From positions 17,690 to 81,689 of the forward strand of contig JACDZI010000002.1 in assembly GCA_013426785.1 (NCBI GenBank): 64,000 nucleotides of DNA, given 5' to 3'. The notes below the pieces were generated by a model. The model had not been told where the DNA came from. It ran no database searches and saw only the letters and a program-made list of their open reading frames with translations. The stretch comes from Rhodocyclaceae bacterium. Its GTDB lineage: Bacteria; Pseudomonadota; Gammaproteobacteria; Burkholderiales; Rhodocyclaceae. A program made the translations under genes and the position numbers. Of this stretch, positions 1-64,000 are shown piece by piece. The stretch's first letter is position 1. Every line of letters begins with the position of its first letter.

Positions 1-1
1 G

Positions 2-319
2 CGCTTCCATGTTTCGCCCTTCTGCACCGTCAAGGGCGGCTACCGTTTCCGCTTTCGCCGCGCCGGTAAAGTCGAGGTCGCCCACATCGACTACGACGAT
101 GCCGAAGGCCCGCTGCTTCTGACCTTGATCTCAGGCCAGCCGGATGAATGGACCTCTGCAGCGCTGTGGCGGGCCTTCCTGCGCATGCCGCTGCTCACTT
201 TTGGCGTCATCACGCGTATCCATTGGCAGGCACTTAAGCTCTGGCTTAAGAAAGTGCCGTTTTATGGTGTGCATCCCTCCCCCGACCCTCAACTTTCACA
301 ACAGGAGCCAACCCGATGA
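2..319 (+). CDS. DUF1365 family protein, C-terminal part (truncated by window start)
   Basis: Open from base 2 (RFHVSPFCTVKGGYRFRF...); precedes cfa as in the common amine oxidase/DUF1365/cfa operon. Confidence 0.75.
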   Translation, partial: RFHVSPFCTVKGGYRFRFRRAGKVEVAHIDYDDAEGPLLLTLISGQPDEWTSAALWRAFLRMPLLTFGVITRIHWQALKLWLKKVPFYGVHPSPDPQLSQQEPTR

Positions 320-1527
320 ACCCGATGAATTCGGCGGTGACTCTCCCTGCCAGCCAAACGCTCCAGCAGAGCTTGGCGCGCGACACCCGCACGGTCCTCA
401 CCATGCTGGAGCAGCTCAAGCACGGCCGTCTCGAAGTGCGCCTGCCCGGTGGGGCGAACACCCTGTTTGGTAGCGGCGAGCATGGCATCACCCTGCATGT
501 GCATGACGAGACGCTGTTTTCCCGCGTCCTCGCCAAGGGCGACATCGGCCTGGCCGAAGCCTATCTCGACGGGATGTGGGAAGCGTCGGACCTGACCGGC
601 TTCCTCAAGCTGCTGGCCAACAATCGCGCTGTAATCCGGCGGGCGGTCTATGGTTCCTGGCACAGCCTGCTCGCTGCCCGCATACGCCACGTACTGAACC
701 GCAACAGCAAGACCGGTAGCCGGCGCAACATCATGGCCCATTACGACCTGGGCAACGAGTTCTATCGCCTGTGGCTCGATCCGGGCATGAGCTATTCGGC
801 AGCCCTGTTTCCACCCGACGAAGTGGGTTCGCTCGAAGCGGCCCAGTTCGCCAAGTATCGCCGCATCCTCGGCCGCCTGCAGGCGCAGCCGGGCGAACGG
901 GTGCTGGAGATCGGCTGCGGCTGGGGCGGCTTCGCCGAGCTGGCGCAGCAGGCGGGACTCGACCTTACCGGCCTGACGTTGTCGCCGGCCCAGCTCGACT
1001 GGGCGCAGCGCCGTGTTCCAAGCGCCGACTTGCGCCTGCGGGACTATCGCGATCTGCAGGAAAAATTCGACCATGTCGTCTCCATCGAGATGTTCGAGGC
1101 GGTCGGCGAGCGCTGGTGGCCAAGCTACTTCGCGGCCGTGGTCAAGGCGCTCAAACCGGGCGGTCGGGCGGTGATCCAGACCATCACCATCCGCGACGAG
1201 TTGTTCCCGGCCTATCGCAAGGGCACCGATTTTATCCAGCAGTACATCTTCCCCGGCGGCATGCTGCCCTCGCCTGGGGCTTTCCGCACAGCAGCGGCGC
1301 AGCAGGGATTGGTGGTCACGGACGAATTCGCCTTTGGCCATGATTACGCGCGTACCCTGAAGGCCTGGCGCCAAGCCTTCGACGCGCGCTGGCCGCAGAT
1401 CGCCAAGCTCGGCTTCGACGAGACGTTCCGCCGGCTGTGGCGGCTGTATCTCAGCTACTGCGAGGCGGGTTTCCTGGCGGGGAATGTCGATGTCGTCCAG
1501 TTCGAGCTTGCACATCTCCCTGCCTAG
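316..1527 (+). CDS. cfa: Cyclopropane-fatty-acyl-phospholipid synthase
   Basis: SAM motif VLEIGCGWGGFAE, MAHYDLGNEFYRLWLDPGMSYS, full-length ORF. Confidence 0.95.
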   Translation: MNPMNSAVTLPASQTLQQSLARDTRTVLTMLEQLKHGRLEVRLPGGANTLFGSGEHGITLHVHDETLFSRVLAKGDIGLAEAYLDGMWEASDLTGFLKLLANNRAVIRRAVYGSWHSLLAARIRHVLNRNSKTGSRRNIMAHYDLGNEFYRLWLDPGMSYSAALFPPDEVGSLEAAQFAKYRRILGRLQAQPGERVLEIGCGWGGFAELAQQAGLDLTGLTLSPAQLDWAQRRVPSADLRLRDYRDLQEKFDHVVSIEMFEAVGERWWPSYFAAVVKALKPGGRAVIQTITIRDELFPAYRKGTDFIQQYIFPGGMLPSPGAFRTAAAQQGLVVTDEFAFGHDYARTLKAWRQAFDARWPQIAKLGFDETFRRLWRLYLSYCEAGFLAGNVDVVQFELAHLPA

Positions 1528-2779
1528 CCCGGGGGTGAGTGCTCCGGGTCGGCCGGCGGCGCCCACGTCGCAAATACTGGCCTACGGCGTACTCGGCCTG
1601 CCGCTGGCCTTCGCGGCCCTGCCGATCTATGTGCATGTACCGCGCTTCTACGCAGAGGTTACGGGTCTCGACTTGGCGCTGCTGGGGGGGTTGTTGCTGG
1701 GTGCCCGCCTGCTCGATGCCTTCATCGACCCTTGGTTCGGTTGGCTAGCCGATCGTGTCTCGCGGCCCGGAATGGTTGCGCTCGCCCTGCCCCCGTTTGC
1801 GTTCGGTTTCGTGGGCCTGTTGAATCCATCCGCGAACCACCCCGCGCTGTGGCTGTTCGCTGCGCTGGCCCTCACCTATCTTGGTTTCTCGGCCGCTTCG
1901 GTCGCCTACCAGGCCTGGGGCGCGGATGTCGGCCGCGATGCGGGCGAGCGCACGCGGCTGACGGCCACCCGCGAAGGTTTCGGCCTGCTCGGCGTGGTGC
2001 TGGCGGCGGCCCTGCCGGGCGTGCTGGCGGCGGACCTGGCGACCGGTATCGCCCGGCTCGCCTGGATATTGCCGCCCCTGCTGCTGATCGCAGCCATCAT
2101 CACGTTTGCAAAAGTCGGCGCTGGCGGCACGGCATTGCGCAGCGAACCGCTGTGGCCGAGCCTGCGTGCCGTCCTGGCAGCGCCGACTTTTCGCCGCCTC
2201 CTGGTAGTGTTCGTCGCCAACGGCATTGCCGCCGCGCTGCCAGCCACGCTGTTCCTGTTCTTTGTCGCCGACGTGCTGCAGGCCGAATCGGTCGGTGGGG
2301 CGCTGCTGGCGCTGTACTTCGTCGCTGGCGCGGCCTCACTGCCGCTGTGGGTTTTTTTCGCCGCACGCTTTGGCCGGGTCACGGCCTGGGGCGCCGCGAT
2401 GGTGCTGGCCATGGTCGCCTTCGCCGGGGCCAGCCAGCTCGGGGCCGGGGATGTCACGGCTTTCGCAGTGATCTGCATTGCCTCCGGGCTGGCTCTCGGC
2501 GCCGATCTTGCCCTGCCGGCGGCCATTGCAGCCGACCTCGGCGAACGACTGGGCCGGGCCGGCGCCTGCTTCGGCGTGTGGAATTTCGTCGCCAAGCTGA
2601 ATCTGGCGCTGGCGGCCGGACTGGCCTTGCCGCTGTTGGCACTGCTCGATTATGTGCCGGGACAGCAAGGCGGGCTGCCGGCCCTGAGCTTTGCCTATGC
2701 CCTGCTGCCCCTGCTGTTCAAAGCCCTTGCCGTCGCGCTGCTGTGGCGCTGGCGGCATTCACTGGAGATTGACAAATGA
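1484..2779 (+). CDS. MFS transporter (GPH-like)
   Basis: Multi-TM hydrophobic ORF of 431 aa in the cfa operon; carries two copies of the dispersed 24-nt element. Confidence 0.85.
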   Translation: MSMSSSSSLHISLPSPGVSAPGRPAAPTSQILAYGVLGLPLAFAALPIYVHVPRFYAEVTGLDLALLGGLLLGARLLDAFIDPWFGWLADRVSRPGMVALALPPFAFGFVGLLNPSANHPALWLFAALALTYLGFSAASVAYQAWGADVGRDAGERTRLTATREGFGLLGVVLAAALPGVLAADLATGIARLAWILPPLLLIAAIITFAKVGAGGTALRSEPLWPSLRAVLAAPTFRRLLVVFVANGIAAALPATLFLFFVADVLQAESVGGALLALYFVAGAASLPLWVFFAARFGRVTAWGAAMVLAMVAFAGASQLGAGDVTAFAVICIASGLALGADLALPAAIAADLGERLGRAGACFGVWNFVAKLNLALAAGLALPLLALLDYVPGQQGGLPALSFAYALLPLLFKALAVALLWRWRHSLEIDK

Positions 2780-3300
2780 AACTGATGCTTGCCGCCGCCG
2801 CATTCTCACTCGGTATCGCCGGCTGTTCTTCGATCGGCGTGGAGCAATACCGCGCCGAAACCCCGGTACTCAAGCTCGACCAGTACCTGAACGGCCAGCT
2901 TGACGCCTGGGGCATCTTCCAGGGCCGCGGCGGCGAGGTGAAAAAGCGATTCCACGTGGTCATCGATGCCAAGTGGAACGGCGATGTCGGCACCCTCGAC
3001 GAACGCTTCAGCTGGTCCGACGGCACCACCTCGCAGCGCATCTGGACGCTGACAAAACAGCCGGATGGAACCTACCGCGGCAAGGCCGACGACGTGATCG
3101 GCGAAGCGATCGGCGAAGTCGCCGGCAATGCCCTGCGCTGGCGCTACGTGATGGCGCTGCCGGTGGATGGCAAGGTGTACAACGTCGATTTCGACGACTG
3201 GATGTTCCTGATGGACGACAAGGTGATGCTCAACCGTTCCTACATGTCCAAGTGGGGTTTCCGCCTCGGCGAAGTGACGCTGACCTTCAGCAAGCGATGA
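2776..3300 (+). CDS. DUF3833 family lipoprotein
   Basis: Lipobox GIAGCSS, typical cfa-operon neighbour. Confidence 0.8.
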   Translation: MKLMLAAAAFSLGIAGCSSIGVEQYRAETPVLKLDQYLNGQLDAWGIFQGRGGEVKKRFHVVIDAKWNGDVGTLDERFSWSDGTTSQRIWTLTKQPDGTYRGKADDVIGEAIGEVAGNALRWRYVMALPVDGKVYNVDFDDWMFLMDDKVMLNRSYMSKWGFRLGEVTLTFSKR

Positions 3301-4052
3301 ACCCTAAACTCACTGACTGGCAGGACAAGCGCGTCTGGCTGGTCGGTGCCTCGGCGGGGATCGGTGCGGCCCTGGCGAAGTCCTTGGCTCAGCGGGGCGC
3401 GCGGTTGGCGCTGTCGGCACGCAACGCCAAAAAACTACAAGCACTCGGCATTGCCGATGCCCTGCTGTTACCTTGTGATGTGACCGACACCGCCAGTCTT
3501 GCTGCTGCCCATGCCGGGTTGATTGCCGCTTGGGGTGGCGCCGACATGGTGATTTACCTGGCCGGCGACTATATGCCGATGGGCGCCGATAACTTCGATC
3601 TCAAGGTGGCCGAGCAGGTGGTCGCAGTCAATTTCAACGGGGCGATGAAACTGGCTTCCCTCGTCCTGCCCGACCTCAAGCCGGGCGGTGGCCTCGCGCT
3701 CGTCGCCAGCGTCGCCGGCTATCGCGGCCTGCCCAAGGCGCTCTGTTACGGGCCGGGCAAGGCGGCACTGATCCACTTCGCCGAATGCCTGCATCTCGAC
3801 TTGGCACCCAAAGGGGTCGGCGTCTGGGTGATCAACCCGGGTTTCGTGGCGACACGGCTGACGGCGAAGAACGACTTCGAGATGCCGGCGCTCATCACCC
3901 CCGAACAGGCGGCGCAGGCGATCATCGCCGGTTTTGCCGCCGGGCGCTTTGAAATCCATTTTCCCAAGCGCTTCACTCGGGTGATGAAACTGGTCGCCCA
4001 CCTGCCCTACCGCTGGTCTTTCCCCCTGATTCGCCGTTTTACCGGAGCCTGA
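3297..4052 (+). CDS. Short-chain dehydrogenase/reductase
   Basis: Internal ATG at 3297; VGASAGIGAALAKSLAQRG and YGPGKAAL motifs. Confidence 0.88.
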   Translation: MNPKLTDWQDKRVWLVGASAGIGAALAKSLAQRGARLALSARNAKKLQALGIADALLLPCDVTDTASLAAAHAGLIAAWGGADMVIYLAGDYMPMGADNFDLKVAEQVVAVNFNGAMKLASLVLPDLKPGGGLALVASVAGYRGLPKALCYGPGKAALIHFAECLHLDLAPKGVGVWVINPGFVATRLTAKNDFEMPALITPEQAAQAIIAGFAAGRFEIHFPKRFTRVMKLVAHLPYRWSFPLIRRFTGA

Positions 4053-4053
4053 C

Positions 4054-4470
4054 ATGAAACTGGATGCCCTGATCGACTTCTTCCAGAGTTTTGTCCCGGA
4101 GAGCGTTGCGCGCTTTCCCGAGTTCTACGCCGAGGACGCCTGGTTCAAGGACCCGTTCAACGAGGTCTGCGGAATTTTGGCCATCCAGCGCATCTTTACA
4201 CACATGTTTTGCCAGGTGCAGGAGCCGCGCTTTGTGGTGACCGAGCAGGTCGCCGATGCCGGCGGCGCGATGCTGACCTGGGATTTTCATTTCCGGGTGC
4301 GCGGCCGCCGCGAACCGCTGCTGATCCGCGGCGTGTCGCACCTCAAGTTCGATGCTGCCGGCAAGGTGAATTTCCACCGCGACTACTGGGATGCCGCCGA
4401 GGAACTCTACGAAAAGCTGCCGGTGCTCGGCCTGCTGATGCGCGGCTTGCGCAAGGCCTTGGCGGCCTAG
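4054..4470 (+). CDS. SnoaL/NTF2-like protein
   Basis: 138 aa NTF2-like fold sequence, operonic with SDR. Confidence 0.8.
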   Translation: MKLDALIDFFQSFVPESVARFPEFYAEDAWFKDPFNEVCGILAIQRIFTHMFCQVQEPRFVVTEQVADAGGAMLTWDFHFRVRGRREPLLIRGVSHLKFDAAGKVNFHRDYWDAAEELYEKLPVLGLLMRGLRKALAA

Positions 4471-4479
4471 CTGGCGTCG

Positions 4480-4905
4480 TAGGACACCAATACCACTTCC
4501 GCTGCCTGTTGCCGCAGTGTTTCAACGCCCGCTTCGAGCAGGTGTGCCAACGCCTCGTGACGCTACGCAAGCAGGGAACGAAGGCATCCGGTTTGGCTTC
4601 ATGCGCTCCGACCCTGCCGGATACGTGACCAAACGCTTCCCCTTGCCGGGGATGCCGCTGCCGCGCTACGGCACCGGATGCCCGCTATGGGCGGCTTACC
4701 GGGCTTTTCAGATGCCCGGTACCTTGCTGCACCAACTCGTGGAAATGCCGGGGAGCGACCCCTTACTGTTGGTGGCGCGCGCTGTGGAGAAGGAGCGTGC
4801 CGACTACGGCATGCCGCCGCACTTCCTGTCCTTCATGCTCGTGTGCGACGCTATTTTGCTTACCGCCAGACTGCCCCGATCATCTCGGCGACGCTCGGGA
4901 AGGTT
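4480..4905 (+). pseudogene. Remnant of a ScfR-type (XRE + DUF2083) transcriptional regulator, C-terminal part only
   Basis: Reading GIRFGFMRSDPAGYVTKRFPLPGMPLPRYGTGCPLWAAYRAFQMPG... resembles DUF2083; preceding CCLPQCFNARFEQVCQRLVTLRKQGT is in another frame; no N-terminal HTH. Confidence 0.6.
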
Positions 4906-4958
4906 TCTCCCCGTGCAGGGTAACCGTCAGTAAAAGTCGGCTCCGGCAGGACGGCAAA

Positions 4959-5614
4959 TCAGAAGACTTGGGCGGGGTCGGAAAAAGGCGCAGGAGCAAC
5001 TAGCCGGGTAGCGCCGCCACCGTTGCTGCGACCGAGACGATAGACGGCCAGGCTGCCGAGGAAGTTGGGCTCTTCCAGCATGAGCTGCCCGCGCTCGTCG
5101 AGTACCTGGCGATCACGGATAACGATGTCCATGTCCGTGCACAGGCTCTCGAAGTCGAGCATGGTGAAGAAGCGAACGTTGGGAGTGTCGTACCACTGGT
5201 AGGGCAGGTCGTCCGACACCGGCATGTGGCCGTTCAGCACCGCCATGCGGTTTTTCCAGTAGGCGAAGTTGGGGAAGGACACCACCACCTCGCGGCCAAC
5301 GCGCAGCATCTCGGCGAGGATCTGCTGGGTGTGGCGCACGGTCTGCAGCGTCAGCGAGAGCACGACATGATCGAAGGCACCATCCTCAAAACCGGCCAGG
5401 CCGGCATCGAGGTCGCTCTGGATGACGCTGATGCCGTTTTCGATGGCGGCCAGCACGTGACCGGGATCGCGTTCCACGCCCCAGCCGCGAATGCCGCGCG
5501 CCGCCAGTAACTTGAGCAATTCGCCCTCGCCGCAACCGAGGTCGAGCACCGTCTCGCCAGGCTTCATCCAGCTGGCGATGACGCCGAAATCGGGGCGCTT
5601 CAGGGGATGGCTCA
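4959..5614 (-). CDS. metW: Methionine biosynthesis protein MetW
   Basis: [38 protein letters not shown] overlap with metX. Confidence 0.92.
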
Positions 5615-6742
5615 TAGCTCGATATTTCGGAGGTAAGCCGCTACCACGGCGTGATAGTGGGCGTCGTCCATCAGGAAGGCGTCGTGGCCGTGCGGGCTGG
5701 TGATCTCGGCATAGCTGACATCGTGTTTGTACTTCATCAGCGCATTGACGATCTCGCGGCTGCGCTCCGGCGAGAAGCGCCAGTCGGTGGTGAAGGAAAC
5801 GACCAGGAATTTCGCTTGGGCGACGGCCAGCGCTGCGGCCAGGTCGCCACCGGCGACGCGCGCCGGGTCGAAGTAGTCGAGCGCACGCGTCATCAACAGG
5901 TAGGTATTGGCGTCGAACCAGCCGGCGAACTTGTCGCCCTGGTAATGCAGGTAGGACTCGATCTCGAATTCGACGTCGAAGCCGTAGGAACCGGCACCGG
6001 CGCGCCGCTTGCGACCGAACTTCTCGGCCATCTGGTCCTCGGCGAGGTAGGTGATGTGGCCGAGCATGCGCGCCAGGCGCAGGCCGCGCCAGGGGTGGGT
6101 GTCGTACTCGTAATAATGGCCGGCATGGAAATCCGGATCGGTGATGATGGCCTGGCGCGCCACGTCGTTGAAGGCGATGTTTTCGGCCGTCAGGTTGGGT
6201 GCGGCGGCGATCACCAGCGCGTGACGGATGCGTTCCGGATAGGTAATGGTCCAGCGTAGCGCCTGCATGCCACCGAGCGAACCGCCCATTACTGCGGCCC
6301 ATTGCCGGATGCCCAGTCGATCGGCCAGCCGCGCCTGCGCATGCACCCAATCCACCACGGCGACCAGCGGGAAGTCGGCGCCCCACGGCTTGCCGTTCGT
6401 TGGATTGAGCGATTTCGGGCCGGTTGAGCCGTGGCAGCCGCCGATGTTATTGACGCCGACAATGAAAAAACGGTCGGTGTCGAGCGGCCGCCCCGGGCCG
6501 ACGATGTTGTCCCACCAGCCGAGGGTCTTCTCGATGTTGTCCGGATCGGTATGGCCGGCGACATGGTGATGGCCGGACAACGCGTGGCAGATCAGGATGG
6601 CGTTGCTGGCATCGGCATTGAGGGTGCCGTAAGTTTCATAGACCAGATCGTAGTGGTTCAGCACACCACCGCTGCGCAGTTCCAGCGGCGTGTCGAAAGC
6701 CATCCGCTGCGCTGCGACGAGTCCAACGCCGCCCCGGGACAT
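5612..6742 (-). CDS. metX: Homoserine O-acyltransferase (MetX family)
   Basis: [20 protein letters not shown] nucleophile elbow; adjacent metW. Confidence 0.93.
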
Positions 6743-6750
6743 GGCCTGAC

Positions 6751-7263
6751 TCAGGACTGGATGCGGCGCGCGCCGTTATAACGGCGCGCCCAGTAGCTGC
6801 CGCTCATATCCTCGACACGCACCTTGGCACCCGGCTTGGGCGCATGGACAAACAGGTTATTGCCAAGATAGATGCCGACATGCGAGAAGGCGCGTCGCAT
6901 GGTGTTGAAGAAGACCAGGTCGCCGGGCTTCAGTTCGGTCTTGGCGATGATTGCGCCAGCCTGGCTGATGGCTTTGGCGCTATGGGGCAGCAGCAGCCCG
7001 AGGCTCTTGTTGTACACGTGGCGCACGAAGCCGGAACAGTCGAACCCGGTTTCGGGGGAACTGCCGCCGCGGCGGTAGCGAATGCCGAGATAGTTGAGCG
7101 CTTCATCCAGGGTGGCGTGCGCACCATCGACGGCACGCATCATCAGTGAGGGCGGCGGTTCGGCAAGTGTCAGGGAAGGCTGGAGATCGGTCACCTCGTC
7201 GGCGCGGGCGCTGGTGCTGAACAGGCTCAGCGCGACAAGGAATACAGTCAGGGTTTTTTGCAT
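6751..7263 (-). CDS. NlpC/P60 family C40 peptidase
   Basis: [11 protein letters not shown] and [15 protein letters not shown] motifs, signal peptide. Confidence 0.88.
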
Positions 7264-7335
7264 AAGTGCGGCACTTTAGTGTCAAAGCCGTCCGAGGTAA
7301 ACCCCTTCAGGACATTTTCCGTGCTGCGATGCAGC

Positions 7336-7360
7336 AAAAAGTCGGCGCTGGCGGGACGGC
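7336..7360 (-). repeat. Dispersed 24-nt element, downstream of XRE pseudogene
   Basis: aaaaagtcggcgctggcgggacggc. Confidence 0.85.
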
Positions 7361-7367
7361 GGAAACT

Positions 7368-7774
7368 CTACTTTGAAGCCCACTGCCGCCGTAGCAGCAA
7401 AGCGATGAACTCATCGGTGAGCGCCCGATTCTCAGGTGAGAGAGAAGCATACTTGGCAGTCAGTGTGCTGACTGCTCGCTGACTCGGGTCCCCCGGAGCG
7501 GATTTCGCTCCCGCCCCGGTAGCCGTTTCTGCCTGTACATGAAGATCGGCAACCGTAACGCCAAGGGCTTGGGCGATGCGTTCCAGTGCCTCTGGCGAAT
7601 AGCCTTGGCGGCCGCGCTCGATGCGTGAAGATTGCTGACATTGGTATTCGCGGCGAATGCCACCTCCTCAAGCGTCTCCTTGCGCGCCTCCCTGATAGCT
7701 CGAATAACTTGCCCAATGTGCATGGGCTGAATGTTGGTGTGCATTGACGCCTCGCGCAAAGCGCGACACGTCAA
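7368..7774 (-). pseudogene. XRE-family HTH regulator, frameshifted; divergent from the R-M genes
   Basis: N-part HIGQVIRAIREARKETLEEVAFAANTN in one frame; C-part CQQSSRIERGRQGYSPEALERIAQALGVTVADLHV...RRQWASK* in another; junction near 7635. Confidence 0.7.
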
Positions 7775-7798
7775 TTAAAATGACTTAACACGTCAATT
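7766..7798. promoter_or_regulatory. Two direct repeats ACACGTCAATT spaced 22 bp between XRE and R-M genes; possible operator
   Basis: acacgtcaatt at 7766-7776 and 7788-7798. Confidence 0.5.
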
Positions 7799-7871
7799 CT
7801 TTGCCATGGCAAGGCGTAAGCAAGCCGCCATGCACCACAGTTCCCGCACAGGACATTCAGGAAAGAAACCC

Positions 7872-10016
7872 ATGACCAGCCCAATTTCTGACCTGCTAAA
7901 GGACAGTGCCTACAGGCTCAGCCAGTTCAAACCCGCGCAAATCGCGGCGCTGGAAGCCGCCATCACGCTCAAGGAATCCGGCAAGAAGCCAACTCCCTAT
8001 GTCACCTGCCTGGTGCGCGGCAAACCAATCAAGCTCACGCCCGAAGAAGCGGTACGACAGCTTTATGTGATGGTGTTGCGCGATGACCTCGGCTATTCGG
8101 TCAGCCGCATGGAAGTGGAGCACGAAGTCACCTTCGGCCGCGAGAAGAAGCGAGCAGACATCTGCATCTTCGATAAAGACAAGACCACCGCGCCCTATCT
8201 CCTCGTCGAGTTGAAGAAACCAAAACTCAAGGACGGCAAGGAACAACTCAAAAGCTATTGCAACGCCACCGGCGCACCGATGGGCGTTTGGACAAATGGC
8301 GAGCAAATTTCCTACTACCACCGCAAGGATCCCAACTACTTCGAGGACATTCCGGCCATTCCGTCGGCCATACAGAAACTGTCTGACATTCTCTCCGAGC
8401 GCTGGACCATTGACGACCTGGTGAAACTCGACAAGCTGGTCAATGAGAAAAAATCCCTCAAGGACCTGATTCTCGAAATGGAGGATGAAGTTCTTGCCAA
8501 TGCCGGCGTCGATGTGTTCGAGGAACTGTTCAAGCTGGTGTTCACCAAGCTCTACGACGAAATGGAAGGTGGGCGTGACAGAAAGCGGCACCTCGTATTC
8601 AAGAACTACGGTGACACCGAAACCGAACTCAAGGCCAAGATTCAAGACCTGTTCGACAAGGCCCGCGCAAAGTGGGAAGGCGTCTTCCCCGATGGCGACA
8701 AAATTCAGCTCACACCCAGCCACCTGTCCGTGTGTGTTGCCTCGCTGGAAAAGGTCAAGCTGTTCAACTCCAACCTCGAAGTCGTCGACGAAGCCTTCGA
8801 GTATTTGATGAGCAAGTCCAGCAAGGGCGAAAAGGGGCAGTACTTCACGCCGCGCTACGTCATCGACATGTGCGTGAAGATGGTGAACCCGCTGGAAACC
8901 GAAACCCTGATCGACACCGCTGCCGGCAGTTGCGGCTTCCCGGTTCACGGCATCTTCCACGTCTGGGAACAGATCATGAAGCAGGAAGGGCTTTCCAAGA
9001 GCCACCTTTTCACCACTGAGAAAAAGCCGGCACGCTGCGAAGACTATGTGCGCAACAAGGTGTTCGCCATCGACTTTGACGAAAAGGCTGTGCGCGTCGG
9101 GCGCACCCTGAACCTGATTGCCGGCGATGGACAAACCAACGTGCTGCACCTCAATACGCTCGACTACGAGCGCTGGCACGAGAAAACCGACGATGATGAA
9201 AACTGGCGCGATGTTTACGGCGATGGCTGGAAAAAGTTGCGCAAGCTGCGCGCCGACAAGGCCGGCAACCGTGATTTCGGCTTCGACGTGCTGATGGCCA
9301 ATCCGCCCTTTGCCGGCGACATCAAGGAAACCCGCATCCTTGCCAAATACGAACTGGCGCGCTCGGTCAGCTATGACAAACTCGCCAAGATCGAGCCGAC
9401 CGACCCGAACATCATCGACGCACGCGAACGCGCCCCATGTTTTACCGACGCCCTGCATGCCAGCCACGAAACCATTTACCAGATGGCCGACGGCAGCTAC
9501 CGCAAGGTCAGGATCAAGCACCAGGCGACCACTGGCCGCGACATTCTCTTTATTGAGCGCAACCTGAGTTTTCTCAAGCCGGGCGGACGCATGGCCGTCG
9601 TATTGCCGCAAGGCCGGTTCAATAACGCCAGCGACAAGGATTTGCGCGAATACCTCGCCGCGCACTGTCGCATCCTCGCCGTGGTCGGCCTGCACGGCAA
9701 TGTCTTCAAGCCGCACACCGGCACCAAGACCAGCGTGCTGTTCGTGCAGAAATGGAACGACGACCCCAAAGCCGGCCCCCTGTGCCCAAAGCAGGACGAT
9801 TACCCGATCTTCTTCGCCACCATGCGCGAACCCAGCAAGGACAATTCCGGGGACAAGATTTACCGGCAGGATGCCGACGGCGCGCCGCTACTCGATGACC
9901 ACGGGCATTTGATCGTCAAGCACGATCTGTTCAACCACGACGGCAAGACAGAAGACGGCATCGCCGAGGCATTTATCGAGTTCGCCAAGAAGGAGCGGCT
10001 AAGTTTTTTTCGCTAG
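7872..10016 (+). CDS. Restriction-modification protein: N-terminal HsdR_N-like nuclease domain fused to N6-adenine DNA methyltransferase
   Basis: RADICIFDKDKTTAPYLLVELKKP (D...ExK), GQYFTPRYVIDMCV, FDVLMANPPFAGD (NPPF). Confidence 0.9.
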   Translation: MTSPISDLLKDSAYRLSQFKPAQIAALEAAITLKESGKKPTPYVTCLVRGKPIKLTPEEAVRQLYVMVLRDDLGYSVSRMEVEHEVTFGREKKRADICIFDKDKTTAPYLLVELKKPKLKDGKEQLKSYCNATGAPMGVWTNGEQISYYHRKDPNYFEDIPAIPSAIQKLSDILSERWTIDDLVKLDKLVNEKKSLKDLILEMEDEVLANAGVDVFEELFKLVFTKLYDEMEGGRDRKRHLVFKNYGDTETELKAKIQDLFDKARAKWEGVFPDGDKIQLTPSHLSVCVASLEKVKLFNSNLEVVDEAFEYLMSKSSKGEKGQYFTPRYVIDMCVKMVNPLETETLIDTAAGSCGFPVHGIFHVWEQIMKQEGLSKSHLFTTEKKPARCEDYVRNKVFAIDFDEKAVRVGRTLNLIAGDGQTNVLHLNTLDYERWHEKTDDDENWRDVYGDGWKKLRKLRADKAGNRDFGFDVLMANPPFAGDIKETRILAKYELARSVSYDKLAKIEPTDPNIIDARERAPCFTDALHASHETIYQMADGSYRKVRIKHQATTGRDILFIERNLSFLKPGGRMAVVLPQGRFNNASDKDLREYLAAHCRILAVVGLHGNVFKPHTGTKTSVLFVQKWNDDPKAGPLCPKQDDYPIFFATMREPSKDNSGDKIYRQDADGAPLLDDHGHLIVKHDLFNHDGKTEDGIAEAFIEFAKKERLSFFR

Positions 10017-10058
10017 GCCCCTTTGATAAAGCGCGTTACGCGCGCTTGTTGAAGGGGC
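10004..10058 (+). other. Candidate -1 ribosomal frameshift site (T TTT TTT) with downstream stem-loop
   Basis: agTTTTTTTcgctag then gcccctt(10017-10023)/aaggggc(10052-10058) enclosing aagcgcg(10029-10035)/cgcgctt(10041-10047). Confidence 0.55.
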
Positions 10059-11449
10059 TGGATGCAACCGAAATTGCTCTCTCGAAACTGCTGGAGAGCA
10101 ACGAGGTTTTCCGCATTGACGCCGAGCGCTTCTCACCCCATGTCATCACACTACTTGAACGACTCGGACGCGATGGCTTGCGATTATTTGATGTTGCGTC
10201 GCCAAGAGGCAAACGCTTTTCTCCCGCTAGCTCTGGCGAGTTTGACTACATCGAAATTGGCGGGGTTAATTCCGAAGGTATGGTAAATGCCGAACGCCTT
10301 CGTCAAAGTGAAGCTCCAAGTCGTGCTACGCAGATCGCTGAGGTCGGTGATGTCATTACATCTACTGTGCGCCCAGTTCGACGTATTTCTGCGCTGATCA
10401 TGCCGGAACAGAACGGTTTCGTTTGTTCCTCTGGCTTCGTTGTCTTGAAACCTCGAAAAATTACTGCCGAGTTGCTGTTGACCTACCTACGCGCAAAACC
10501 GATTTGCGAACTAATGGATTTGCACACCACCGCCAGCATGTATCCGGCCATTTCAGAACAAGATTTGTTGAGACTACCCATCCCGCAGTTCTCCGAGAGA
10601 TTCGATAAAGGTATAGCTACGCATGTGCGCCGGGCCTATCAATTGCGGGAAGAATCGGCTAAGCAGATAGCACAAGCCGAAAGTTCCCTCCTGCATACGC
10701 TCGGCCTGAAAAACTGGCACGCCCCGGAATCGCTCAGCTACGTGCGCAATAGCGGGCAAGCCTTCGCCGCCGAACGCTTCGATGCCGAGTATTTCCATCC
10801 GGCCAAGACTGAGGCCCTGGCGAAACTGAATACGCTCTCGGACTGCACCGTAGGCGATCTGTTCAATTCCGTTCGCGAGATGTGGCAACCAGATGAAGAC
10901 ACCGGCCCCGAAGCCGTCCGCAATTACGATCTCAGCGACGCATTGAGTCCTTTCCTTGACGGCACGAAAGAACCAAGCGACCGGACAGCGATAGCCAGCA
11001 CCAAGAAGATGATTCGCGCCGGGGACCTCGTGGTGTCAAGGTTGCGCTCTTACTTGAAGGAAATCGCTCTCGTTCAATCCGGGGGCGATGTGCCGATGGT
11101 TGCGTCGACCGAATACATCGTGCTTCGGCCAAAGCAATCCGGCGATCTTCCGGTCGAGGCGCTGATGATCTTCCTGCGCTCGGCATTGCCGCAGGTGGTC
11201 TTCAAGTGGTCGCAAGATGGATCGAATCATCCGCGATTCGATGAAAAGGAACTGCTCCGACTGCCGTTACCGCGTGTGCTGATCCAGGAGGCGAATGAGT
11301 ACGTCACCGCCGTTCGCTCGGTAATTTCCAGGCGGGAGAGTGCGACCCAACTCCTCGCCGCCGCCAAGCGCGCCGTTGAAATCGCCATCGAAGATTCTGA
11401 AACTGCTGCACTGGATCACCTCGCCGCTTGCGAACGTGGGGCGAAATAG
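10046..11449 (+). CDS. Restriction endonuclease S (specificity) subunit, two TRDs; possibly expressed as -1 frameshift fusion
   Basis: Type I S-like sequence; only a TTG start at 10046; frame stays open upstream into the MTase gene 3' end. Confidence 0.85.
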   Translation: MLKGLDATEIALSKLLESNEVFRIDAERFSPHVITLLERLGRDGLRLFDVASPRGKRFSPASSGEFDYIEIGGVNSEGMVNAERLRQSEAPSRATQIAEVGDVITSTVRPVRRISALIMPEQNGFVCSSGFVVLKPRKITAELLLTYLRAKPICELMDLHTTASMYPAISEQDLLRLPIPQFSERFDKGIATHVRRAYQLREESAKQIAQAESSLLHTLGLKNWHAPESLSYVRNSGQAFAAERFDAEYFHPAKTEALAKLNTLSDCTVGDLFNSVREMWQPDEDTGPEAVRNYDLSDALSPFLDGTKEPSDRTAIASTKKMIRAGDLVVSRLRSYLKEIALVQSGGDVPMVASTEYIVLRPKQSGDLPVEALMIFLRSALPQVVFKWSQDGSNHPRFDEKELLRLPLPRVLIQEANEYVTAVRSVISRRESATQLLAAAKRAVEIAIEDSETAALDHLAACERGAK

Positions 11450-11485
11450 GCCATAGCAATCCACAGCAACAGCCAGCCCGCGCAG

Positions 11486-11508
11486 AAAGTCGGCGCTGGC
11501 AGGACGGC
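11486..11508 (-). repeat. Dispersed 24-nt element, downstream of ptsI
   Basis: aaagtcggcgctggcaggacggc. Confidence 0.85.
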
Positions 11509-11519
11509 ATGCGGAGAAG

Positions 11520-13274
11520 CTAGAGCCGCTCGACCTGTTCGCGAATGCGCTCGGGTTCGTCCAGCTTGAGCAGGCGTGCCACCTTGAGCGCGAGCTGTTC
11601 GGTGTCGGCCATGACCACTTGCTGCTTTACTTCAAGCAGTTGCGAGGGGTGCATCGAGAACTGGCGCAGCCCCATGCCAAGCAGCAGGCGCGTCATTTGC
11701 GGATCGCCGGCCAGTTCACCGCACACCGCCACTGGCATCTCGGCCTTGTTGGCGGCCTGGATCACCAGCGACAGCAGTCGCAGCACGGCCGGATGGAGCG
11801 GGTCGTAGAGATGGGAGACCGCTTCGTCGGTACGGTCGATCGCCAAGGTGTACTGGATCAGGTCGTTGGTACCGATCGAGAGAAACTGCAGGCGCTTGAG
11901 GAAGGGGCCGAGGGCCAGCGCCGAGGCGGGAATCTCGATCATGCCGCCGACTGGAATGTGCTCGTCGAATTTGCAACGCCGCTCGCGCAACTGCTGCTTG
12001 GCCTGTTCGATCATCGCCAGCGTCTGAAGGATTTCCGCTGCCTGCGCGAGCATGGGGATGAGGATTTGCACCTTGCCAAAATGGGAGGCACGCAGGATGG
12101 CGCGTAGCTGGGCGAGGAAGATCTGCGGCTCGGCCAGACAGTAGCGGATGGCGCGCAGTCCAAGGGCCGGGTTGGGGGCCTGGCGTTCGGTGCCGGTGAG
12201 TGCGCGGGCTGTCTTGTCGCCGCCGATGTCGAGGGTGCGAATCGTCACCGGCTTGCCGGCCATGGCTTTGGCCACCGACTTGTAGGCTTCGAACTGTTCG
12301 TCCTCGGTCGGCAGGGTGTCACGGTTCATGAACAGGAATTCGGTGCGGAACAGGCCGATGCCGTCAGCGCTGGCCTCCTTGACCTGCACGATGTCCTGCG
12401 GCAGCTCGATGTTGGCTTGCAGGCTGATATCTATGTCGTCGAGTGTGGTGGCGCGGGCGGTCTTGAGGCGCTTCAGCTTGGAGCGCTCGAGTTCCAGCTC
12501 GCGCTTCCTGAGCCGGTACTCTTCCAGTACGCGGGCGTCGGGATCAACAATCAGCACCCCACGGGTGCCATCGACGATGATCATGTCGTTCTCGCGCACC
12601 AGCGGACGAGCATGATGCAAGCCGACGATGGCGGGAATGGCGAGGCTGCGCGCGACAATGGCCGTGTGCGAGGTGGCGCCGCCCAGGTCGGTGACGAAGC
12701 CGGCGATCTTCAGGTTCTTGAACTGGATGGTGTCGGCCGGCGAGAGATCGTGGGCGACCACCACCAGTTCGCCGGCACCGTCCTTGTCCGCCTTGTCGCC
12801 CTTGGCCGGCTTGCGACTCAAGCGGCGCGGTTTTCCCAGCAGCACACGCAGGACGCGCTCGACTACCTGCACGATGTCGTGCTTCCGCTCACGCAGGTAG
12901 CTGTCGTCGATCTCTTCGAACTGAGCGACGAGTTGCTCCATCTGCTGTACCAGCGCCCACTCGGCGTTGCAGCGGCGCAACCGGATCAGCTCCTTCGGCA
13001 CCTCTGCCAGCAATGGATCGTCGAGGAACATGGCGTGCATATGGACCAGTGCTGCCAGTTCGGTGGGCGCACCCGGTGCGCTGGCTTCGCCGCTGAGGCT
13101 GGCCAATTCGGCGCGCACGCTTTCGATTGCCTGTTCGAAACGGACGATCTCGTGCTGGATGTCGCGTTCGCGCACCGTGAAATGGGCGACCTCCAGCGTG
13201 GCATGGGAGACCAGGTGGGCCTGGCCGATGGCAATGCCTTGCGATACCGCCAAGCCGTGGAGGGTAAAACTCAA
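11520..13274 (-). CDS. ptsI: Phosphoenolpyruvate-protein phosphotransferase (EI)
   Basis: GGATSHTAIVARSLAIPAIVG, GLFRTEFLFMNR; likely TTG start overlapping ptsH stop. Confidence 0.93.
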   Translation of the reverse strand: MSFTLHGLAVSQGIAIGQAHLVSHATLEVAHFTVRERDIQHEIVRFEQAIESVRAELASLSGEASAPGAPTELAALVHMHAMFLDDPLLAEVPKELIRLRRCNAEWALVQQMEQLVAQFEEIDDSYLRERKHDIVQVVERVLRVLLGKPRRLSRKPAKGDKADKDGAGELVVVAHDLSPADTIQFKNLKIAGFVTDLGGATSHTAIVARSLAIPAIVGLHHARPLVRENDMIIVDGTRGVLIVDPDARVLEEYRLRKRELELERSKLKRLKTARATTLDDIDISLQANIELPQDIVQVKEASADGIGLFRTEFLFMNRDTLPTEDEQFEAYKSVAKAMAGKPVTIRTLDIGGDKTARALTGTERQAPNPALGLRAIRYCLAEPQIFLAQLRAILRASHFGKVQILIPMLAQAAEILQTLAMIEQAKQQLRERRCKFDEHIPVGGMIEIPASALALGPFLKRLQFLSIGTNDLIQYTLAIDRTDEAVSHLYDPLHPAVLRLLSLVIQAANKAEMPVAVCGELAGDPQMTRLLLGMGLRQFSMHPSQLLEVKQQVVMADTEQLALKVARLLKLDEPERIREQVERL

Positions 13275-13540
13275 TCCTCTTCCCCGAAGCGGTCGGCGAT
13301 CATCGCCAACAAAGCGGCCAGCGCCTCGTCTGCGCGTTCGCCAGCGGTGTCGACGATCACCGTGCTGCCCTTGCCGGCCGCCAGCATCATCACGCCCATA
13401 ATGCTTTTGGCGTTGATGCGCCGGGTGCCGCGCTCCATCCACACCTCGCAGGGAAAGCTGCCCGCCAGCTGGGTGAGCTTGGCGGAGGCACGGGCATGGA
13501 GCCCCAGCTTGTTGACGATTTCAGCCTCGGCCCTGGGCAT
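13271..13540 (-). CDS. ptsH: Phosphocarrier protein HPr
   Basis: NKLGLHARASAKLTQLA; INAKSIMGVMMLAAGKGS. Confidence 0.93.
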   Translation of the reverse strand: MPRAEAEIVNKLGLHARASAKLTQLAGSFPCEVWMERGTRRINAKSIMGVMMLAAGKGSTVIVDTAGERADEALAALLAMIADRFGEED

Positions 13541-13543
13541 TGT

Positions 13544-13933
13544 TTAGTGGTTGAGCATGTTGAGCACACCGTCGCGACCGCCGCCGGTGGCACGCATCAG
13601 CAGGGTTTCCATGCCCTTGTCGCGGTAGTTGATCGCGCGCAGCAGCATCGGCAGATTGGCGCCCGCCAGCCCCTCGATCTTGCCGGCATCGAGCAGTTTG
13701 GCGGCCAGGTTGGAAGGGGTGGCGCCATAGATGTCCGTCATCACCAGCACGCCTTCGCCGGTATCGACCAGCCTGAGCAACTGCCGCGCCAGCGGCAGCA
13801 GATTCTTCGGGTCGTCGCCTGCCGCCACGCCCAGTTGCAGCAACTGCTCCGGCCGCTTGTTGAGGACGTGGCAGGCGCACTGGATCAGAGATTCGCCGAA
13901 AGTATCGTGGGTGATGAGCAGCAAGCCGATCAT
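13544..13933 (-). CDS. PTS EIIA component, mannose/fructose family
   Basis: MIGLLLITHDTFGESLI; VLVMTDIYGATPSNLA. Confidence 0.9.
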   Translation of the reverse strand: MIGLLLITHDTFGESLIQCACHVLNKRPEQLLQLGVAAGDDPKNLLPLARQLLRLVDTGEGVLVMTDIYGATPSNLAAKLLDAGKIEGLAGANLPMLLRAINYRDKGMETLLMRATGGGRDGVLNMLNH

Positions 13934-14115
13934 GGTGCGGGAATTATGGCATGCTTGTGGCGAATCGCCCCGTCCCCTGTAGGTACCCTGCGAACTCGCG
14001 CTGGCAGCTCGCCGGATCTATCGTTACCTTGCGTATTGCTAAAAAACCGAACTTGGTGTAGGGCTAGGTGATGTTTGATGGCTCAATAAGTGGTTCGTGT
14101 AATTCAGACACTCCC

Positions 14116-14658
14116 ATGACCCACGCTGACGAAGTTACCGCGCTGGCGCGGGGGGATTGGTGCCGTTATGCCGAGCTCGCCGAGCATGCCCGCAAACTGG
14201 GTGCAGCGTTTGCCGAACAGGACCTGCGGACGCTGCTGGTCGATCACACCGCGCTATTCATCGGGCCATCACAGCCGAAAGCCATGCCTTATGCCTCGTT
14301 CTGGCTGGCCGAGGACCAGTCAAAACGGCACGAGGCGACGATGGCTGCGACTGACTTCTACGCCCAGGGCGGATTCGAAGTCAGTGACGACCTCCAGGAA
14401 TTGCCGGACCATGTGGCAGTCGTGCTGGAGTTCCTGTATGCGCTCATCTTCGCTGTGAATCAGGCCTGCGACAGCAATGAGGCAGAAGCATTACCGCAGG
14501 CGGCTGACTTGTACCGCCGCTTCCTGAGCGAGCATCTTGGGAAGTGGATAGGTGATTTCGCCAATGCTGTCAGGTCAAGTGCCGAAACGAAGTTTTACCG
14601 AGTGCTTGCCGACCTGACTGAGCGATTTATCCAGCTTGAGGTCAAGCGAGCAACATAA
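14116..14658 (+). CDS. TorD/DmsD-like molecular chaperone
   Basis: Helical 180 aa protein; PDHVAVVLEFLYALIFA and FYRVLADLTERFIQLE resemble the TorD family. Confidence 0.7.
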   Translation: MTHADEVTALARGDWCRYAELAEHARKLGAAFAEQDLRTLLVDHTALFIGPSQPKAMPYASFWLAEDQSKRHEATMAATDFYAQGGFEVSDDLQELPDHVAVVLEFLYALIFAVNQACDSNEAEALPQAADLYRRFLSEHLGKWIGDFANAVRSSAETKFYRVLADLTERFIQLEVKRAT

Positions 14659-14692
14659 ATCATATCCTGCCAATAATTGGCAGGATATGATT
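14658..14692. promoter_or_regulatory. Perfect 17-bp inverted repeat (1-nt spacer) between the torD-like and WYL regulator genes
   Basis: aatcatatcctgccaat-a-attggcaggatatgatt. Confidence 0.8.
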
Positions 14693-14727
14693 GAGCCTTC
14701 GCCTATTGCCTCCAGAGAAAACTCGGC

Positions 14728-15417
14728 ATGTCTCGTGCCCAACGCCTGCTTGATTTGATCCAAATTTTGCGCGGCCACCGGTTTCCAGTCACGGGTGCAC
14801 AATTGGCCACAGAGCTTGGTATTAGTCTTCGCACGCTCTACCGTGACATAGGAACATTGCAGGAGCAAGGTGCAAGTATCGAGGGAGAGCCAGGGCTGGG
14901 TTACATTTTGCGTCCCGGTTTCATGCTTCCTCCTCTCATGTTTTCGGAGGACGAAATCGAGGCCCTTGTACTGGGATCGCGCTGGGTGTCAGATCGTGGC
15001 GATGTTCGGCTTGGTTTAGCGGCCAGAAATGCACTTACAAAAATTGCTGCCGTATTGCCGGAGGATCTTCGCAACTCATTGGACACATCTGCGCTGCTGG
15101 TTGGCCCCGGCATCAACATCAAAACCGGAGATACAGAACTGCCTCAAATTCGTCAGGCAATCCGGACGGAGCGCAAACTGGAAATTCAATACCGCGATCT
15201 CAAAGGGTCAGAATCACTCCGAAAGATATGGCCCTTTGCGCTCGGGTATTTTGATCATGTCCGCGTTCTGGTGGCATGGTGCGAGTTGCGTCAGGGATTT
15301 CGGCATTTCCGCACGGATCGGATCGTCTCTTTGAAAACGGTGGATCAGCGCTATCCGCGTCGGCGCCAGGTATTGTTGAAACTATGGCGCGAAATCGAAG
15401 GCATCCCGCCACAGTAA
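14728..15417 (+). CDS. YafY-family HTH + WYL transcriptional regulator
   Basis: RAQRLLDLIQILRGHRFPVTGAQLATELGISLRTLYRDI and WYL-like C-terminus. Confidence 0.9.
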   Translation: MSRAQRLLDLIQILRGHRFPVTGAQLATELGISLRTLYRDIGTLQEQGASIEGEPGLGYILRPGFMLPPLMFSEDEIEALVLGSRWVSDRGDVRLGLAARNALTKIAAVLPEDLRNSLDTSALLVGPGINIKTGDTELPQIRQAIRTERKLEIQYRDLKGSESLRKIWPFALGYFDHVRVLVAWCELRQGFRHFRTDRIVSLKTVDQRYPRRRQVLLKLWREIEGIPPQ

Positions 15418-15515
15418 CAATTGACTACTGACATAAATTGACAGTGGTTCAACTTAGCATTGATTGCGTCGGCCACGTGCGCCGACTTAATCATCAACTA
15501 ATGCGGAGTATCCAC

Positions 15516-15887
15516 ATGACAGACCCTAATTTCATTATTTTGTACGTAGATAGCCCGGCGATCAGCGCCCAGTTCTATGCCGACCTGTTGGGGAAGCAAC
15601 CAATAGAGGCATCGCCAACCTTTGCCATGTTCGATATTGCGTCGGGCGTAATGTTGGGTTTGTGGTCAAGGCATACCGTTGAACCAGTAGCGACAGCAAG
15701 CGTTGGCGGTGGCGAATTGGCCTTCTCGGTTGCCGATAACGATAGTGTCAATTCGATGTACTCCGATTGGTGTAATCGGCGACTGGCTATTGCACAAACA
15801 CCATCTCAAATGGACTTCGGCTATACGTTTGTGGCTCTTGATCCAGACGGCCATCGTCTGCGTGTTTTTGCACCGCTCCAACACTGA
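15516..15887 (+). CDS. VOC (glyoxalase/bleomycin-resistance fold) protein
   Basis: MTDPNFIILYVDSPAISAQFYADLLG...FVALDPDGHRLRVFAP. Confidence 0.88.
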   Translation: MTDPNFIILYVDSPAISAQFYADLLGKQPIEASPTFAMFDIASGVMLGLWSRHTVEPVATASVGGGELAFSVADNDSVNSMYSDWCNRRLAIAQTPSQMDFGYTFVALDPDGHRLRVFAPLQH

Positions 15888-15893
15888 TTAACA

Positions 15894-16826
15894 TCAGACC
15901 ACGCCCGCACCATGCGCCTGCTGGTCGGCGTGGTAGCTCGAACGGACCAGTGGGGCGCTGGCGCAATGGGTGAAGCCCATCTTGTCCGCCTCGGCGGCCA
16001 ACATTTTGAAGACATCAGGACGGACGTACCGGGTCACTGGCAGGTGATGGCCGGAGGGTGCAAGGTACTGGCCGATGGTGAGCATTTCCACCTCGTGGGC
16101 GCGCAGGTCGCGCATGACTTCCAGAATCTCGTCGTCGGTTTCGCCGATGCCGACCATCAGGCCCGACTTGGTGGGAATGTCGGGTTTGCGCTGCCGGAAA
16201 TCCTGTAGCAGTTTCAGCGAGTGCGCATAGTCGGCGCCGGGGCGGGCCTGCTTGTAGAGGCGTGACACGGTTTCGAGGTTGTGGTTCATCACGTCCGGTG
16301 GATCGGCGGCGAGGATATCGAGCGCGACCTCCAGCCGGCCGCGAAAGTCGGGCACCAGGATTTCGATCGTCGTGGCGGGAGAGGCGACACGAATCGCACG
16401 AATGCAGACGGCGAAATGCTGCGCCCCGCCGTCGCGCAGGTCATCGCGGTCGACGCTGGTGATCACGACATATTTCAACTTCATCGCCGCGATGGTGGTG
16501 GCGAGCTTGCCCGGCTCTTCGGGGTCGGGCGGCAGCGGCACGCCGTGGCCGACGTCGCAGAACGGGCAGCGACGCGTGCATAAGTCGCCGAGAATCATGA
16601 AGGTGGCCGTGCCCTTGCCGAAACATTCGCCGATATTGGGGCAGGTCGCTTCTTCACAAACAGTGTGCAGGCCATGTTCGCGCAGGATGCTTTTCACCTC
16701 GCCGAAGCGCGCCGCCGAGTTACCGGCCTTGACGCGAATCCACTCGGGCTTCTTCAGCGGCACGGCTGGCACCACTTTGATCGGGATTCTGGCCGTCTTG
16801 GCTTCGCCCTTCTGTTTCTCGCTCAT
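15894..16826 (-). CDS. lipA: Lipoyl synthase
   Basis: [23 protein letters not shown] radical-SAM motifs. Confidence 0.97.
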
Positions 16827-17415
16827 AGCTTGTCCTGTAATTGAGCGACGAGTTTAGCGCCAACTGTTTCCATGTCTGCGGCAGGGCCGAAGTGCGACAA
16901 CTGCGTGACCGCCATGCCGGCGTAGCCGCAGGGGTTGATGGCGGCGAAGGGCGCGAGGTCCATCGCCACGTTGAGCGACAGGCCGTGGTAACTGTGACCA
17001 TTCTTCACTTTGAGACCTAACGCGGCGATCTTCGCCCCGCCGACATAGACGCCCGGCGCGCCCGCCAGCCGCTCGGCCGCCACGCCGAAGCCGGCCAGCA
17101 GGTCGATGACGGACTGCTCCATGCGATTGACCAGCGCCTTGATGCCCAGCCCACGGCGCTTGAGGTCGAGCAGCAGGTAGCAGACAAGCTGACCGGGCCC
17201 GTGGTAGGTGATCTGGCCGCCGCGGTCGATCTTGACGACGGGGATGCCGATGTCGGAGAGCAGGTGTTCCGGTTTGCCGGCAAGGCCTTGGGTGAACACC
17301 GGCGGATGCTCGCACAACCACAGTTCGTCGGGCGTCTCCATGGTGCGCTGCGCCGTGAAGGCCTGCATCGCGCGCCAAGTCGGTTCGTACTCTACCCGGC
17401 CGAGTTGCCGGATCA
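16823..17415 (-). CDS. lipB: Octanoyltransferase
   Basis: [30 protein letters not shown] start inferred. Confidence 0.93.
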
Positions 17416-17676
17416 CAAAACGATCTTCACCCACGGATGCGCGGTCAGTTCGCGGTAGAGGGCGTCGAGCTGCGGCTTCGACGTGGCGCGGAGGGTACAC
17501 GTGAGCGACAGGTAGTTGCCGGCCTTCGAGGGACGTATCCCAACCCCGGTCGCATCGAAGTCCGGCGCATGTTTCAGCACCACTTCAACGACGGCCTGGG
17601 CGAAGCCGTCTCGTGTCGCACCCATGATCTTGAGCGGAAAGTCGCAGGGAAATTCAAGCAGGGTTTCCTTAGCCAC
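17413..17676 (-). CDS. DUF493 (YbeD) family protein
   Basis: [11 protein letters not shown]...; adjacent lipB. Confidence 0.88.
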
Positions 17677-18535
17677 GCATCACCGTTCTTTTGAAGTCCT
17701 GGTACCAGCCGTACATCTGTTGGAACAGCGGGCCGGGCCTGCCTGCCGTCCTGCCAGCGCCGACATTTTTCCCGTCGAGGGTGACGATTGGCAGCACTTC
17801 CTTGGTGGAGGAAGTCATCCACAGTTCGTCGGCGGCACGGACCTCGGCATCGCCGATGTCGCATACTTCGGTCGGCAGGCTATTTGTGGCGGCCAGTTCG
17901 AGCACCACATCGTAGGTGATGCCGCTAAGCATCAGGTGATTCTTCTGCGGCGCGAGCAGTACGCCGTTTTTTACGACGAAGATGTTCGACGCTGCACCCT
18001 CGGACAGGATGCCGTCGCGGAACAGGATCGTCTCGGCGCAGCCGGCCTCCAGCGCCATCTGGCGCAACAGGCAGTTGGCCAGCAACGAAGTTGCCTTGAC
18101 GTGGCAGCGCAACCAGCGGATATCGGCAGTGGAAATTGCGGCAATCCCCTGTTTCCGCTGCTCGTCCGGGGGCGTGTGCAATTTCTCGGCGAGGCCGAAC
18201 ACCGTGGGCTTGACCGTGGCGGGAAAGGCATGGTTGCGCTGGGCCATCGGGCCGCGCGTGACCTGTAGCAGCACCGACTGGTCATCCCATTCCGCTTGCG
18301 CGACCAGATGCGCGACAACATTACGCCATTCATCGACCGAAAGCGGGTTGACCAGGCGGATCGCAGCAAGGCTCTGTTGCAGGCGCCGCAGGTGTTCGTC
18401 CAGCCGGAACGGGCGGCGCGAATACACGGGGATGACCTCATACACGCCATCGCCGAACAGGAAGCCCCGGTCCATCGGCGAGATGCTCGCCTCGGCCAGC
18501 GGCAGGAATGCACCATCAAGGTAACAGAGTGTCAT
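17669..18535 (-). CDS. D-amino acid aminotransferase (PLP fold type IV)
   Basis: YLDGAFLPLAEASISPMDRGFLFGDGVYEVIPVY; contains dispersed element near 3' end. Confidence 0.9.
   Translation of the reverse strand: MTLCYLDGAFLPLAEASISPMDRGFLFGDGVYEVIPVYSRRPFRLDEHLRRLQQSLAAIRLVNPLSVDEWRNVVAHLVAQAEWDDQSVLLQVTRGPMAQRNHAFPATVKPTVFGLAEKLHTPPDEQRKQGIAAISTADIRWLRCHVKATSLLANCLLRQMALEAGCAETILFRDGILSEGAASNIFVVKNGVLLAPQKNHLMLSGITYDVVLELAATNSLPTEVCDIGDAEVRAADELWMTSSTKEVLPIVTLDGKNVGAGRTAGRPGPLFQQMYGWYQDFKRTVMRG
17745..17770 (+). repeat. Dispersed 24-nt element inside the aminotransferase CDS
   Basis: gccgtcctgccagcgccgacattttt. Confidence 0.8.
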
Positions 18536-19662
18536 TGCAGCCAAAGCCTGAGCGCTCCCCAGGTGCGACCGATCAGGCCGGCCACCGGTACGTCCGTCAG
18601 GGCAACCAACGGATGATCGCCATAAGGCTTGCCATCCACGCTCAAACGCAGCGTGGCGACCGTGTCACCCTGTTTTACCGGTGCGATCAGGGGCTGGCGA
18701 CTGGTCACCTCGACCTTGATGCGGTCCGGGCTGGTCGCCACGCCTCTGGGCAGCGACAGCACGAAATCCTGAGTGAAACCGGCACCGACCGACTCCTGCT
18801 GGCCCTTGTATATCTTCAGTTTGGTCAGCGGCTGCCCCTTGTCGTAGAGCTTGACGGCATCGAAGGCGCGGGCGCCGTAGTGCAGCAGGGCCTGCGTTTC
18901 CTGAACCCGCGCCTGGTCGGAGGCGGTTCCCACCACGACAGCCGTCAGCCGTCGCGCACCGTCATGGCGCGAGGCGATCAGGCAGTAACCGGCGGACTCG
19001 GTATGGCCGGTCTTGACGCCGTCGATGGCGGCATCGCTCCATAGCAGGCGGTTGCGGTTGGGTTGCTTGATCTTGTTATAGGTGTATTCCCTGACCGCAT
19101 ACAGCTTGTAATCCTCGGGGAAGTCGCGGATCAGCGCCGTCGTCAGGCGGGCCAGATCGATCACCGTGGACATGTGGGCCGGATCGGGCAGGCCCGTGGC
19201 ATTGACGAAGTGGGTATCGGTCAGGCCAAGGCGCTTCGCCTCGGCATTCATCAGGTTGGTGAAGGCGTCTTCGCTGCCCGCAACCGCCTCGGCCAGGGCG
19301 ATGCTGGCATCGTTACCGGACTGGATGACCATGCCGTGCAGCAACTCTTCGACGGTCACCGGGATTTTCGGGTCGATGAACATCCGCGAACCGAGGGTCT
19401 TGCGGGCCAACTCGGAAACCGGCACCACCTGATCGCGCTTCAGCTTGCCGTCGCGCAGCGCCGCATAGACGACATAGGATGTCATGATCTTGGTCAGCGA
19501 GGCCGGCTCGACCTTCTGGTCAGGGTTTTGCGCGGCCAGCAGCTGGCCGGTGCCGTGATCGATCAACGCCCAGGCACGGGCGGCCAGCGCCGGCGACGGC
19601 TCGATCACCTGAGCGGTGGCGTTGAAACAGATAAAAGCGAGCAGAACAGCGAGGAGACGCAT
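18532..19662 (-). CDS. dacC: D-alanyl-D-alanine carboxypeptidase (PBP5/6 type)
   Basis: PASLTKIMTSYV (SxxK), SGNDAS, KTGHTESAGYCLIAS. Confidence 0.92.
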   Translation of the reverse strand: MRLLAVLLAFICFNATAQVIEPSPALAARAWALIDHGTGQLLAAQNPDQKVEPASLTKIMTSYVVYAALRDGKLKRDQVVPVSELARKTLGSRMFIDPKIPVTVEELLHGMVIQSGNDASIALAEAVAGSEDAFTNLMNAEAKRLGLTDTHFVNATGLPDPAHMSTVIDLARLTTALIRDFPEDYKLYAVREYTYNKIKQPNRNRLLWSDAAIDGVKTGHTESAGYCLIASRHDGARRLTAVVVGTASDQARVQETQALLHYGARAFDAVKLYDKGQPLTKLKIYKGQQESVGAGFTQDFVLSLPRGVATSPDRIKVEVTSRQPLIAPVKQGDTVATLRLSVDGKPYGDHPLVALTDVPVAGLIGRTWGALRLWLQ

Positions 19663-19725
19663 TGGAGAAACCGTTTGGGGGAATGCTGAAAATTATAACG
19701 CGCCCATCCCGGGCACTTTTTTGCC

Positions 19726-20637
19726 TTACTTGACCAGCACCGTCGGCAACTCGAAAGCCTGCCGCAACTGCTCGGCGACCTGCCGCGCCTCGCTGGCATC
19801 GGCCCACGGGCCGAGTTGCAGGCGGTGCAGGTTGCCGCTGCTGCGGATCAGCAGCTTGTCGCCCAGATCGCCCAGATCGCGGGCGAGCCTGGCCTTCATC
19901 GACTCGGCATTGTCACGGCTGCCGAAGGCACCCAGTTGCAGGTAGTGGCCACCATTGACGCCTTTTTCCTCGACATCCCGCAATACCGACGGCGCTTCCA
20001 CAACCGGCAGTGGCGCCGGCTCGGGGGCAGTGGCCACCATCGGCGGGCTACCTGGCAGAACGCTTTCGACCACCACCTCGCCACTGCCGTTGTCGACGAT
20101 GCCGAGCTTCCAGGCCGCCGCGTACGACAGATCGATGACGCGCTCGTGCAGGAAGGGGCCGCGATCGTTGATGCGCACGACCACCGACTTGCCGGTTTCC
20201 GTGCGGGTAACGCGCACGTAGGACGGGATCGGCAGGGTCGGATGCGCCGCCGTCATGCCGAACATGTCGTAGGGCTCGCCGCTGGAAGTCTTCTGGCCGT
20301 GGTAGCGGCGGCCATACCAGCTGGCGATGCCGCGTTGGCGGTAAGGCATGCGCGCCGACAGTGGCACGTAGTCGCGGCCGAGAACCGAATAGGGGCGGTT
20401 GGCAAAACGGTGCAGTGGCTCGGTTCGCGGTTCTGCATCTGGGATGCTGGCCAGATCGACCAGGATGGTATCGAGCGGACCGTCGTCAAGATAAAACCCG
20501 CCACTGCGCCGTCCCGCTGGCGCCGACTTTTTTTCCGGACTCGCGGCCACGGCATCCCCCGTATCCGCCACCGGCTTGGCCGGCTGCCCGCCACAAGCGA
20601 CGAGGATGAAGGGGGCGATCAAAAGGAGTTTCTTCAT
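19726..20637 (-). CDS. rlpA: Septal ring lytic transglycosylase RlpA with SPOR domain
   Basis: QRGIASWYGRRYHGQKTSSGEPYD, VRINDRGPF, C-terminal SPOR. Confidence 0.93.
   Translation of the reverse strand: MKKLLLIAPFILVACGGQPAKPVADTGDAVAASPEKKSAPAGRRSGGFYLDDGPLDTILVDLASIPDAEPRTEPLHRFANRPYSVLGRDYVPLSARMPYRQRGIASWYGRRYHGQKTSSGEPYDMFGMTAAHPTLPIPSYVRVTRTETGKSVVVRINDRGPFLHERVIDLSYAAAWKLGIVDNGSGEVVVESVLPGSPPMVATAPEPAPLPVVEAPSVLRDVEEKGVNGGHYLQLGAFGSRDNAESMKARLARDLGDLGDKLLIRSSGNLHRLQLGPWADASEARQVAEQLRQAFELPTVLVK
20508..20532 (+). repeat. Dispersed 24-nt element inside rlpA
   Basis: gccgtcccgctggcgccgacttttt. Confidence 0.75.
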
Positions 20638-21722
20638 TTTTGCAGCAGCATCCGGTTCTTGTGGATCGACATCAATATCCCGATGCCGAGGCAGAGCGTT
20701 ACCAGTGCCGTGCCGCCATAGCTGATAAAGGGCAAGGGCACGCCAACCACCGGCAGGATGCCGGACACCATGCCCATGTTAACGAAGGCATAGGTGAAGA
20801 AAATCAGCGTGACGGCGCCGGCCAGCAGGCGGGTGAACGGCGTGGCAGCATTCAGCGCGATCTGTAGCCCGCGGCCGACCAGTAGGGAATAGAGCAGCAG
20901 CAGCACGAGATTGCCGAGCAGGCCGAACTCCTCGGAATACACCGCGAAGATGAAATCGGTATGGCGCTCGGGGATGAATTCAAGCTGCGCCTGCGTCCCC
21001 TGTCCCCAGCCTTTGCCGAGAATGCCGCCGGAACCGATCGCGATGGTGGACTGGATGATGTGGAAGCCTTTGCCGAGCGGATCCTTCTCCGGATCGAGCA
21101 GTGTCAGGATGCGCTGGCGCTGGTAGTCGTGCAGCAGCCCCCAGGCCAGGGGAGCCGCCGCCCCGGCAGCAGCGGCCAGGCCGAAGATCACTTTCCAGGG
21201 CAGGCCGGCCAGGAAAATCACATAGAAACCGGCCGCCAGCACCAGGATCGCCGTACCCAGATCGGGCTGGCGGGCAATCAGCGCCACCGGTACCAGCAAC
21301 AACAAGGCCGCGAAAGCATATTCGCGCATCCGCAGCAGCGACTCGTGCTTCTGGAAATACCAGGCCAGCATCAGCGGCATGGCGATCTTCATCAGTTCGG
21401 ATGGCTGGACTCGCATGAAGCCCAGATTCAGCCAGCGGCGCGCACCCTTGGAAATATCGCCGAACAGGGCCACGGCCACCAGCAGCAGGACACCGAGCAC
21501 ATAGATCGGCAAGGCCAGGTGCATCAGTCGTTGCGGCGGGATTTGCGCGACGATGCGCATGATAGCGAGGGCGACCGCCAGATTGATGAGTTGCGCCGTC
21601 ATGCGTTCAGGCGAGGCGCTGCCCATGGCAATCAGCGCCACCAATAGCAGCAGCCCAGTGAATGCCATCAGCGGGCCGTCGATGGGGGCGACGAGTTTTT
21701 GCCAGAGGCTGCGCAGCATCAT
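20634..21722 (-). CDS. rodA: Rod shape-determining protein RodA
   Basis: SEDS family; QPDLGTAILVLAAG, FISYGGTALVT. Confidence 0.95.
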   Translation of the reverse strand: MMLRSLWQKLVAPIDGPLMAFTGLLLLVALIAMGSASPERMTAQLINLAVALAIMRIVAQIPPQRLMHLALPIYVLGVLLLVAVALFGDISKGARRWLNLGFMRVQPSELMKIAMPLMLAWYFQKHESLLRMREYAFAALLLLVPVALIARQPDLGTAILVLAAGFYVIFLAGLPWKVIFGLAAAAGAAAPLAWGLLHDYQRQRILTLLDPEKDPLGKGFHIIQSTIAIGSGGILGKGWGQGTQAQLEFIPERHTDFIFAVYSEEFGLLGNLVLLLLYSLLVGRGLQIALNAATPFTRLLAGAVTLIFFTYAFVNMGMVSGILPVVGVPLPFISYGGTALVTLCLGIGILMSIHKNRMLLQK

Positions 21723-23611
21723 TCTTCGTCCGCCTCCTTCGCCGCTTCATCGGTGGGTGCGGCCCCCTGGGGAAACTTGCCAAGCAGGTAGTAATCGATG
21801 ATCTGGCGGGCAATCGGCGCGGCGGCCTGCGCGCCGAAACCGCCGTTTTCGACCAGTACCGCGAGGGCGATCCTGGGGTCATCGGCCGGTGCGAAAGCGA
21901 TGAACAGGGCGTGATCGCGCAGTTCCTGCTTGAGCGCGTGCGCCTTGTAATCGGCCCCTTTCAGCGAGAACACCTGTGCTGTCCCTGTCTTGCCGGCCGA
22001 CACATACTCGGCGCCGGCAAAAGCACGGGCGCCAGTGCCCTCCTTGTTGACGCCGACCATGGCGTGCTTGATGACGTCGATGTGCGCCTGCTTCAGCAGC
22101 AGTGACTTGAGCGGTTCCGGCTCGATCAGCCTCTGGCCACCCGTCCGGGTATCGGTGATGTGCTTCACGAGGTGGGGCCGGAACATCACCCCATTGTTGG
22201 CGAGCGTCGCGGTCGCCTGCGCCAGCTGGATCGGCGTGTAGGCGTTGTAGCCCTGGCCGATGCCGATGCTGATGGTTTCGCCGGCGTACCACTTCTGTTG
22301 TTCGGGTTTCTTGAAGCGCTTCTTCTTCCAGGCCGGCGAGGGCAACGTGCCTTCCGATTCGCCATCGATGTCGATGCCGGTGCGGCTGCCGAAGCCGAGG
22401 CTGCCCATGAAGCTGGCGATATTGTCGATGCCCATGTCGTTGGCCAGCAGGTAGTAATAGGTATCGCAGGACTCGACAATCGACTTGTACATATCCACCA
22501 TGCCGTGGCCACCCTTCTTGTCGTCGCGGAAGGTATGGTCGCCGAAGTTGAAGAAACCCGGATCTGAAATCGCCTGTTCAGGTCGCCGCTTGCCGAGCGT
22601 CAGTGCACCCAGTGCCATGAAGGGCTTGAAGGTCGACCCTGGCGGATAGGCGCCGTTCAAGGCGCGATTCACCATCGGTTTCTGCGGCGACTCGTTGAGT
22701 GCCTGCCAGTCAATCGTGGTGATGCCGTCGACAAACTGGTTGGGGTCGTAATTGGGCACCGACACCAGCGCGAGAATACCGCCGGTGGACGGTTCGATCG
22801 CTACCAGCGCCCCCTTGCGATCGCCGAAGGCTTCTTCGGCGATCGATTGCAGCTTGCTGTCCAGCGTCAGCGTCAGGTTGTTGCCGGGAATCGGCGCAGT
22901 GCGCGCCAGAGTGCGTACCGGTCGGCCACCGGCATCGACCTCGACCTGCTCGAAACCGCTCTTGCCATGCAATTCGAACTCGTAATGCTGTTCGAGGCCG
23001 GTCTTGCCGAAGTGGTCGGTACCGCGATAGTTGGCTTCGGCTTCGATTTCCTCGATACGTCCTATGTCACGCTCGGTGATGCGACCGATGTAGCCGAGCA
23101 CATGGGAAGCGAAGGCGCCGCGCGGATATTGCCGGAACAGACGCGCCTTGATCTCGACGCCGGGAAAACGGAAGCGCCGCGCGATGAATTTCGCCACCTC
23201 GGCATCGGTCAACCGGGTGCGGATCGGCAGCGAATCGAAGCGCTTGCTTTCCTCCATCAACTTCTTGAAGCGACGGCGATCCTTGGTCTCGATGTCGATG
23301 AACTCGGCCAGGCCGTCGATGGTCGCTTCAACATCGTTCACCTGGTTGGGCGTGATTTCGAGCGTATAGGCCGAGTAGTTGCGCGCGAGAATTTCGCCGT
23401 TGCGATCGACGATCAGGCCGCGATTCGGCGTGATCGGCACCAGCGAGATGCGGTTCTCCTCCGCCCGCGTCCGGTAATAATCATGCTGGATGATTTGCAG
23501 CCAGACGAAACGCGCGAACAGCAACAGGAAGCAGACCAGCACCAACCCCCCGACGATGGTCACGCGACGGCTGAATTGTTCCAGCCCTTCCTGCGGGTTT
23601 TTAAACTCCAT
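21719..23611 (-). CDS. mrdA: Penicillin-binding protein 2
   Basis: YPPGSTFKPF, SAGKTGTAQVF. Confidence 0.96.
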   Translation of the reverse strand: MEFKNPQEGLEQFSRRVTIVGGLVLVCFLLLFARFVWLQIIQHDYYRTRAEENRISLVPITPNRGLIVDRNGEILARNYSAYTLEITPNQVNDVEATIDGLAEFIDIETKDRRRFKKLMEESKRFDSLPIRTRLTDAEVAKFIARRFRFPGVEIKARLFRQYPRGAFASHVLGYIGRITERDIGRIEEIEAEANYRGTDHFGKTGLEQHYEFELHGKSGFEQVEVDAGGRPVRTLARTAPIPGNNLTLTLDSKLQSIAEEAFGDRKGALVAIEPSTGGILALVSVPNYDPNQFVDGITTIDWQALNESPQKPMVNRALNGAYPPGSTFKPFMALGALTLGKRRPEQAISDPGFFNFGDHTFRDDKKGGHGMVDMYKSIVESCDTYYYLLANDMGIDNIASFMGSLGFGSRTGIDIDGESEGTLPSPAWKKKRFKKPEQQKWYAGETISIGIGQGYNAYTPIQLAQATATLANNGVMFRPHLVKHITDTRTGGQRLIEPEPLKSLLLKQAHIDVIKHAMVGVNKEGTGARAFAGAEYVSAGKTGTAQVFSLKGADYKAHALKQELRDHALFIAFAPADDPRIALAVLVENGGFGAQAAAPIARQIIDYYLLGKFPQGAAPTDEAAKEADEE

Positions 23612-24135
23612 CAGATTGGTCGGTTTTCGTCATGCTCGATCGGCCGGTACTGCGGCAGCAGCAGCACATAATTGAGCGGGTACCAGAGCAGGACGGCACT
23701 GAAACTGGAGAGGAAATACAGCACGCCGGGAAACTCTGCGCCCGTGGTCATGCGGATCAGCAACATGACTAGTTGCGTTCCCAGCAACAATGGCAGGACG
23801 TGAAGCGCCTGCTGTGCGATCGGAAACCACAGGATGCGACGCGACAGGCCGCCGGCCGCAAAGGCAAGTAACACATAGGCTAGGGCATGCTGGCCCATCA
23901 CGCTGGCGTTGGCCACATCCATGCACAGGCCGAACATGAAACCCGCACCCATGCCGATCCGCAGTGGTTGATGGATGCTCCAGAACAGCAGCACCAGCGC
24001 CACCCAGTCGGGAATGCCGGGCAGGCGACCGAGCGGAATCAGGTTGAGGACCAGTGCGATCGTCAGCGACAGGTAGATGAACCAGCTACGGGCTGGAAGC
24101 AGGATGCGACGAGAGGAATGTGTCGGTTGGATCAT
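23611..24135 (-). CDS. mreD: Rod shape-determining protein MreD
   Basis: Hydrophobic 174 aa protein between mreC and mrdA. Confidence 0.9.
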   Translation of the reverse strand: MIQPTHSSRRILLPARSWFIYLSLTIALVLNLIPLGRLPGIPDWVALVLLFWSIHQPLRIGMGAGFMFGLCMDVANASVMGQHALAYVLLAFAAGGLSRRILWFPIAQQALHVLPLLLGTQLVMLLIRMTTGAEFPGVLYFLSSFSAVLLWYPLNYVLLLPQYRPIEHDENRPI

Positions 24136-25049
24136 GGCTTGGGTCTCGCGACGGCACGCCCCTTGGCGGGCTTTTTGATTTCCTCTTTCGGTTCCTCCGG
24201 CGGTGGCGGCGGTTCGAGCTTGCCGAGCACCAGTACCTGACCATGGCGCTCGACCCCCGCCAGCGGCTCGCATTCGAAGCGGGCGAAGGAGAAGGAGTTG
24301 TCGCGGTCGATGGTGGTCACCTTCGCTACCGGCAGGCCGGGCAGGTAGATACCGTCGAGTCCCGAAGTCACCAGCGTATCGCCTGGCTGCACGTCAGCAT
24401 TGGCGGGCAGGAACTTCAGTTCCATCGCCCCGCTGCCGGCGCCGGCCAGCACCGCCCGCAGGCCGCTGCGCGCCACCAGTACCGGGATCGCCTGGTTCTT
24501 GTCGGTCAGCAGGGTGACTTCGCTGCTCATCGGGAACACGCGAGTGACCTGCCCGATCACACCCAGATCGTCAATGACGGCCTGGCCGTTATCGATGCCG
24601 TGCGTCAGGCCGCGGTCGATGATGATGCGGCGCGCATACGGATCGCGCGCGTGGTAGAGGATTTCGGCAGCTTTGGCCGGGGCGTCGAGTCGTTCCTGCA
24701 TTTCCAGCAGCGCGCGCAGGTGGCGGTTTTCATTGTCTAGGTGCGTCTGGCGCAGCAACTGGTTGGCCTGGGCAAGTTGCCTCTCGCGCAATTCGGCGTT
24801 CTCGCGCTGCAGGTTGGCGACATCGGAAAAATAGTTGCCGGCCTCGCCCGCACCTTCGACCGGCAACATGACCGCCTTTTGTAGCGGCCAGAGCGCCGAC
24901 GCGACCAACAGGCGCGCTGGTTCCAGCATGCGAAAGCGCAGGTCCGCCACCAGAAACACCAGCGACAAGGCGATGAAGAAGCTCAGCTTGGCGAGCGGCG
25001 CCAGTCCCCGCTTGAAAAACGGTGGCGGCGTATGACCGGCGACGGACAT
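24132..25049 (-). CDS. mreC: Rod shape-determining protein MreC
   Basis: MreC-type coiled coil and beta domain; between mreB and mreD. Confidence 0.93.
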   Translation of the reverse strand: MSVAGHTPPPFFKRGLAPLAKLSFFIALSLVFLVADLRFRMLEPARLLVASALWPLQKAVMLPVEGAGEAGNYFSDVANLQRENAELRERQLAQANQLLRQTHLDNENRHLRALLEMQERLDAPAKAAEILYHARDPYARRIIIDRGLTHGIDNGQAVIDDLGVIGQVTRVFPMSSEVTLLTDKNQAIPVLVARSGLRAVLAGAGSGAMELKFLPANADVQPGDTLVTSGLDGIYLPGLPVAKVTTIDRDNSFSFARFECEPLAGVERHGQVLVLGKLEPPPPPEEPKEEIKKPAKGRAVARPKP

Positions 25050-25137
25050 CAAGGCTGCATCACTCCCCCGGAATGCGATCAGGTCGCACACAGTCGGATA
25101 ACTGGTGCGCCACCTTGCAGACTAACGGGGCATCGAC

Positions 25138-26256
<1,119 letters not shown>

Positions 26257-26343
26257 CTAATGCGCTGCGTGAATTAAATGCTGCAATAAGCTCCTGAAAC
26301 TGCCCTTTACCCGCTCCCTTAGCCCGGTCATTCCCGAAAAATC

Positions 26344-26631
26344 ATGTCCTTGAGCCTGGACGATGTCAGCCGCATCGCGCGCCTGGCACGCATCGAAATC
26401 TCCCCCGCCGAAACCGAACAGACCCGCATGCAGCTGAATGGCATCCTCGCCTTCGTCGAGCAGCTGCAGGCGGTCAACACCGAGGGTATCGCACCAATGG
26501 CGCATGCCGTCGACGTGGTGCAGCGCCTGCGCCGTGATGCCGTCACCGAAGCCGACCGCCGCGACGCCTTCCAGGCCATCGCGCCTGAAGCCGAAGCGGG
26601 GTTGTACCTGGTACCGAAGGTGATCGAATGA
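26344..26631 (+). CDS. gatC: Asp-tRNA(Asn)/Glu-tRNA(Gln) amidotransferase subunit C
   Basis: GatC family, upstream of gatA. Confidence 0.95.
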
Positions 26632-28085
26632 TCAATTCTTCCCTGAAAGAGCTCGCCACCGCACTGGCAACTAGGAAGATTTCCAGCGTCGAACTGACCA
26701 CGCTGTTCCTCGACCGTATCGAGCGATACAACCCGGCACTCAATGCTTTTGTGACCATTGATCGCGATAAAGCGCTCGCCGCAGCCCATGCGGCCGATAA
26801 AAATTTCGGCGCTGGCGGGACGGCGGCATTGACCGGCATCCCCCTGGCCCACAAGGATATTTTCTGTACCGAGGGTTGGCGGACCACCTGCGGCTCGAAG
26901 ATTCTCGACAATTTCGTGTCGCCCTACGATGCCACGGTGGTCGAGAAATTCAAGGCGGCTGGCATGGTGCTGGTGGGCAAGTGCAACATGGACGAGTTCG
27001 CCATGGGCTCTTCCAACGAGTCCTCGTACTTCGGCCCGGTGAAGAACCCCTGGGACCTGGAACGCGTGCCGGGCGGTTCCTCGGGCGGTTCGGCGGCGGC
27101 GATTGCCGCGCGACTGCTGCCCGCCGCCACCGGCACCGATACGGGCGGCTCGATCCGCCAGCCTGCCGCACTGTGCGGCCTGACCGGCCTCAAGCCCACC
27201 TACGGTGTGGTGTCCCGCTATGGCATGATCGCCTTCGCCTCGTCGCTGGACCAGGGCGGGCCGCTGGCGAAGTCGGCTGAGGACTGCGCGCTAATGCTCA
27301 ATGCCATGGCCGGCTTCGACCCGCGCGACTCAACCTCGCTGGAGCGGCCCACGGAGGATTACACCCGCGACCTCGATAAACCACTCGCTGGGTTGCGGAT
27401 CGGATTGCCACGCGAGTTTTTTGCCGCCGGCATGGACGACGGCGTGCGCGCTGCGGTCGAGGCAGCGCTTGACGAATACCGCAAGCTTGGCGCGACCACC
27501 GTCGAAGTCGATCTGCCCAATTCTGGTCTGTCGGTGCCGGCCTACTACGTCATTGCGCCGGCCGAGGCCAGTTCCAATCTGTCGCGCTTCGACGGCGTGC
27601 GCTATGGGCATCGCGCCGCCGACTATGCCGATCTGAACGACATGTATGCCAGGAGCCGTGCCGAGGGCTTTGGTGCCGAAGTCAAGCGCCGCATCCTGAT
27701 CGGCACCTACGTACTCTCGCACGGCTACTACGACGCCTACTACCTCAAGGCGCAGAAGATCCGCCGTCTCATCGCGGCCGACTTTTCTGCGGCCTTCCGG
27801 GAATGTGACGTGATCATGGGCCCGACGGCCCCCTCGGTAGCCTTCAGGTTCGGGGAAAAGGCGGCCGACCCTGTGCAGATGTATCTCTCCGACATCTACA
27901 CCATCGCCGTCAACCTCGCCGGCCTGCCGGGCATGTCGATTCCCTGCGGCTTCGACCAAAATCTGCCGGTCGGCATGCAATTGATCGGGCCGTGGTTCGG
28001 CGAAGCCCGCATGCTGAATGCCGCCCATCGCTACCAGCAGGCGACCGACTGGCACGTGCGCGTGCCGGCGGCTTTTGCCGCATGA
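26628..28085 (+). CDS. gatA: Amidotransferase subunit A
   Basis: [36 protein letters not shown]. Confidence 0.97.
26799..26824 (-). repeat. Dispersed 24-nt element inside gatA
   Basis: aaaaatttcggcgctggcgggacggc; encodes KNFGAGGTA. Confidence 0.8.
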
Positions 28086-28606
28086 TGCGCCTGCGACGCG
28101 CGCTTGCGCTGCTATCGGTGGCATGGCTGGCAGCCTGTGCCGCGCCCGAACCGCCGCCGACGATCAGCACCAGCGTCCCGGAACGCAGTCCCGACGCCAA
28201 ACCTGCGCTTCGCAACGATACGCTCAAGCATCTCGCCAACCGCCAGCTCAAGCCAATCGACACCCGGCCACTGAACGCCAAAGCCGGCTGCAGTTTCCGC
28301 GACCCGGACGGCTATCGCGGCAAGCTGAGACTCGATGTCAAGGAGTCGAACGTCAGGCGTTTCGAGGCAAACGTCAGCGTGCCGAAGCAGGGCGATTGCA
28401 GTTTCAAATTGCAGGACTTCCAGCAGACGGCATCCGCGCCGATCGTTTTGCTGGTAGCCAAACACAGTGGATGCAAGGTCAATCTGTGGGAGCAGGGCGA
28501 CCAGGTCACCGTGGCCTTCCGCGACTGCCGTGCCGAGTGCAGCGGCAGCTCGGTCGACTATCTCTGGCCCATTCTGGTCGATAACCGGAAGGGCAGTTGT
28601 TCATAA
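28082..28606 (+). CDS. Putative lipoprotein encoded between gatA and gatB
   Basis: [22 protein letters not shown] lipobox; overlaps gatA stop. Confidence 0.75.
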
Positions 28607-28616
28607 AGGGTGATGT

Positions 28617-30077
28617 ATGAGTCAGCGGGAAGCTCAGTGGGAAGTCGTGATCGGGCTGGAAACCCATGCCCAGTTGCAGACAAAATCCAAGATATTTTCT
28701 GGGGCGAGCATCGCCTTCGGCGCCGAACCCAACCGCCAGGCCTGCGCGGTGGATATCGCCCTGCCTGGCGTGCTGCCGGTGCTCAACCGCGATACCGTCG
28801 TCTGTGCCATCAAGTTCGGCCTTGCCGTCGGCGCCCGGATCGCCGAGCGCTCCATTTTCGCGCGCAAGAACTACTTCTACCCCGACCTGCCCAAGGGCTA
28901 CCAGATCAGCCAGTTCGAGTTGCCTGTCGTCTCGGGTGGCGGGCTGGCTATCCATGTGGGTGATCAGGAAAAGTTCGTGCACCTGACCCGCGCACACCTT
29001 GAAGAGGATGCCGGCAAGTCGCTGCATGAGGATTTTCATGGCAAGACCGGCATCGATTTGAACCGGGCCGGCACGCCGTTGCTGGAAATTGTCACTGAAC
29101 CCGACATGCGTTCCAGCGCGGAAGCCGTCGCCTACGCCAAGGCGTTGCACAGTCTGGTCACCTGGATCGGCATTTGCGACGGCAACATGCAGGAAGGCAG
29201 TTTCCGCTGCGATGCCAACGTCTCGGTGCGCCGCCCCGGCGCGCCACTCGGCACGCGTCGCGAGATCAAGAACCTCAACTCCTTCCGTTTCCTGCAACAG
29301 GCCATCGACTACGAAATCCAGTGGCAGATCAACGAGATCGAAGAGGGCCGCGCCATCCACCAGGCCACCGTGCTGTTCGATCCCGATACCGGTGCGACGC
29401 GCGCCATGCGCAGCAAGGAAGACGCCCACGACTACCGCTACTTTCCCGACCCCGACCTGCTGCCGCTGGAGATCAAGCCAGAGTGGATCGCCGAAGTCAG
29501 GGCAGGCCTGCCCGAATTGCCGCAGCAGATGCAGGCCCGGTTCGAGGCCGAGCACCGGCTGTCGCCCTACGATGCCGCGACGCTGACTGCCGCCCCCGCA
29601 ATCGCCACCTTTTTCGAGCACAGCGTCGCGCTCGCATGCGCGAAGAATCTCGCTACGCCCAAGCTGATCGCGAACTGGATCGCCGGCCGACTAACGGCCA
29701 AGCTCAACGAATCGGGACAGGACATCGCGAGTTCTCCGCTCACGCCCGAGATGCTGGTCGGCCTAATCGAGTGCGTTGCCAACGGGACGATCTCGAACAA
29801 GATCGCCAAGGAGGTTTTCGAGGTGCTATGGAATGGCGAGGGCCAGGATGCCGATGCGATCATCAAGGCGCGCGGGCTGAAGCAGGTCTCCGATGCCTTA
29901 GCCATCGAACCGATCATCGACGCGGTACTCGCCGCCAATCCCAAGTCGGTCGAGGAATTCCGCGCCGGCAAGGACAAGGCCTTCAACGCGCTGGTCGGCC
30001 AGATCATGAAGGCGACCCAGGGCAAGGCCAACCCGCAGCAGGTGAATGACCTGCTGAAGAAAAAGCTGGCCGGCTAA
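28617..30077 (+). CDS. gatB: Amidotransferase subunit B
   Basis: [22 protein letters not shown]; GatB/YqeY C-terminus. Confidence 0.97.
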
Positions 30078-30100
30078 AAAGTCGGCGCTGGCGGGACGGC
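30076..30100 (-). repeat. Dispersed 24-nt element filling the convergent gatB/30102 junction
   Basis: aaaaagtcggcgctggcgggacggc. Confidence 0.9.
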
Positions 30101-30101
30101 G

Positions 30102-30704
30102 CTACTTCTTACCCGTGATTTCGCTGTAACGCTTCTTGTCGACATCGAAGCGGGATTTGACGGCTTCGATGTCGGCGTCCTTCTGTTGTAAGGCCTTTTG
30201 CTGGGCAGCGATCTCGGCCTCGTTGTCCTTGATCTGGCTTTGCAGGTTCGCCGGCAGCACCTTCTTCTGATAGAACTCTTTTTCCTGATTGAGCTTGACC
30301 TGCTTATTTTGGGCAGCGTCAAGGCGGTTCTTGGTCTGTTCGGCGTTCTTCTCGATTTCGGCAACGGCCCGGTCGCGTGCCTTGTCGATATCCTGCGGCG
30401 AGGTGTAGCTGTCGCGCAGCGCCCGGTCGCGCCGCCCCATCTCCGCGGCTTTCTTCTTTTCCTCGGCGGCAAGCACCCCCTCGGCTTTGCGCGCAGCTTT
30501 CTGCTCCGCCGTCAGGGGTGCCCCCACTTCCTTGGCGACCCCGCCCTTGGTAAATTCGGTCTTGGCCCGGCTGAGGCACTGAGAGGGCGGCGGATCGCCA
30601 CAGGTGCGCTTGCCATCGACCTCACAGCAGGTGATGCGCGCAAAGGCAGGAGCAGCCAGGCCCAGGCCCAGCAGGAAAATGGCAAGGGATTTTCTAGACG
30701 ACAC
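30102..30704 (-). CDS. Exported coiled-coil protein with DUF4124-like Cys motif
   Basis: Signal peptide, [20 protein letters not shown]. Confidence 0.7.
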
Positions 30705-31341
30705 CGTAGGTCTCCCGATAGCGGCGCACGGCCGCAAGGTTCTGTTCGAGCACCGGCTGGCCGGCGAGATAGTCGATCACGTCCGTAAGCCGTGCCACTG
30801 CCACTACCGGCATGCCCAAGGTCATCTCCACTTCCTGCACCGCCGACAAGGTACCCGTACCGCGCTCCTGACGATCGATGGCGATCACGACGCCGGCCGG
30901 GATGGCCCCGTTGGCATGGATGATGTCGACCGAATCGCGCACCGAAGTGCCGGCCGAAATCACGTCATCGACGATCAACACACGACCGGTGAGCGGCGCG
31001 CCAATCAACGAGCCACCCTCGCCATGATCCTTGGCTTCCTTGCGGTTGAAGGCAAAGGGGAGATTGCAGCCACGCTCCGCCAGTTTGATGGCTATTGCCG
31101 CAACCAGGGGGATGCCCTTGTAGGCCGGACCGAACAGCATGTCGAACTTGAGATCGGCAGCCAGAATCGCTGCACCATAGCAGTCGGCCAGCCGCGCCAG
31201 TGCTGAACCGTCGTTGAACAGGCCGGCATTGAAGAAATACGGGGAGAGCCGCCCCGCCTTGGTCTTGAATTCGCCGAAGCGCAATACGCCCTGTTCGCAA
31301 GCGAAGGCGATGAAGTCCTGACTAAAATCTCTGGCACTCAT
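30694..31341 (-). CDS. pyrE: Orotate phosphoribosyltransferase
   Basis: [18 protein letters not shown] motif. Confidence 0.95.
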
Positions 31342-31358
31342 GGTGAAGGTGATTGTAC

Positions 31359-32153
31359 ATGCTGAAAATCGTCACGCTGAATCTCAACGGCATCCGCTCC
31401 GCCACCCGCAAAGGCTGGCTTGACTGGCTGGCGACGCAGGATGCAGACATTGTCTGCGTGCAGGAACTCAAGGCGCAGGACGCCGACCTGTCGGCCGAAA
31501 TGCGCCAGGTGGGGTACCTGACGGGCCACTTCCATTACGCCGAGAAAAAAGGTTACAGTGGCGTCGGCATCTACGTCCGACGCGCCCCCGAACGCGTAAT
31601 CGCCGGCATCGGAGTCGCCGAGTTCGATGCCGAGGGCCGCTATTTGCGTGCCGACTGGCCAGGGTTGTCGGTCATTTCCCTCTATGTTCCTTCCGGCTCA
31701 TCCTCGCCCGAACGCCAGGCCGCCAAATTCCGTTTCATGGACGTTTTCTATCCCCACCTCGCCGCACTGCGGGCCGAGGCGAAGCAGACGGACCGTGAAA
31801 TCGTCATCTGTGCGGACTGGAATATCGCGCCGACGGCAATCGACCTGAAGAACTGGAAATCGAACCAGAAGAATTCCGGCTTTCTGCCCGAGGAACGAGT
31901 GTGGATCGAGCGTGTCAAGGCGGAACTGGGCTGGACCGACGCCTATCGGCTGATCCACCCCGATGCGGAGGGGGAAGCCTATACTTGGTGGTCGAACCGC
32001 GGCCAGGCGTGGGCGAAAAACGTCGGCTGGCGCATCGACTACCAGCTCGCTACCCCCGGGCTTGCATCGGCGGCGCGACAGGCTATTGTTTACAAGGAAC
32101 AGCGTTTTTCCGATCATGCTCCGCTGATGGTCGATTACGCTTGGTCAACATGA
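31359..32153 (+). CDS. xth: Exodeoxyribonuclease III
   Basis: [38 protein letters not shown]. Confidence 0.94.
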
Positions 32154-32217
32154 TTCCATCGTCAAGCTGTGCGAAAATGCAATTGCAAGCAACACCCTCA
32201 AAAGCAAGGAGACTCAA

Positions 32218-32529
32218 ATGACCACTGCAACCGATGTCAACAAAGACAAACTGATCGCCGACTTCAAGGTTGTTGTCGCCGATGCCGAAGAACTCCTGCG
32301 TGCCACGGCCAGCCAGGCCGGGGACAAGGCCACCGACGTGCGTGCCAAGATTCAGGCCCGCCTGGCCGAAGCGAAAGTGCGCATTGCCGATGCCGAAGCC
32401 GTTGTTGTCGACAAGGCCAAGCAGGTCGGACATGCCACCGATGACTATGTGCATGACAATCCCTGGCGCTCCGTCGGGATTGCCGCCGGGTTCGGCTTCA
32501 TCGTCGGCCTGCTGATCGGTCGTCGTTGA
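32218..32529 (+). CDS. DUF883 (ElaB/YqjD) membrane-anchored protein
   Basis: VHDNPWRSVGIAAGFGFIVGLLIGRR C-terminal anchor. Confidence 0.88.
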   Translation: MTTATDVNKDKLIADFKVVVADAEELLRATASQAGDKATDVRAKIQARLAEAKVRIADAEAVVVDKAKQVGHATDDYVHDNPWRSVGIAAGFGFIVGLLIGRR

Positions 32530-32536
32530 ACCGCAG

Positions 32537-32926
32537 TTGACCATTAGTTCGCCCGGACTTCTTGCTTCCTTGCGCGGCTTCGCGACCACTTCGGTCGCGT
32601 TGGCGCGTACCCGCCTCGAACTGCTGAAGATTGAGGCACAGGAGGAAGTTGGCCGCATCAGCGGCCTGTTGGTCTGGGCGATTGCGGCGGTACTGCTCGG
32701 TGTCGCCGGCCTGATTTTTCTGGCTGTTTTCTTTACGGTTCTGCTGTGGGACAGTCACCGCGTGCTGGCCCTTGGGGTCTTTTCCGCCCTGTTTCTCGGT
32801 GCCGCCGGGATCGCCATCGGCATGGCCTTGCGTCTGGCGCGGCAAGGTTCGCAGCTATTCGCCGCCAGCCTGACGGAATTGCGGCGCGATCAGGCCATGC
32901 TGACGCAGCAGGATGAACGGGCATGA
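32537..32926 (+). CDS. YqjE-like / phage holin family membrane protein
   Basis: Two TM segments; yqjD-yqjE-like order. Confidence 0.8.
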   Translation: MTISSPGLLASLRGFATTSVALARTRLELLKIEAQEEVGRISGLLVWAIAAVLLGVAGLIFLAVFFTVLLWDSHRVLALGVFSALFLGAAGIAIGMALRLARQGSQLFAASLTELRRDQAMLTQQDERA

Positions 32927-33240
32927 GCGCGATCGAACTGGCATTGACCAAGCAGCGTCTGTTGCTGGCATCGAACGCCCAGCGTACGGCGCTGGCAAGC
33001 CATGCTGACGGGCTCACTCCCTTGTTTGACGCCGCCGACCAGGTTCAGGCCGGTGCGCGCTGGGTCAGGCAGCACCCGGAAATCGTCGTTGGCGCAGGTG
33101 CGATCCTGCTGGCTGCGCGGCCGGGCGTGCGTCGTTTCACTTGGCGCTGGGGACGGCGTGCCTTCCTCGCCTGGCGGTTGTGGAGCGATAGCGAACGCTG
33201 GTTGAACACGTCCACCAACGCGCCTGCCAACGCCAGCTAG
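32923..33240 (+). CDS. YqjK-like protein
   Basis: Small basic protein downstream of YqjE-like gene. Confidence 0.65.
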   Translation: MSAIELALTKQRLLLASNAQRTALASHADGLTPLFDAADQVQAGARWVRQHPEIVVGAGAILLAARPGVRRFTWRWGRRAFLAWRLWSDSERWLNTSTNAPANAS

Positions 33241-33251
33241 CAGTAACGGGT

Positions 33252-33569
33252 ATGGGGCAGCGCTCTTCGCCGGTTTTCGTTCGCCATGTGCTGGCAGCGC
33301 AGGAACGCGAGCGGCACAAGCTTACCGCCGAACTGAGCAAGGTCAAGGGCATGATGCCCTTGCTGATGAAGCATCGCAACGGCGGGCAGTGGTCGGTGGA
33401 CGAGCGCCACGAACTGATCGAACAACTGCACGCGCTCGCCTACCTTTCGCCCTATCTGGTGTTGCTGGCCATGCCGGGTTCTTTCGTCGCCCTGCCGATG
33501 CTGGCCTGGTGGCTGGACCGGCGCCGCCAGCAGCGCGGCCAAGTTACAGTCCTAGACAGACGTATTTGA
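33252..33569 (+). CDS. Small membrane protein of unknown function
   Basis: 105 aa ORF with one or two TM segments, tail-overlaps gabD. Confidence 0.55.
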   Translation: MGQRSSPVFVRHVLAAQERERHKLTAELSKVKGMMPLLMKHRNGGQWSVDERHELIEQLHALAYLSPYLVLLAMPGSFVALPMLAWWLDRRRQQRGQVTVLDRRI

Positions 33570-35007
33570 TTTCGAGGTATTCCTCGATCCCGTATTTCGC
33601 GCCCTCACGGCCGATACCCGACTGCTTGACCCCACCGAAGGGTGCTACCTCGTTGGCGATCAGCCCGACATTGACGCCGACCATGCCGTATTCCAGCGCC
33701 TCGGCCACCCGCCACACCCGCGCCAGGTCACGCGCGTAGAAGTAGCCGGCCAAACCGTATTCCGTGGCATTCGCCAGCGCAATTGCCTCGGCTTCGTCCG
33801 CAAACTTGAACAAGGGCGCCACCGGGCCGAAAGTTTCCTCGCGCGCGCAACGCATCGCCGGCGTGACATCAGCCAGCACCGTCGGTTCGAAAAAGGTGCC
33901 GCCCAGCGCATGACGCTTGCCGCCCGTGAGCACGCGCGCACCCAGCGCCACGGCATCGGCGACATGGGCCTCGACCTTGGCCAGCGCCTGCGCGTTGATC
34001 AGCGGCCCCTGCTGCACACCTGCCGTCTCGCCAGCGCCGACTTTTAAGGTGGCCACCTGAGCAGCGAGCCTGGCAGCGAATTCCTCGTAAATACCGGCCT
34101 GCACCAGCAGGCGGTTGGCGCAGACGCAGGTTTGCCCGGCGTTGCGGTATTTCGAGGCCATTGCGCCCGCCACGGCGGCATCGATATCGGCGTCGTCGAA
34201 GACGATGAAGGGCGCGTTGCCGCCGAGTTCGAGCGAGATCTTCTTCAGCGTCGGCGCGCACTGCGCCATCAGCAGCCGGCCGACCTCGGTGGAGCCGGTG
34301 AACGACAGCTTGCGCACGATGGGGTTGGCGGTCAGCTCGCCGCCAATCAAGGGCGCATTGGCGGCCGAACTGGTCAGCACGTTGAACACTCCGGACGGGA
34401 AGCCGGCCCGTTCCGCCAGCACCGTCAGCGCCAGTGCGGTCAGGGGCGTCTGCTCGGCCGGTTTGACAATCACCGGGCAGCCGGCTGCCAGCGCTGGCGC
34501 CACCTTGCGGGTGATCATCGCCGCCGGAAAATTCCACGGCGTGATCGCCGCGCAGACGCCGACCGGCTGCTTCAGCACGATCAGACGCTGGTTCGCCACC
34601 GTTTGGGGAATCACGTCGCCATAGGTACGCTTTGCCTCCTCGGCAAACCATTCGACGAAACTCGCCGCATAGAGCGCCTCGCCGCGCGCTTCGGCCAGCG
34701 GCTTGCCCTGCTCGGAGGTCATTAGCCGCGCCAGATCGTCGGCATGGGCGACGATCAGGTCAAACCAGGTGCGCAGGATCGCGCTGCGCTGCTTGGCCGT
34801 CAGTGCCTGCCAGGCCGGCCAGGCGGCATTGGCCGCTTCGATGGCGCGGCGGGTTTCGGCGGCGCCCATGTCAGGCACCTGTGCCAGCATCTCGCCCGTC
34901 GCCGGATTGCGGATTGCCACCGTGGCGCCGTTATCGGCACCCATCCAGGCGCCAGCGACATACGCCTGCTGGCGGAAGAGTTGCGGATCGCGTAATTGCA
35001 TGGCCAT
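33544..35007 (-). CDS. gabD: NAD(P)-dependent succinate-semialdehyde dehydrogenase (ALDH family)
   Basis: LELGGNAPFIVFDDADID, GQTCVCANRL. Confidence 0.92.
   Translation of the reverse strand: MAMQLRDPQLFRQQAYVAGAWMGADNGATVAIRNPATGEMLAQVPDMGAAETRRAIEAANAAWPAWQALTAKQRSAILRTWFDLIVAHADDLARLMTSEQGKPLAEARGEALYAASFVEWFAEEAKRTYGDVIPQTVANQRLIVLKQPVGVCAAITPWNFPAAMITRKVAPALAAGCPVIVKPAEQTPLTALALTVLAERAGFPSGVFNVLTSSAANAPLIGGELTANPIVRKLSFTGSTEVGRLLMAQCAPTLKKISLELGGNAPFIVFDDADIDAAVAGAMASKYRNAGQTCVCANRLLVQAGIYEEFAARLAAQVATLKVGAGETAGVQQGPLINAQALAKVEAHVADAVALGARVLTGGKRHALGGTFFEPTVLADVTPAMRCAREETFGPVAPLFKFADEAEAIALANATEYGLAGYFYARDLARVWRVAEALEYGMVGVNVGLIANEVAPFGGVKQSGIGREGAKYGIEEYLEIKYVCLGL
34022..34046 (+). 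repeat. Sequence matching the dispersed element inside gabD (may be native coding sequence)
   Basis: gccgtctcgccagcgccgactttta. Confidence 0.5.
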
Positions 35008-35059
35008 GGCTCCTTTGTTTTCCGGTCTGCGAACGAGTCTACCGGAATAGGATTCGCCG

Positions 35060-35548
35060 ATGCGTCTGCCCTCCCTCCTCATTTTGCTGCTACTTGTCGG
35101 CTGCGGCCATCTCGGCTTCTGGTCTTCCGCACCGGCCGAGCTACAGTCAGCAAGCTCGCGGCCGACGGACCCGCGCGCGCATGATGTGGTGATCTTCGCG
35201 CTCGGGCTGATCGATACCGGCTACCGCTTTGGCGGCAAGAATCCCGAAGCCGGGCTCGATTGCAGCGGAATGGTCAGCCATGTCTATCAACAGGCGGCGG
35301 GCATTCCATTGACGGGTTCGGCGGCCGACATCGCCCGCGCCGGTCGGCCCGTGAGTACGAAGGATTTACGGGCCGGCGACCTGGTGTTCTTCAATACGCG
35401 CAACCGGCCCTATTCGCACGTCGGCATCTACATCGGCGACGGGCGCTTCATCCACGCCCCCAACAGCAACGGCAAGGTGCGCACCGAGAACCTGACGCGC
35501 AGCTGGTTTGCCACGCGCTTCGAGGAAGCGCGCACCTACTTCGACTAG
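35060..35548 (+). CDS. NlpC/P60 family lipoprotein peptidase
   Basis: LLVGCGHLG lipobox; GLDCSGMVSHVYQQ; HVGIYIGDGRFIHAP. Confidence 0.88.
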   Translation: MRLPSLLILLLLVGCGHLGFWSSAPAELQSASSRPTDPRAHDVVIFALGLIDTGYRFGGKNPEAGLDCSGMVSHVYQQAAGIPLTGSAADIARAGRPVSTKDLRAGDLVFFNTRNRPYSHVGIYIGDGRFIHAPNSNGKVRTENLTRSWFATRFEEARTYFD

Positions 35549-35904
35549 TACGCCGGCACGGCCCGCCAGCCGCCGGGACACTGCCCAACATTGGGGTAGT
35601 AGGCACCATAGGCGTCGCAGTAATACCAGACGCCGCGCGGCGGTGCGACGGGAGGTGCCACGTATGCCGGCGCTACTGGAACCATTTGTGGCTGAGAGGC
35701 CTGGATCGACCAGAGCACTCCACCCAGCGCCAAGGCGCCCACGCCCCAGGCCAGGCGGTTGTCGAAGTGACGAGGGGGCGGGTGATGGCGCGCGGCTGGG
35801 GGTGGCCGATGCCAACCGCGATCATGGCGATAGGAATCGGCAGCGGCGGGTAATGACGTGACCAGCAACAGGCCGGCAAGCAGGGTAAGGGACAGTTTTT
35901 TCAT
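35545..35904 (-). CDS. Small exported His/Pro-rich protein
   Basis: MKKLSLTLLAGLLLVTSLPAAADSYRHDRGWHRPPPAARHHPPP. Confidence 0.65.
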   Translation of the reverse strand: MKKLSLTLLAGLLLVTSLPAAADSYRHDRGWHRPPPAARHHPPPRHFDNRLAWGVGALALGGVLWSIQASQPQMVPVAPAYVAPPVAPPRGVWYYCDAYGAYYPNVGQCPGGWRAVPAY

Positions 35905-35980
35905 GATGACCTCCATGCCGGTAAAAACGCGCCGCCACGCACGCCGCTGACAGCACAGGTGTAAGCGTTTGTGTCGGCAT

Positions 35981-36006
35981 GCCGTCCTGCCAGCGCCGAC
36001 TTTTTT
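35981..36006 (+). repeat. Dispersed 24-nt element, intergenic upstream of livH-like gene
   Basis: gccgtcctgccagcgccgacttttttg. Confidence 0.85.
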
Positions 36007-36028
36007 GTAGGGCATGGTTCAATAGCGC

Positions 36029-36901
36029 ATGGATGCCTTTCTGCCCCTCGCCATCGCCGGCATCGCCCTCGGCTGCGTCTATGCGCTGGTGGCGCTCGGC
36101 TTCGCCCTGATCTACCAGGCAACGACCGTGGTGAACTTCGCCCACGGCGAACTGATGATGCTGGGCGGCTTTGTAGGGCTGGCGCTGGTCAGTTCCGGCT
36201 GGCCGTGGTGGCTGGCACTGGCCGGGGCGGCACTGGCCTGCGCACTGTTCGGCCTGCTCGCCGAGCGAGTCATCCTGCGACCGCTGACCGGCCAAGTACA
36301 TATCCCCATCGTGATGACCACCCTCGGGCTGGGCTTCATGCTCAAAGGCGGCATCACCATGCTGCCCGGTGCAGGCGCCGAAACCCATGCCATGCCGACG
36401 CCTTTCGCCGGCCAGGTCGCCACTGTCGCCGGCGTGCCGGTGGCTGCCGACCACCTGCTGGTCATCGCCGTCACCGCGCTGGTTGGCGGGCTGCTGTTCG
36501 CTTTTTTCAGCTTTGCCACGCCCGGCAAGACGCTGCGCGCCACCGCGCAGAATCCGCTCGGCGCGCGGCTGGTCGGCATCGCGCCGGGCCGCATGCATGG
36601 CCTCGCCTGGGCGCTGGGTGCCGGGCTGGCGGCGCTTGCGGGCGTACTGCTGGCCCCCATTACCTTCGTGCATGCCCAGATGGGCCTGATCGGCATCAAG
36701 GCCCTGCCGGCCGCCGTGATCGGCGGTTTCGGCAGCATCGGTGGCGCCGTGGCGGGCGGCTTGTTGCTCGGGCTGGTGGAATCCTTCGCCGGCTTCTACG
36801 CGCCCGACGGTATTAAGGATGTCGCTGCCTGGCTGCTGGTGCTTGCGGTGCTGCTGTGGCGACCCGCCGGCTTGTTCGGCCAGCAGCAGGAAAATACCTG
36901 A
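36029..36901 (+). CDS. Branched-chain amino acid ABC transporter permease (LivH type)
   Basis: GIALGCVYALVALGFALIYQATTVVNFAHGELMM. Confidence 0.93.
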   Translation: MDAFLPLAIAGIALGCVYALVALGFALIYQATTVVNFAHGELMMLGGFVGLALVSSGWPWWLALAGAALACALFGLLAERVILRPLTGQVHIPIVMTTLGLGFMLKGGITMLPGAGAETHAMPTPFAGQVATVAGVPVAADHLLVIAVTALVGGLLFAFFSFATPGKTLRATAQNPLGARLVGIAPGRMHGLAWALGAGLAALAGVLLAPITFVHAQMGLIGIKALPAAVIGGFGSIGGAVAGGLLLGLVESFAGFYAPDGIKDVAAWLLVLAVLLWRPAGLFGQQQENT

Positions 36902-37803
36902 TGCGCAGGTTCATACCCCTATTGCTCGTGCTGGCCACCGCGCCATTCATATTGCCGACCTGGGGGATCGCGCAACTCGGTTTCGTCGCCACCTACATCG
37001 TCGCCGGTACGGGCCTGATGCTGCTGGCGGGCTATGCCGGCCAGTTGTCGCTCTGTCACGCCGCCTTCATCGGCGTGGGCGCCTATACCGAGGCGATCCT
37101 GAACACGCAAGGCTGGCCGTTCGTGCTTTCCATGCCAGCCGCCGGGCTGTTCGCGGCGGGCGTTGGACTGCTGGCCGCCTGGCCGGCGCGGCGGCTCTCC
37201 GGCATCGCTTTCGCCATTGCCACCCTCAGTTTCGGCTTCATCGTTCAGGAAGTACTCACTCGCTGGGAGGCGCTAACCGGCGGCAATGCCGGGCTGAGCA
37301 TCCCCGCTCTCGATCCGGCTACCTTGTTCTGGCTGGCCGGGAGTCTGGCGCTGACGGCCCTGTGGCTGCTCGGCCGCGTACTTGATTCCAGTAGCGGCCG
37401 CGCCTGGGTCGCCCTGCGCGAGGACAGCACAGCCGCCGCCGTGCTCGGCGCCAGTTCGCCGGCAATGAAAGTACAGGCATTGCTGCTCGCCGCCGCATTG
37501 GGCGGGATCGCCGGCGCGCTGTATGCCCATCAGCTCCGCTTCGTCAGCCCCGAACAGTTCGACTGGGTGATGTCGATCGAACTCCTGATGATGCTGGTGA
37601 TCGGTGGGCTCGGAACGCGCACCGGCATCGTGCTCGGCGCCCTGTTCCTGATCGCCCTGCCGCAGGCGATCGGCCTGCTGCGCGACGCCTGGCCAGCCGC
37701 ACTGCCCCCGGCCGGGCTTGAACTGTTCGCCTTCGGGCTGGTGCTGGTCCTCAGCCTGCGCTTCGCGCCGGCCGGGCTGGCCGGCTGGCTGCGTTCACTA
37801 TAA
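36901..37803 (+). CDS. Branched-chain amino acid ABC transporter permease (LivM type)
   Basis: LLAGYAGQLSLCHAAFIGVGAYTEA. Confidence 0.93.
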   Translation: MRRFIPLLLVLATAPFILPTWGIAQLGFVATYIVAGTGLMLLAGYAGQLSLCHAAFIGVGAYTEAILNTQGWPFVLSMPAAGLFAAGVGLLAAWPARRLSGIAFAIATLSFGFIVQEVLTRWEALTGGNAGLSIPALDPATLFWLAGSLALTALWLLGRVLDSSSGRAWVALREDSTAAAVLGASSPAMKVQALLLAAALGGIAGALYAHQLRFVSPEQFDWVMSIELLMMLVIGGLGTRTGIVLGALFLIALPQAIGLLRDAWPAALPPAGLELFAFGLVLVLSLRFAPAGLAGWLRSL

Positions 37804-37831
37804 TCGGCCACCACTTTCCCGGAGTCCGACA

Positions 37832-38980
37832 ATGCGCCTGCTGTTCCTCTGCCTTGCTTTCCTGTCGCTGGCCACCCGTGCCGGCGGCATCACCCCGACC
37901 GAGATTCGGGTCGGCAGCCTGCAGGACCTGTCTGGCCCCATCGCCTCGCTCGGCGTCCATTTTCGCAACGGTACGCAGATGCGCTTCGACGAGGAGAACG
38001 CCCGCGGCGGTGTGCATGGCCGGCAACTGAAACTGCTGGTCGAGGACACCGGCTACGACCCGAAGCGGGGCGTGCTCGCCACCGAGAAGCTGCTGGGAGG
38101 CCAGGGCATCTTCGCGGCCATCCACAACCTTGGCTCGCCGGTGGTAATGGCGACCATGCCGCGCTTCGTCGAAGCCGGCGTGCTGCACCTGTTTCCCGGC
38201 GCGCCGCTGTCGCAGGTTTATGAACCGGTGCATCCGCTCAAGTTCGGCATGAGCCCGTCCTACACGCTGTCAGTACCGCCCGGCGCGCGCCACCTGATCA
38301 AGGAAAACGGCTTTAGGCGCGTCGGCATCCTCTATCAGGACGATGACATGGGCCGCGAGGTGCAGCGCGGCATCGAGACGTTGCTGGACGAACTGGGCCT
38401 CCAGTGGTGTGAGCAGAGCAGCTACAAGCGCGGCGCCACCGACTTCTCCTCGCAGATCGCCCGCCTCAAGGCGGCCGGCTGCGACTTCGTCGTGCTCGGC
38501 ACGGTGGTGCGCGAGACCATCGGCGCCTACACCGAGGCGCGGCGCGGCGGCTGGCAGGTACCGATGATGGTCACCGCCTCCGGCTACACCGCGCAGGTGC
38601 CGCAGCTCGGTGGCGCGGCGATGGACGGGCTATATGCGGTGGCGCTGGTGCCGCAACCCGAGGCTGAGGGAGCTAACCGCGCCCTCGCCGACTGGATCGT
38701 CCGCTACAAGGAAAAATTCCGCACCGAGCCGAACACCTGGGATGTTTACACCTGGGTGGGTACCGACCTGTTCGTGCGCGCCTTGCACGCCGCCGGCCCG
38801 CAACCGACGCTGCAGAAGGTTTCCGCCGCGCTGGAGCAATTACGGACGACCCGCGATTTCTTCGGCAGCCAGCCCATCGCCTTCTCTCCTACCAACCACC
38901 TCGCGCTGGGCCAGGTACGTGTCGCGCAGATCCGTAACGGCCGCTGGGAAAACGTGACGGATTACCTGCCGATCCGCTAG
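37832..38980 (+). CDS. ABC transporter substrate-binding protein (LivK-like)
   Basis: Signal peptide; IRVGSLQDLSGPIASLG periplasmic-binding fold. Confidence 0.9.
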   Translation: MRLLFLCLAFLSLATRAGGITPTEIRVGSLQDLSGPIASLGVHFRNGTQMRFDEENARGGVHGRQLKLLVEDTGYDPKRGVLATEKLLGGQGIFAAIHNLGSPVVMATMPRFVEAGVLHLFPGAPLSQVYEPVHPLKFGMSPSYTLSVPPGARHLIKENGFRRVGILYQDDDMGREVQRGIETLLDELGLQWCEQSSYKRGATDFSSQIARLKAAGCDFVVLGTVVRETIGAYTEARRGGWQVPMMVTASGYTAQVPQLGGAAMDGLYAVALVPQPEAEGANRALADWIVRYKEKFRTEPNTWDVYTWVGTDLFVRALHAAGPQPTLQKVSAALEQLRTTRDFFGSQPIAFSPTNHLALGQVRVAQIRNGRWENVTDYLPIR

Positions 38981-38983
38981 CCG

Positions 38984-39009
38984 AAAAAACTCGGCTCCGG
39001 CGGGACGGC
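38984..39009 (-). repeat. Dispersed 24-nt element in convergent junction
   Basis: aaaaaactcggctccggcgggacggc. Confidence 0.8.
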
Positions 39010-39010
39010 C

Positions 39011-39868
39011 TTAAACGCCGTTCTGCTTGAACCAGACCTGGAGGCGACCCCAGCCATCTTCGGCCGCTTCCCTGCGGTAAGTGGGGCGGTAGTCGGCATG
39101 GAAGGCATGCGGCGCGTCGGGGTAAACATGGAGTTGCGATTTGCCGCCGCTCTTGGCCAGTGCGGCCTGCATTGCCTCCACATCGTCAAGCGGAATGCCC
39201 TGATCCTTGCCGCCGTAGAGTCCCAACACGGCGCCCTTGAGTTCGTCCGCGATATCGAGCGGCCAACGCGGGGTGCGGTCGTTCATCTCGCCATCGATGC
39301 GGCCATACCAGGCAACCCCCGCTTTAACCGCCGGATTGTGGCCGGCATACAACCAGGTAATGCGCCCGCCCCAGCAGAAGCCGGTAATGCCCAGCCGGGC
39401 CGGATCACCGCCATTGTTCTTCGCCCAATTGGCGCAGGTATCGAGATCGGCCATCACTTCCCGATCGGCTACCTTGGCGATGATGGCGGAGAGGATTTCC
39501 TGGATGTTCGTAAGTTTGCGCGGATCGCCGTGGCGGGCGAACAGTTCGGGTGCGATGGCCAGGTAGCCCAGTCTGGCCAGTCGCCGGCAGACATCGGCAA
39601 TGTATTCATGCACGCCGAAGATTTCCGAAACGACGAGGATGGTCGGCAGATTTTTTCCGCCCTCAGGCTGGGCACGGTACGCCGCCAGTTCGCCGATCTT
39701 GACTTCGCCAGCCTGTAGTCCGGAAGACTCGGTCTTGATGGCCGTTTGCGCCATGACCGGTTGCACGGCCAGCGCAAAGCCGGCCCCCAGGGCAGTGACT
39801 ACAAAGCCGCGCCGTGTCAGGTTCGCGGCAGGCAACAGGCTGTCGAAATCGGGGTTGGCTGTTTTCAT
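39011..39868 (-). CDS. Dienelactone hydrolase family protein
   Basis: [17 protein letters not shown] nucleophile motif; Tat-like N-terminus. Confidence 0.9.
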
Positions 39869-39893
39869 GGGTCTCTCCTCATTTTTGGGGTTA

Positions 39894-41351
39894 TTACATC
39901 AGGACGATATCGTACTGTTCCTGGGTGCAGCTTGACTCGGCCTGTAGCGAAATCGGCCGACCGATGAAATCGGACAGCATGGCCAGCGCCTGGGATTCCT
40001 CGTCGTGAAACAGGTCGATCACCGCCGGAGCCGCCAGCACACGCATTTCGCGGGCCGAGAACTGGCGGGCTTCGCGCAGCAACTCGCGCAAAATCTCATA
40101 GGCCACCGTCTGGGTTGTCCTGACCACGCCGCGACCGCCACAGGTGGGGCACGGCGCGCAGAGAATCTGCGCCAACGACTCGCGCGTACGCTTGCGCGTC
40201 AGTTCGACCAGGCCAAGCTGGGTAAAGCCGTTCACCGTGATGCGGGTGTGGTCGCGCGCCAGTGCCTTGTTGAGTTCGCCCAGCACGGCTTCCTGGTGCT
40301 CGGCGGATTCCATGTCGATGAAGTCGATGATGATGATGCCACCCAGGTTGCGTAGTCGCAGTTGGCGGGCGATGGTCTGAGCCGCTTCGAGGTTGGTCTT
40401 GAAGATGGTGTCGTCGAAGTTGCCGCCGAAACGATTCCCGACGTAGGCACCGGTATTGACGTCGATGGTCGTCATGGCTTCGGTCTGGTCGATGATCAGG
40501 TAGCCCCCCGACTTGAGGTCGACGCGGCGTGACAGTGCCTTCTGGATTTCGTCCTCAACGGCATAGAGGTCGAAGAGCGGCCGTTCGCCGGTGTAATGCG
40601 CCAGCAGTGGTGTGAGCGGCGGCATGTATTCGTGCGCGAAGGCCGAGAGTTTCTGGAAGTTCTCACGTGAATCGACGATGATGCGTGCAGTTTCTGGCCC
40701 GGCGAGATCGCGTAGCACACGTTGGGCGAGGGTCAGATCGTGGTGCAGCCTAGCAGGGGCCGACAGGGTCCGGGCGCGGTGGCGGATCTCCTGCCAGAGC
40801 CGGCGTAGGTAGGCGATGTCGAGCGCCAGTTCCTCGTCGGCAGCGTTTTCGGCCATGGTACGGACGATGAAGCCCCCCGTTTCGTCGGGCGCCAGCAGCT
40901 TCTGGATGCGTTCGCGCAGCAGCTCGCGTTCGGCCTCGTCCTCGATCTTCTGCGAGATGCCGATGTGGCGTTCCTGCGGCAAATAGACCAACAGGCGACC
41001 GGCCAGCGAAATCTGCGTCGACAGGCGAGCGCCCTTGGTGCCGATTGGGTCCTTGAGGGCCTGCACCATGAGGGTTTCGCCTTCGGCGATCTGGCGCTCG
41101 ATCGGCCGCAGACTGCTGTTTTTTTCGCACCAGATGTCGGCGACGTGCAGGAAGGCGGTGCGCTCGAGGCCGACTTCGATGAAGGCCGACTGCATGCCCG
41201 GCAACACGCGCACGACGCGCCCGAGGTAAAGGTTGCCGACAATGCCGCGCCCACCGGTGCGCTCGATGTGCAGTTCCTGCACGGCGCCCTGCTGCATGAG
41301 GGCGACCCGCGTTTCCTGCGGGGTCAGGTTAATGAGGAATTCCTCATTCAT
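39894..41351 (-). CDS. rng: Ribonuclease G
   Basis: [41 protein letters not shown]. Confidence 0.96.
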
Positions 41352-41965
41352 GCCGGATAACCGAATGTGCGCAACAGCAACGCGGTTTCGCACAGCGGCA
41401 GGCCGACGATGCCGGAGTGGCTGCCGCGAATTTCCTCGATGAAGATCGCCGCCCGCCCCTGGATGCCGTAAGCGCCAGCCTTGTCGTGCGGCTCGCCGCT
41501 GGCGACGTAGGCGCGAATCTCGTCGGCAGACAGGGGCCGGAAACGGACATCGCTCACCGACAAACGCGACTCGCAGCGGTCGCCAGAGGCCATGGCGATG
41601 GCGGTCAGGACGCGATGGCCGCGACCGGAGAGCCGCTGCAAGATCGCCGCTGCGTCGACATTATCGACCGGCTTGCCGATGATGGCACCCTCGACGTCGA
41701 GCGTGGTGTCGGCCGCCAGCACGGGGCGCGGCGGCAACCGGCGACGGGCCAGCAAGTCGGCGCCGTGGCGCGCCTTGGCGATGGCGACACGCAATACATA
41801 GGCTTCGGGCAATTCGCCGGGGTAAACCTCCTCCTTGGTTTCCGCATCGGCACGCGGGCCCGTGCGAAACAGTAGCAGGTCGAAACGCACACCGATCTGC
41901 GCGAGCAGTTCGCGGCGGCGCGGACTCTGGGAGGCGAGGTAGATGCGGGGTTCGAGGGTGGCCAT
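41348..41965 (-). CDS. maf: Maf-like nucleotide pyrophosphatase
   Basis: IYLASQSPRRRELLAQIG. Confidence 0.94.
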   Translation of the reverse strand: MATLEPRIYLASQSPRRRELLAQIGVRFDLLLFRTGPRADAETKEEVYPGELPEAYVLRVAIAKARHGADLLARRRLPPRPVLAADTTLDVEGAIIGKPVDNVDAAAILQRLSGRGHRVLTAIAMASGDRCESRLSVSDVRFRPLSADEIRAYVASGEPHDKAGAYGIQGRAAIFIEEIRGSHSGIVGLPLCETALLLRTFGYPA

Positions 41966-41968
41966 GGA

Positions 41969-42445
41969 TCAGCGTGAGTCGCGATGATAGGGGTGGCCCT
42001 GCCGCAGGCTGTGGGCCCGGTAGAGCGCCTCGGCCAGCACCACGCGGGCCAACCCGTGCGGCAGGGTCAGTGAGGAGAGGCGCAGACGTTCCTGAGCGCC
42101 ATTTTTCAGTGCGGGATCGAGGCCATCCGGCCCGCCGATCAGGAAAGCCGCATCCTCCCCGCCTGCCTGCCAGTCATCAAGCCGCGCCGCCAGGGAACGC
42201 GTATCGAGTGTTTCGCCGCGTTCGTCAAGGACGATGCGCCAACAACGGGCCGGCAGGGCGGCCTCGATGCGTTTTGCCTCGGCGGCCATCATGGCGTCGA
42301 CGGTTTTCCCGGTGGTACGCGGTTCCGGCTTGATTTCAATGAGCTCGAGCGGCAGTTCGCGCGGCAAGCGCTTCGCGTATTCGGCGAAACCGGCATTCAT
42401 CCAGTCCGGCAGGCGCGTGCCCACGGCGACCACGACGAGCCTCAC
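41969..42445 (-). CDS. rlmH: 23S rRNA pseudouridine1915 N3-methyltransferase RlmH
   Basis: [34 protein letters not shown] start inferred. Confidence 0.94.
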
Positions 42446-42795
42446 TTTTTCGGCGCTTGCGCCGCGGCACGACGCGGTTTCTGCCACAACGATTCGAGAT
42501 CGTAGTGGTTGCGCACGCTGGGCAGCATCACATGCACGACGATATCGCCCAGATCGACCAGCACCCATTCCCCGCCATCCTCGCCTTCGACGCCGATCAC
42601 CTCGCCGCCGGCCTCGCGTACCTTTTCGGAGACATTGCGCGCCAGTGACTTGGCCTGCCGTGACGAGCTGGCGCTGACAATGACGATGCGGGCAAACAGG
42701 GAAGAAAGCTTGAGCGTGTTGATGACCTCAATGTCCTTGCCCTTGATGTCTTCGAGCGCGGCCACGACGATGCGTTGCAGTTTGCGGATGTCCAT
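42442..42795 (-). CDS. rsfS: Ribosome silencing factor RsfS
   Basis: [26 protein letters not shown]. Confidence 0.95.
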
Positions 42796-42798
42796 GTA

Positions 42799-43458
42799 TC
42801 AGGTGCCGTAAAGGTGATGTTGGCGAATATAGTCGAGAACCGGCACGGGCAGCAATTCGCGCAGACGCTCCGGCGGGGTGCCGGTCGCCAGCATATGGCG
42901 CACTTCGGTGGCCGAGACCGTGCCGGCCACGAGCTCGAAGGGCACGATGGTGCCGGCAGGTAGGTGTGAAAAGTCGGCGTTGGCAGGACGGCAACGCGCG
43001 GCAAATTCCGCAGCCAGCGGCGCGGCGAAATCATCGAGCGGATAGCCCGGGCGGGTCGCCACCCCGACATGGACGAATGTGAAGATATCCTGCCAGCGAT
43101 GCCAGCTCGGCAAGCTGCGGAAGGCATCCGCCCCCATCAGCAGCACCAGCGGTCGGGCGAGCCCAAACTGCTGGCGCAAGCGTGCCAGAGTATGCACGGT
43201 ATAGCTGGGCATGGTGTGTTCCGCCTCGCTGGTATCGAGGGAAAAACGTGGCTCGGCGGCAATGGCGGCCTGCACCATGGCGCAGCGGTCGGCCGGAGTG
43301 GTTCGCGGCTGGTTGCGGTGCGGTGGCTGCCCGGCCGGAACCCATAACACTTCGGCGAGTTGCAACTTCTCGCTGGCCACGCGGGCCAGCGCAACATGGG
43401 CGAGGTGAACCGGATCGAAGGTACCGCCGAGAATGCCTACGGCTTCAGGCGTTTTCAT
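42799..43458 (-). CDS. nadD: Nicotinate-nucleotide adenylyltransferase
   Basis: VGILGGTFDPVHLAHVALA; ATG at 43458. Confidence 0.95.
   Translation of the reverse strand: MKTPEAVGILGGTFDPVHLAHVALARVASEKLQLAEVLWVPAGQPPHRNQPRTTPADRCAMVQAAIAAEPRFSLDTSEAEHTMPSYTVHTLARLRQQFGLARPLVLLMGADAFRSLPSWHRWQDIFTFVHVGVATRPGYPLDDFAAPLAAEFAARCRPANADFSHLPAGTIVPFELVAGTVSATEVRHMLATGTPPERLRELLPVPVLDYIRQHHLYGT
42969..42992 (-). repeat. Dispersed 24-nt element inside nadD
   Basis: aaaagtcggcgttggcaggacggc; encodes CRPANADF. Confidence 0.8.
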
Positions 43459-44257
43459 CCACACCCGAATGAAAGATATCGCGATAGCTGATGTAGATGC
43501 TGGCCGTGAGTACCGGTGCAATCAGGAAGACCAGCAGCATGCGCATGACCACCAGCACGGCATTCATCGACAGGCCGGAAATCTGGCCGAGGGCAATCAA
43601 AATCACACCGGGAGCCACTCCCGCCAGAACGATGGCGGCGAGGCCGAACATCAGCATCGCGCGCCAGTTGCGCCACGAGGCGACCGCGCTGAAGAACACC
43701 GCTTTCAGGGGCGCGATCCGATCCCAGCCGGCCAGAAAGGGGGCGAACCAGAAGGCAATGATCAGCGGCATGGCCAGCAGCATCAGGCGGAACAGGGCCG
43801 CCAGCATGGTCGCCTCGTCCGTGGCCGGGCCTGCCACCAGCACACCTTCTTCGCCCATGTTGGGTGTGACCGGTACCTCAAGGTTCGCCAGCGGATCGTT
43901 GCCGTCGTTGAACGCCAGGTTGATGAGCACCAGCAACACGGCCCCGGCTAGCTGTAGGCCACCCAGGCGCAACATGGCGCGACCATTGCCCAGCAGGCCA
44001 TGCAGCAAGTTGATCTTGGTCGGCGGCTGTCCGAGGTCGACCAGGCGACAGCCATTGGCTACCAGCAGCGTCAGGGCGGGCAGTATGAGCGGCAGCAGGA
44101 CGGGGCCAACCCTCGGAAGGATCACTGCCAGAATCTGCACCACCAGCAGGTAAATCAGTGTCAGTGCCGTGATCAGGGGTGGGTTGCGCCGAAAGAGCCG
44201 AAAGCCCTCGCGCAACCACGAAACTCCGCGCTCCGCCGGCAAGCAACGCGCCTGCAT
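43445..44257 (-). CDS. BPSS1780-family multi-TM membrane protein
   Basis: Multi-TM; WLREGFRLFRRNPPLITALTLIYLLVVQ. Confidence 0.75.
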   Translation of the reverse strand: MQARCLPAERGVSWLREGFRLFRRNPPLITALTLIYLLVVQILAVILPRVGPVLLPLILPALTLLVANGCRLVDLGQPPTKINLLHGLLGNGRAMLRLGGLQLAGAVLLVLINLAFNDGNDPLANLEVPVTPNMGEEGVLVAGPATDEATMLAALFRLMLLAMPLIIAFWFAPFLAGWDRIAPLKAVFFSAVASWRNWRAMLMFGLAAIVLAGVAPGVILIALGQISGLSMNAVLVVMRMLLVFLIAPVLTASIYISYRDIFHSGVDENA

Positions 44258-44274
44258 GGGCCGGGTGTCGGGAT

Positions 44275-44637
44275 TCAGAAGGTGTGAATGACCCACATCG
44301 GCACGGAAATCCCCTTGTCGCCGGTACCGATGTCTTCACGCACGAAACCGCCATCGCCCTTCGCGTCCACCAGATAGTAGGGCGGCATGCCGTTGGAGGG
44401 CGTGACCTTGATCATGTAGAGCTTGCCGTTCATGCGGTATTCCTCGACCTTGTCCTCGCCACGCTTCTTGATGGTGACCTGGGGTTCGAGCGTGGCATCA
44501 TCCACCATCCCCGGTGGCGGCGGGGGCGGCTCGGGCAGCGGCATCAGATCGGGCGGACGCGTTTGCGCGACGGCAGGCAGGACAACGGCGCCAAACAGCA
44601 GCGCAAACAGGACGGGGCGGCAGGAAGGAAGGCGCAT
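44275..44637 (-). CDS. DUF2782 family exported protein
   Basis: PQVTIKKRGEDKVEEYRMNGKLYMIKVTPSNG. Confidence 0.85.
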   Translation of the reverse strand: MRLPSCRPVLFALLFGAVVLPAVAQTRPPDLMPLPEPPPPPPGMVDDATLEPQVTIKKRGEDKVEEYRMNGKLYMIKVTPSNGMPPYYLVDAKGDGGFVREDIGTGDKGISVPMWVIHTF

Positions 44638-44672
44638 GGGGGTCATTGCTCCAAGGAATGCGTTCATTCTAT

Positions 44673-45401
44673 CTACAAATTCAGCAGCAGATCGTGTTCC
44701 GCCGGCAGGTGGTCGAAACCGCGCGTCTCGTAATGCGTGAAAATCGCCGCCACGATCGCTTCGGGCTCGTCGATGATCTGGATCAGGTCCATGTCTTCCG
44801 GGTTGATCATGCCCTCGGCCACCAGACGCGCGCGGAACCAGTCGAGCAGGCCATTCCAGAAACCATCGCCGACCAGGATCAACGGCATCTTCGGTGTCTT
44901 GCCGGTCTGGATCAGCGTCAGCGCTTCAAGCAACTCGTCCAGCGTACCAAAACCGCCCGGCATCACCACATAGGCGGCGGCGAAGCGCACGAACATGTAC
45001 TTGCGGGCGAAGAAGTGGCGGAAGCTCTGCGAGATGTCCTGGTAGGGGTTGGTCTGCTGTTCCATCGGCAACTGGATGTTGAGGCCAATGCTCGGACTCT
45101 GGCCGAAATAGGCGCCCTTGTTGGCCGCCTCCATCACGCCGGGACCGCCGCCGGAAATCACCGAGAAACCGGCATCCGACAACAGACGGGCGATGCGTTC
45201 GGTGTGCTGGTACCAGGGCGAATCGGGCGGAATGCGGGCGCTGCCGAAGATCGACACCGCCGGCCGGACACCGGCAAGGCGTTCGGTCGCCTCGACGAAC
45301 TCTGACATAATGCCAAACACCCGCCAGGCCTCGCGCGCCGTCGATGCTGGCGCCGCCAGCCGGGGATCGGCAATCTTCGGCAGTTTGTCCTTTGCGCTCA
45401 T
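44673..45401 (-). CDS. LOG-family protein (TIGR00730 Rossmann fold)
   Basis: SGGGPGVMEAANKGAY; PGGFGTLDELLEALTLIQTGK. Confidence 0.92.
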   Translation of the reverse strand: MSAKDKLPKIADPRLAAPASTAREAWRVFGIMSEFVEATERLAGVRPAVSIFGSARIPPDSPWYQHTERIARLLSDAGFSVISGGGPGVMEAANKGAYFGQSPSIGLNIQLPMEQQTNPYQDISQSFRHFFARKYMFVRFAAAYVVMPGGFGTLDELLEALTLIQTGKTPKMPLILVGDGFWNGLLDWFRARLVAEGMINPEDMDLIQIIDEPEAIVAAIFTHYETRGFDHLPAEHDLLLNL

Positions 45402-45410
45402 ACCTTCCAC

Positions 45411-48110
<2,700 letters not shown>

Positions 48111-48112
48111 AT

Positions 48113-48829
48113 TCAGCTCTGCCGGCGTTTCTTGCTCCACAACAGCCCGGCACCGACCAGCAGCACCACGCCTGCCATCAGCAGCTTGCCGAAACCCTCG
48201 GTGGCTTTTTCATCGACGACACCGCTGCTGATCAACGTCGCTAGCACGCCCTGCGGCAGGAAGCCGATGAAGGTGCCGAGCAGGAACACGCGGGTCGTCA
48301 CCTGACTCAGGGCCAAGCCGCCGGTGATCATCAGGCCATGCAACGGCAGTTGGCGGATCAGCACCACCGCCTTGATCGAGGAGCGCACGCGCAGTATCTT
48401 GCTGAAGAAACGGTGCTGACCAAAGCGTGCCTCAAGCAGGTCGCGGCCACCGTGGCGAATGGCGAAAAAAGTCAGAAAGGAGCCTGCCAGCGAGCCGATC
48501 TGGGCCAGCAACAGGCCTAGCCAGAAACCAAAGGCCAGGCCACCAAGCCCGTAGAAGAGCAGGCGCGGCATGCCAATGGCGACCAGCACGGTGACGATAC
48601 CGATGAAGGTGAGTTCGGCCCACAGGTCGTCGCCCTTGAGGTAGGTGCGCAGGGTTTGCACATCGCTGACGATGGCGCCGACCGGGGTGAAATAGAACAG
48701 CCCGAAAATGGCGGCGGCCCCGGCCAGCAGGCCGAGCATGCGCTTCAGTTCGCGCGACAGGCCCGGTTCGACGGTATTGAGTTCGACATCATCATCGATG
48801 TCCCCAGACTCATGTTCCGCTTCGCCCAT
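48113..48829 (-). CDS. TVP38/TMEM64 family membrane protein
   Basis: GLGGLAFGFWLGLLLAQIGSLAGSFLTFFAIR. Confidence 0.88.
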   Translation of the reverse strand: MGEAEHESGDIDDDVELNTVEPGLSRELKRMLGLLAGAAAIFGLFYFTPVGAIVSDVQTLRTYLKGDDLWAELTFIGIVTVLVAIGMPRLLFYGLGGLAFGFWLGLLLAQIGSLAGSFLTFFAIRHGGRDLLEARFGQHRFFSKILRVRSSIKAVVLIRQLPLHGLMITGGLALSQVTTRVFLLGTFIGFLPQGVLATLISSGVVDEKATEGFGKLLMAGVVLLVGAGLLWSKKRRQS

Positions 48830-48842
48830 CGCGCGGACAGGG

Positions 48843-49577
48843 TCAGTCGCCCAGCCGGTTCCCCGGCACGGAGCGCGCAACGAACCAACGCACGCCGAAA
48901 CAGTCGCGGATACCGCGCCACAGACGGTTATGCACACCGTACTTCGAGACGCCGCGCAGGCGCGGACGGTGATTCACAGCGGTTTCGGCCACGCTGTAGC
49001 CCTTTGCCCGCAACAGCGTCGGCATGAAGCGGTGCAGACCATTGAAAACGGGCAGTTCAATGGTGCAGGCGGCGCGCAGCACACGCACGCCGCAGGCGCT
49101 GTCGGTGACGCGATCGCCGGTCATCGCGTCGCGGAAGCGGTTGGCGACGCGCGAGGAAAACTTGCGCAGGGCAGTGTCCTGGCGCTTGGCGCGCACTCCG
49201 GTGACGCAATCGACACCCAGCCGTTGCGCTTCGTCGAGCATGCGCGGCAGGTCGGCGGGGTCGTTCTGGCCATCGCCGTCGAGGGTGCCGATCCATGCGC
49301 CGCGTGCGCCGCGAAAACCGGTGCCCACTGCTGCGCTCTGGCCGAAGTTGCAGCGATGCTTGAGGCAGCGCACGATGCCGGTCTCGGCAGCCAGTCGTTC
49401 CAGCAGGGCGACGCAGTCATCCGTGCTCGCATCGTCGACGAAGATGATCTCGACACTTTCCGGTCGCCCCTGGAAGGCAGCGAGGATTTCGCGCGTCATC
49501 GGCTCGATGTTCTCCACCTCGTTATAGACGGGGATGACGATCGAAAAGAAGGGGAAGGAAGTCTCAGGTGCTGGCAT
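48843..49577 (-). CDS. Family 2 glycosyltransferase (dolichol-P-mannose synthase-like)
   Basis: FSIVIPVYNEVENIEPM; TLDGDGQNDPADLPRM. Confidence 0.92.
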   Translation of the reverse strand: MPAPETSFPFFSIVIPVYNEVENIEPMTREILAAFQGRPESVEIIFVDDASTDDCVALLERLAAETGIVRCLKHRCNFGQSAAVGTGFRGARGAWIGTLDGDGQNDPADLPRMLDEAQRLGVDCVTGVRAKRQDTALRKFSSRVANRFRDAMTGDRVTDSACGVRVLRAACTIELPVFNGLHRFMPTLLRAKGYSVAETAVNHRPRLRGVSKYGVHNRLWRGIRDCFGVRWFVARSVPGNRLGD

Positions 49578-49599
49578 GGACGCGCGATTCTACCTCGTC

Positions 49600-50802
49600 C
49601 TACTCCGCCCGCAGCGCTTCGACCGGATCGAGCCGGGCCGCATTGCGCGCCGGCAGCACACCGGCCACCAGGCCGATGCTCATCGCCAACGCTTCCGCGA
49701 GCAGGACGAAAGACAGCGGCGTATGCACCGGCAAGGCTGGCAGGAACAAGGTAATCAGTTGCGCCAGCCCCATGCCCAGCAACAGGCCGATCAGCCCGCC
49801 GATGGCCGCCAGCGCCACGGCCTCGCCGAGGAAGAGCCCGAGAATGGTGCGTCGCCGTGCGCCAAGCGCGACCAACAGGCCGATTTCGTTGGTGCGCTCG
49901 GTGACGGCGATGGTCATGATGGTGACGATGCCGACCCCGCCGACCAGCAGCGAAATGCTGCCCAGCCCCCCGACTGCCATGGTCAGGATGTTGAGGATAT
50001 TGGACAGCGTGGCGAGCATTTCCTCCTGGCTGTGGATGGTGAAGTCTTCGCGGCCGTGGCGGGCGATCATCAGCGCCCTGGCGGAGGCGACGACGCTGGC
50101 CGATGTGACCCCCTCGGCTGCCGCCAAATTGATTTCATTCACGCCCTCGCGGTTGAACAGTTCGGTGGCGCGACCCGCGGGAATGAAGGCCGCATCGTCG
50201 AGGTCGATGCCGAGGAACTGGCCTTTTGGTTCCATCACGCCGATGACGCGGAACTGCAGGCCACCGATGCGCACCCGCGTGCCCAGGGCGCTTTCTGTGC
50301 CGAACAATTCATGCTTGAGGGTCGCCCCCAGGACGACCAGAGCGCGGGCATTGACCTGATTCTCTTCAGGCAGGAACTGCCCGGTCTTCACCTGGAAGCT
50401 GAACACGCGCGGCAGCGCCGGGCCGGCGCCAAACACCGAGACGCGTCGGGTACGGCCGTTGCCGGCGACTTCGGCATTGCCATTCACGCCTGGCGTGACC
50501 GCGATGACATTGGGCAGGCGCTTGAGGGCTTCGGCATCTTCCAGCGTCAGCGGCCGGGCGCTCGACGGCAGGCCGGAGAACGTGGCGCCGCCGGTCTTGG
50601 TCACACCTGGATGGATGTTGATGACGTTGGTGCCGAACTGGCTGAATTCGCTCAGCACATAACGATGGATGCCCTCGCCAATCGAGGTGAGCAGGATCAC
50701 CGCCGCTATGCCGACGGCGATGCCGAGCAATGTCAGGAAGCTGCGCAGACGCTGGCCGATGATGGCGCGCAGGGCAAGCTGGATGGCGTCGGACCAGGCC
50801 AT
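49600..50802 (-). CDS. ABC transporter permease, MacB/FtsX type
   Basis: GQRLRSFLTLLGIAVGIAAVILLTSIGEG; ATG at 50802. Confidence 0.92.
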   Translation of the reverse strand: MAWSDAIQLALRAIIGQRLRSFLTLLGIAVGIAAVILLTSIGEGIHRYVLSEFSQFGTNVINIHPGVTKTGGATFSGLPSSARPLTLEDAEALKRLPNVIAVTPGVNGNAEVAGNGRTRRVSVFGAGPALPRVFSFQVKTGQFLPEENQVNARALVVLGATLKHELFGTESALGTRVRIGGLQFRVIGVMEPKGQFLGIDLDDAAFIPAGRATELFNREGVNEINLAAAEGVTSASVVASARALMIARHGREDFTIHSQEEMLATLSNILNILTMAVGGLGSISLLVGGVGIVTIMTIAVTERTNEIGLLVALGARRRTILGLFLGEAVALAAIGGLIGLLLGMGLAQLITLFLPALPVHTPLSFVLLAEALAMSIGLVAGVLPARNAARLDPVEALRAE

Positions 50803-50810
50803 GATCTGGT

Positions 50811-52019
50811 TCAGTGCTTCATCAGGGCCTGCACGGGGTCCATGCGCGCTGCGCGCTGGGCCGGCATGATGCCGAACAGCAGGCCGGTCGTCAGGGCCGT
50901 GACTAGGGCGGCGGCCACCGCCCAGTCGGGCGCGTAGGCCGGGTAGGCCGGGTAGGCCTGGCGCAGGGCGAAGGTGGCCAGTTGGCCGAGCAGATAACCG
51001 GCGATGGCGCCGAACAGCGACAGCATGCCCGCCTCGGCAAGGAAGGCGTGGCGGATGGTGCGCGCCTCGGCACCCAGCGCCTTGAGCAGGCCGATCTCGC
51101 CGGTACGCTGGGTGACGGCCACCAGCATGACGTTCATCACCAGGATGCCGGCCACGGCCAGGCTGATCGCGGCGATGCCGGCCACCGCGGCGGTGAGCGC
51201 ACGCAGCAGCTTGTCGAAAGTGGCGAGCATGGCGTCCTGGGTAATCACCGTAACGTCTTCCTCGCCGCCATGGCGAGCCTTGAGCAGCGTTGCCACCTCC
51301 TGTTTCACGCCTTCGATGTGATTGCGGCTGCGCGCTTCGACGAGGATGCGGAACAGGGTGTTGGAATCGAACAGGGCCTGTGCCAGTGCCACCGGCAGGA
51401 ACACCAGTTCGTCGGTATTCATGCCCAGCCCCTGCCCGCTGGGCTTCAGCACGCCGATGATGCGCACGCGCCGGTCGCCGACGCGCATGAACTGACCCAC
51501 GGCGGCCTGACCCGGAAACAACTCCTCGCGCAGCTTGGCGCCGATCACCGCCACCGGCAGGGTGCGGCTCCAATCCATGTCGGGGATGAAGGTGCCCTGC
51601 TGCAGCTGGAAGTTGCGAATTTCGACATAGGGCTGTGCCACGCCGATCGCCAGTACTTCGCGCAGGCGGCCGCCGACGCTGATCTCGGAGTTACCCGCCG
51701 CCAGGGGTGAAGCGCGCTGCACGCCGGGCAGGCGCAGCACCGCCGCCGCATCCTCGACGGTCAGGTCGCGCGGCGTGCGGGTGATGGTATTGGCCGGGTT
51801 AAAGCCGCCGGTCGCCGTGCGGCCGGGAATGACGATCACCAGGTTGGTGCCGAGCGAGGTGAACTGGGCGACCACATAGCGCCGCGCACCGTCGCCCAGG
51901 GCCGTCAGCACCACCACGGCGGCTACGCCGATCGCCATGGCGAGGATCGACAGGGAGGTGCGCAGCGGATAGCCGGCGCCGGCATCGCGGGCAAAACGCA
52001 GCACGTCACGCGTCCGCAT
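50811..52019 (-). CDS. ABC transporter permease, MacB/FtsX type (second paralogue)
   Basis: PLRTSLSILAMAIGVAAVVVLTALGDG; FtsX C-terminus. Confidence 0.92.
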   Translation of the reverse strand: MRTRDVLRFARDAGAGYPLRTSLSILAMAIGVAAVVVLTALGDGARRYVVAQFTSLGTNLVIVIPGRTATGGFNPANTITRTPRDLTVEDAAAVLRLPGVQRASPLAAGNSEISVGGRLREVLAIGVAQPYVEIRNFQLQQGTFIPDMDWSRTLPVAVIGAKLREELFPGQAAVGQFMRVGDRRVRIIGVLKPSGQGLGMNTDELVFLPVALAQALFDSNTLFRILVEARSRNHIEGVKQEVATLLKARHGGEEDVTVITQDAMLATFDKLLRALTAAVAGIAAISLAVAGILVMNVMLVAVTQRTGEIGLLKALGAEARTIRHAFLAEAGMLSLFGAIAGYLLGQLATFALRQAYPAYPAYAPDWAVAAALVTALTTGLLFGIMPAQRAARMDPVQALMKH

Positions 52020-52025
52020 GCTGGC

Positions 52026-52730
52026 TCAGGAAGAAAAGTCGGCGCTGGCAGGACGGCGCGAATCGCTGGTCAGGCGACCGTCCTCCATCACCAGATGCCG
52101 GGCGGCCCGCGCACCGAGGTTGTGGTCGTGGGTGACGATGATCAGCGTCACACCACTCTGGTTCAGGGTTTCGAGCAGGTGGATCACCTCCTCGCCGGTG
52201 GCGCGGTCGAGGTTGCCGGTCGGTTCGTCGGCCAGCAGCAGTGCCGGGTGCATGATGGTGGCGCGGGCAATTGCCACGCGCTGGCGTTGGCCACCCGACA
52301 GTTCATCGGGGCGGTGATCGGCCCGGTTGTCGAGGCCGAAATCCTTCAGCGCCTTGGCCACCCGCCGGTCGCGCTCGGCAGGCGGAATGCCGGCCAGCGA
52401 CATCGGCAGGGCAATGTTCTCGGCGGCGGTCAAGCGTGGCACGAGGTGGAAACTCTGGAACACGAAACCGATGCGCCGGCTCCTGACGGCGGCCTGCTCG
52501 TCGGGCGAGAGCGTGGTGACGTCGCGTCCTTCAAGGTGATAGGTGCCGGTGTTCGGGCGGTCGAGCAGGCCGAGCAGGTTGAGCATGGTCGATTTGCCCG
52601 ACCCCGACTGGCCCATGATCGCGACGTATTCGCCACTGTCGATGGACAGGTCGATGCCCGCCAGCGCGTGCACATCGGCATCGCCGAGACGAAAGACACG
52701 CTCGATGCCGGCCAGCTCGATCAGCGCCAT
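52026..52730 (-). CDS. ABC transporter ATP-binding protein (MacB/LolD type)
   Basis: MGQSGSGKSTMLN, LSGGQRQRVAIARA; C-terminus RRPASADFSS derived from the dispersed element. Confidence 0.95.
   Translation of the reverse strand: MALIELAGIERVFRLGDADVHALAGIDLSIDSGEYVAIMGQSGSGKSTMLNLLGLLDRPNTGTYHLEGRDVTTLSPDEQAAVRSRRIGFVFQSFHLVPRLTAAENIALPMSLAGIPPAERDRRVAKALKDFGLDNRADHRPDELSGGQRQRVAIARATIMHPALLLADEPTGNLDRATGEEVIHLLETLNQSGVTLIIVTHDHNLGARAARHLVMEDGRLTSDSRRPASADFSS
52034..52057 (-). repeat. Dispersed 24-nt element at 3' end of the ABC ATPase gene
   Basis: aaaagtcggcgctggcaggacggc. Confidence 0.85.
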
Positions 52731-52733
52731 GGC

Positions 52734-53888
52734 TTATTTTTTGTCGGTGGGCGCTTCCGCCGTCGCGCGGGCGCCGACTTTTACGCCTTCACGTTCCAGC
52801 GAGGTGACAATGTGCTCGCCTTCCTTGAGTCCATCGAGCACTTCGCTATGCTCCCAGTTGGCGATGCCGATCTTCAGCGGACGCGCTTCCAGGTAACCGT
52901 CGGCATTCAGCACCATGGCTTTCTTGCCTTCGATCAGCGCCGCAGTCGGCACGCGCAGCACGTTTTGCCGTGTTTCCAGCACGATCTCGACATCGGCGCT
53001 GTAGCCCACCAGCAACTGGGTGTCCGCCGGCGACTCGAAATCGACCTCGACATCCACCGTGCGCGCCTGCTTTTCCACCGCCGACACAAACGGGGCAACC
53101 CGCTTGACGGTGCCCTTGAGCGGCTGCTTCGGCAGGGCGTCGAGCGAAACGCGCACCGGCAGGCCGACCCTGATCTTCGGCGCATCCACCTCGTCCATCG
53201 GCGCCTTGACGTAGAGGCAGGATTCGTCGATCAGATCAATCGCCGGCGGCGTCGGCACGCCGGGCGGCGAGGGAGTGGAATATTCGCCGAGTTCGCCGAC
53301 GATCTTCGCCACCGTGCCGTCGAAAGGCGCATACAAGGCGGTGCGGCCCTGCTCGACACGCGTTACCGCGATGCGCGCATCGGCCTGGGCGACGTCGGCG
53401 CGCGCTGTCTCGCAGGCGGCCTGCCTTACGGCTGCCTCGGTACGCGCGACATCCTCGCGTGCCTCGGAGACAAAACCCTGCGCGCGCAACCCTGCCTGCC
53501 GCTTCGCTTCCCGCTCGGCGCTCGCCGCCGCGGTACAGGCCTCGGTCACGCGCCGCGAGGACAGCGCACTCTGCTTTTCGGCCAGCGTCTGCTGGGCCTT
53601 CTGGTCATCGTTCCACAGCTTCAGCAACAACTGGCCCTTCTTGACCCGGTCGCCCTCCTTGACGTTGAGGATCTCAATGCGGCCGCCGATGATGGTGGAC
53701 AGCTTGGTGCGCTGGCAGGCCTCGACCGTGCCGGCGCGGGTATTGACGATGCTGGCCTCCACCTGGCCGCGCTCGACCGGCTTCAAGACCACCGCGATCG
53801 GCTTCGGCCGGGTCAGCCAATAGACCGTGGCGGCCAGCAGGGCCACTATGGCAAGCGCAATCAGTGAGCGACGTATCAGGGGGGACAT
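52734..53888 (-). CDS. HlyD/MacA-like membrane fusion protein
   Basis: N-terminal TM, coiled-coil, AKIVGELGEYSTPSPPGVPTPPAIDLIDES. Confidence 0.9.
   Translation of the reverse strand: MSPLIRRSLIALAIVALLAATVYWLTRPKPIAVVLKPVERGQVEASIVNTRAGTVEACQRTKLSTIIGGRIEILNVKEGDRVKKGQLLLKLWNDDQKAQQTLAEKQSALSSRRVTEACTAAASAEREAKRQAGLRAQGFVSEAREDVARTEAAVRQAACETARADVAQADARIAVTRVEQGRTALYAPFDGTVAKIVGELGEYSTPSPPGVPTPPAIDLIDESCLYVKAPMDEVDAPKIRVGLPVRVSLDALPKQPLKGTVKRVAPFVSAVEKQARTVDVEVDFESPADTQLLVGYSADVEIVLETRQNVLRVPTAALIEGKKAMVLNADGYLEARPLKIGIANWEHSEVLDGLKEGEHIVTSLEREGVKVGARATAEAPTDKK
52759..52783 (+). repeat. Dispersed element, diverged copy at 3' end of MacA-like gene
   Basis: gccgtcgcgcgggcgccgactttta. Confidence 0.6.
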
Positions 53889-54305
53889 GGAGCGAACCTG
53901 GGAAGCAATGCCGCATTGTACCGGCAGTGGCCAGACCCTATTTTTGTCAGGGCTTTACCTGCGCGCGAACACGCTGTACTGTGAAAACTGCCAGATAGTC
54001 ATTTTCTGGACCTCGGCAGAAACGAACGCCAACACTGGAAAAACTGTCTGGGAACTACCGTACTCGACCCAGTGGACGTTGAACAAAATCAAAAGCTGAC
54101 GTTCAAAAGCGACGAAATGAAAAGACCGTCTTCTTGGTTGCCGAGTTTGGCCCCTTTGATGAAATTCAACCCATGCCACTTTTATTTGTCGCACCGCAGC
54201 AGCACGGCGGAGTATCTGGATAAAAAAACCGATTAGCTCTACGGCAGCCGACACCATCACCGTGCGCGGCAAGGCCATGGCTTTTTGTGCCTTGAAAAGG
54301 ATGGG

Positions 54306-55244
54306 CTAGAGCTTTGGTTTTGCCGCTTTCAACGCGGCTGTAGTCCATTTTTTTACTCTTTGCCTGAGCGGCTTTGAGAGGTCAATACAGCAATCGATTA
54401 ACCGGCAGCGATCAAAGAGGAGTCCGGCGCTCACCGAATATCGGCCCCAGCGTGAACGATTTACCGCCTCGGACACAAAAAAAGCCCGCGCCGGATTCAG
54501 CAAAAATGGCCCGTCAACCCAAGATTTGAGGAAAGCATCGACCTGTAGCTGGCAAAGCTGATCGGTCCATGCTGTGCCCGTTTTGCACTGCCCAAAGATG
54601 ATGATCTGGTTTGGGGTGCGGTCAGCAAACGGAATCCACCCCACGACATCTAATTTGTCGTCATTGGCATGGATCGGGGCATCGGGGTCGATGGCCCGGT
54701 AACCCCTCGCTTCCTTTAGGGCATCACATAGCGACCTCACCTTGCCCGGAAAATCCGCGCTTCCGGCCGCCGTGCCAAAGACCATGGATTGGGCACGATC
54801 CGGCCCTAGATAACCCCGCAGGACTTCGGCTGAAATTTCCTCCAACAAGGTGGTACCGTCGATCCCCACCTGCACCTTGGCGGATTGCATGTTGAGGCGA
54901 GTACTTAGCAGCAGGTAGCCGTATAGAAGCGTTTGCATGCTGCCGTTATCGGCATAGCGAACGACATTTCCTCGGGCATCTAGCGAGAACGGATAGCCAG
55001 CCCGACAGGCTTTTTGCCGGCGCTCGATTTCGGCCATGACCTCTTCCAGCGCTGTTACATTCTCGTCATCATCATCATTGCAACCTTCGTTGTTGGCGTT
55101 TTCCCCTTCACGCCCCAGAAACGCCACAATCTCGCGCGCCGAAACCGAATGCTGTGCGCTGGCCCAAGCCAGAAGCTCGGTAAAATCCGCCAGCTCATGA
55201 ATATCGGCCTTTGCCGACGGCTTGCCCGGCAACTTAAAGGTCAC
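54306..55244 (-). CDS. Protein of unknown function with candidate PD-(D/E/Q)xK nuclease motif
   Basis: NDDKLDVVGWIPFADRTPNQIIIFGQCKTGTAW fits D...QxK; 5 nt from the next gene. Confidence 0.6.
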   Translation of the reverse strand: MTFKLPGKPSAKADIHELADFTELLAWASAQHSVSAREIVAFLGREGENANNEGCNDDDDENVTALEEVMAEIERRQKACRAGYPFSLDARGNVVRYADNGSMQTLLYGYLLLSTRLNMQSAKVQVGIDGTTLLEEISAEVLRGYLGPDRAQSMVFGTAAGSADFPGKVRSLCDALKEARGYRAIDPDAPIHANDDKLDVVGWIPFADRTPNQIIIFGQCKTGTAWTDQLCQLQVDAFLKSWVDGPFLLNPARAFFVSEAVNRSRWGRYSVSAGLLFDRCRLIDCCIDLSKPLRQRVKKWTTAALKAAKPKL

Positions 55245-55248
55245 AAGG

Positions 55249-56364
55249 CTACTCCGCTAGCCGATTTTTCTTGCTACGTCCAGCGAGCTCAGATCGTTTG
55301 CGTTCCAGTTCGGCGTAGATATCGTCCGCCATGTTGGCAATCGTCCCCGCCACCTTGAGCAAGGCTTCTGAATTATCGTATCCCGCAGTCAAATAGGCAC
55401 GTGCAGTAGTAAGTTCGCGCTTAGCGGCCAGCAAGGCGGATTCAAAAACCTCTGCCGGGTTACGGCTGATTTCCAGCGCCTTGTCGAGGGGCATCCCGGC
55501 CCTCAACGCTTCGACCGACTCCCGATTGGAGACGACGGTATTGAGGTTGCGCAGATCGGGGTTCTGCGAGACAACCACCGGCATCTGTTCCGATTTTTTG
55601 CTGCCGTATAACCAGACGCACAACTCCCCCAGCGCCTTGACCTTGTTTTTGGGAACTGGATTGACCGATTCGTCTTCCTTGGCAGCAACGCCCAGAAAAT
55701 CGGCAATGCCGGGATAATCCAGCCCGGTATAAAGGTGTGAAAACGAGAAGTGCTTGTTGTAGCGGTCTTCGCGGTCGAAGACCTTGGCTTGCTCTGCCTG
55801 TTCAAGCACCATCAAGCCACGAAACAGCCGTTGCACGGTGCGATGGCGATCACCAATCTGACTTGCGATATCTTCCAGCGCCACACCGTACTTGCGATGA
55901 ACCTCGGCAATGTACATGGCCTTGGCGTAGCTGCCCCATTTTGCCGGACCATTGACGTGCTTGAAACCCAAGTAGCGCCAGGACTCTTCACGGGTCGAGA
56001 TGATGGCCGGCAAGCTGGCTAGAGACTTGCGAATTGCCATCGAAACTTTCGGTACAGGCCAACCCTTTTCTTTGGCCAGTGTCGGGTGCAAGAGAATCTT
56101 GACCGCCGCCAGCCGCCGATTTCCTTCGATGACCACGTTTTTGCCGTTTTCAATAGCAACGATCAAGGCCTCGTGATGAAAGAAACCGCTCGCCGCGATT
56201 GACTGGATAAGCTCCAGTACATCCATCGCGTCCCACAAAATATCGAGAATCGTGTCGTCATCGAGCCCGTCGTCAATGCCGTATTCGGCCAAGCGCGGAT
56301 TGTGCGGATCAAAATGAAGCGAATCTGTTTCTAGCGAGATGATTTCTCTTTTGAGTTGACTCAC
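55249..56364 (-). CDS. ParB/Srx N-terminal-like domain protein
   Basis: NVVIEGNRRLAAVKILL; HTH-like LEDIASQIGDRHRTVQRLFRGL. Confidence 0.8.
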   Translation of the reverse strand: MSQLKREIISLETDSLHFDPHNPRLAEYGIDDGLDDDTILDILWDAMDVLELIQSIAASGFFHHEALIVAIENGKNVVIEGNRRLAAVKILLHPTLAKEKGWPVPKVSMAIRKSLASLPAIISTREESWRYLGFKHVNGPAKWGSYAKAMYIAEVHRKYGVALEDIASQIGDRHRTVQRLFRGLMVLEQAEQAKVFDREDRYNKHFSFSHLYTGLDYPGIADFLGVAAKEDESVNPVPKNKVKALGELCVWLYGSKKSEQMPVVVSQNPDLRNLNTVVSNRESVEALRAGMPLDKALEISRNPAEVFESALLAAKRELTTARAYLTAGYDNSEALLKVAGTIANMADDIYAELERKRSELAGRSKKNRLAE

Positions 56365-57260
56365 GGTGTCGCTTCCTGTGAAAAGTAGGCCGGATGCGCG
56401 ATGCGCGCGGCTTTTCTGGCCATCGGCAAATACAGATGATGCGGCGCGATCAGTAATTCCTGGGCAGCCCGCTTGTTTTGCAACGAATAACGAATCGGCA
56501 GATGGTCAATCTGCTGCCCGGCGTAGATTTGATGAATCAAGGGCGCGTCATCATAGGAGACCAGCCAAGGCAAAATGTGCTGTTTTGCCAGATAACTGGC
56601 CAGTTCGGCGTGATCGCCAGGGCCATAAGCATTGAGATACAGCTTTTGACCTTTGATGACATAGGGTGGATCGGCATAAACAAACGCCTTTGCCCGACCG
56701 CGGCCGTAGGGCAGGCATTGCTGCAAAAATTCAATCGCGTCCAACCCGGTGACCAGGATCCGATCCCGCAATGCGCCAAGCGCGCGCACGCGGGCCGATA
56801 ATTCAACCCGGTTGAAACGGACATCGAGTCGCCACTTTCCGTCCTGTTGGTAGCCCCCTATAGGGCCCGCCCCTTTGAGCACACCGGAACGGTTGCAGCG
56901 GTTCATGTAAAACGCCGAAAACCCCAAAGCAAAACGGTCATCGGCACTCCCTGCCGCGCATATGGCCTGCTGCTTGCGCCACTCCTCAATATTGAGCGGT
57001 ACTTGGGCGATCTGTTCCAGAAAGCGCTCATTCTCGTTGAGCATGGAATGCCAAAGGGTAAACACGCGCGGATCGGCATCGTTGATGTGGATACGCCCTA
57101 CGGCACCCTGACATAACAGGTTCAACGCGGCCCCGGCTCCGCCGGCATAGGGCTCGAAATAATCGCAACCAGTGAGGCCGTTCAACTCCAGCAGATCGGC
57201 CAGATAAGCTGACAAACCACCCTTGCCACCCGGGTAACGTAGCGGACTGGCTGGTTTCAT
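56361..57260 (-). CDS. D12-class N6-adenine DNA methyltransferase (Dam-like)
   Basis: LRYPGGKGG, DYFEPYAGGAGAALN, FVYADPPYV; 4-nt overlap with ParB-like gene. Confidence 0.93.
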   Translation of the reverse strand: MKPASPLRYPGGKGGLSAYLADLLELNGLTGCDYFEPYAGGAGAALNLLCQGAVGRIHINDADPRVFTLWHSMLNENERFLEQIAQVPLNIEEWRKQQAICAAGSADDRFALGFSAFYMNRCNRSGVLKGAGPIGGYQQDGKWRLDVRFNRVELSARVRALGALRDRILVTGLDAIEFLQQCLPYGRGRAKAFVYADPPYVIKGQKLYLNAYGPGDHAELASYLAKQHILPWLVSYDDAPLIHQIYAGQQIDHLPIRYSLQNKRAAQELLIAPHHLYLPMARKAARIAHPAYFSQEATP

Positions 57261-57593
57261 GAAATCTTCGGCAGGATAATCACCCCGCTACTTTAACCGA
57301 TCATCCGCCAATTCGTCATTCCGCCTGCTTTGCCCTTTTTATTTTGCGCCCTCGCTTAGGCTATTGCTCGCCATAATGGTTATTGTTCAGATAGTGAAGT
57401 GGCATGAATAAAATTGGTAAGGCTCGAGTTTCCCTCCTCCCGACCCTCTTGATTTCATGAACAGATAAGGCTTGCGGCGGTAGTTCGAGGGACATAGAGT
57501 TTCTTCTGCCTACTACTTTTGCCTAGTAATCATCGGAAACTCAATGGCCGCTTTGGAGGCGCTTCTGCCAACGGCCGCTACTGGCCGATAACC

Positions 57594-57619
57594 GCCGTCC
57601 CGCCAGCGCCGACTTTTTT
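57594..57619 (+). repeat. Dispersed 24-nt element, intergenic
   Basis: gccgtcccgccagcgccgactttttt. Confidence 0.88.
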
Positions 57620-57680
57620 GAGTGGGGGATAAGGATGAACATGGCAAGTGTTGCTTCGGGACTGGCCCGTTCAACGACCG

Positions 57681-58077
57681 TCAGGCAGCGATAAATCCCG
57701 GCAACTTGGCCGCCTTCCCATCGAAGGTTGCGGTTGCCCGGCATCCAAGCCGTCGGTTTTTGGCACCGATCAGACAGTCGGCAAAATCAGCCGCCGCATC
57801 TTTCCATGTGAACAGCGCTTCCTCGATAGCTGGCTCGTCCTCGAATTGGACATCGGGTGTATCGAGCAAGCCGGAGATGGTTTCAATCATCTGATTCTTC
57901 GACAGACCGTAGCGGCTGCGCAGCACCCATTCGGTTTCCAGGCGCCCACTGACTGATGAAAACGCGACGTCCTGCCGCGACTTCGCGCTTGAGCAGTTTG
58001 CGTGCCTTCTCGAACTGGGCCTCGTCGTCCCTCGCCAGAAACCGGACGAGAACATTGGTATCGACCCCCAGCATCAC
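57681..58077 (-). pseudogene. PIN-domain toxin (VapC-like), frameshifted
   Basis: MLGVDTNVLVRFLARDDEAQFEKARKLLKREVAAGRRVFIS then frame change near 57955 to LETEWVLRSRYGLSKNQMIETISGLLDTPDVQFEDE...DFADCLIG. Confidence 0.75.
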
Positions 58078-58292
58078 CGCGACAACTGCTCGACCGGAAC
58101 GGGCTTGCGCCCCGCCTTGTTCAACATACCCGCCAGTGCGGCGATACTCTTGCTCTTCACCCGCATGACCACGGTGGCATCCGGCATCAGCGTGAACGTC
58201 ATCCGGTCCCCGGCCTTCATGGAGAGGCTATCCCTGATTTCCTTGGGAATGGTTGTTTGACCCTTGCTGGTCAGTGTGGCTTCGCTGGACAT
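58074..58292 (-). CDS. AbrB/SpoVT-type antitoxin
   Basis: MSSEATLTSKGQTTIPKEIRDSLSMKAGDRMTF. Confidence 0.9.
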   Translation of the reverse strand: MSSEATLTSKGQTTIPKEIRDSLSMKAGDRMTFTLMPDATVVMRVKSKSIAALAGMLNKAGRKPVPVEQLSR

Positions 58293-58395
58293 TTCAATCT
58301 CCCTAAATCCTTACGATCTGGACTTTAGTAAGGCAATGAATTGCTGGCAACATATTCGCGATTTGCTATCCGGGCGACTGCTATTCAGGGCTTTT

Positions 58396-58734
58396 CTAGC
58401 GCGAGAACAGTTTGAGGCCGAGGATGCCGGCGACGATCAGACTGATGCAGACCAGCCGGACCACCTCGCGTGATTCGTCGAACAGGACTATGCCCAGCAG
58501 TGCCGTGCCAACCGCGCCGATGCCGGCCCACACCGCATAGGCGGTACTGACCGGTAGGGTCTTCAACGACCAACCGAGCAACACGACCGACAATGCCATC
58601 GCGGCGAGCGTCCAAGCGGTTGGCCAGAACCGGCTGAATCCCTCGGTGTACTTGAGGCCGATGGCCCAGGCCACTTCGCACAGCCCGGCGACCAGCAAGA
58701 CCGCCCAGGCAGAACCTGCGGAGAGAGGCATCAT
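58396..58734 (-). CDS. SMR-family efflux protein (SugE/Gdx-like)
   Basis: [21 protein letters not shown]; four TM helices; start uncertain (58734 or 58761). Confidence 0.9.
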
Positions 58735-58761
58735 GTACGCTGACGCCAGGCGCCGACTCAT

Positions 58762-60039
58762 TTAACTGCCGGAAAAAATCGCGTCAGCCGCCGCCACAGT
58801 CGCCGTGATGTCGGCATCGCTGTGCGCAGCCGAAACGAAACCCGCCTCGAAGGCCGAGGGCGCCAGATACACGCCGGCGTCGAGCATGGCATGGAAGAAA
58901 CGGTTGAAGGCTTCCTTGTCGCAAGCCATCACTTCGGCATAGGAGGTCGGCGGCGTGGCGGCGAAATAGACGCCGAACATGCCACCCACTGACTGCGCGC
59001 TAAAGCTAACGCCGTGCTGCTCCGCTGCGGTGGACAGGCCATCGACAAGGGATTGGGTCTTCGCCGCCAGCGCCTCGTAAAAACCGGGGGTGGCAATCTT
59101 TTTCAAAGTGACGAGTCCGGCGGCGACCGAGAGCGGGTTGCCGGACAACGTGCCGGCCTGGTAAACCGGGCCGAGCGGGGCGATCTTTTCCATGATGTCG
59201 CAGCGGCCACCGAAAGCGCCGAGCGGCATGCCGCCGCCGATCACCTTGCCGAAGGTCGACAGGTCCGGCGTGATGCCATAGAGGCCCTGGGCCGATTGCG
59301 GGCCGACGCGGAAGCCGGTCATAACTTCGTCGAAAATCAGCACGGCACCGTACTGGGTGCACAACTCGCGCATCGCGGCGAGGAATTCTGGTTTGGGTAC
59401 GATCAGGTTCATGTTGCCGGCCACCGCCTCGACGATCACGCAGGCGATCTTGCCGCCATGCTCGGCGAAAGCATCGCGCAGCTGCTGGGCATCGTTGTAG
59501 TTGAGCACCAGCGTGTGCTTGGCCAGGTCGGCCGGCACGCCGGAAGAGGACGGATGGCCGAAGGTGAGCATGCCCGAGCCGGCCTTGACCAGCAGGCTGT
59601 CGGCGTGGCCGTGATAGCAGCCCTCGAACTTGACCAGCATGTCGCGACCGGTGAAACCGCGCGCCAGTCGGATTGCGCTCATCGTTGCCTCCGTACCCGA
59701 GGACACCAGGCGCACCATGTCCATGCTCGGAATGCGCGCGACCAGCAGTTCGGCCAGTTCGATCTCGCCTTCGGTCGGCGCGCCGAAGGACAAGCCCCTG
59801 GCGGCGGCATCCTGCACCGCATGCACGGTGTCGAGATCGGCGTGGCCGAGGATTAGCGGCCCCCACGAACCCACGTAGTCGATGTAGCGCTGGCCGTCGG
59901 CATCCCAGACATACGCCCCCTCGCCGCGCGCGAAAAAGCGCGGTGCGCCGCCCACCGAGCGGAAAGCACGCACGGGAGAATTCACGCCGCCGGGAATGGT
60001 TTTCTGGGCACGGGTAAACAGGTCTTCATTGCGGGTCAT
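58762..60039 (-). CDS. hemL: Glutamate-1-semialdehyde 2,1-aminomutase
   Basis: [54 protein letters not shown]. Confidence 0.96.
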
Positions 60040-60694
60040 GAGGGATGTCCTTGAACAGTTTCTGGAATTTTTCGGCCTGCATCTTGATATCCATGGCATC
60101 GAACAGGTCCGAGAGCACCGCCAGCATGTCGGCTCCCGCGTCGAGCACTTGCGGTGCATTCCTGGTCGTGATGCCGCCGATGGCGATGACCGGTACCTGG
60201 AAGCGCCGCTTTGCTGCGGCAAGAATTTCTAGCGAGGCGCGCGCGGCTTGCGGCTTGGACACCGAGGGGAACATGCTGCCGATCGCGATGTAATCGGCGC
60301 CGCCATCCACGGCGATTTCGGCGCGCGCCAGATCGTCATAGCAGGAGACGCCCAGGATGCGTCTTGAACCGAGGGCATCGCGTGCTGTCGCCAGTCCGCC
60401 GCCTGGGATATCCTCGCGGCCGAGGTGGGCACCATCGGCGCCGATCTCGATGGCCAGCCAGATGTCGTCGTTGATGATCAGCTTGGCGCCATGGGCGCGA
60501 CAGATGCGCAGCAGCTCGGCGGCCTGGGCGCGCCGTAGCGGCGCCGGGGCGATCTTGTTGCGGTACTGCACCCATTTCACGCCACCCTTCAGTGCGCTTG
60601 CCACCAGCACCGACAGACGCGGCAGCAGGTTGTCGTCCGGCGTCAGCGCATACACACCTCTCAGCGGGACTGCGGTTTCAGTCGATGCGGACAT
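60026..60694 (-). CDS. thiE: Thiamine phosphate synthase
   Basis: [27 protein letters not shown]. Confidence 0.93.
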
Positions 60695-61577
60695 CGGACA
60701 CCTCCAGCGACGGATCGGCAACGTGGCTCGGGCGGGGCAGCAATTCCTGGCTTTGCCACAGGCGATTCGGGATGAACTGGCCCATGCCCGGCCGGAAGCC
60801 GGCGGCCAGGCTATGCCAGGTGTAGTGCTGGCCGGCCCGCACGGCCTCCGGCCGGGGCAGTCCCCAGGCCAGGTAGGCGGCGATGGCCGAGGCGAGCGTG
60901 CAGCCGGAACCATGATAGCTGCCTGGAAGGCGCTCCCACGTATCGCTGCGGATCGGGCCGTGGGAACCGTAGAGGGTGTTGACGACCCGCGCCCCCCGCT
61001 CGTGCGTACCGGTGACCAGGACATGGGTGGCCCCGGCGTTGACGAGGCGACGCGCGCACTCGGACAGGCTGGGCACATCGTCGGTACTGCTCCCCAGTTC
61101 CTGCGCCAGCCGGCGCACCTCAAGGCTGTTGGGCGTCAGCAGATCGGTGAGCGGCAACAGGAGTTCGATCATCGCGGCCACGGCATCCTCGTCGGCGAAG
61201 GCATCTCCTCGGCCCGAGGCCAACACCGGATCGAAGACGACCGGCGTACCCGGATAATCGGAGAGGATCTCGGCCACGGTTGCAATCACCTCGACGCTGC
61301 CGAGCATGCCGAGCTTGAAGGCGGCCACCGGCATGTCTTCGAGCAGGGCACGTGCCTGATCGGCTACCCAGCCACCGTCGAAGGGCAGCAGATCCTCGAC
61401 GCCAGCGGTATCCTGCACGGTCAGGGCGGTCGCTACCGTCAACGGATGGCAGCCCAGCGCCGCCAGTGTCAGCAGGTCGGCTTGCAACCCGGCCCCGCAG
61501 GTCGGATCGGACGCGGCAAAGCTCATGACGACGGGCGGGGTGGCGGCAGTGGGGAAACGGGATGCGGCGATGGCCAT
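60678..61577 (-). CDS. thiD: Hydroxymethylpyrimidine/phosphomethylpyrimidine kinase
   Basis: FAASDPTCGAGLQADL; YHGSGCTLASAIAAYLA. Confidence 0.92.
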   Translation of the reverse strand: MAIAASRFPTAATPPVVMSFAASDPTCGAGLQADLLTLAALGCHPLTVATALTVQDTAGVEDLLPFDGGWVADQARALLEDMPVAAFKLGMLGSVEVIATVAEILSDYPGTPVVFDPVLASGRGDAFADEDAVAAMIELLLPLTDLLTPNSLEVRRLAQELGSSTDDVPSLSECARRLVNAGATHVLVTGTHERGARVVNTLYGSHGPIRSDTWERLPGSYHGSGCTLASAIAAYLAWGLPRPEAVRAGQHYTWHSLAAGFRPGMGQFIPNRLWQSQELLPRPSHVADPSLEVSDVRID

Positions 61578-61637
61578 AAGATGCTGAAAAGATTGTGACA
61601 AGTTGGCGACAAGAGACCCGCGAAAGCTTGCGGTAAG

Positions 61638-62087
61638 ATGACGGCGATTCTAACCGAAAGCCCCGAAACCACGCCTATCGACGGCGACAAGATGGACGAT
61701 ACCCCAAACCTGACAGGTCTCAAGTTCATGGTGATCGATGACTCGAACACCACCCGCAAAAGTGCCGAACTGCTCCTCGCTAGCGCGGGTTACCGGTTGC
61801 TGCTGGCCGAGGATGGTTTTGCCGCGCTGGCGCAGATCAACGACCATGCGCCGGATGTCATCTTCTGCGATGTATTGATGCCCCGTCTCGATGGCTACCA
61901 GACCTGCACCCTGATCAAGAAGAACCCCCTCTTCGCCGCGACGCCGGTGATCATGTTGTCGTCGAAAGATGGCCTATTCGACCGTGCGCGCGGTCGACTC
62001 GCCGGCTCGGACGAGTACCTGACCAAGCCTTTTACGCGCGAAACGTTGCTCCAGGCAGTTGCCAGCTACTCCTTACGCCCCTCCTGA
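61638..62087 (+). CDS. pilG: Response regulator PilG (twitching motility)
   Basis: FMVIDDSNTTRKSAELLLASAGY...VIFCDVLMPRLDGYQTC...DEYLTKPF. Confidence 0.85.
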   Translation: MTAILTESPETTPIDGDKMDDTPNLTGLKFMVIDDSNTTRKSAELLLASAGYRLLLAEDGFAALAQINDHAPDVIFCDVLMPRLDGYQTCTLIKKNPLFAATPVIMLSSKDGLFDRARGRLAGSDEYLTKPFTRETLLQAVASYSLRPS

Positions 62088-62097
62088 ATTCCGCCCC

Positions 62098-62442
62098 ATG
62101 CCGATCCAGCGCATTCTCATCATCGACGACTCGCCTGTGGAACGCCACCTCCTCACCGGCAAGGGCTATGCGATCTCGATCACCAGCGATGGTGCTCAGG
62201 GCATCGAGGCGGCACGGCGCGAACAGCCCGACCTGATCCTCATGGATGTCGTCATGCCGGACCTGAACGGCTTCCAGGCCACGCGCACGCTCAACCGCGA
62301 CCCGGCAACGCGCCATATCCCAGTGATCCTGTGCACCACCAAAAACGAGGAAACCGACAAGATCTGGGGCATGCGCCAGGGCGCGCAGGACTACGTCACC
62401 AAACCGGTCGACGTCGCCCTGCCGGATCCCGGCCCGCGCTAA
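62098..62442 (+). pseudogene. PilH-like response regulator, probably degraded (helix-1 shortened, C-terminus out of frame)
   Basis: ILIIDDSPVERHLLTGKGYAI lacks several residues; C-term YVTKPVDVALPDPGPR* differs from PilH-type ends. Confidence 0.6.
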
Positions 62443-62462
62443 CGCCCCCGGAGAAAAACACC

Positions 62463-62864
62463 ATGGCCCTCAACTTCAAACTTCCCCAGTTTGGCAAACC
62501 GGAGAGCAGTGGCGTGCATCCGGTGGCCATCAAGCACGGTCGCTCGCTCAGCCTCGAACTACAGATACTCGGCACGGGCCAACTGCGTGTCCTCAACCAG
62601 CAAATTGGCAAGGCCACCTGGGTTGCCATGACGGCGGGCGACCCGACCGGACTCACAGAACTCCGGCAGGCCCGCGACCAGTTCAATGCCCCGCTTGAGC
62701 GCCCGCGCACGGTTTGGAATGTCCAGGAACGCAACATCTCCCTGCTGCTGGCCTCCGATCATCGGCAATCCGGCGAGGTCCGTCATGCTGAAGGACAGGT
62801 GCGGGCACTGGCGCGCCATGCCGCCCAACCTGCCGCCGCGCTGGCTGCCAACCCCGATGCGTAA
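62463..62864 (+). pseudogene. Truncated PilJ-like (type IV pilus chemoreceptor) fragment
   Basis: MALNFKLPQFGKPESSGV...LELQILGTGQLRVLNQQIGKATWVAMTAGDPTGLTELRQARDQFN resembles PilJ sensor region; no TM or MCP domain follows. Confidence 0.55.
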
Positions 62865-64000
62865 CGCACTTTCCCGCACGGGCTGGCTGGTTCTGGCCCT
62901 GTGGACGATTCTCATACTGGCCGCGGTGCCGACCCGCAGCTATATCCCCATCGACGAAACCCGCTACGTGACCGTGGCCTGGAACATGTGGCTGCGCGGC
63001 GACTATCTGGTGCCGTGGCTCAATGGCGAGGCCTACCACCACAAGCCGCCATTGCTGTTCTGGCTGATCAACCTCGGCTGGGCCATTGGCGGGGTCAACG
63101 AAACCTGGCCACGCATCCTGCCGGCGCTGTTTTCCCTCCTTAGCGCCACCCTGACCTGGCGGCTTGCCCGCCTGCTGTGGCCGGCCCGGCGCGATGCCGC
63201 CGAACTGGCGCCGCTGGTGTTGATGAGCATGCTGTTGTGGGCCGTGTTTACGACGGCGACGATGTTCGACATCCTGCTGTCGAGTTTCGCCCTGCTCGGT
63301 TTGTGCGGCTTGATCGAGGCCGGCCAGGCCACCCATCCTGCCGCCGCCCGGCGCGGCTTCCTGCTGCTGGCTCTGGCGATCGGTGGTGGCCTGCTGGCCA
63401 AGGGCCCGGTCATCCTGTTGCACCTGCTGGTCCCCGCCCTCGCTGCCCCGCTGTGGGCGCACGGTTGGGCCAGCCGCTGGCGCGGCTGGTATGGCCGGCT
63501 CGGGCTCGCCTTCCTCGGCGGCGCGGCGATCGTCCTGGCCTGGGCGATCCCGGCCGCCATGGCGGGGGGCGAAACCTACGCCCGGGCGATTTTCTGGGGG
63601 CAGACGGCGAACCGCATGGTCAATGCGTTTGCCCACCAGCGTCCTTTCTACTGGTATCTGCCGCTATTGCCGCTGATGCTGTTCCCGTGGTTCTGGGTGC
63701 CGCAAGTTTGGTACGGACTGCTCCGCCTGGTGCGGCAGCGCGAACCCGGCCTGGGCTTCCTCGTCGCCTGGCTGCTGCCGGTCTTTTTTTTCTTCTGCCT
63801 GATCAGCGGCAAGCAGATGCACTACCTGCTGCCGCTTTTCCCCGGCGTGGCGCTGCTGTTCGCCCGCGCCCTCGCCGAAGGCGCCGGTCGCCGTCTCGGT
63901 GCCGGCCTGTTGCCCGCTCTGCCGCTGTTCGCCGTGGCCAGCGCACTGCTGGCCGGCGTGCGCATACCGGAAATGGCGCAGACCACCCTTACCATCCCCA
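62857..64000 (+). CDS. ArnT-like glycosyltransferase (GT39/83 family), truncated by window end
   Basis: Open frame from ATG 62857 to window end: MRNALSRTGWLVLALWTILILAAVPTRSYIPIDETRYVTVAWNMW..., HHKPPLLFWLI, LAKGPVIL. Confidence 0.88.
   Translation, partial: MRNALSRTGWLVLALWTILILAAVPTRSYIPIDETRYVTVAWNMWLRGDYLVPWLNGEAYHHKPPLLFWLINLGWAIGGVNETWPRILPALFSLLSATLTWRLARLLWPARRDAAELAPLVLMSMLLWAVFTTATMFDILLSSFALLGLCGLIEAGQATHPAAARRGFLLLALAIGGGLLAKGPVILLHLLVPALAAPLWAHGWASRWRGWYGRLGLAFLGGAAIVLAWAIPAAMAGGETYARAIFWGQTANRMVNAFAHQRPFYWYLPLLPLMLFPWFWVPQVWYGLLRLVRQREPGLGFLVAWLLPVFFFFCLISGKQMHYLLPLFPGVALLFARALAEGAGRRLGAGLLPALPLFAVASALLAGVRIPEMAQTTLTIP

Follow-up and report, generated by a model that had tools for sequence, protein, structure and literature searches.

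Three adjoining genes in a Rhodocyclaceae bacterium (GenBank assembly GCA_013426785.1, contig JACDZI010000002.1; a 3.24 Mb genome in 241 contigs) raise the question of whether they form an undescribed defence or modification module, as proposed by an initial annotation of the DNA. The 64,000-nucleotide stretch of this contig that was analysed is referred to here as the window, and all coordinates are given on it. The genes lie on the minus strand with intact open reading frames and encode a D12-class (Dam-like) adenine-N6 DNA methyltransferase (56361-57260; 299 aa, ATG start), a ParB-like protein (55249-56364; 371 aa, GTG start) and a candidate PD-(D/E)xK-like nuclease (54306-55244; 312 aa, GTG start). 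The list of open reading frames agrees with the initial annotation on the common strand and on a 4-nt overlap between the methylase and ParB-like genes, while the spacing before the nuclease gene, given there as 5 nt, is 4 nt. The motifs it had pointed out are all present, namely RYPGGKG and DPPY in the methylase, EGNRRLAAVKIL in the ParB-like protein and DDKLDVVGW...IIIFGQCKTG in the nuclease. The upstream region on the same strand (57261-57540), likely the leader/promoter region of the operon, is AT-richer as described (46.4% GC versus 62.6% for the window), but its promoter-like sites are no commoner than in shuffled sequence.

The methylase assignment is confirmed by matches to PF02086 (4e-8, Pfam profiles) and PDB 7m6b (1.7e-13), with both motifs of D12 adenine-N6 methyltransferases intact (the RYPGGKG-type SAM motif at residues 8-14 and DPPY at residues 197-200). 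Marking of the host's own DNA is established chemistry for D12 enzymes. In addition, the PADLOC model PD-Lambda-5_B matches residues 3-285 of the protein at 2.5e-99.

The ParB-like protein contains a predicted N-terminal ParB/Srx NTP-binding domain, a helix-turn-helix domain at residues ~145-225 and a helical C-terminus. Its match to TIGR00180 is weak, and the proposed ParB/Srx fold is borne out by an AlphaFold2 model (pLDDT 91.6) for which the best Foldseek matches are KorB/ParB/Noc crystal structures (E 1e-6, ~250 residues). The top 29 matches are all ParB/Noc/KorB/Spo0J proteins, several of them in nucleotide-bound (CTP) structures. Across 48 ParB-like sequences, EGNRRL (80-85) and D19..NPR are invariant or nearly so, with the Arg patch represented by R83 in 47 sequences and R84 in all 48. 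According to a survey of the ParB fold, which can accommodate CTP, ATP or GTP, nucleotide binding is lost when the conserved Arg of this patch is mutated (PMC12704722). The protein resembles the CTP-dependent clamps ParB, Noc and KorB in its N-domain, helix-turn-helix fold and conserved RR patch, but differs from them in having no ParA, in its helical C-terminus and in a G..H..G...W stretch that occupies the place of the canonical ParB box III. As the CTP-hydrolysis motif of ParB was not recognisable in the G..H..G...W region, nucleotide cycling may differ from that of canonical ParB. No ParA ATPase was found among the neighbouring genes, which sets the locus apart from ParABS systems.

The third protein is composed of an N-terminal helical, winged-helix-like part and a C-terminal nuclease core with D195, D199, Q219 and K221. 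A PDB sequence search with it yielded no match, no Mrr or SRA domain was recognised through Pfam, and weak Pfam similarities (Sulfotransfer_1, T2SSF and others) fell below cut-offs and were rejected as chance matches. Its AlphaFold2 model (pLDDT 89.5, pTM 0.89) matched MspJI first in the PDB (Foldseek prob 1.00, E 2.6e-3), with the PD-(D/E)xK enzymes BsaWI, Can2, N.BspD6I and MspI among the other top matches, and it matched "restriction endonuclease" entries in a viral library, so that restriction enzymes lead both lists; this support is modest, with E of ~1e-3 to 1e-2 and low TM-scores (0.3). In a profile comparison (hhalign), the core scored 35.6 against Mrr_cat nucleases (probability 79%) and none of 60 column shuffles exceeded 17.0, with a mild bias in that the Mrr rows had been pre-filtered for the D..(E/Q)xK motif. 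Aligned over its full length with entire Mrr proteins, the nuclease matched poorly (probability 9%). Model and profile thus place the protein in the PD-(D/E)xK superfamily by fold, with acidic, Gln and Lys positions present and catalysis predicted.

In order to determine how widely the genes occur together, the ParB-like protein was used as bait, because the nuclease is too divergent for plain tblastn. Searches with the nuclease itself gave nothing at 1e-5 in phages and plasmids by tblastn, no relative in a search for related loci with alignment A1, and three close genome relatives found directly. Relatives of the ParB-like protein were detected in phages, plasmids, genomes and 80 viral contigs. 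These 80 viral loci were gathered with the ParB-like protein alone, and all open reading frames in them were then profile-searched; many are near-copies, and a ParB tree was built on 78 distinct sequences. In 77 of the 80 loci, the ParB-like gene has the nuclease gene as its same-strand neighbour; of the remaining three, L047 and L070 stop at the contig edge, and in L059 the position is occupied by a diverged gene of 353 aa. Whether a methylase accompanies the pair could be judged for 76 of these 77, the contig of L050 ending too early, and every one of the 76 has it. The window order, with the methylase first and on the same strand, is found again in Pseudomonas yangonensis (L007), Zoogloea (L008) and three viral contigs (L018-L020). 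The co-occurrence suggested by the initial annotation is therefore conserved: the three-gene set, found again in dozens of contigs, is far above chance, and the triad is a real and widespread module. Separately, a human-gut phage scaffold (L004 3983-8822) carries two diverged ParB-nuclease pairs that face each other, with no adjoining D12 or C5 methylase recognised.

The methylases beside the pair belong to three mutually unrelated classes, with 43 C5 enzymes, 29 D12 enzymes, three N6_N4_Mtase enzymes (PF01555) and, in L089, a C5 enzyme after an interruption. On the ParB tree, the C5 and D12 sets are split by one supported branch and the N6_N4 methylases arise three separate times within the D12 side, amounting to at least four changes of class. 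ParB and nuclease identities are correlated at r = 0.97, while median identity within the C5 group is 71% for the methylase, 39% for ParB and 32% for the nuclease, and the sets of Wphi and 12474III share 97.8%, 34% and 25%, respectively. This correlation, together with the class changes and the unequal identities, indicates that ParB and nuclease are inherited together and that the methylase is swapped separately. The constant ParB partner argues against a simple two-enzyme Type II restriction-modification layout.

Comparison of 67 non-redundant nuclease sequences refines the active site. No variation was seen at D20, E23, R76, P85, F86, D199, Q219 and R279, and D195 is kept in 66 of the 67. 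The QxK lysine, Lys221, occurs in only eight; all 59 others have a lysine at 229, which seven of the eight lack, and one protein (L020) has both. The D...Q core is invariant and the lysine has moved between positions 221 and 229, a pattern that a shift of the putative catalytic lysine would leave. Hence, of the D...QxK nuclease that had been proposed, the PD-(D/E)xK-like fold stands, with its matches to MspJI and Mrr, but QxK does not hold as a signature of the family. The window family shares a DGG(V/I)D...QxK-type core and fold with Mrr/MspJI nucleases, and differs from them in the displaced lysine of most members and in its ParB and methylase partners. Within this one family, the relocation of a probable catalytic lysine can be followed clearly. 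The protein at the nuclease position in L059 (7068-8129) keeps the D..VD stretch, lacks the invariant Gln and is possibly a degenerate or altered effector.

The triad came into this genome as part of an insert and is horizontally acquired. The insert (53972-58384, ~4.4 kb) lies between an HlyD-type gene and an SMR gene and holds a broken toxin-antitoxin pair in addition to the triad. Its arrival is indicated by three features taken together: the HlyD-type and SMR genes are at most ~80 bp apart or overlapping in six same-genus genomes (loci L112/L129, L114/L127, L115/L138, L116/L139, L117/L132 and L119/L141), the inserted region (~53.95-58.4 kb) has 54.6% GC versus 64-66% in neighbouring genes, and it is bounded by an imperfect 25-nt direct repeat (21/25 identical) with a left copy at 53947-53971 and a right copy at 58385-58409 over the 3' end of the SMR gene. 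Within the insert, neither an integrase nor a transposase gene was recognised. Distribution in the genus is patchy, with a close nuclease homologue in one of 19 genomes, the window's own, and a distant C5-type set in one other (G016). Upstream of the triad, the same insert contains a gene for an AbrB/PrlF-type antitoxin and, after it, a PIN-domain gene disrupted by a frameshift (57681-58292, minus strand).

E. coli P2-type phages, including Wphi, also carry the module. The orf98-orf96-mth set of Wphi and those of E. coli P2 prophages contain distant ParB and nuclease homologues in the same order as in the window, but have a C5 methylase on the opposite strand and the nuclease lysine at the later position. 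About 2% of complete E. coli genomes (103 of 5426) contain the Wphi set. The P2 copies lie next to the portal gene, between the portal and replication genes, a position published as a P2 defence hotspot (PMC9519451). Contrary to the initial suggestion, the module is thus not wholly undescribed, although the ParB and nuclease genes of Wphi/P2 are annotated only as hypothetical proteins. The best match of the Wphi C5 methylase (L002 2328-3266, minus strand) is DruM2, the methylase model for Druantia, at 1e-110.

The initial annotation could assign the triad to no named system; PADLOC models reveal a close named relative, though not an identical one. PD-lambda-5 is a two-gene system that experimentally blocks phages; Vassallo et al. 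(2022, PMC9519451), who discovered it, interpret it as RM+Abi in compacted form. The cloning host lacked mrr (PMC9519451), which would fit adenine methylation in vivo. PD-lambda-5 shares with the window its methylase subfamily, a homologous ParB-like N-terminal part and carriage on prophages. The PD-Lambda-5_A models match only the N-terminal part of the ParB-like protein, and the ParB half of PD-lambda-5_A aligns with that protein by hhalign at 99.9% (E 2.4e-32, ~180-270 residues), while its C-terminal part has no detectable homology to the nuclease (probability 0.03%). PD-lambda-5_A is one protein of ~500 aa with an unrelated C-terminal part, whereas the window has a separate PD-(D/E)xK-like effector gene and no full-length counterpart of PD-Lambda-5_A; the methylase of window relatives, unlike that of PD-lambda-5, may also be C5 or N6_N4. 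The triad is probably a relative of this known virus-defence system that has received little study, standing beside PD-lambda-5 as a variant with three genes.

The PADLOC candidate PDC-M38 likewise contains the ParB-like domain (PDC-M38A match 3.2e-18), but in PDC-M38A it is fused to an AbiEii/OLD-like AAA (AAA_21) ATPase; Pfam detected no such domain in the proteins of the window, and one is present in L105. As the same sensor half is common to the window triad, PD-lambda-5_A and PDC-M38A, one ParB part serves three different effectors, and PD-lambda-5 gains a frame in which a common ParB-plus-methylase half is combined with exchangeable effectors. Three loci (L105-L107) encode ~725-aa proteins with this ParB-like part and the AbiEii/OLD-like AAA ATPase, and have no adjoining nuclease of the window family. 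Dnd, BREX, DISARM and Druantia were rejected as identities of the triad, since similarity was confined to the methylase. A search of open-licence papers found none describing the triad and no phage assay of any triad.

With moderate confidence, we read the locus as a horizontally acquired, restriction-like anti-phage module in which the methylase provides the self mark, the ParB-like protein is a sensor or clamp and the D...Q...K nuclease is the effector. In this mechanism, the methylase would mark the host's own DNA, and the ParB-like protein, as an NTP-binding clamp that has a helix-turn-helix of its own, would most likely load where that mark is absent, by analogy solely with restriction-modification. 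Once nucleotide-bound, it would close on the DNA, slide along it and recruit or activate the Mrr/MspJI-type PD-(D/E)xK nuclease, which would then cut the foreign DNA through its predicted D...Q...K active site. A defence role is favoured because the ParB half and methylase subfamily tie the triad to PD-lambda-5 and the P2 copies sit at a defence hotspot, and also because of the conserved ParB-nuclease pairing, the invariant residues, the restriction-enzyme matches and the patchy distribution. More tentatively, the module may belong to a class of restriction system that has yet to be characterised, with a ParB-type NTP clamp, loaded at unmarked DNA, replacing the specificity and translocation subunits of classical systems and licensing an Mrr/MspJI-like nuclease, the pair being matchable to methylases of three unrelated chemistries. 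Such a triad would connect the ParB clamp fold with methylation-guarded DNA cutting.

The main rival to this restriction-like reading is a module of the RM+Abi kind in which the methylase is guarded, such that its disturbance by a phage, or loss of the module, would lead the ParB-like protein and nuclease to cut unprotected DNA of their own cell and kill it, either stopping the phage or enforcing prophage retention. The published interpretation of PD-lambda-5, which has the methylase and ParB half in common with the window, points in this direction (PMC9519451), as does the presence of the module in prophages and an insert, where addiction pays. The effector half of PD-lambda-5 is, however, not detectably homologous to the nuclease, so an Abi outcome need not transfer, and we consider this account unlikely, though to be taken seriously. 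MspJI and Mrr, the nearest fold and profile matches of the nuclease, are both modification-dependent, which would suit a type IV-like attack by ParB and nuclease on foreign-modified DNA, with another role for the methylase. Such an arrangement appears improbable, as a methylase of one of three chemistries accompanies the pair in every resolvable viral locus (76/76), and a cutter of modified DNA beside a modifying enzyme would endanger the host unless the marks differ.

A role in prophage biology without defence, such as partition, gene regulation or escape from restriction through methylation of phage DNA, is given a similarly low probability. Phages commonly carry ParB-like proteins, P2-like phages hold many copies of the module, and in a PNAS survey, fusions of the ParB fold with a methylase are suggested to have anti-defence or phage-host functions (PMC12704722). 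The module is nevertheless also found outside recognised prophages, in the window insert, Pseudomonas, Zoogloea and plasmids, and the missing ParA partner, the defence-hotspot position of the P2 copies and the invariant nuclease residues all weigh against such a role.

Finally, through the restriction-like reading, "hypothetical" genes of well-known P2 phages such as Wphi become a testable defence module. In one E. coli genome (NZ_CP173544.1, 4050371-4054612), the Wphi-type triad holds an IS5-family element.
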